Source: a virus
Direction: 5' to 3' (one strand)
Virus record (IMG/VR): IMGVR_UViG_3300031974_003999
Coordinates: 1-23,120 of that record
Length of the DNA: 23,120 nt
A model generated the notes under the pieces. The model did not search any database. It worked only from the letters and a program-made list of their open reading frames with translations, and was not told the DNA's origin. Made by a program: the position numbers and the translations under genes. Positions 1 to 23,120 of the stretch are shown here, piece after piece (positions within the stretch are counted from its first letter, which is position 1; the number at the start of each line of letters is the position of its first letter).

Positions 1-47
1 ACCCACGAACCTATGCCTCCAAAGTAACTATATAGCCCGGCCCTCAT
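1..47 (-). CDS. Start of an unidentified gene running off the left edge
   Basis: A minus-strand reading frame opens with ATG at 47-45 and stays open to the window edge, giving the N-terminus MRAGLYSYFGGIGSW. Its start codon overlaps the TGA stop of the 194-residue gene upstream as ATGA, the coupling arrangement used throughout this genome, and this is the main support. Only about 15 residues are visible, so no family can be named. The upstream neighbour looks like a virion assembly protein, so this may be another structural gene. Confidence 0.45.
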   Translation of the reverse strand, partial: MRAGLYSYFGGIGSW

Positions 48-628
48 TTTTTCACCGCCTTTTTTATTTCACGTCGAAGCAATTTTTTGAAGTATCTATC
101 TATGAAATCCTGACCTATTCCAAAGAAATCAAACCTCCCTTTGTTATAGCTAACACTATCATGAAACATATATAGTAATTTAGGAGGTCCTGATCTTTGT
201 CTCTCGAATACACCATCAACTCCTTTAACTCTACCTATAAATTGCGTGTCCTTCTTTATCAAACCTGAACGCTTACCAATAATATTTCCGTATTTATTTA
301 GTCTTGCATTCCAAAAAGGTACCGGTATTTTTTTACCTGTGCTTCTAATACCACCGTCTATTTGATATTTTAGATAGTCTTCTTGTAAAGACTTAATAAA
401 GAATACTCCTGTTAATGTTCTTAAATTTGCTTTAAAAAAACCAAATGCTCTTTCTGTAAATGGCGTAGGATTGTTAAACACTTTACGCATCTTAAGTTTG
501 TAATGCTTTTGCATCATTGGACCAATTTTGTTTATAGCTCTCATTGAAGCAAATGGTACTTGCTTCTTCTCTACTCTTTTTAGATCACTAATGAATTGCT
601 TATAGTTATCTCTTATTTTTATCTGCAT
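44..628 (-). CDS. Probable phage virion morphogenesis protein (194 aa)
   Basis: A very basic protein (many Lys and Arg, C-terminus RREIKKAVKK) that opens with a helical N-terminus, residues 1-50, including PFASMRAINKIGPMMQKHY. This N-terminal pattern, a helix followed by an Ala-Asn-rich helix and then a basic region, resembles phage tail-completion or minor tail proteins of the lambda Z/gp10 kind. That resemblance is from memory and is not a diagnostic motif. No signal peptide or membrane segment is seen. The start at 628 lies inside the end of the DUF3310 gene (23-bp overlap), and its stop overlaps the next start as ATGA, so it sits in a coupled minus-strand operon. It could also be a DNA-binding protein, given its charge. 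Confidence 0.5.
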   Translation of the reverse strand: MQIKIRDNYKQFISDLKRVEKKQVPFASMRAINKIGPMMQKHYKLKMRKVFNNPTPFTERAFGFFKANLRTLTGVFFIKSLQEDYLKYQIDGGIRSTGKKIPVPFWNARLNKYGNIIGKRSGLIKKDTQFIGRVKGVDGVFERQRSGPPKLLYMFHDSVSYNKGRFDFFGIGQDFIDRYFKKLLRREIKKAVKK

Positions 629-839
629 ACTCTAATTCTAATAATAATTGTGCGTAATGTATTATCTTTCTTACATCATCAGCTCCACCTTTATCTTGAT
701 GACGTGTTGCATATTTTACAATATTAGCTTCACACGTATTCAACTTATTACGCTGGCAATACTCTACTGGTTGTATTGCATACTCTTTATAATGCGATCC
801 TTTAATTTGTTTGTTTAATGCTGTATTCCTTTTTGCCAT
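606..839 (-). CDS. DUF3310 family protein (T7 gp1.7-like)
   Basis: This 77-residue protein carries the pattern of the phage DUF3310 family: SHYK (residues 15-18), IQPVEY (22-27), then NIVKYATRHQDKGGADDVRK (39-58) followed by IIHYAQLL. T7 gp1.7, a member of this group, is described as a nucleotide kinase acting on dTMP/dGMP, but most members are uncharacterised and a kinase role here is only inferred. Its length fits the stand-alone form of the family. It starts 25 bp inside the end of the upstream nuclease-like gene and overlaps the downstream 194-residue gene, so the three are probably co-transcribed. A nucleotide-pool role would suit the pyrimidine enzymes encoded on the other strand. Confidence 0.75.
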   Translation of the reverse strand: MAKRNTALNKQIKGSHYKEYAIQPVEYCQRNKLNTCEANIVKYATRHQDKGGADDVRKIIHYAQLLLELEYADKNKR

Positions 840-1231
840 AATTTTACTAATGTATCAATCCCTTTATCGTCACAAACTGTAGTGCCTGTTATATCATGAA
901 TGTTATAGTCTGCACCTACTGTTACATATTCTTCATCGGAATCATAATCTCCATCTTGTTTAACAATGATATAACTAAATGCTGTATAACCTAATGCTTT
1001 ATTTAATCTGATAAATTTATCGAATATAAATAGTTGGTTTCTATTTGGGCTATTTTTAAAGCCTACATGTTTCTGTTCAAAGAACAAAAAGTATTTACCT
1101 TCCGTATGTAATTTATCTATATCGGTATATCTACCATTTAAACTTGGAAGCATTTTCTTCCAATTAACTCTACCTCCTGCTGCTATATCTAAACTATCTA
1201 AATAAGCTTTTTTATTACGTAAAGTAGTCAT
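815..1231 (-). CDS. Putative PD-(D/E)XK nuclease-like protein (138 aa)
   Basis: The N-terminal half contains TDIDKLHTEGKYFLFFEQKH (residues 36-55). This looks like the restriction-endonuclease-like core: an acidic residue (D37 or D39), a beta strand, then E52-x-K54. NQLFIFDKFIRLNKALGY (65-82) would be the helix that follows in such folds and contains a Gln. The C-terminal part is Asp/Glu-rich (DGDYDSDEEY, 93-102). The motif assignment is mine and rests on spacing alone; a structure prediction is needed to confirm it. The gene opens a short minus-strand set with the DUF3310 and 194-residue genes. There is no good Shine-Dalgarno before the ATG. Instead, two copies of an 11-bp repeat lie just upstream. 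Confidence 0.6.
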   Translation of the reverse strand: MTTLRNKKAYLDSLDIAAGGRVNWKKMLPSLNGRYTDIDKLHTEGKYFLFFEQKHVGFKNSPNRNQLFIFDKFIRLNKALGYTAFSYIIVKQDGDYDSDEEYVTVGADYNIHDITGTTVCDDKGIDTLVKLWQKGIQH

Positions 1232-1236
1232 AATCT

Positions 1237-1260
1237 AGTCGTTTCACTCAGTCGTTTCAC
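1237..1260. repeat. Two 11-bp direct repeats upstream of a minus-strand gene
   Basis: AGTCGTTTCAC occurs at 1237-1247 and again at 1250-1260, separated by TC. On the minus strand this reads GTGAAACGACT twice, ending 5 bp before the ATG at 1231. The 13-bp period is near, but not equal to, one DNA turn. The segment further upstream (1261-1320) is almost pure A/T with a TTGACT at 1313-1308 (minus strand), so a promoter probably lies there, but no well-spaced -10 box stands out. The repeat could be an operator or a translational control site. Between the repeats and the hairpin at 1381 I see no gene. Confidence 0.5.
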
Positions 1261-1380
1261 TTTTAATATTGTTTTAAATATACTTTTTTTAATAAAACAA
1301 AATAACAAGTCAATAAAAATAATACTTGCAGGCGATTTGGATAGACATTTCGGCCAGCAAAATATATCGTTACATAATAC

Positions 1381-1401
1381 CCCCCTTATATAATAAGGGG
1401 G
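1381..1401 (-). terminator. Hairpin 3' of the ATPase gene, probable terminator
   Basis: CCCCCTTAT (1381-1389) pairs perfectly with ATAAGGGGG (1393-1401) across a 3-nt ATA loop, and can extend by three more pairs (1377-1379 with 1402-1404) if one C bulges. It begins about 11 nt past the TAA of the minus-strand ATPase gene, the expected place for a terminator or 3' stabilising hairpin. A run of Us does not follow on either strand, so it is not a textbook intrinsic terminator. A GC stem stands out in this AT-rich DNA. Confidence 0.55.
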
Positions 1402-1411
1402 TATATGTACG

Positions 1412-2497
1412 TTAATTTGCACTTTCTTCTCCTTTCTCCCAACCTTCTTTATCTGCCCATCTTTTAATTTTAGAATAAGAGATGTTGTAAGATATTTCTT
1501 CCATGATCTTTTCGGATATGGCACGTAAGCTTAAACCTTGTTCGTAATACTTTTTAGCTAATGCTAATTGTGTACGATCTCTATTTTCAGCTAATACCAC
1601 ATCACCATTAATCATTTCAAAATCAACTTCTTGTTGTTGTATGCTTGTTAAGCGTCTTGCTTTCTCAAAGCTAAATTTAAACGAGAAGTCAATACCCTTT
1701 TCATCTTGTTCATCATGTATATCAATTTCTTGACGTTCAGATTCAAGTCGTATCAAAAGGTCTAAAGTGACTTGTTTTGACATAGTGCCAAATAAACCAT
1801 TACCTTTATTTGCATGATCTACTATCCAACAAGCTATATTTTCTTTACGTAAAAAGTTAAGTAAAGGCATAACATGTAGAATCCATTCTGTAGGAGATGA
1901 ATAGTCTTCAAATGCAAATAGTGTAAAAATATTATCTAGAACAACAACATCTGGTTCCATAACAATTATGGTATTCATAAGTTGTTGCATATTACGCTTT
2001 TCCTCCAATGTGCGTAAGCTTATTTCACTATTATCATCTATTTCATATTCACCAGTCTCTAAATTAAGCTCTTTGCTTTGAGGTGTTAGAAACCGTGATA
2101 TATACATTAAGTTTTCGCAAGCTTGTTTCCATTTATTAATATCTTCTAAAGGTGCCTTCATTTTTAAATACCTTGACTGAATCATTTCAGGAGATATTTC
2201 ACCATCGACATATAAAACCTTTTTAGGTTTAGGAATTGTATAGAATGCGAAATCTTTACCCATTGCAAGATGAAGCATCATCTTCATGGTAATATACGAT
2301 TTTCCACTCCCTGCTTTACCAAAAACCAATGCTTGATCGCCTGTATATAACAAGCCATCAATCAAAGGTTCAGGCTTTGGATATTCTTTCTTAAGAATGC
2401 TTCCTAAGTTTTCTACCCACAGTTTTGTATTAGTGCTGGCCTGATCAAGATCGGGAGTGTCGTATGAATAATGATAATCCTGACCAGACCTGCTCAT
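1412..2497 (-). CDS. RepA/AAA_25-type RecA-fold ATPase with C-terminal HTH
   Basis: A 361-residue NTPase with a clear Walker A, GKAGSGKS (residues 60-67), and a Walker B strand VVVLDN (184-189). VLYVDGEISPEMIQSRYLKM (94-113) is the segment typical of the AAA_25/RepA branch of RecA-like helicases and helicase loaders, and IVDHANKGNG (225-234) fits the sensor region of the same branch. Residues 310-355 (LALAKKYYEQGLSLRAISEK, then SYSKIKRWADKEGW) form a helix-turn-helix of the resolvase type, suggesting DNA binding. It probably serves as the phage replicative helicase or helicase-related ATPase. It starts within the stop of the SSB-like gene and ends at a hairpin, so it is the last gene of the early minus operon. 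An alternative is a recombination ATPase. Confidence 0.8.
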   Translation of the reverse strand: MSRSGQDYHYSYDTPDLDQASTNTKLWVENLGSILKKEYPKPEPLIDGLLYTGDQALVFGKAGSGKSYITMKMMLHLAMGKDFAFYTIPKPKKVLYVDGEISPEMIQSRYLKMKAPLEDINKWKQACENLMYISRFLTPQSKELNLETGEYEIDDNSEISLRTLEEKRNMQQLMNTIIVMEPDVVVLDNIFTLFAFEDYSSPTEWILHVMPLLNFLRKENIACWIVDHANKGNGLFGTMSKQVTLDLLIRLESERQEIDIHDEQDEKGIDFSFKFSFEKARRLTSIQQQEVDFEMINGDVVLAENRDRTQLALAKKYYEQGLSLRAISEKIMEEISYNISYSKIKRWADKEGWEKGEESAN

Positions 2498-3045
2498 TAA
2501 AATGGAATGCCGTCGTGATCTTCATTATTTGAAGATTCATTGTTAGTTGCTTCTGCAACATCTACTAATTCTCCAAAATCAGAAGGTTTTGCCACCCATT
2601 TTTCGAATTTTAAATTAGGTACGAACATTTTAGATCCACCTGATAAAGTAATTTTTTCTGAGCCTTCATATTTAGCACAAACTACTTTACCATCTTCTTT
2701 ACTTGACCATGCATCCGTCATAACTTGATCAAATGCTCGGCCTTCGGCTTTACTAAAACGTTGCCATAAGTAAGTACCTTTATCTTTGATGTAAAACTGG
2801 ACAGAAAAAGCTCTTTGAAACCCTTGTTCATAAAGTTCAGCTTTATCGCCACTTGCTACACCTTGTACTTGATCCCATTTCCATTCATATTGGCCTTCGT
2901 ATTTACCCCAGCCAGTATAGAAATCGGGGGAAAGTAAAAAGTAATCAAAATCTACAGGTTCATCATTAACAACAAACTTTCCAAGCTGGTAATGATGCTT
3001 AATATAGAGTCCATCAGACTCATTGCTTAATTGCAAAAAAGACAT
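2497..3045 (-). CDS. Single-stranded DNA-binding protein-like, acidic C-terminal tail
   Basis: A 182-residue soluble protein rich in beta strands and aromatic residues (for example FLLSPDFYTGWGKYEGQYEW, 36-55), followed by an Asn/Glu/Asp-rich linker and the terminal peptide DHDGIPF. That ending is the hallmark of SSB proteins, whose acidic tail ending in IPF recruits partner enzymes. The body does not show the E. coli SSB signature, so it is a divergent phage SSB, identified mainly by the tail and context. The RBS GAGGAG lies at the right spacing before the ATG at 3045. Its stop is shared with the start of the RecA-fold ATPase, which fits a coupled replication pair. Confidence 0.7.
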   Translation of the reverse strand: MSFLQLSNESDGLYIKHHYQLGKFVVNDEPVDFDYFLLSPDFYTGWGKYEGQYEWKWDQVQGVASGDKAELYEQGFQRAFSVQFYIKDKGTYLWQRFSKAEGRAFDQVMTDAWSSKEDGKVVCAKYEGSEKITLSGGSKMFVPNLKFEKWVAKPSDFGELVDVAEATNNESSNNEDHDGIPF

Positions 3046-3058
3046 AAAATCTCCTCGT

Positions 3059-3229
3059 TTAAAAAGCTTTTATTGATTCATCCCAATATTTCGGAAATAA
3101 CCAATAAAAGTTTTCGGTTAAATAATCATTAAATTGCAGGGTTAGGAATTCCTCACCATACAATCTACGTTCGTCCTTACAACAATAGTAGTAAGAACGT
3201 GCATACGAAATGAAGCCGTCTTCATTCAT
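3059..3229 (-). CDS. Small unidentified protein (56 aa)
   Basis: The frame opens with ATG at 3229-3227, overlapping the TGA of the upstream gene as ATGA, with AGGAGG seven bases upstream, and closes with TAA at 3061-3059. The product begins MNEDGFISYARSYYYCC and is unusually aromatic (12 Tyr/Trp/Phe in the second half, including ENFYWLFPKYWDES). It contains a Cys-Cys pair. No family is recognised. The strong RBS, exact coupling and tight fit between two real genes support it as a gene. Its place just before SSB suggests an early role. Confidence 0.7.
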   Translation of the reverse strand: MNEDGFISYARSYYYCCKDERRLYGEEFLTLQFNDYLTENFYWLFPKYWDESIKAF

Positions 3230-3471
3230 CTTACCTCCTCAATATCGAATACAACAGATTGTTCAGGACAATGTGTAGTTGTATTCACCCCTAAAGACAT
3301 GAAATAGTCCGCTAAAGCGCTACGATCCTTTTTTAATTCTAACGATAAAGCATTTAATTTATCAAATATTTCTTTTGATATGTAAATAGCTTTACGTCCA
3401 CATCTTTCATTTAAGATTGGATCATTAAAACTAAACAGACCTTCTTGCGTCCTTTTTGGATTGTTCTTCAT
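3226..3471 (-). CDS. Small ribbon-helix-helix-like protein (81 aa)
   Basis: Residues 26-62 (RKAIYISKEIFDKLNALSLE, then LKKDRSALADYFMSLGV) read as a short strand followed by two helices, the arrangement of ribbon-helix-helix DNA-binding proteins, where the strand inserts into the major groove. The C-terminus (CPEQSVVFDIEEVR) is acidic. No convincing Shine-Dalgarno precedes ATG 3471, which lies inside the end of the smaller upstream RHH gene, so translation may be coupled. It may regulate the divergent promoter region at 3596-3707 or act as an early accessory factor. Fold assignment is by pattern only. Confidence 0.55.
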   Translation of the reverse strand: MKNNPKRTQEGLFSFNDPILNERCGRKAIYISKEIFDKLNALSLELKKDRSALADYFMSLGVNTTTHCPEQSVVFDIEEVR

Positions 3472-3595
3472 TATCTAAAGCATTATTTATTAGCACATCA
3501 ACAAAAGCGCTCATAACTAAACCTGATCCTTTACAAAAGGACTTTAATCTAGTATGAGTTTTGTTGCCAATGACTAACATTTTCCTATCATCCAT
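3431..3595 (-). CDS. Ribbon-helix-helix regulator-like protein (54 aa)
   Basis: The frame from ATG 3595 to TAG 3433-3431 encodes MDDRKMLVIGNKTHTRLKSF, then CKGSGLVMSAFVDVLINNAL and a charged tail. Strand (KMLVIG), helix (KTHTRLKSFCKGSG) and helix (VMSAFVDVLINNAL) are the classic Arc/CopG order, clearer than in the next gene. The 3' end overlaps the 81-residue gene by 41 bp. ATG 3580 is an alternative start with a weak AGGA. It is the promoter-proximal gene of the minus operon and faces the plus operon across a region with repeated hexamers, so it is the best candidate for the local repressor. Confidence 0.65.
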   Translation of the reverse strand: MDDRKMLVIGNKTHTRLKSFCKGSGLVMSAFVDVLINNALDNEEQSKKDARRSV

Positions 3596-3635
3596 AAGCA
3601 CATAATATAGTAATAAATTTAATTGTACATATTTG

Positions 3636-3664
3636 TTTACTTTTTTATATAACTACTGTACTAT
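3636..3664 (+). promoter_or_regulatory. Candidate sigma70-like promoter of the plus operon
   Basis: TTTACT at 3636-3641 and TACTAT at 3659-3664 are separated by 17 bp and each match four of six bases of TTGACA and TATAAT. The predicted start, about 3671, falls at the edge of the palindrome at 3672-3687, and the -35 overlaps another copy of the hexamer GTTTAC. The downstream gene begins at 3708. Confidence 0.45.
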
Positions 3665-3671
3665 AAGTTAT

Positions 3672-3687
3672 GTAAACGAAAGTTTAC
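3672..3687 (+). promoter_or_regulatory. Perfect palindrome GTAAAC-GAAA-GTTTAC in the 5' leader
   Basis: Six-bp arms enclose GAAA, a GNRA-type tetraloop in RNA. If transcription starts near 3671, the plus-operon mRNA would begin with this hairpin, which could stabilise the 5' end. As DNA it could equally be a repressor operator covering the start site. No U-run follows, so it is not a terminator. Confidence 0.5.
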
Positions 3688-3707
3688 TTAATAATAAGGA
3701 GATAACT

Positions 3708-3953
3708 ATGCAAATAGTAAAAACTAAAAATAAAAATACAAGCTACAATGGTAGAAAATGTAAAACAACCACAGCATTCTTTACAAATAATGAAGAAGGT
3801 TTAAGGTTAGTAATATTCGACTTTGATAATGGTGACTTAGAGTATAAGTTAATACAAGGTTTCGCAGGTAGATATTCTAAAAAAATAGAATTCAAACAGT
3901 TTAGTCAAAATGAAGCTGACATAGCTTTTGAACAATACTTAAAAACAATTTAA
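3708..3953 (+). CDS. Small unidentified early protein (81 aa)
   Basis: The frame is open from 3633, but ATG 3708 is chosen because AAGGAG lies seven bases upstream and the promoter and hairpin sit in the longer version. The product MQIVKTKNKNTSYNGRKCKT and onward is basic at the N-terminus. It has a central strand-like segment LRLVIFDFDNGDLEYKLIQG (32-51) and a C-terminal helix rich in Phe and Glu. No known family is recognised. As first gene of the plus operon it is probably an early protein. Confidence 0.65.
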   Translation: MQIVKTKNKNTSYNGRKCKTTTAFFTNNEEGLRLVIFDFDNGDLEYKLIQGFAGRYSKKIEFKQFSQNEADIAFEQYLKTI

Positions 3954-3965
3954 TGAGGAGATAAC

Positions 3966-4139
3966 ATGCAACATATAAGAAGACCTATACTATCGATATT
4001 AGAAAATATCAATCGTAATATGCTTGAAGAAAAGCACAATAAACCATACAATGAGATAACCATTAAAGACATGGACCAATCTGATTGGAAAAGATTTAAT
4101 GATCTATTATTATTCAGGAGGAAAAATGAGAATAGTTGA
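3966..4139 (+). CDS. Small unidentified protein (57 aa)
   Basis: ATG 3966 follows GAGGAG by six bases, the same leader style as the gene before. The product starts MQHIRRPILSILENINRNML and is a charged, probably helical protein with a KDMDQSDWKRFNDLL segment. It ends at TGA 4137-4139, 14 bp inside the next gene, whose own AGGAGG is embedded in its last codons. No homologue is recognised. The strong RBS and overlap support a real gene. Confidence 0.65.
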   Translation: MQHIRRPILSILENINRNMLEEKHNKPYNEITIKDMDQSDWKRFNDLLLFRRKNENS

Positions 4140-4449
4140 TATATTCAAAGATTGTCTCAAGATACAAAAAAAGAAAAGTAGAGACTATCAGAATACTAAA
4201 TCACGCGTTAAACAAGTGGATTATTATCCACAAGGAGTACTAAGTATCATGAATATGATACACACTAAAACAACAAGATTGTGGAGTTTGTTAGAGTCTA
4301 AAGATAATCCTAACTATGAATCATTAGAGGATAATGCTAAGGACTTAATTAACTATACTGCTTTCTTAATTAAATACATCAATTATGGTTTTGATGGTCA
4401 AGATTATAAACGTAATATCTTTAATGAGGAGATGAAAAATGATAAGTAG
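4126..4449 (+). CDS. Nmad1/DUF1599-like nucleotide-modification-associated protein
   Basis: ATG 4126 is chosen over upstream in-frame codons because AGGAGG ends 4 bases before it. The 107-residue helical protein has KSRDYQN (17-23), then GVLSIMNMIHTKTTRLWSLL (37-56), then SLEDNAKDLINYTAFLIKYI (66-85). This order (K..DY, a helix with K..RL, then E/D..DL.NY) matches the Nmad1/DUF1599 family, which was named because it clusters with phage DNA-base hypermodification genes. Its biochemical activity is not established. Here it directly precedes a MazG-like protein, a ThyA-like enzyme and a dCMP deaminase, just the company expected. Family call is from pattern memory. Confidence 0.65.
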   Translation: MRIVDIFKDCLKIQKKKSRDYQNTKSRVKQVDYYPQGVLSIMNMIHTKTTRLWSLLESKDNPNYESLEDNAKDLINYTAFLIKYINYGFDGQDYKRNIFNEEMKNDK

Positions 4450-4825
4450 AGACTTAACTGAAATGCATGAAAAATATGGTTTTACAGACCAATGTAAATG
4501 GTGGACTAAAGAACAAAAGGAACATTTCCTTAAGTTTAGAGGTGCATTTATACAAGAAGAATTAAACGAACTACAAATTGCTATATCTCAAGATAACAAG
4601 GAGGAGATAGTAGATGCTTTAATTGATATAGCTGTTGTAGCATTAGGAACGTTAGATATGTTTAATGTGGATATCGACAAAGCCTGGTCAGAAGTACACG
4701 TTGCTAACATGTCTAAGGAACCTGGCATCAAAGAAGGTAGGCCTAACCCACTAGGCTTACCTGATTTGGTTAAACCGGAATTTTGGCAAGCGCCAACACA
4801 TAAGGATAATTTAGGTGATTTATGA
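4439..4825 (+). CDS. MazG-like nucleotide pyrophosphohydrolase
   Basis: A 128-residue all-alpha protein with the metal-binding pattern of the MazG/HisE-like superfamily: QEELNEL (39-45), giving ExxE, followed after about 12 residues by EEIVDALID (55-63), giving ExxD. These acidic residues coordinate Mg2+ for hydrolysis of NTPs or dNTPs to monophosphates. The C-terminal NMSKEPGIKEGRPNPLGLPD is typical of the phage form. In a base-modification operon it would plausibly remove unwanted canonical dNTP or supply dNMP to the ThyA-like enzyme, which is inference. Its start overlaps the Nmad1-like gene, with GAGGAG upstream, and its end overlaps the ThyA-like gene. Confidence 0.85.
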   Translation: MISRDLTEMHEKYGFTDQCKWWTKEQKEHFLKFRGAFIQEELNELQIAISQDNKEEIVDALIDIAVVALGTLDMFNVDIDKAWSEVHVANMSKEPGIKEGRPNPLGLPDLVKPEFWQAPTHKDNLGDL

Positions 4826-5460
4826 ACGTACAAACTATAAGAAATTTATTTAAACAGAAATACTTAAAAGGCGAGAAAGGCTCTACAGTATCATTATATG
4901 GTGTGAGCTTTGAAGCAGATGAAGACACTATTTTCTCTGAACCTAATAAGAAATATATTGAAGCTGAGATTAAATGGTATAAGTCTAGAAGTAAAAATAT
5001 ATTCGATTTAGATTATGATCCTGTGCCTGCTATATGGCGAGAGGTTGCAGATTTAGAAGGCAATATCAATTCTAACTATGGTGCAATTATTTTTGATGAA
5101 AAAGGTTTAGAACTATCGCAATATGAATATGTTCTTGATATTTTAAGAGAAGATAAATATAGTAGAAGAGCAACTATGATTTATACCTACCCAGAAATCC
5201 ACAATGATTATAAATGGCGTGGTATGAATGATTTCATATGTACAAATGCCGTATCATATTATGTTGAAAATGATGTATTAAATGCTGTCGTACAAATGCG
5301 AAGTAATGATGCTGTATATGGTTACAAGAATGATCTTGCTTGGCAGAAAGAAGTATTGAGAATGCTAGCTAGTGATTTAGAAATGGAACCTGGCAAAATT
5401 ATATGGCAAGTACAAAACCTACATGTTTATGAAAGACATTACGACTATTTGGAAACATAG
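4822..5460 (+). CDS. ThyA-fold pyrimidine nucleotide (hydroxy)methylase, likely dCMP-type
   Basis: A 212-residue thymidylate synthase-family enzyme. It aligns by eye with E. coli ThyA: E49 (AEIKWY, for E58), IWREVADLEG (71-80), SRR (114-116, the phosphate arginines), catalytic C140, RSND (160-163), and LHVY (200-203, for the substrate His and Tyr). At the position of ThyA N177, which reads uracil, this protein has D171 (GYKNDLA against GLPFNIA). Asp there is known from T4 dCMP hydroxymethylase, so the likely reaction is dCMP to 5-hydroxymethyl-dCMP with methylene-tetrahydrofolate, but dUMP hydroxymethylation or plain methylation is not excluded. T141 replaces the usual His after the Cys. It is shorter than ThyA (264 aa), ending soon after the HxY motif. 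Genes overlap on both sides. Confidence 0.85.
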   Translation: MNVQTIRNLFKQKYLKGEKGSTVSLYGVSFEADEDTIFSEPNKKYIEAEIKWYKSRSKNIFDLDYDPVPAIWREVADLEGNINSNYGAIIFDEKGLELSQYEYVLDILREDKYSRRATMIYTYPEIHNDYKWRGMNDFICTNAVSYYVENDVLNAVVQMRSNDAVYGYKNDLAWQKEVLRMLASDLEMEPGKIIWQVQNLHVYERHYDYLET

Positions 5461-5884
5461 GTACATGGAGCTTGCGTGGCATATAGGCGCGTGGAGTAAA
5501 GACCCTTCGACTAAGGTTGGTTGTGTAGCTATAGGCGAACACGGTCAAGTACTTAGTCAAGGGTACAATGGCTTTCCAAGAAAGTTTGATGATAGTATAG
5601 ATTTGTATACGGATCAAGATACTAAATATAGATACATTGTGCATGCAGAAATGAACTGTATATACCATGCAACCTTAAATGGTATTAGTTTAAAGAACAG
5701 TACATTATTTGTCTCAGGCTTAAATGTATGTCATGAATGTGCTAAAGCTATAGTACAAACAGGAATAAAAAGAGTTATAGCTAGACCTAAAAAAGTCTAC
5801 AAAATAAAATGGCAAGAGTCATTTAAACACGCAAAAGAAATACTCAAACAAGGAGGGGTGGAATATGAAATGTTGCGTTACTAA
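5423..5884 (+). CDS. Deoxycytidylate (dCMP) deaminase
   Basis: A 153-residue zinc-dependent deaminase that converts dCMP to dUMP. It shows SKDPSTKVGCV (25-35), the nucleotide-binding GYNGFPRKFDD (48-58), the catalytic zinc motif HAE (74-76) and CHEC (103-106), which supplies the two Cys ligands. The usual Pro before the first Cys is Val here. The N-terminus fits the family whether translation begins at 5423 or at the ATG at 5429. It overlaps the ThyA-like gene by 38 bp, and the next start is embedded in its end. It would feed dUMP to thymidylate synthesis or, if it accepts hydroxymethyl-dCMP, give hydroxymethyl-dUMP; the sequence does not decide between these. Confidence 0.92.
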   Translation: MFMKDITTIWKHRYMELAWHIGAWSKDPSTKVGCVAIGEHGQVLSQGYNGFPRKFDDSIDLYTDQDTKYRYIVHAEMNCIYHATLNGISLKNSTLFVSGLNVCHECAKAIVQTGIKRVIARPKKVYKIKWQESFKHAKEILKQGGVEYEMLRY

Positions 5885-6827
5885 TCCGGTATCTAATATA
5901 CCTAAAAACAAAAAGTCACATGTTTATGGCTGGGCTTTGCAATGGGCAGAATTATTGTCTGGAAATATTGAGCATGACTGTTCTGAAAAGATAAATAACT
6001 ATGATGTTGTATATGTTGACCACGGCGTCAATTTTACAGGGTCATTAAATTTATTTGGAGGATTAACAGAAGATGTTTATAGAAAGTTTAATAATCTTAT
6101 GGGTGCTAATGAAGTTATGTCGCTCGATATTAAAATGCCTGATTATGGTGAAATGTTTAAGAAAAGATTAAATGCAAAATCTACATCAAAACATATCACT
6201 GAAAGTTGGTGTAATAAAGTAAGTGCATTTTGTCAAAGTGTAGAAACATTATGCCATAATGATATTAACTATACGGGCATAACTATAGGTGATAGCCATT
6301 CAACTGCATTTTCTAAAAAAGGTGACTTGATTAATAAAATGGATGGTAAAACACTATATGGTCAATTAGCTATACCATTTATTAGCTATTTGCACAATAT
6401 TAATCTGGCTAAACTAAATAGAATAACTATGTGTTTTGGGTCAATAGATGTTAGGCATCATATTATGCGTAAGAATACAGACGTTGTCGCACTTTATATG
6501 ACTTATATAGAAAAATGTGAGCAATTAAGAAATGCAACTGGTATAGATGTGGAAATAGCAGCACCTGTTCCTGTTGAATATGCTGATCGCAGAATACCTA
6601 AAACAGGACACTACAAAGGAAAGCCTTTTCATGGTGCAGTTAAAGAAAGGCAATTAGTGACACATGCTATCATACAGATACTAAAAAATAATTATGACAA
6701 TGTCGTGAAACCACCGATGAGTTGGTACTTTATGGATCCTGAAGAATATGCCAAAACAAAAATGGAATTAAATAGTAGTGTACACATTGCACCCATTAAC
6801 TATAGAAGAAACAACTGGGGAAATTAG
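5865..6827 (+). CDS. SGNH/GDSL-hydrolase-like protein in the modification operon (320 aa)
   Basis: The C-terminal two thirds shows SGNH-superfamily signs: ITIGDSHSTAFS (139-150), a block I motif with S144 as likely nucleophile; FGSIDVRHH (191-199), where block III normally has G-x-N-D; and SSVHIAP (304-310) with H307 as the candidate catalytic His. The Asp normally three residues before that His is Ser. The N-terminal 110 residues contain YDVVYVDHGVNFTGSLNLFG (46-65), which I do not recognise. SGNH enzymes are esterases, lipases or O-acyltransferases, so a role in adding or trimming an acyl group on a modified base is conceivable but unproven. A GGAGGGG RBS precedes ATG 5865, and the gene overlaps the deaminase and abuts the next gene, so it is firmly in the operon. 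Confidence 0.7.
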   Translation: MKCCVTNPVSNIPKNKKSHVYGWALQWAELLSGNIEHDCSEKINNYDVVYVDHGVNFTGSLNLFGGLTEDVYRKFNNLMGANEVMSLDIKMPDYGEMFKKRLNAKSTSKHITESWCNKVSAFCQSVETLCHNDINYTGITIGDSHSTAFSKKGDLINKMDGKTLYGQLAIPFISYLHNINLAKLNRITMCFGSIDVRHHIMRKNTDVVALYMTYIEKCEQLRNATGIDVEIAAPVPVEYADRRIPKTGHYKGKPFHGAVKERQLVTHAIIQILKNNYDNVVKPPMSWYFMDPEEYAKTKMELNSSVHIAPINYRRNNWGN

Positions 6828-7714
6828 TGTATAAAATTACAGATAAAGTAAAAAATAATATTGACGAATATATTACCTTTTTACATAACTATGATGCAAG
6901 GAAAGATCAATATATAGCTAACAATCCACACTTGTTTTCGCATAGACTTCATTGGGACGAACATCCGTTTTGTTATGAAATAAGAAAAAAATATGATATA
7001 TCTAGTCTTGAAAATATAGAAAAGATATTGCAAACATGTTTAGTATTTTCTTTTTCGAATGAACACTACCAAACATTTATTAACTTTATGGATTATGGTG
7101 ATGAATATTTTAAAACTACTAATAGTTTTTGTAGAAATGACTTGTATGAAATATTCTTACCTAAAGGTATGAGAATATCAGAAGGTTTAATTGAGTGCCA
7201 ATATAATTATAAAAACTTAGCAAAAAGAATCTATAAAAGGTATAAAACAAGAAAATATACCATTATGGAATTAGCTCGAATTTTAGATGAAAATTATAAA
7301 AAAAGAGGGCATGTTAGATGGGGTTATATGGCAAAAAATGCATCAAGATATTTCGCTATGGCATATCCAGATATTGTTGATCCTAATTCACAAGTTACAG
7401 GAGGTCCAGGCCATTATCGTGGTTTAGCATATATATTTGATTATCCTTATATAGCACAAGGCATAAAAATAACAGCTAGATTAGAAAATGGCAATTTGAT
7501 TCCTGACAGGGATAATTTAATAGGTGATTGGTTTTGCATGATGGGATATTTGCAAAGCGAAACCAAAGATATATTCAAAAGACATAATTGGCTCAACAAT
7601 GAAGATAAAGTTTGTTTTTTTAATAAGTACATCAATTTCAAAACAGGAAATAGAAAGCAAAATAGAACCAAAATAAATATGAGAAATATAATAGGAGATA
7701 ATTTTATACTATGA
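6827..7714 (+). CDS. Putative amino acid:DNA transferase-like hypermodification protein
   Basis: A 295-residue soluble protein with a GTG start at 6827 that shares bases with the preceding TAG. The most conserved-looking stretch is WGYMAKNASRYFAMAYPDIV (165-184) followed by SQVTGGPGHYRGLAYIFDYP (188-207) and NLIPDRDNLIGD (223-234). From memory this K-N-A-x-R-Y, Y-P-x-x-x-D, G-G-x-x-H-x-x-G-L pattern resembles the amino acid:DNA transferase domain seen in thymidine-hypermodifying phages, which attaches an amino acid to an activated 5-hydroxymethyl pyrimidine in DNA. I cannot verify this by search. The flanking SGNH-like and PLP genes overlap it and support a modification role. If the family call is wrong, treat it as unidentified. 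Confidence 0.5.
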   Translation: MYKITDKVKNNIDEYITFLHNYDARKDQYIANNPHLFSHRLHWDEHPFCYEIRKKYDISSLENIEKILQTCLVFSFSNEHYQTFINFMDYGDEYFKTTNSFCRNDLYEIFLPKGMRISEGLIECQYNYKNLAKRIYKRYKTRKYTIMELARILDENYKKRGHVRWGYMAKNASRYFAMAYPDIVDPNSQVTGGPGHYRGLAYIFDYPYIAQGIKITARLENGNLIPDRDNLIGDWFCMMGYLQSETKDIFKRHNWLNNEDKVCFFNKYINFKTGNRKQNRTKINMRNIIGDNFIL

Positions 7715-8586
7715 GCCACAATAACCACATAATTGATAATGTCAATAATGACTTAATAATGAATAACTATACATTTAGTCAAAAATATTATTTAAACCTA
7801 GTGAATAAATGGGTGGATCCATATCCAAAACCAGTCATAAAAAAACATGATGGTATACGTGTTGTACGTGAAGATTTAATCACTGGGACTAAAGTAAGAG
7901 GTGCAAGCGCTTTAGTTAATGCTATCAATCAAGATACATTAGTTTATGTGCAGCCTCGTGTAGGTTTAGCTGGAGTAAGTCTATTAGATGTAGCTGAAAA
8001 GTATAATAAGAAGGTTGTATTGTTTATGCCATCTAGTAAAAAAATATCAGACCATCAAGCATGTTGTATTGAAAGAGGAGCAAAACCTAAGTTTAAAAGA
8101 ATAGCAGCAATGCCTAATTTAAACCTAGTTGCAAAACAATGGGCTGAAGAGAATAATGCTTACTTTATTCCGTTAGGTCTTAAACATGAATTAGTTACAG
8201 CTGGTATAATAAAAACTGCAATGCAAATAAAAGCTCCTGATAAATGCTATATTGCAATATCAACGGGTGTCTTATCAAGAGCATTACAAATAGCTTGGCC
8301 TAATACAGAGTTTGTAAGTGTTGCTGTATCTAGAAATCTTAAACATGGTGAATTGGGGAGGTCTTCTGTCATATCTGACTCCTTATTATTTCAAAAGTCG
8401 GAGGACCTTTCTAATTTGCCGCCCTTCCCAACTGTGCCAACTTATGATGGTAAAGTTTGGAAATACATACCTAAAAATAGTGATGAAGACATATTGTTTT
8501 GGAATGTAGGTGCTGAGCCTGAATTAATAAATAAAAATTTATATCGGTATATTGATAGTTATAGGGATTGGCATGATACTCACTGA
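7711..8586 (+). CDS. Fold-type II PLP-dependent enzyme
   Basis: This 291-residue protein looks like a compact tryptophan synthase beta/ACC deaminase-type enzyme. VVREDLITGTKVRGASALVN (51-70) holds the probable PLP lysine K61, in the pattern REDL-x-x-G-x-K-x-R of the ACC deaminase/cysteine desulfhydrase branch. YVQPRVGLAGVSLLDVA (79-95) is the substrate-carboxylate loop, and ISTGVLSRAL (183-192) the phosphate-binding loop. NVGAEPE (265-271) is near the end. Fold-type II enzymes catalyse beta-elimination, replacement, deamination and racemisation. In this operon it would be expected to act on an amino-acid group attached to a base, by analogy with PLP enzymes in known thymidine hypermodification clusters. 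Substrate is unknown. Starts by ATGA overlap. Confidence 0.8.
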   Translation: MSHNNHIIDNVNNDLIMNNYTFSQKYYLNLVNKWVDPYPKPVIKKHDGIRVVREDLITGTKVRGASALVNAINQDTLVYVQPRVGLAGVSLLDVAEKYNKKVVLFMPSSKKISDHQACCIERGAKPKFKRIAAMPNLNLVAKQWAEENNAYFIPLGLKHELVTAGIIKTAMQIKAPDKCYIAISTGVLSRALQIAWPNTEFVSVAVSRNLKHGELGRSSVISDSLLFQKSEDLSNLPPFPTVPTYDGKVWKYIPKNSDEDILFWNVGAEPELINKNLYRYIDSYRDWHDTH

Positions 8587-9700
8587 ATATTACGAAGAAT
8601 TTTTAAGATATTACGATTTAGCAAAACAACAACAAAAGCTTTGCAATCTAGGAAATATTGCACATAAAAAATCTAATGTTGGTGATGATTTAATGGAAAA
8701 TGTTGAGCTATATGATGTTGTTGAAAGAAAATATGCAGGCTTTAGTCAGATTGTTAATGATATTTTTTATCAGAAAACAGATCAACATCCATACATAGAT
8801 AAGATAAAAAACAACACAGCATCACAACAAAGAATGCAAATTGTTGATAATTGGAATGGTGTTGAGCATGACTTGGTAACTTGGTTATATGTATTTTTAT
8901 TGCATAGATTAACAGGTTCAGCTATTAATTACGGGCAAAAACCTTCAGGCTATCACAATACTTTATTGTTTGATATGCATGTATGTAGAGATATACAAGA
9001 TATAAAAGAGCTCGTTAGAACAACAACAAGAACCTTCTATACTTCAATTGGCTACCAGTTTCCCCGTTTCCCTAAACCAACAAAAGGTTATAAAAGAGGT
9101 GGCGACTATTTCCTATGTGAATATGTTGATAAGCTTGCAGAAGATATTGCCAACTTCATAGAACAGAAAAAGAACGTTGACTTTAGAGACTTAGGGGAAT
9201 TTATGTTTAAGTGGAATAATGATCGTGGTCTAGTTAAGTATAAGTTTCAATACGCTGCTTTTTTAGCAGACATTGCTGATTGGTTTCCCAAATACATTAA
9301 TAAGCGTAGCCACTTCTATTATGGAAGCAATGCTGTTGAATGCATATCGTATTTAGCCAAAACAGAAAAACGCGTCAATAAGCTTCAATTCCTAGATTCA
9401 ATAATGGATCGTATATATGAAGATACAAAAGCATTTCCATATAATGCAGAAGATGTTTGTTGTGACTTTATAAGATGGGTAGAGAACTATATTAAACCAG
9501 GATCAGACTATGAACATTTAGATCGTGATAAAGTTTGGTCAAGTTGTCGTATTAAAGATCACCCTAAAGGACGGCAGAAACATATGCTGAAATTAAAATT
9601 GGTTGATAGTTTTAATAATATGTCAGAACACCCTAGTGATTATAAAGTTTTAGATATGAATAATATGACTGTACAAGACTACAAAAAAAGTATAAATTAA
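8573..9700 (+). CDS. Probable aGPT-Pplase3-like DNA base hypermodification protein
   Basis: ATG 8573 is preferred over an upstream TTG because AGGG precedes it and it overlaps the PLP gene as in the rest of the operon. The 375-residue protein has strongly ordered motifs: FLLHRLTGSAINYG (108-121), PSGYHNT (124-130), TSIGYQFPRFPKPTKGYKR (157-175), FKWNNDRGLVKYKFQYAAF (212-230), ADIADWFP (232-239), FYYGSNAVECISYLA (248-262) and PYNAEDVCCDFIRWVENY (289-306). From memory these match proteins annotated as alpha-glutamyl/putrescinyl thymine pyrophosphorylase clade 3, predicted to transfer amino compounds to an activated base in DNA. No P-loop is present, so it is not the hydroxymethyluridine DNA kinase. 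It is the last gene of the modification operon. Confidence 0.7.
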   Translation: MILTEYYEEFLRYYDLAKQQQKLCNLGNIAHKKSNVGDDLMENVELYDVVERKYAGFSQIVNDIFYQKTDQHPYIDKIKNNTASQQRMQIVDNWNGVEHDLVTWLYVFLLHRLTGSAINYGQKPSGYHNTLLFDMHVCRDIQDIKELVRTTTRTFYTSIGYQFPRFPKPTKGYKRGGDYFLCEYVDKLAEDIANFIEQKKNVDFRDLGEFMFKWNNDRGLVKYKFQYAAFLADIADWFPKYINKRSHFYYGSNAVECISYLAKTEKRVNKLQFLDSIMDRIYEDTKAFPYNAEDVCCDFIRWVENYIKPGSDYEHLDRDKVWSSCRIKDHPKGRQKHMLKLKLVDSFNNMSEHPSDYKVLDMNNMTVQDYKKSIN

Positions 9701-9716
9701 TTTACAAGGAGATATT

Positions 9717-9914
9717 ATGAACGGTGACTTAGAACGTATGGTTTATAACGGTACTATGGATATTGCTACCTATAATTGGTGGTTAAACTTTCTTGATGAT
9801 ATAGGGCAATTAGCCTTTTATCTATTAATACCATTAGGCGCAGTGGGTGGACTGCTTGGCGCTTATTGGATCATGCACAAATTATTAACTGAAAACGAGG
9901 ACAAAGATGGATAA
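9717..9914 (+). CDS. Small single-span membrane protein (65 aa)
   Basis: ATG 9717 follows AAGGAG at good spacing. Residues 31-53 (QLAFYLLIPLGAVGGLLGAY and onward) form one hydrophobic Gly-rich transmembrane segment, preceded by a helix with two Trp (NWWLNFLDD) and followed by an acidic tail ENEDKDG. No family is recognised. It overlaps the YqaJ gene by 8 bp. It is far from the lysis genes and on the other strand, so a holin role is not supported by position. Superinfection exclusion or membrane anchoring is possible. Confidence 0.65.
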   Translation: MNGDLERMVYNGTMDIATYNWWLNFLDDIGQLAFYLLIPLGAVGGLLGAYWIMHKLLTENEDKDG

Positions 9915-10866
9915 AGCACAAGGAAAATTTTCAAACGATAAACACGCATCATGCTCAGGACTCCCTGCGTTATTTGGTGAGTCTAGTTATGAAACTAGGA
10001 ATGAATATATGCAGTCTAGATTAGATGCTAGAGCTGGTAAAAATATTAGAAGTGAAAAAGGAGTAGCTGCTGAAATGGGTGATAGACTAGAAATGCCTAT
10101 TCTTCAATTAGCGGTTGATAAACTAGGGTTAAAGAATTTTCAACATGATATACCTTATGCTGTATCGCATGAAGAATATCCTTTAGAAGGATCAATAGAT
10201 GGTATAGCCTATGCTAAGAATATTGTTATAAAACCTGACAATGATGTTATTTATACAGAAGATGATGAGGAAGTATTATTAGATGGTAAAGGTATACTAG
10301 AAGCTAAGGCCACAGCTTTAATGCCTGAGGCTGATAGCAAACCACCTCTACATCGTGGTGTTTTGCAAGTTAAAGCATTAATGGCAATCACAGGTTATAG
10401 TTGGGCAGCAATTAGTACATTGCATAGAACCACTATGCCAAAAATATGCGTATACCGTAGAGATTTTGCTTTTGAAAAACAACTTAAAGAAGTTATACTC
10501 GACTTTGAAAGAAGGTTAAAAGAAAAAGATTATTATCCTCCAGTAACACTTAAAGATACTCAGATTATATATTCAAAACCAGATAAAGAAAGTTTATTAG
10601 ATTTAGATACAGAAGAAGTTGCATCACTGTGTGATCAAATTACAAGCTGCGAAGATCAAATCAAAAACTTAAACGAAATTATTACTAAAGGCAAAATTAG
10701 GTTACAAGAGTTGATGGGCAACTCCACTAAAGCAACCAGTAGCAAATATAATTTAGATTGGGGCACTATTACTTATAAAGACCAACCGGAAAAAGTAATA
10801 CCCGCTAAAGAAGGCTACACTATTAGGAAAAAAACAGTTAGTATACGCAAAATTAAAGATGAATGA
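9907..10866 (+). CDS. YqaJ/lambda-exonuclease family recombination nuclease
   Basis: A 319-residue PD-(D/E)XK exonuclease of the YqaJ viral recombinase type. Motifs: SCSGLPALFGESSYETRNEY (15-34), the N-terminal region typical of the family; EMGDRLEMPI (56-65); GSIDGIAY (95-102) with D98; LEAKAT (131-136) with E132 and K134; and VLQVKALMAITGY (152-164) with Q154. Such enzymes resect 5' ends of double-stranded DNA for single-strand annealing. The C-terminal region (residues 220-290) is a predicted coiled coil. An acidic insertion (VIYTEDDEEVLLDG, 114-127) sits just before the E-x-K strand. No Redbeta/Erf-type annealase is seen next to it, although the SSB-like protein is encoded elsewhere in the window. 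It partners with the HNH-type nuclease downstream. Confidence 0.85.
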   Translation: MDKAQGKFSNDKHASCSGLPALFGESSYETRNEYMQSRLDARAGKNIRSEKGVAAEMGDRLEMPILQLAVDKLGLKNFQHDIPYAVSHEEYPLEGSIDGIAYAKNIVIKPDNDVIYTEDDEEVLLDGKGILEAKATALMPEADSKPPLHRGVLQVKALMAITGYSWAAISTLHRTTMPKICVYRRDFAFEKQLKEVILDFERRLKEKDYYPPVTLKDTQIIYSKPDKESLLDLDTEEVASLCDQITSCEDQIKNLNEIITKGKIRLQELMGNSTKATSSKYNLDWGTITYKDQPEKVIPAKEGYTIRKKTVSIRKIKDE

Positions 10867-11014
10867 GCAACAATTAGATAAAGCACATGAAATTTACATT
10901 AATCTGAGAAAATCGAACGACAGGTTAAGCCCTGAAGACATTGTTTCAGTTGTGAGAATGTTAGGATATGATATTAGTGATAAAACTAGTCATACATGGT
11001 ATCACGAAGTATAA
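10859..11014 (+). CDS. Small unidentified protein (51 aa)
   Basis: ATG 10859 opens inside the last codons of the YqaJ gene and the frame closes with TAA at 11012-11014, 19 bp inside the HNH gene. The product MNEQQLDKAHEIYINLRKSN, then DRLSPEDIVSVVRMLGYDIS, looks like a two- or three-helix protein with a polar N-terminus. No family is recognised and there is no clear Shine-Dalgarno, so translation would be by coupling. It fills the only gap between two real genes. Confidence 0.6.
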   Translation: MNEQQLDKAHEIYINLRKSNDRLSPEDIVSVVRMLGYDISDKTSHTWYHEV

Positions 11015-11520
11015 AGCTCTGTAAAGATTGTGGAATACAAATTACTAAAAAAAATGCCTTTATAGACCGCGGAGAACGGATCAGAGCTAGATGTAAGCCT
11101 TGTGATTATAAATATCGTGCAAAAAGAGCAGGCAAAGACGCATATTCATATATGGATAAACTTTATGCTAAGCTTAAATATGAAGTTGTATCTGGTAGCA
11201 GAAGAACAAGCAGAGCTGATTTAACATGGAATATAAGTCCAAGCCATATTTATGCAAGGTATCACGTACAAGATGGAAGGTGTAATCTATCTGACACTAA
11301 ATTAACATGGAAAACAGGACAAGGTAAAGTTGATACAAATATCAGTATAGATAGAATAGATCCAAAAAAAGGTTATGAGCCTGATAATATCCAATTAATT
11401 ACATATCGATGCAATATTATGAAACATGATATGGATGAAGATAATTTTATAGAACTATTGAAAATGATTAATCGGACTCTTGATAACCGCAAGCGATTAA
11501 ATAAGAAGCATTCATCCTAG
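10996..11520 (+). CDS. HNH/endonuclease VII-like nuclease
   Basis: A 174-residue nuclease with an N-terminal zinc ribbon, CKDCG (9-13) and CKPCDYKYRAKRAG (33-46), followed by DGRCNLSDTKLTW and a DNA-cleavage core NISIDRIDPKKGYEPDNIQL. The S-x-D-R-I-D...K-G-Y...N-x-Q motif is typical of HNH endonucleases of phages, in which the Asp and Asn bind the metal. Two zinc-ligand pairs plus this core also fit recombination endonuclease VII-like proteins, which cut branched DNA. Its neighbour YqaJ makes a recombination or packaging role plausible. A free-standing homing endonuclease is the alternative. The 3' end runs 53 bp into the convergent lysozyme gene. Confidence 0.8.
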   Translation: MVSRSIKLCKDCGIQITKKNAFIDRGERIRARCKPCDYKYRAKRAGKDAYSYMDKLYAKLKYEVVSGSRRTSRADLTWNISPSHIYARYHVQDGRCNLSDTKLTWKTGQGKVDTNISIDRIDPKKGYEPDNIQLITYRCNIMKHDMDEDNFIELLKMINRTLDNRKRLNKKHSS

Positions 11521-11905
11521 CACGCCTTTTTGTTTGTCTAGCATATCTAGAATCTAATAATTCCTCAGCTGCTTTTTCCCAATTTTTAGCATCAATTGCA
11601 TCAAGCATTTTTTCAAATGTTAATAGTTTAGATAAACCTAAATTATAAGTCATATCTATAAGTACTAGTTTGACTTTATCTGGTAAGTCATTAAAGTCTT
11701 TAACTATGTTAGATATTTCTTTTATACTTTGTTCTAGATCATTATGCAGTAGAAATTCAGCTTCAGATTTAGTTATTCCTTTTTGTTCTATGTTTCTACC
11801 ATAACCAATAGTGGCATAACCAGCAGTACACTCGTAAACCAAAGCTGAATAGCCTTCGTATTCTTTTACGTGGTCTTTAATTTCGTTAATTAACTGTTCT
11901 TCCAT
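11468..11905 (-). CDS. GH24 lysozyme (T4-type endolysin)
   Basis: A 145-residue muramidase cleaving the glycan strands of peptidoglycan. EGYSALVYECTAGYATIGYG (17-36) aligns with the T4 lysozyme active site: E17 is the catalytic acid, C26 stands at the Asp20 position and T32 at Thr26. The E-(D/C)-T spacing is normal, and Cys at that position is known in P22/P1-type lysozymes. GITKSEAEFLLHNDL and VLIDMTYNLG are the usual later motifs, and the C-terminus with RR (KRRARMNASYL) is typical. No signal peptide or SAR segment is seen at the N-terminus, so release would need a holin. It is the last gene of the late minus operon, and its 3' end overlaps the plus-strand HNH gene. Confidence 0.93.
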   Translation of the reverse strand: MEEQLINEIKDHVKEYEGYSALVYECTAGYATIGYGRNIEQKGITKSEAEFLLHNDLEQSIKEISNIVKDFNDLPDKVKLVLIDMTYNLGLSKLLTFEKMLDAIDAKNWEKAAEELLDSRYARQTKRRARMNASYLIACGYQESD

Positions 11906-11936
11906 TTATCTTCAATGGTTTATTCATATATATATT

Positions 11937-12254
11937 TTAACCTGGATTCTCGCATTGTTGTAGGCTTTCATATTCTCTTTGCCTTAAACCATCTATTTCT
12001 TGTTTGTATAAATTAATCTCAGTTTCCAAAACAAATACTTGTCGTTCTAGTTCAACTGTTTTTGCTTCTAGTTCTCTAATATCAGGAAAGATATAATTGT
12101 TTTGATTCCCTCTAATGTTACGAGCTTCTCTGGCATTTTTTTCAATACGTTCACTTATGTTGGCATAACCATAGACAGCAACTGATATCACCACAATAAT
12201 CTGTGCCAAATAAGAAAGGCTAATCTTTAATGATGTGTCTTGGTTAAGGCTCAT
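11937..12254 (-). CDS. Membrane-anchored coiled-coil protein, spanin-like (105 aa)
   Basis: Residues 12-32 form one transmembrane segment near the N-terminus (YLAQIIVVISVAVYGY). The rest is polar and the region 58-98 (RELEAKTVELERQVFVLETE and onward) is a strong coiled coil, ending in a lone Cys (QQCENPG). This N-in topology with a periplasmic coiled coil is like the inner-membrane spanin (Rz) of phage lysis systems. The gene lies directly before the lysozyme on the same strand. No Rz1 lipoprotein is evident nearby. No Shine-Dalgarno is visible apart from AAGG in a hairpin stem, and the ATG lies in the hairpin loop. Confidence 0.6.
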   Translation of the reverse strand: MSLNQDTSLKISLSYLAQIIVVISVAVYGYANISERIEKNAREARNIRGNQNNYIFPDIRELEAKTVELERQVFVLETEINLYKQEIDGLRQREYESLQQCENPG

Positions 12255-12260
12255 GCCTTA
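12245..12260 (-). promoter_or_regulatory. Hairpin enclosing the start codon of the spanin-like gene
   Basis: TAAGGC (12245-12250) and GCCTTA (12255-12260) are perfect inverse complements around a TCAT loop. On the minus-strand mRNA the loop is AUGA, so the start codon sits in it and the only purine-rich sequence (AAGG) is in the stem. This would lower initiation and may delay or tune the lysis protein. Confidence 0.45.
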
Positions 12261-12283
12261 ATTATACATAAAGATGAAAAGGC

Positions 12284-12329
12284 GGGCAGGCATGTGGAAT
12301 AAAAGGGGTACAAGGAGACTTACCTGCCC
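12284..12329 (-). repeat. GC-rich inverted repeat in the lysis intercistronic region
   Basis: GGGCAGG at 12284-12290 and CCTGCCC at 12323-12329 can pair as a 7-bp stem with a 32-nt loop. On the minus strand the first arm begins at the TAG of the 68-residue gene, and the second is followed by GCCTTTT. It may be a weak terminator or a structured spacer between two lysis genes. The 74-nt gap has no gene. Confidence 0.4.
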
Positions 12330-12535
12330 TAAAAAACTACTAATACAACACTAACTAATGTAGCAGCTAAAAAACCTGTTGTGGCATATATAGCTACATC
12401 AATTTTATTGTTTAATTCTTTTACTTCCTGTTTAAGTTCTTGTAATGTAGAAAAAACTGTTTTTGATTGTTCGTGACATTGGGCTAAATGTTCCTTCAAG
12501 TCTGAATTAACTTGCGAAACAGTAGCCCTTGCCAT
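12329..12535 (-). CDS. Holin-like protein, coiled coil plus C-terminal membrane span (68 aa)
   Basis: A charged helical N-terminus (residues 6-45, DLKEHLAQCHEQSKTVFSTL and LKQEVKELNNKID) is followed by one hydrophobic segment, 47-68 (VAIYATTGFLAATLVSVVLV), ending at the C-terminus. Short proteins with this layout occur as holin partners (XhlA-like) or tail-anchored lysis accessory proteins. The assignment is by architecture and by position before the spanin-like protein and lysozyme. The start follows the preceding TAA by one base, so it is translationally coupled. Confidence 0.55.
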   Translation of the reverse strand: MARATVSQVNSDLKEHLAQCHEQSKTVFSTLQELKQEVKELNNKIDVAIYATTGFLAATLVSVVLVVF

Positions 12536-12536
12536 T

Positions 12537-12695
12537 TTAGTTTATCTTTTGTTCGTCTTGAGATAAGACAAGTTGCTGTTCTAGTTGATTAGCTTTTGTT
12601 GAATAAAAGTTAGCTAACTTCTCTAGTTGCTTAATCTGCATATCTTTTTGTGTGCATTCATTACAAACAGCATCTTCTTTATTTTCTTTTGCCAA
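12537..12695 (-). CDS. Small coiled-coil protein with a CNEC motif and TTG start (52 aa)
   Basis: AAGGAG lies upstream of TTG 12695 with good spacing, so TTG is the likely start. The frame reads MAKENKEDAVCNECTQKDMQ, then a heptad-like helix to residue 48, and ends in TAA 12537. CNEC at 11-14 could bind a metal or form a disulphide. It overlaps the upstream 54-residue gene by 17 bp and abuts the holin-like gene. No family is recognised. Confidence 0.6.
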   Translation of the reverse strand: MAKENKEDAVCNECTQKDMQIKQLEKLANFYSTKANQLEQQLVLSQDEQKIN

Positions 12696-12843
12696 TTTTA
12701 ACTCCTTTCCTTAAAGACAAATAATCTACAATATCATATACCTTTTTATTCCAACCTTTACGTGGCTTAGGGTATATGCGAATTAAGACATTGGCTAATC
12801 CAATAAAAGCCAATACGAATACTAATAAATCAAATATCCACAT
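12679..12843 (-). CDS. Small membrane protein (54 aa)
   Basis: From ATG 12843 to TAA 12681-12679. The first 22 residues (MWIFDLLVFVLAFIGLANVL) form a transmembrane segment or signal anchor, followed by a very basic tail (RIYPKPRKGWNKK and SLRKGVKIGKRK). The positive tail would stay in the cytoplasm. GGAG lies upstream at a longer than usual distance. The frame continues into the next gene, which starts 17 bp before its stop. Holin or tail-associated membrane protein are both possible; no family is recognised. Confidence 0.6.
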   Translation of the reverse strand: MWIFDLLVFVLAFIGLANVLIRIYPKPRKGWNKKVYDIVDYLSLRKGVKIGKRK

Positions 12844-12847
12844 AATC

Positions 12848-13093
12848 TTATGAGTAACTCCAAATTGCTCCAGCTATATCTTGTACTAGCTGATCTTCAC
12901 CTGACACATCGGTTGCTACACCTTCGCTATCTAAAGCTTCAAGGTTCACAACTTTTGTTGAACGTTGTGGCAAAATATCGTCATCTGGGTCATCAAACGA
13001 ATATTCATAAATCACTACAATTCTAGGCTGCGAATCGTCTAGTGCAGGGTAAACCTCACATCTTGATACAGAGCGTGTCATTTCTATTGCCAT
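12848..13093 (-). CDS. Unidentified small acidic protein in the tail region (81 aa)
   Basis: The product begins MAIEMTRSVSRCEVYPALDD, followed by IVVIYEYSFDDPDDDILPQR and a C-terminus QDIAGAIWSYS. It is acidic, has no membrane segment and probably folds as a small beta domain. Proteins of this shape appear after tail-fibre genes in marine phages, but no function is known to me. It lies between the fibre-associated gene and a small membrane protein, with no Shine-Dalgarno before the ATG. Confidence 0.7.
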   Translation of the reverse strand: MAIEMTRSVSRCEVYPALDDSQPRIVVIYEYSFDDPDDDILPQRSTKVVNLEALDSEGVATDVSGEDQLVQDIAGAIWSYS

Positions 13094-13132
13094 AAAGGTA
13101 ATTGTAAATTAAATATAAATTAAAATAAATGT

Positions 13133-13882
13133 TTAAGGTTCAATGACTGGGAAATCACCTGCATTGGCATAGACATCCAATGATTTAAGGCCTGAATCGT
13201 CATAACCTGTAGTGAATGGCATAACAATTTCAGCTTTAGTACATCTAATATAAAAAGTGACTGTGCCTTCTATCTCAGAAGTATTTGATGGGTCTGTGGT
13301 TGAGACAGTCCATTCATAATAAGGTGAATGAGAGCTATTAGATATGTTGTACCAAGTGTCTGAGTTAAAACCATTGTCATTGGGTGTAGTGAATGTGGTG
13401 GTATAACTTGAGCTTGATGCATCGTTTTCATTAACATTCCACACAGCCTTAAACTCCCAATCAGCTAAATCATTATTTGAATTATCTAAAACATCACCTG
13501 TATAAGTATAGTAATCATAAATATAAGATGTCGCATTTAAGCCTGTGACTTTCTTTTGCCTAAATTCAATTCTGTTATTAGCTGTATCGTGTTTAATACC
13601 AAACTCAAAAGTGGCTTCACCTATGCCATCGCCATTTCTATCGTATCCACCAACATTCGGTAAGGTTGGTTCTTTGACACTGCCTGGGCCTGTTGGCCAA
13701 CTACCAAGAGAAAAAGGTGCACCATACCAAAAAGAAAAAGGCATTGGGCTGTGGCTTGAAGGTATGCTGTTAGCAATACCTCTAATGTCAGAATCGTTTA
13801 TCTTGGCTTCTGTGCCTGTTGTGCCACCTGCTTCAACATGAATGTCATCTAATGTTATTTGTCCTGTGGTTTGGAGTGTCAT
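13133..13882 (-). CDS. Tail-associated virion protein (249 aa)
   Basis: The N-terminus TTGQITLDDIHVEAGGTTGT (5-24), followed by NDSDIRGIANSIPSSHSPMP, is a recurrent opening of phage virion proteins, in which a short conserved segment precedes a variable, Ser/Thr/Asn-rich beta domain. The rest is rich in Gly, Asn, Thr and aromatic residues, like a fibre or adhesin domain. Its ATG overlaps the stop of the giant tip/fibre gene as ATGA, so the two are co-translated. It may decorate the tail tip or baseplate. The family is not named with certainty. Confidence 0.65.
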   Translation of the reverse strand: MTLQTTGQITLDDIHVEAGGTTGTEAKINDSDIRGIANSIPSSHSPMPFSFWYGAPFSLGSWPTGPGSVKEPTLPNVGGYDRNGDGIGEATFEFGIKHDTANNRIEFRQKKVTGLNATSYIYDYYTYTGDVLDNSNNDLADWEFKAVWNVNENDASSSSYTTTFTTPNDNGFNSDTWYNISNSSHSPYYEWTVSTTDPSNTSEIEGTVTFYIRCTKAEIVMPFTTGYDDSGLKSLDVYANAGDFPVIEP

Positions 13883-16800
13883 TTCAATTTGGCTTTCAGT
13901 TCATCTATTTGTTTTTGCTGTTCTTTAATGGCTTCAATCAAGACACCAATAAAACCATCGTATTTCACTCGTTTGATGGTCTCATCTGGATTCTCAATAT
14001 CAACTTTGTCAGATACCAAGAATGACATTTCTGATTGCTCTACTTCTTGAGCTATAACTCCTGACGATTGTTGATCGTTTTTCTTCCATTTAAAGTGTCT
14101 ACCTTTTAAGGATTGAATAATATCTAATGGGTTCTTGATGTCCTCAATGTCGTACTTCAATCTCTCATCAGAAGATATGGTTGATGAGAAAGCCACAACA
14201 TCACCTCTAGCATGAATGTCGCCCGAGACGCCACCACCACCAGATTGATTGTTAATCATAAAGTCTCTTGATAATGATGTAACTGTTGTGCTTGAATTGC
14301 CACCAGTAAAGACCAATCTGGCATCGTTACCACCAACATTTTCAGCAAAGATAGAATTAGAGTAAGCATTACCTGAGTTTTGGAATGAGATACCTCTGTC
14401 TTGAGTATTGGATGAAGTTTGTATTCTCAGCATTTCTCTACCATAAACTTGAGCATTACCAACTCTGATAAAATTATTTGTTACCAGTGTTGTGATACCA
14501 CTAAGACCACCAGAAGAAGAAATGACCATCCTCTCACCTGTAGCAGTATTGAATCGCATACTATCATCTGAGTTCTTGTATATGATTGCTCCTGCATCTT
14601 CATCGTTGTAGTCACCAAAATTAATGCTGACATCGTCTGGAGCGATAAGAGAGATTCCTGCATCGTAAGCAGTCGTATTATCAGAAGCAAAAATAGCTTT
14701 GGTGCTTGGTGATATGGTTGGAAAAGTGTCATTGGTTTCACTGACTACCAATAAACCAGCAGAGCTTGAGTTCCCAATTCTGAATGTGCCATCGGATTGC
14801 ACTTTGGCTCGTTCAATAGCTGTTCCTGCTGTACCTGTATTGAAAGTAATGTTCCCTTCATCGGTTCTTAATTTAAGATCATCACCATTACAGCCGATAT
14901 TCACTGTGTCTGTTGTTGCGTTATCTTCAAAAACTATGTTGGCTTCAGAATCGCCACTTTCTAATTTTATTAGTCCATTTATAGTTGCATCATAAATGTG
15001 AAGTTTACTTTGAGGTCCTGTCAATCCTATGCCCACATTCCCATTTGATTGTGCTGTAAGCACTTCAGTATTATTAGCAAAGAGAATTGTTTTGTTGGAT
15101 AGTGTTGGATGAGATGGCATATAAGAAAGTAAACCACCTCTGAAATCGTCTCCAGTATCACCGATTAATATGCCACCACTAGAAGAAGTACCCACTTTTA
15201 ATTGTACATAACTTGCCCCAGTGCTTTGCCCTCTAAATTGTGCATTGGCATTGAAAGCATCACCTGAATCTGTACCTATTAAATGATAACCGCCAGTCTG
15301 TAAAAGATTACCACCACTGGTCAACTCTAGTTGATTTGTTGCATTAATCCAAAAATTGATCTTACCACTAGAATTATTGTTCTTTAGTGCAAGTTCATTA
15401 GGTTGAGTTGAATGTGTAGAGCCATAACCAATTAAGAATTTATCTTCATTACCATCTTTACCCTTTAGCCAGTGACCTGCATAATCAGAAGCATTGCTGG
15501 TTCTTAAAACATGACCAAGATCATTGTCAGTAGCGTTTCTAAATACATTATCGCTGTCGGTTGTTACCGATAAAGCACCAGCAGTCAATGTCACATTGTC
15601 ATAAAAGGTTGCACTTTTATCCTGATTAATAAGTAAAGCATCGGACAAAGTGCCACCAGCAGAAGTTCTAAAAATTAAACTACCTCTGCGTAATGTGTGT
15701 GAACCTGAAGGGTCTCTGGCTGTAATCTCAGCCATTGTATAAGCACTGGTTGTTTTGTTATCAAATTTGATTTTAGCGATATCTGAAGTGCTTGATGATG
15801 TTCTAGCTCCTCTAATTTGAATTAAGGCATCGTTGCCAGAAGTTTGTGAAGTTTGTACAGTAAGTGTTGGTGTACTAGAGTTGCTAATGGTCATATCTCC
15901 AGCACCAGAATATGTGCCGATATTGGTTAAGTTTCTGGCACTTGAAATAACTTCTGTACCATTAATTAAAAAGCCACCAACTTTAGTATCTATGCCTGAA
16001 GAAGTGAATTGTTGATGTAGTGTCAGATTGCTTATGTCTTTTAAATAAAACCTAAAATCACCACCATATTGATTAAATGATGTGACATTGCCTTGCGAGT
16101 ATCCTGTTGAATTATTAGTTGGATATCCTCTAAGAACTATCTCATGAAAATAATCATGGTTCTGTATCAGACCATAGGTGTTATTTCCTGCGGTAAATCT
16201 GTTTAACATTAAAGCACTGACAACATCTAAGCTTGACCCATCGTAGGTCAGATTGGCTTCAGCATTTAAAGTATCGGCTGTGCCACTACCTGTAATGATA
16301 CGATTGTCGGCATTGTTGTTGATGGTGGTGGTGGTTAAGTTTGTCAGACCTGAACCATCGCCTGAGAAAGATGTGGCTGTGACTGTGCCTTCTGCTGTGT
16401 AGTCACCATCTAAATCAAAAGTATGTTTGGCACTTTCTCCTGCGTTTTCAAAAGTCAGAGTATTAGGTGAAGTTCTGTATAAAGCTCTAAAGACTGTTGT
16501 CCCATCATCATCAATAAAATTAAGACCATGTGGTCCACCTTCTCCAGTGCCACCAAATTCAATCGTGGATGCTCCATTTGGTAAAGAAATATTGCCATTA
16601 ACTGTCAGACCACCAACACCCTGTATTGGGTTGCCTTCAAAACTAAAAGTGCCACCAGATTCCATAGATAATCTAAGGACTGCTGAACTTGTTGTAGTGT
16701 TCCAATGACCAATCTGCAGAATTTCACCATTTGGCACTGCAATATCCAAATTAGCATCACCACCACCATCAAACAATATTTGTGGCAATGTGCCATGATT

Positions 16801-19800
16801 AATAACCAAAGCACCATGACTGATATTGTCGGTGTTGCTAGTTCCTATGAATGCTGTATCGGTATTTAATGACCCAGTGACATTAATCGGATGTGAAAAA
16901 TCAAACTCATCATTGGTGGCATCCCATAAGATCGTTGCATCAGTCGTTGAATTAACTGCATTTTGAATGGTGATACCTGCTCCATTGGCTGTAGAGGATG
17001 AATCGCCTGTTGAGTAATTTATTGTTATGTTTTTGTCCTCAACATTTAATGTGGCAGTGTCAATGGTCGTGGTTGTACCTGTGACCGATAGATCACCTGA
17101 GATATTAACATCGCCTGAAAATGTTGTTGTGGCACTGAAGGTCTTAGCTCCTGATATAGTTTGTGTCCCTGTTAAAGTAACAGCATCGGATGTTTGTGAG
17201 CCTGAACTACCATTGCTAATTAAGAAACCACTACCTGATAAATCTTCAATCTCTAATGATCTAGTGAAACTGTCTGGGTCATTGGTGGCATTGTATGTGG
17301 TGTCTGTGGTGTCATAGATCACTCTGAAGTAATAAGTTCCTGCTGTGGATACTGTGTAACTACTGACTGTGTAAACGATGTCTCCTGATGCATTTACAGC
17401 ACCATCATTACCTAAGACAAATGCTGAGAAGTCGCCACCCAATTCAGATAAGTCTAAAGTCTCTATTTCATATTCAGAAGCCAATGGTGTGCCATCGGTG
17501 GATGCATTGTATGTCTGCAAAGAACCAATAGTGGTTGGTGAAGTAAAGCTAGTATTATCATCAAATTCAATTTTGATAGTTAAATTATCTGGTATCTCAG
17601 CTATAGCTAATGCTTCAGATGTGCCACTACCTTGTAGATTAGAAGCATTGGCTCTAACAACCAATTTAATATCTTGGCTATCTTCTGTAGTTTCTATGGT
17701 GGCATAGTCGGTATTGTTTTCACTAGAAAAAGCAAAGGTTTGTACTCTAGTATTTAAGCTAGATGCTATTTGTGCTATTGCTTCTGCTGAGAAACCATCT
17801 GTTGAATCAAAGTAAGTAACATTACCTTTCTTCAAAATGAGATCTGTCGCTGTTACCTGGCCACTTTTGGTAACGTTAAATGGGGCATTAGCAAAGACAT
17901 CATTCCCCATGTGTATGCCGTCAGCTGTACTTAATTTGATCCTACTGGTATCAGATCCTGCTGTTAAAAAGTTACTGCCTAAAGTAAAACCACCAATTGT
18001 ACCTGAAGTGGCCTTCATTGCTCCTGCTGGTGTAACACTAAATTCTGCACTGGCAAAGGTTTCATTTCCTAAATAGATTCCGTTGCTGTCGGCTATAAAT
18101 ACTGATTCTCCAGACCCTATTTGGATGCTATTAGATATAGTTCCTGTAGCTGATGAAATATCACCTGAGAAAGTACCATCACCATCTATAGTTAAAGTAG
18201 TACCATCAAAAGATAATTTGTCTTTGAGTGAGAATTGTCCTGTGTCGTCTATATAGACATTGGATGTTTCAAAGACGCCTGTATCACTACCATCAACAGG
18301 ATGATACATTTTGCTGTCGGTAAAGCTAAAGCCACCGATAGAACCTTGTTTAATATCTGGTGTAGTAATTGGCTCAGTTGTGACATTAACTGTGATGTCT
18401 GTGCTGTCAGATTCAACTCCTAACGCATTAATCGCTGAAACCTTAGCTACATATCCATTCTTAACAGATATGCCATCTAAGTAAAAATATGTGTCTTTAA
18501 CGCGCTTATCGTATCTAGTCTTTAGACCATCGATAATTCGTACCCTAAACTCATAACTAGGATATTTTGTAGAATCAGTCCAAGTTAATTTAGCTGCTTC
18601 ACCTGTGGTTGCATTTTTATTAGTGAAGGTTAGATTAGTTGGTGCTACTACTCTGTTACCTTCTGGTGGGTCGTCTGGTATATCGATATCTTCATCTGGT
18701 GGGGTGACATAACCATAAACATCAGTTTGATATTCAATAGCAGTAACAGCTATATTTAGATCAGGGTTGATAGTCATGTTGGTGATTCTGTATAGCTCAC
18801 TAGATAAATTAAGGTTGGTATTGCTAACAGTTATGACTTCACCCACTTTAGCTTTTAAGACTTTAGGTGTAGCTACAAAGGATATGGTTTTTTGTTTTCT
18901 TGATCTTTTTAATAAGCCTTTAGCATGGTTGTAAGCTATTCTTTGGTTGGTACAGAATGGTAGCTGTATTCTAGTTTCCAATACTTCATTACCATCGTCT
19001 GCTAAGAATGTATCTAAAGTTTCACCTGTGTAATAAGTAGTATCTGATTCGTACCTTTTTTGTGCATTGTAAAACTCAGCTTCTACCTTGTTGTACTTAG
19101 CTTCTTTGTTTTCCAAAGATAATGTAATGCCAGATTCTAAGATGTCATCTTCATCTAATGTGACTACTGAGCTTTCAGCACCTTCAACTTTAATTTGATA
19201 TTTACCATTAGTATAAGTAAAAATTCCTCGCATATTGGCAATCAATAGCTTGGTATTTTCCAATACAGTTTCTTCAGTATCTAACACACCATTACAATCA
19301 AATCTAATTTGTGTTTCTGCAAAATCACAAGATGTAGCTGAAGTGATGGCATTATCTATAGCACCATCTTCAAATTTAAGTTTTAGTATAGCAAAAGGAT
19401 TAGAGCCATCTAAATCTATTTGTGTGCTGTCTTTATCTATTAGCTTTTTATTATCAACATAAGTGGTTGTGCCATCATCAACAGTATATTTGTTACCAAC
19501 TTTTAATTTATTAAATTTAGCTTGACTAGCATCGGCAATAATCATCACATCGCTGTCTGTTGATGCTGATTCAACCGATATGCCAGTATGATCTATAGTA
19601 TCAACAGATGTATCACAATTATCGGCTGCTGTTTTCCAAGAAGCAAAATCAGATTCTAAATCGCTTGAACCTAAACCTTTACCATAATCGTCATTGGTAA
19701 TGTAATCCAATAAACACAAAGCAGCATTAGATGAATGAGTATAAGTTGATTCTGTGCCAAATGTTTGACCTGTATCTCTAGGGTCAAAGACCCTCTTACC

Positions 19801-20565
19801 ATTAACAACGATGGTTAAATTAGGTATGCCTGTAAACATACCTTGTGTATCGTATTCATAGTTAGCAGCGATATAAGCAATGCCTGATAGCTTATGGTTT
19901 GCTGTCCATTCACTAATAATGCCTGATAGCATTGGGTCTGCTGCTTGAGTAGTTGTACCTTTATGACAGTTGAATGTCATTCTGGCATTGTCACCAGTAT
20001 TAGCTCCGTCTGTTATGTTGGTTCTTTCAGCAGGTGTATTACCCCAGAATGTACCAGATGCTCTGGTTACACTGCTAGGTCTAAAATTAATTCTGGTTGT
20101 ACCATCTGATATGTCGTAACCTTGACGATATATCTTTGTATCTTTAATCGTTCTACCATCTAAATGTATGGATTCTAAATCAAAACTATCGATTTCATGA
20201 CCTGCAATCGCATACACAACAAAAAGCTCTCTATTGTTTTGGGTCTCCATGTAAACCACTGTTCCTGCAACTCGTCTTGTTCCATAGATAACTGGTATGC
20301 CGCCACCTGTACCATATTTTTGTAATAGGATGTCAGCACCAGTCCTTTTGGCTTTCATAGCTGCTTGATGAGCCATGACACCTTGAGCAACAAATAAAGA
20401 AAGTTGCACTGCTGGTTTGCTTAAAAAGTTAAATATAGCTTTACCTACACTTAAGAAAACAGCTAAATAAGGATTGCCACCACCAGCACCGAAAGGTACA
20501 CCAGCACCAACTTCTCCTAAACTATTGGTAAGATAGCTTTTGAACTTATTCCATTTGTTAAACAT
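13879..20565 (-). CDS. Giant tail-tip (lambda J-like) protein fused to an S74-chaperoned fibre
   Basis: A 2228-residue virion protein. Residues 1-640 form a tail-tip module: a hydrophobic N-terminus, then IPVIYGTRRVAGTVVY around 95, and a region with AGHEIDSFDLESIHLDGRTI, typical of tip attachment proteins like lambda J. Residues about 640-735 look like a fibronectin III domain (TNLTFTN, KLTWTDS, YVAKVSAINALG). A long repetitive fibre follows, with related units such as GTIGGFTLG, SIQIGSG and IHMGNDVFANAPF, and cyanophage-like ATLNVEDKNITINYST. Residues from about 2130 are a peptidase S74/intramolecular chaperone domain, SSDERLKYDIEDI with S2132 and K2137 as likely autocleavage residues, ending in a coiled coil. 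It would bind the host surface and be trimmed after trimerisation. Its start shares bases with the upstream stop. Confidence 0.9.
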   Translation of the reverse strand: MFNKWNKFKSYLTNSLGEVGAGVPFGAGGGNPYLAVFLSVGKAIFNFLSKPAVQLSLFVAQGVMAHQAAMKAKRTGADILLQKYGTGGGIPVIYGTRRVAGTVVYMETQNNRELFVVYAIAGHEIDSFDLESIHLDGRTIKDTKIYRQGYDISDGTTRINFRPSSVTRASGTFWGNTPAERTNITDGANTGDNARMTFNCHKGTTTQAADPMLSGIISEWTANHKLSGIAYIAANYEYDTQGMFTGIPNLTIVVNGKRVFDPRDTGQTFGTESTYTHSSNAALCLLDYITNDDYGKGLGSSDLESDFASWKTAADNCDTSVDTIDHTGISVESASTDSDVMIIADASQAKFNKLKVGNKYTVDDGTTTYVDNKKLIDKDSTQIDLDGSNPFAILKLKFEDGAIDNAITSATSCDFAETQIRFDCNGVLDTEETVLENTKLLIANMRGIFTYTNGKYQIKVEGAESSVVTLDEDDILESGITLSLENKEAKYNKVEAEFYNAQKRYESDTTYYTGETLDTFLADDGNEVLETRIQLPFCTNQRIAYNHAKGLLKRSRKQKTISFVATPKVLKAKVGEVITVSNTNLNLSSELYRITNMTINPDLNIAVTAIEYQTDVYGYVTPPDEDIDIPDDPPEGNRVVAPTNLTFTNKNATTGEAAKLTWTDSTKYPSYEFRVRIIDGLKTRYDKRVKDTYFYLDGISVKNGYVAKVSAINALGVESDSTDITVNVTTEPITTPDIKQGSIGGFSFTDSKMYHPVDGSDTGVFETSNVYIDDTGQFSLKDKLSFDGTTLTIDGDGTFSGDISSATGTISNSIQIGSGESVFIADSNGIYLGNETFASAEFSVTPAGAMKATSGTIGGFTLGSNFLTAGSDTSRIKLSTADGIHMGNDVFANAPFNVTKSGQVTATDLILKKGNVTYFDSTDGFSAEAIAQIASSLNTRVQTFAFSSENNTDYATIETTEDSQDIKLVVRANASNLQGSGTSEALAIAEIPDNLTIKIEFDDNTSFTSPTTIGSLQTYNASTDGTPLASEYEIETLDLSELGGDFSAFVLGNDGAVNASGDIVYTVSSYTVSTAGTYYFRVIYDTTDTTYNATNDPDSFTRSLEIEDLSGSGFLISNGSSGSQTSDAVTLTGTQTISGAKTFSATTTFSGDVNISGDLSVTGTTTTIDTATLNVEDKNITINYSTGDSSSTANGAGITIQNAVNSTTDATILWDATNDEFDFSHPINVTGSLNTDTAFIGTSNTDNISHGALVINHGTLPQILFDGGGDANLDIAVPNGEILQIGHWNTTTSSAVLRLSMESGGTFSFEGNPIQGVGGLTVNGNISLPNGASTIEFGGTGEGGPHGLNFIDDDGTTVFRALYRTSPNTLTFENAGESAKHTFDLDGDYTAEGTVTATSFSGDGSGLTNLTTTTINNNADNRIITGSGTADTLNAEANLTYDGSSLDVVSALMLNRFTAGNNTYGLIQNHDYFHEIVLRGYPTNNSTGYSQGNVTSFNQYGGDFRFYLKDISNLTLHQQFTSSGIDTKVGGFLINGTEVISSARNLTNIGTYSGAGDMTISNSSTPTLTVQTSQTSGNDALIQIRGARTSSSTSDIAKIKFDNKTTSAYTMAEITARDPSGSHTLRRGSLIFRTSAGGTLSDALLINQDKSATFYDNVTLTAGALSVTTDSDNVFRNATDNDLGHVLRTSNASDYAGHWLKGKDGNEDKFLIGYGSTHSTQPNELALKNNNSSGKINFWINATNQLELTSGGNLLQTGGYHLIGTDSGDAFNANAQFRGQSTGASYVQLKVGTSSSGGILIGDTGDDFRGGLLSYMPSHPTLSNKTILFANNTEVLTAQSNGNVGIGLTGPQSKLHIYDATINGLIKLESGDSEANIVFEDNATTDTVNIGCNGDDLKLRTDEGNITFNTGTAGTAIERAKVQSDGTFRIGNSSSAGLLVVSETNDTFPTISPSTKAIFASDNTTAYDAGISLIAPDDVSINFGDYNDEDAGAIIYKNSDDSMRFNTATGERMVISSSGGLSGITTLVTNNFIRVGNAQVYGREMLRIQTSSNTQDRGISFQNSGNAYSNSIFAENVGGNDARLVFTGGNSSTTVTSLSRDFMINNQSGGGGVSGDIHARGDVVAFSSTISSDERLKYDIEDIKNPLDIIQSLKGRHFKWKKNDQQSSGVIAQEVEQSEMSFLVSDKVDIENPDETIKRVKYDGFIGVLIEAIKEQQKQIDELKAKLK

Positions 20566-21128
20566 TATCTATTCCACCTCACATTAGCAGTGGCTTCATG
20601 TGCAAACGATAAACCAACATCGGTTGTTAAAGAATTTTTATCTAAATATTCCTTTTGCGATGCTTGGGTATATCTACGTCCTTTTTTAATTTCCCAGTTT
20701 TTCCATTGCGAAGCCAATTCAATATTGATTTTGAAACCTTCTTTAGCTTCACTGATACTAGAAGATGCGATTGTGCCTTTAAAGTATTCATAAGCATCGA
20801 TAATGTTTTCATTAGCATCTAAGAAAGCTACAAATACAGTGGCAGTCTTACTAATATAATCTTGTGCTTTAAAAACATCTCTAACAGCATCAGTGACATT
20901 GTTTAAACCGATATTCAAATTACTGTATTCTAATGAGCCAGTTTCTTGTACTTCTGCTATATCTAAAAAGTTGCCACCAGCTTCATAAGTAATTGAGCTA
21001 TATGTTAAATCTTTGACATGATTCGTAACTCTAATTGATGTTGATGTGTCTAATTTTAGTAAATGAACAACCCTTATTCCTTCTTCAGTTATTTGTGATT
21101 GTATATTAGAACTTAATGTCCTTGCCAT
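20565..21128 (-). CDS. Distal tail protein, lambda L/DUF2163-like (187 aa)
   Basis: A beta-rich protein with RVTNHVKDLTYSSITYEAGG (33-52), DIAEVQETGSLEYSNLNIGL (56-75), and a C-terminal part IELASQWKNWEIKKGRRY. This order matches minor tail protein L/DUF2163 (gene transfer agent gp13-like) proteins, which form part of the tail tip ring or hub. The last 40 residues lack the Cys cluster that often binds an iron-sulphur centre in lambda L. It lies directly upstream of the J-like protein, the usual order in siphoviruses (tape measure, distal proteins, tip), and overlaps genes on both sides by TAATG. Confidence 0.75.
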   Translation of the reverse strand: MARTLSSNIQSQITEEGIRVVHLLKLDTSTSIRVTNHVKDLTYSSITYEAGGNFLDIAEVQETGSLEYSNLNIGLNNVTDAVRDVFKAQDYISKTATVFVAFLDANENIIDAYEYFKGTIASSSISEAKEGFKINIELASQWKNWEIKKGRRYTQASQKEYLDKNSLTTDVGLSFAHEATANVRWNR

Positions 21129-21730
21129 TACAACACCTCACGAACATCAAAACTTAATGTAAAGAAACCTGCTGCATCAGTGCTATATAGAACATCGTTT
21201 TGCACTAAAGCAACAGTAAATGATGGTTTATTAACTGTAACTGCTTCGTTATTAACTACAGCATCTTGTAAAGGTGGTTCAATAGCTACAGTTGCTTCGC
21301 CACTAGCATTGGAATTAGCATCTGCTGTTACGATGTATATTTTATTGTCATTAGCAAACTTAATTAAATCACCAGCTTTCAGTACGCCTGTAGTAGAAAC
21401 TGAGAAACCATCCATAGCTATTGTATTATCACCGACAGCTTGTGCTCCATTAGTTAATATATCTGTTTCACCTTTATCAGCGCCTAAGTTATCTAATGGA
21501 TATTCAAAAGTAAAATCTTCAAAGCTGCCTTTTTGTTTGACTAGGAAGGCATAGTATTCTTGAAAGTCTGATTGCTTCATAGGTGGCATTTGTACACTGA
21601 AGCTAAAATATTGGGCTGCAAACTGTTTAACTGATCTTTTGCCACTTAATGTATAGGCTGTGCTATTTGGTCTGTTAGAAGTGAAATTAAACACTCTAGG
21701 TTTCTTGGTTGTTGGAAATGCACCTGCCAT
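21128..21730 (-). CDS. Distal/minor tail protein (200 aa)
   Basis: Starts at ATG 21730, overlapping the tape measure stop as TAATG. The product has an N-terminal region with SGKRSVKQFAAQYFSFSVQM (29-48), LVKQKGSFEDFTFEYPLDN (64-82), and a central insertion rich in Gly, Ala and Asp (about 84-160). It ends in LYSTDAAGFFTLSFDVREVL. This matches the distal tail protein position (lambda M or DUF2460-like) between the tape measure and the DUF2163-like gene. The specific family name is not certain. Confidence 0.65.
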   Translation of the reverse strand: MAGAFPTTKKPRVFNFTSNRPNSTAYTLSGKRSVKQFAAQYFSFSVQMPPMKQSDFQEYYAFLVKQKGSFEDFTFEYPLDNLGADKGETDILTNGAQAVGDNTIAMDGFSVSTTGVLKAGDLIKFANDNKIYIVTADANSNASGEATVAIEPPLQDAVVNNEAVTVNKPSFTVALVQNDVLYSTDAAGFFTLSFDVREVL

Positions 21731-23120
21731 TAAATTAAACCTACCTTACCTTTTTGATTCATAGCTTGTGAAATCATAGCCACGATTTGATTCTTTCTTG
21801 ATGATAGTAATTCATCAAAACCACTAGCATCTGTGGCTTCAATCTTAAAATTAACATTAACGGATTCTGATTGTTCTGGTGCAGCTTGCATTAATTGATT
21901 GTTAGGAATAATTTTTCCTGATGTTGAAGGTATAAATAATTCTTTTCCTTTTTCTCCAACCATATAAGGAGTGCCACCTACGACAAAACCTCCACTAGCA
22001 TTACCTTCTGGTTCACCACCTAAATCTAATAGATTCATTAAAGGATTAGTTATTCTTTTTCTTATAAAAGCTCGTGCTAATGTTGCTGCTATGAATCTAC
22101 CTAAATCTGCAAAGCTTGCCTTACCTGTCATGACCATATCTATCAAGGCTTGTTCACCTATCATAAATGCTTCTTTTAATCCTTTACCTATTAGCTCAGT
22201 TGGTGTTTCTAATTGATTAAATGCTTGTTTTGCTATTTGTTGAGCTTGTTTTATAAATGCATCAAATTCAGTTATAGGATCTTCTGCATCATCTTCTTCA
22301 TCTTTCTTTGTAACTAGTAAAGCTTTACCTATTTTATCTTTACCTGCAATTGCTATTGCTATAGCTGAATCTATAAAAGATGTATCTAAGTCACTACCAA
22401 GCTTTTCTCTTATTTTTGTGATAAATGCATCAACATCATCTAAATCTGCAAATATACCTAGTCCTTCTATTCCTAATTCAGAACTTAATTTATTTATTTG
22501 TCTAGTTATGTCTTGTATAGATACATCTCTCAATCCTGTAAGTGATTCTCCTAGTGTTGCAGGTTTTGATAATATATCCTGTAGTGATCTTGCTCTCTCT
22601 TCTAATTTTGCTAGCTTTCCTTCATCTTCAGTAAAACCAACATCTATACCTGGAATTGCATTTAAAGCAAGTTTAGTATCTAGAACAAAATCTTTTACTC
22701 CTTGCAACATTCCTTTGATTGTTTGTAGAAATGCAACCAAAATATCCATTATGCTTGTTGCTATGGATTGAGCTGTGAATTTGAAATCTTGAGGTGATTC
22801 ATTAATTTCTTTTATTTTCTCTACTATCTGATCAGCTATAAAACCAAACGCAGGAGCCAATTTGCCAACAACTTGTAATACGAAACCTCTAACACTTTGA
22901 GTAATTTTAGATATACTATCATTAAAAGCTTCAGTACCTCGTACAGTTTCATTATCAAGTACTAATCCTAGAGCTTTAGCTTCATCGAAATAATCTTGTA
23001 ATGCTTGTGAACCATTTCTCAATGTATTAACTACAGCAACACCTTCAGAATCGAATAGTTTAAAACCTAGTCTTAATAGATCATTTTCATCTTGGACAGA
23101 ACCAAATGCATCAGCTAAGT
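21730..23120 (-). CDS. Tail length tape measure protein, 3' part
   Basis: The frame runs past the right edge. Codons upstream of the TTG at 23022 remain open to 23120 and encode VQDENDLLRLGFKLFDSEGV, so TTG is not the true start. About 463 residues are visible. The N-terminal visible part is the conserved tape-measure segment seen in lambdoid-type proteins. It is followed by helices with hydrophobic stretches (VVGKLAPAFGFIADQIVEKI), and the C-terminus carries GGFVVGGTPYMVGEKGKELF followed by a Pro-Ser-Gly tail, a signature of tape measure C-termini. It fixes tail length and helps DNA entry. Confidence 0.88.
   Translation of the reverse strand, partial: LADAFGSVQDENDLLRLGFKLFDSEGVAVVNTLRNGSQALQDYFDEAKALGLVLDNETVRGTEAFNDSISKITQSVRGFVLQVVGKLAPAFGFIADQIVEKIKEINESPQDFKFTAQSIATSIMDILVAFLQTIKGMLQGVKDFVLDTKLALNAIPGIDVGFTEDEGKLAKLEERARSLQDILSKPATLGESLTGLRDVSIQDITRQINKLSSELGIEGLGIFADLDDVDAFITKIREKLGSDLDTSFIDSAIAIAIAGKDKIGKALLVTKKDEEDDAEDPITEFDAFIKQAQQIAKQAFNQLETPTELIGKGLKEAFMIGEQALIDMVMTGKASFADLGRFIAATLARAFIRKRITNPLMNLLDLGGEPEGNASGGFVVGGTPYMVGEKGKELFIPSTSGKIIPNNQLMQAAPEQSESVNVNFKIEATDASGFDELLSSRKNQIVAMISQAMNQKGKVGLI

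Follow-up and report, generated by a model that had tools for sequence, protein, structure and literature searches.

The eight plus-strand open reading frames at positions 4126-9700 of the viral record IMGVR_UViG_3300031974_003999 (positions 1-23,120, the whole stretch analysed, hereafter the window) form an operon, g1-g8, that is a DNA base-modification module, and its starting base appears to be cytosine, not thymine. In the model that we favor, with a probability of about 55%, cytosine would be converted to 5hmC and then decorated in the DNA by an amino-acid-type, PLP-dependent route that needs no kinase. The front end is T4-like and known; the later steps (g5, g7, g8 and g6) are the new part. 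An earlier note on this DNA had described a compact operon likely to build a hypermodified pyrimidine, with one set of genes for the nucleotide pool and another of probable on-DNA enzymes, and these points are upheld. All seven junctions overlap (4439/4449, 4822/4825, 5423/5460, 5865/5884, 6827/6827, 7711/7714 and 8573 (or 8552)/8586), the dN/dS values of g1-g8 between the window and its relative L002 (0.06-0.18) indicate purifying selection, and homologues of the genes stay together as a block on well over 100 other contigs. This selection and conservation show that g1-g8 are real genes and not chance ORFs. For g8, the ATG at 8573 is most likely the start, in preference to the TTG at 8552. 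Promoter and terminator scans gave nothing clearly above shuffled sequences.

Table 1. Genes of the modification operon in the window.
Gene	Position	Strand	Description	Support
g1	4126..4449	+	Small helical protein, weakly similar to DUF1599 / Nucleotide modification associated domain 1	PF07659 E 5.7e-4, below cut-off
g2	4439..4825	+	MazG-like NTP pyrophosphohydrolase	PF01503 2.9e-13; phrog_671 2.7e-22
g3	4822..5460	+	Deoxycytidylate hydroxymethylase, T4 gp42 type	Profile vs PDB
g4	5423..5884	+	dCMP deaminase	PF00383 3.8e-19; phrog_174 3.7e-40
g5	5865..6827	+	Two-part protein: T4 beta-glucosyltransferase N-domain-like segment and C-terminal part with SGNH-type motifs	
g6	6827..7714	+	Helical protein, optional; distantly paralogous to g8	AF2 pLDDT 85
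g7	7711..8586	+	PLP enzyme of fold type II, homologue of M6 gp52	PF00291 3.4e-5, below cut-off; phrog_7093 1e-38
g8	8573..9700	+	Core helical protein, ADDT/HMUDK_hel-like predicted fold	AF2 pLDDT 81

The choice of cytosine rests in part on g3. When the g3 family profile was compared with the PDB, the T4 dCMP hydroxymethylase 1b49 was matched at E 1.2e-97 and thymidylate synthases (TS) at 2.7e-20. The nucleophile is Cys140, and the dCMP-specifying position equivalent to TS-Asn177 is occupied by Asp171 (nt 5332-5334), invariant in 29/29 sequences; the Asn of a TS-like dUMP hydroxymethylase is thus not present in g3. In MetaGPA, phage contigs with modified cytosine are distinguished by the same Asn177-to-Asp change (PMC8670742). 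Each of four T4-like cassette contigs (160-168 kb) carries one TS-family gene, the dCMP hydroxymethylase, and no second. Neither the T4 alpha-glucosyltransferase (alpha-GT, PF11440) nor a full-length beta-glucosyltransferase (beta-GT) was found in eight long cassette contigs (117-168 kb). Taken together, the gp42-type g3, its invariant Asp171, the lone TS-family gene and the missing T4 glucosyltransferases argue for a decorated 5hmC that starts from cytosine. The empty-site relatives DLP6 and Melnitz, in which the deformylase...gp45-gp44 region is without the cassette and no TS-family gene is present at all, were counted as further evidence for the favored model. Melnitz belongs to the isolates closest to the T4-like carriers, which hints at Methylophilales-like bacteria as possible hosts.

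Among the other pool genes, the MazG-like and dCMP deaminase assignments of the earlier note were upheld by the Pfam matches of g2 and g4, and its ThyA-fold assignment of g3 could be refined to dCMP hydroxymethylase. The Nmad1/DUF1599-like call for g1, a gene found in 39 relative contigs, is a weak one, its match lying under Pfam's cut-off. The g2 enzyme probably removes dCTP, or a similar nucleotide, from the pool.

The beta-GT-like segment of g5 spans residues ~44-97 (nt 5994-6155). PF09198 matches a segment of g5 in 7/8 long cassette-phage genomes with E-values of 9e-5 to 9e-3, below the cut-off, and hhalign of the g5 family against T4 beta-GT gave 6e-5, where the best of 250 controls reached 0.01. 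The supported similarity is confined to the N-terminal segment, which these profile comparisons suggest is related by homology to the N-terminal domain of the T4 enzyme. The C-terminal part carries the motifs GDSH (142-145), G-S/N-ID-x-RHH (192-199) and SVH (305-307). These give SGNH motif columns across the 67 family sequences, with block I GDSH and block V His307 in 67/67 and a block III-like G[NS]ID, while Pfam and PDB profile searches found no SGNH protein for this part. The earlier SGNH-like call may thus hold for the C-terminal half, where the assignment is motif-based; it had missed the N-terminal segment, and a purely SGNH g5 was dropped once the beta-GT signal appeared.

The fold-type II PLP assignment of g7 was borne out by its phrog_7093 match and by Lys61 (nt 7891-7893), the putative Schiff-base lysine, which is invariant in the family. 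The enzyme has a known counterpart: g7 is homologous to the PLP enzyme gp52 of Pseudomonas phage M6 (BLASTP 2e-7; hhalign 2e-8), and both carry the motifs REDL..K.R and YD.K..WN.G. In M6-type thymidine operons, the g7-homologous gene adjoins ADDT and radical SAM genes.

The two helical proteins g8 and g6 are distant paralogues (hhalign 1.6e-4 over 132 columns), and the earlier assignments, aGPT-Pplase3-like for g8 and ADDT-like for g6, found no HMM support. The aGPT-Pplase3 HMM (PF18746) had no match in 36 g8 members (Pfam scan) or in four long cassette contigs, the ADDT HMM (PF18724) matched in 0/15 genomes, and the ADDT, HMUDK_hel and aGPT-Pplase3 HMMs gave no match for g6 or g8; hhalign of both against the M6-type ADDT family and M6 gp55 was not above background. 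Structure prediction, which the earlier note had called for, was informative for g8 and gave no PDB fold at E <= 0.001 for g6. Against BFVD, the g8 model resembled the ADDT-named A0A6J5LCY1 (probability 1.00, E 0.024), the phiW-14 HMUDK_hel protein (probability 0.87) and the SP10 5-hmdU DNA kinase (probability 0.85); a weak resemblance to the OGG glycosylase 3knt was also seen. The link to ADDT is one of predicted fold, and g8 is on this modeling a candidate base-binding transferase with an ADDT/HMUDK-like helical fold.

To see how the genes travel, co-occurrence was counted in 46 loci with 4.5 kb flanks. The g5, g7 and g8 families were together in 46/46 and g3 was present in 45/46. Well over a hundred uncultured aquatic phages carry the cassette, in several gene orders; the carriers are of at least two unrelated types, T4-like phages and lambda-terminase phages. 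The earlier statement that the gene combination matches no nameable system agrees with our searches: no g8 was found among about 50,000 isolate-phage records, and three g8 and two g6 queries found no isolate phage with either gene. Among bacterial genomes, g8 was found on four MAG contigs; these had incompatible host labels and are probably binned phage contigs, uninformative on the host.

The cassette shares with the T4 5hmC system (gp42 with beta- and alpha-glucosyltransferase) a gp42-type hydroxymethylase, a dCMP deaminase, a pool pyrophosphatase and the beta-GT N-domain homology of g5. It differs in having no alpha-GT or complete beta-GT, in the SGNH-type motifs of g5, and in the added PLP enzyme and g8/g6. 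Thymidine hypermodification in M6 is encoded by gp51-gp58 and yields 5-(2-aminoethyl)-dU. The PLP enzyme is shared with M6, and the ADDT/HMUDK-like fold predicted for g8 would be a second common feature, but the cassette starts from cytosine and M6 from uracil, and gp51-type ADDT, gp53 radical SAM, gp54 kinase and gp55 helical protein were not detected in cassette loci. The pool half resembles that of T4 and is directed at cytosine, so the SP10, phiW-14 and ViI pathways put forward earlier do not serve as a model of the front end, even if the hypermodified pyrimidine itself still stands. The ORF233c family (795 aa) of Aeromonas T4-like phage 44RR2.8t combines an N-terminal half that is a homologue of g5 with a fused C-terminal region weakly similar to HMUDK_hel. 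This genome has, like the cassette, a gp42-type hydroxymethylase, together with a deaminase; it differs by the fusion, nothing in it matched g7, and tblastn did not find g8. MetaGPA found 5hmC carbamoyltransferase systems in environmental phages (PMC8670742), and their front end of TS-family dCMP hydroxymethylase, PRA-PH and dCMP deaminase is also that of the cassette. The back end of the cassette is g5/g7/g8(/g6), and carbamoyltransferase domains PF02543/PF16861 are absent from g1-g10 of the window. In the carboxymethylcytosine system CmoA/CmoX/CmoY of phage DNA, an amino acid is attached to a substituent at C5 of cytosine, as proposed for the cassette, but the handle is not 5hmC: it is a carboxymethyl, for which a C5-methyltransferase and an amide ligase act in the DNA (PMC12783734).

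From homology, g3 would make hm-dCMP, g4 and g2 would adjust the pool, and the polymerase would incorporate 5hmC. The beta-GT-like part of g5 may then dock on 5hmC-DNA and its SGNH-type part activate the hydroxymethyl group, for example by O-acylation; g8 would hold the base and couple an amino acid, g7 would decarboxylate or rearrange it, and g6 might add or swap an end group. The likely benefit would be protection from the restriction enzymes of the host and from further defenses that target DNA. An on-DNA amino-acid route is favored by the inseparability of g5, g7 and g8, the homology of g7 to M6 gp52, the g8 fold, the g5 N-terminal segment and the 44RR fusion. Its most specific version, an aminoalkyl cytosine in which 5hmC is activated by g5 without a P-loop kinase, loaded by g8 and reshaped by g7, with g6 exchangeable, is put forward tentatively.

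The usual substrates of type II PLP enzymes are free amino acids, and g7 might therefore supply a donor instead. It would make, for example, an aminoacrylate- or diaminopropionate-like compound, which g5 would transfer as a small acyl or donor group to the 5hmC hydroxyl, with g8 and g6 as DNA-binding, base-flipping partners. The weak PDB matches of g7, which are cysteine synthases, agree with this, as does 44RR, where the g5-like domain is fused to the HMUDK_hel-like region in a genome with no g7 match. We still consider it rather unlikely, as the g7 homologue of M6-type operons has ADDT and radical SAM genes as neighbors, and as g8 and g6 each have strongly conserved polar residues of their own, suggesting catalysis rather than scaffolding.

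The presence of the deaminase, in the operon and also in the six long cassette contigs searched, makes it conceivable that hm-dUMP is formed from hm-dCMP and that 5hmdU is the substrate of the on-DNA enzymes, as in M6, whose PLP enzyme g7 resembles. A thymidine derivative as final base is however improbable: g3 is gp42-type, g5 shows a relationship to beta-GT, which is specific for 5hmC, HMM searches of the cassette genomes covered did not detect ADDT or HMUDK_hel, and a 5-hmdU DNA kinase (P-loop and HMUDK_hel) was found in none of the cassette contigs searched, while ViI and phiW-14 were positive. The deaminase alone is not diagnostic, since 44RR pairs one with its hydroxymethylase. A sugar decoration, with g5 as a diverged glucosyltransferase and g7/g8 in unrelated roles, would account for the beta-GT-like segment and for the glycosyltransferase-like gene close by in many T4-like relatives. 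That gene, however, accompanies 27/38 T4-type and 0/4 lambda-type loci, whereas g5, g7 and g8 were never separated; the invariant GDSH, GxIDxRHH and SVH motifs also differ from beta-GT, whose match ends at the N-terminal segment, making this very improbable.

If the amino-acid route on 5hmC is correct, the T4 hydroxymethylcytosine front end is joined here to the amino-acid/PLP tailoring of thymidine phages, so far found apart. Well over 100 uncultured phages carry the cassette but none of the isolated phages searched does, so the base that it marks is probably one not yet described. IMG/VR scans gave at least 281 relatives of g8 and at least 587 of g7, and with g8 absent from the isolate records searched, this natural DNA base may be common as well as undescribed. 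The two helical families and the beta-GT/SGNH chimera are candidate enzymes for labeling or protecting 5hmC.

The earlier note listed g6 as a plain operon member and could not see that it is optional. It is missing in L014 and L015, near-identical relatives, and is exchanged on its own; it probably provides an extra tailoring step. If this is true, exchange of g6 would let phages that are close relatives end up with different final bases, and near-identical phages with and without g6 are a natural test of what one extra decoration does against host defenses.

Hypermodification of hydroxymethyl-pyrimidines is already known as a kind of DNA modification, and our analysis favors, with a probability of about 0.88, a role of the g1-g8 gene set (the cassette) in a DNA modification based on 5-hydroxymethylcytosine (5hmC). 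The eight overlapping plus-strand genes described in the earlier note were borne out, as every ORF overlaps its successor and the dN/dS of g1-g8 lies at 0.06-0.18 between the window and the relative contig L002. The tail genes of the window, an IMG/VR virus record of 23,120 bases, point to a siphovirus, with a distal tail protein nearest to those of small Pelagibacter phages (39-41% identity). The two nuclease genes that follow the cassette are kept alongside it in the close relatives L012-L017.

Coordinates of the cassette and of related features
Contig	Position	Strand	Feature
Window	4126-9700	+	g1-g8, eight ORFs
Window	8573		probable ATG start of g8, seven codons downstream of the TTG in the ORF list
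Window	9907-11520	same direction as cassette	RecE-like exonuclease and endonuclease VII-like HNH genes
L091 (Aeromonas T4-like phage 44RR2.8t, 44RR)	8001-10388		ORF233c, 795 residues
L212 (Microcystis phage Mae-JY30)	2408-4726		g7-like PLP domain
L030 (T4-like relative)	12591-13790		C5-cytosine-methyltransferase-like gene, cluster c18
L069 (relative)	544-957		small UDG-superfamily-like protein, cluster c9

For the g3 profile (29 relatives), the match to T4 dCMP hydroxymethylase reached E 1.2e-97, compared with 2.7e-20 for thymidylate synthases. The ThyA-fold family previously proposed for g3 was retained, but a plain ThyA-like protein was not, the hydroxymethylase match being far stronger. Asp171 of g3 is invariant and aligns with the cytosine-selecting residue of T4 gp42; this Asn-to-Asp change is among the top discriminators of cytosine-modified phage contigs in MetaGPA (PMC8670742). 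Together with g3, g2 (MazG-like) and g4 (dCMP deaminase) make up the gene set that surrounds 5hmC carbamoyltransferases in that study. Each of four T4-like cassette contigs (160-168 kb) encodes a single TS-family gene, the hydroxymethylase. Judged by sequence, the front end of the cassette is cytosine-directed, and its predicted role in 5hmC precursor synthesis and pool control is supported by homology.

The g7 product belongs to the fold-type II PLP proteins, and its Lys61 is invariant. Both BLASTP (2e-7) and hhalign (2e-8) show its homology to gp52, the PLP enzyme encoded in the thymidine-hypermodification operon of Pseudomonas phage M6, with which it shares the REDL...K.R and YD.K...WN.G motifs. 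Among the M6-type amino acid:DNA transferase (ADDT) loci (L095-L133), the radical SAM protein gp53 accompanies gp52 in 16 of the 17 gp52 loci; 19 loci carry ADDT and the kinase with neither gp52 nor gp53, which suggests a simpler thymidine product. A g7-like PLP domain also lies beside ParB/sulfiredoxin genes in Mae-JY30 and inside gp1 of Erythrobacter phage R6L, annotated as a DNA modification methylase. Neither phage gave a TS-family match, and these domains possibly belong to another PLP-based modification.

Beyond its own close homologues, the AlphaFold model of g8 (pLDDT 81) matched in BFVD an ADDT-named protein (probability 1.00, E 0.024, weak), the phiW-14 protein with the helical domain of 5-hmdU DNA kinase type (HMUDK_hel; 0.87) and the SP10 5-hmdU DNA kinase (0.85), the latter two also with weak E-values. 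The sequence HMMs of the ADDT and HMUDK_hel families did not match g8, so its link to these proteins lies only at the fold level. The nearest g8 homologue (59% identity) carries an ADDT-type name in UniProt that Pfam does not reproduce. Alignment of g6 with g8 by hhalign (1.6e-4 across 132 columns, against 0.06-0.5 for unrelated family pairs) identifies g6 as a distant paralogue of g8; a PDB fold search with g6 gave no match.

In seven of eight long cassette contigs, g5 is matched by PF09198 (T4 beta-glucosyltransferase, beta-GT), with per-genome E-values from 9e-5 to 9e-3; a second, weaker match lies elsewhere in one contig. Direct profile comparison of the g5 N-terminal segment with T4 beta-GT gave 6e-5, the best of 250 control proteins reaching 0.01; a whole-PDB search with the profile of this segment ranked T4 beta-GT second (E 0.5, alone not significant). 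In the C-terminal half, GDSH, G[NS]ID.RHH and SVH show complete or near-complete conservation, an SGNH-like pattern for which no profile support was found. We thus read g5 as a predicted chimera of a T4 beta-GT N-domain-type segment and an SGNH-like half. In 44RR ORF233c, a G5-like domain makes up the N-terminal half and the C-terminal part is a weak HMUDK_hel match, linking the domain to a hydroxymethyl-base-binding fold. About 40 cultured Aeromonas/Stenotrophomonas T4-like records hold such fusions, a cultured entry point for study of this domain; our literature search found no description of 44RR hmC decoration.

At the fold or family level, the cassette combines a PLP enzyme of thymidine-hypermodification type, an ADDT/HMUDK-type helical protein and a beta-GT-like domain. 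In those cassette-bearing contigs that were searched, no match appeared to the M6 kinase family, HMUDK_hel, ADDT, T4 alpha-GT or complete beta-GT; highly divergent forms could escape HMMs. 5hmC may be activated by g5, coupled to an amino acid by g8, processed by the PLP enzyme g7 and modified at its end by g6, a full scheme that we hold slightly better than even. Known transformations of hydroxymethyl-pyrimidines are glycosylation, amination and carbamoylation (PMC12783734); neither a PLP-enzyme-bearing 5hmC system in the literature searched nor an isolate carrying g8 was found.

In the 46 loci that have flanks of 4.5 kb or more on both sides, gathered via g6, g8 or g7 so that one gene per locus is present by selection, g5, g7 and g8 occur in 46/46, g3 in 45/46 and g6 in 23/46. 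The cassette is a mobile module: it adjoins gp44-gp45 in T4-like carriers, with the order g3-g8-(g6)-g7-g5, and reads g3-g5-(g6)-g7-g8 in lambda-terminase phages. Judged by clamp loader, the isolates closest to the T4-like carriers are DLP6 and Melnitz; both encode deformylase and gp45-gp44 in this neighborhood with no cassette there, and neither genome has a TS-family gene anywhere. Within a relative, the genes differ in how closely they match the window (L029, g8 61% and g6 35%; L008, g8 31% and g6 51%), indicating separate histories. The gene g6 is exchanged on its own: it is precisely absent from L014 and L015, where g5 runs directly into g7 and identity to the window is 92-96%, and its dS against L002 is low (0.15, versus 0.57 for g5, 0.87 for g7 and 1.09 for g8). 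Both fit an optional end-tailoring gene that is often gained, lost and exchanged; low dS marks g3 (0.09) and g4 (0.11) as recent too.

Just upstream of g8, L069 and about 30 other relatives encode the cluster c9 protein (PF03167 E 2e-4, below cut-off). The cluster c18 gene lies right after g5 in L030 and 14 other T4-like relatives and, within T4-type loci with full core, occurs almost exclusively together with g6 (13/14). Its PC and ENAP motifs are intact, the Pfam match leaves out its N-terminal region (motif I), and it could act on 5hmC instead of methylating cytosine.
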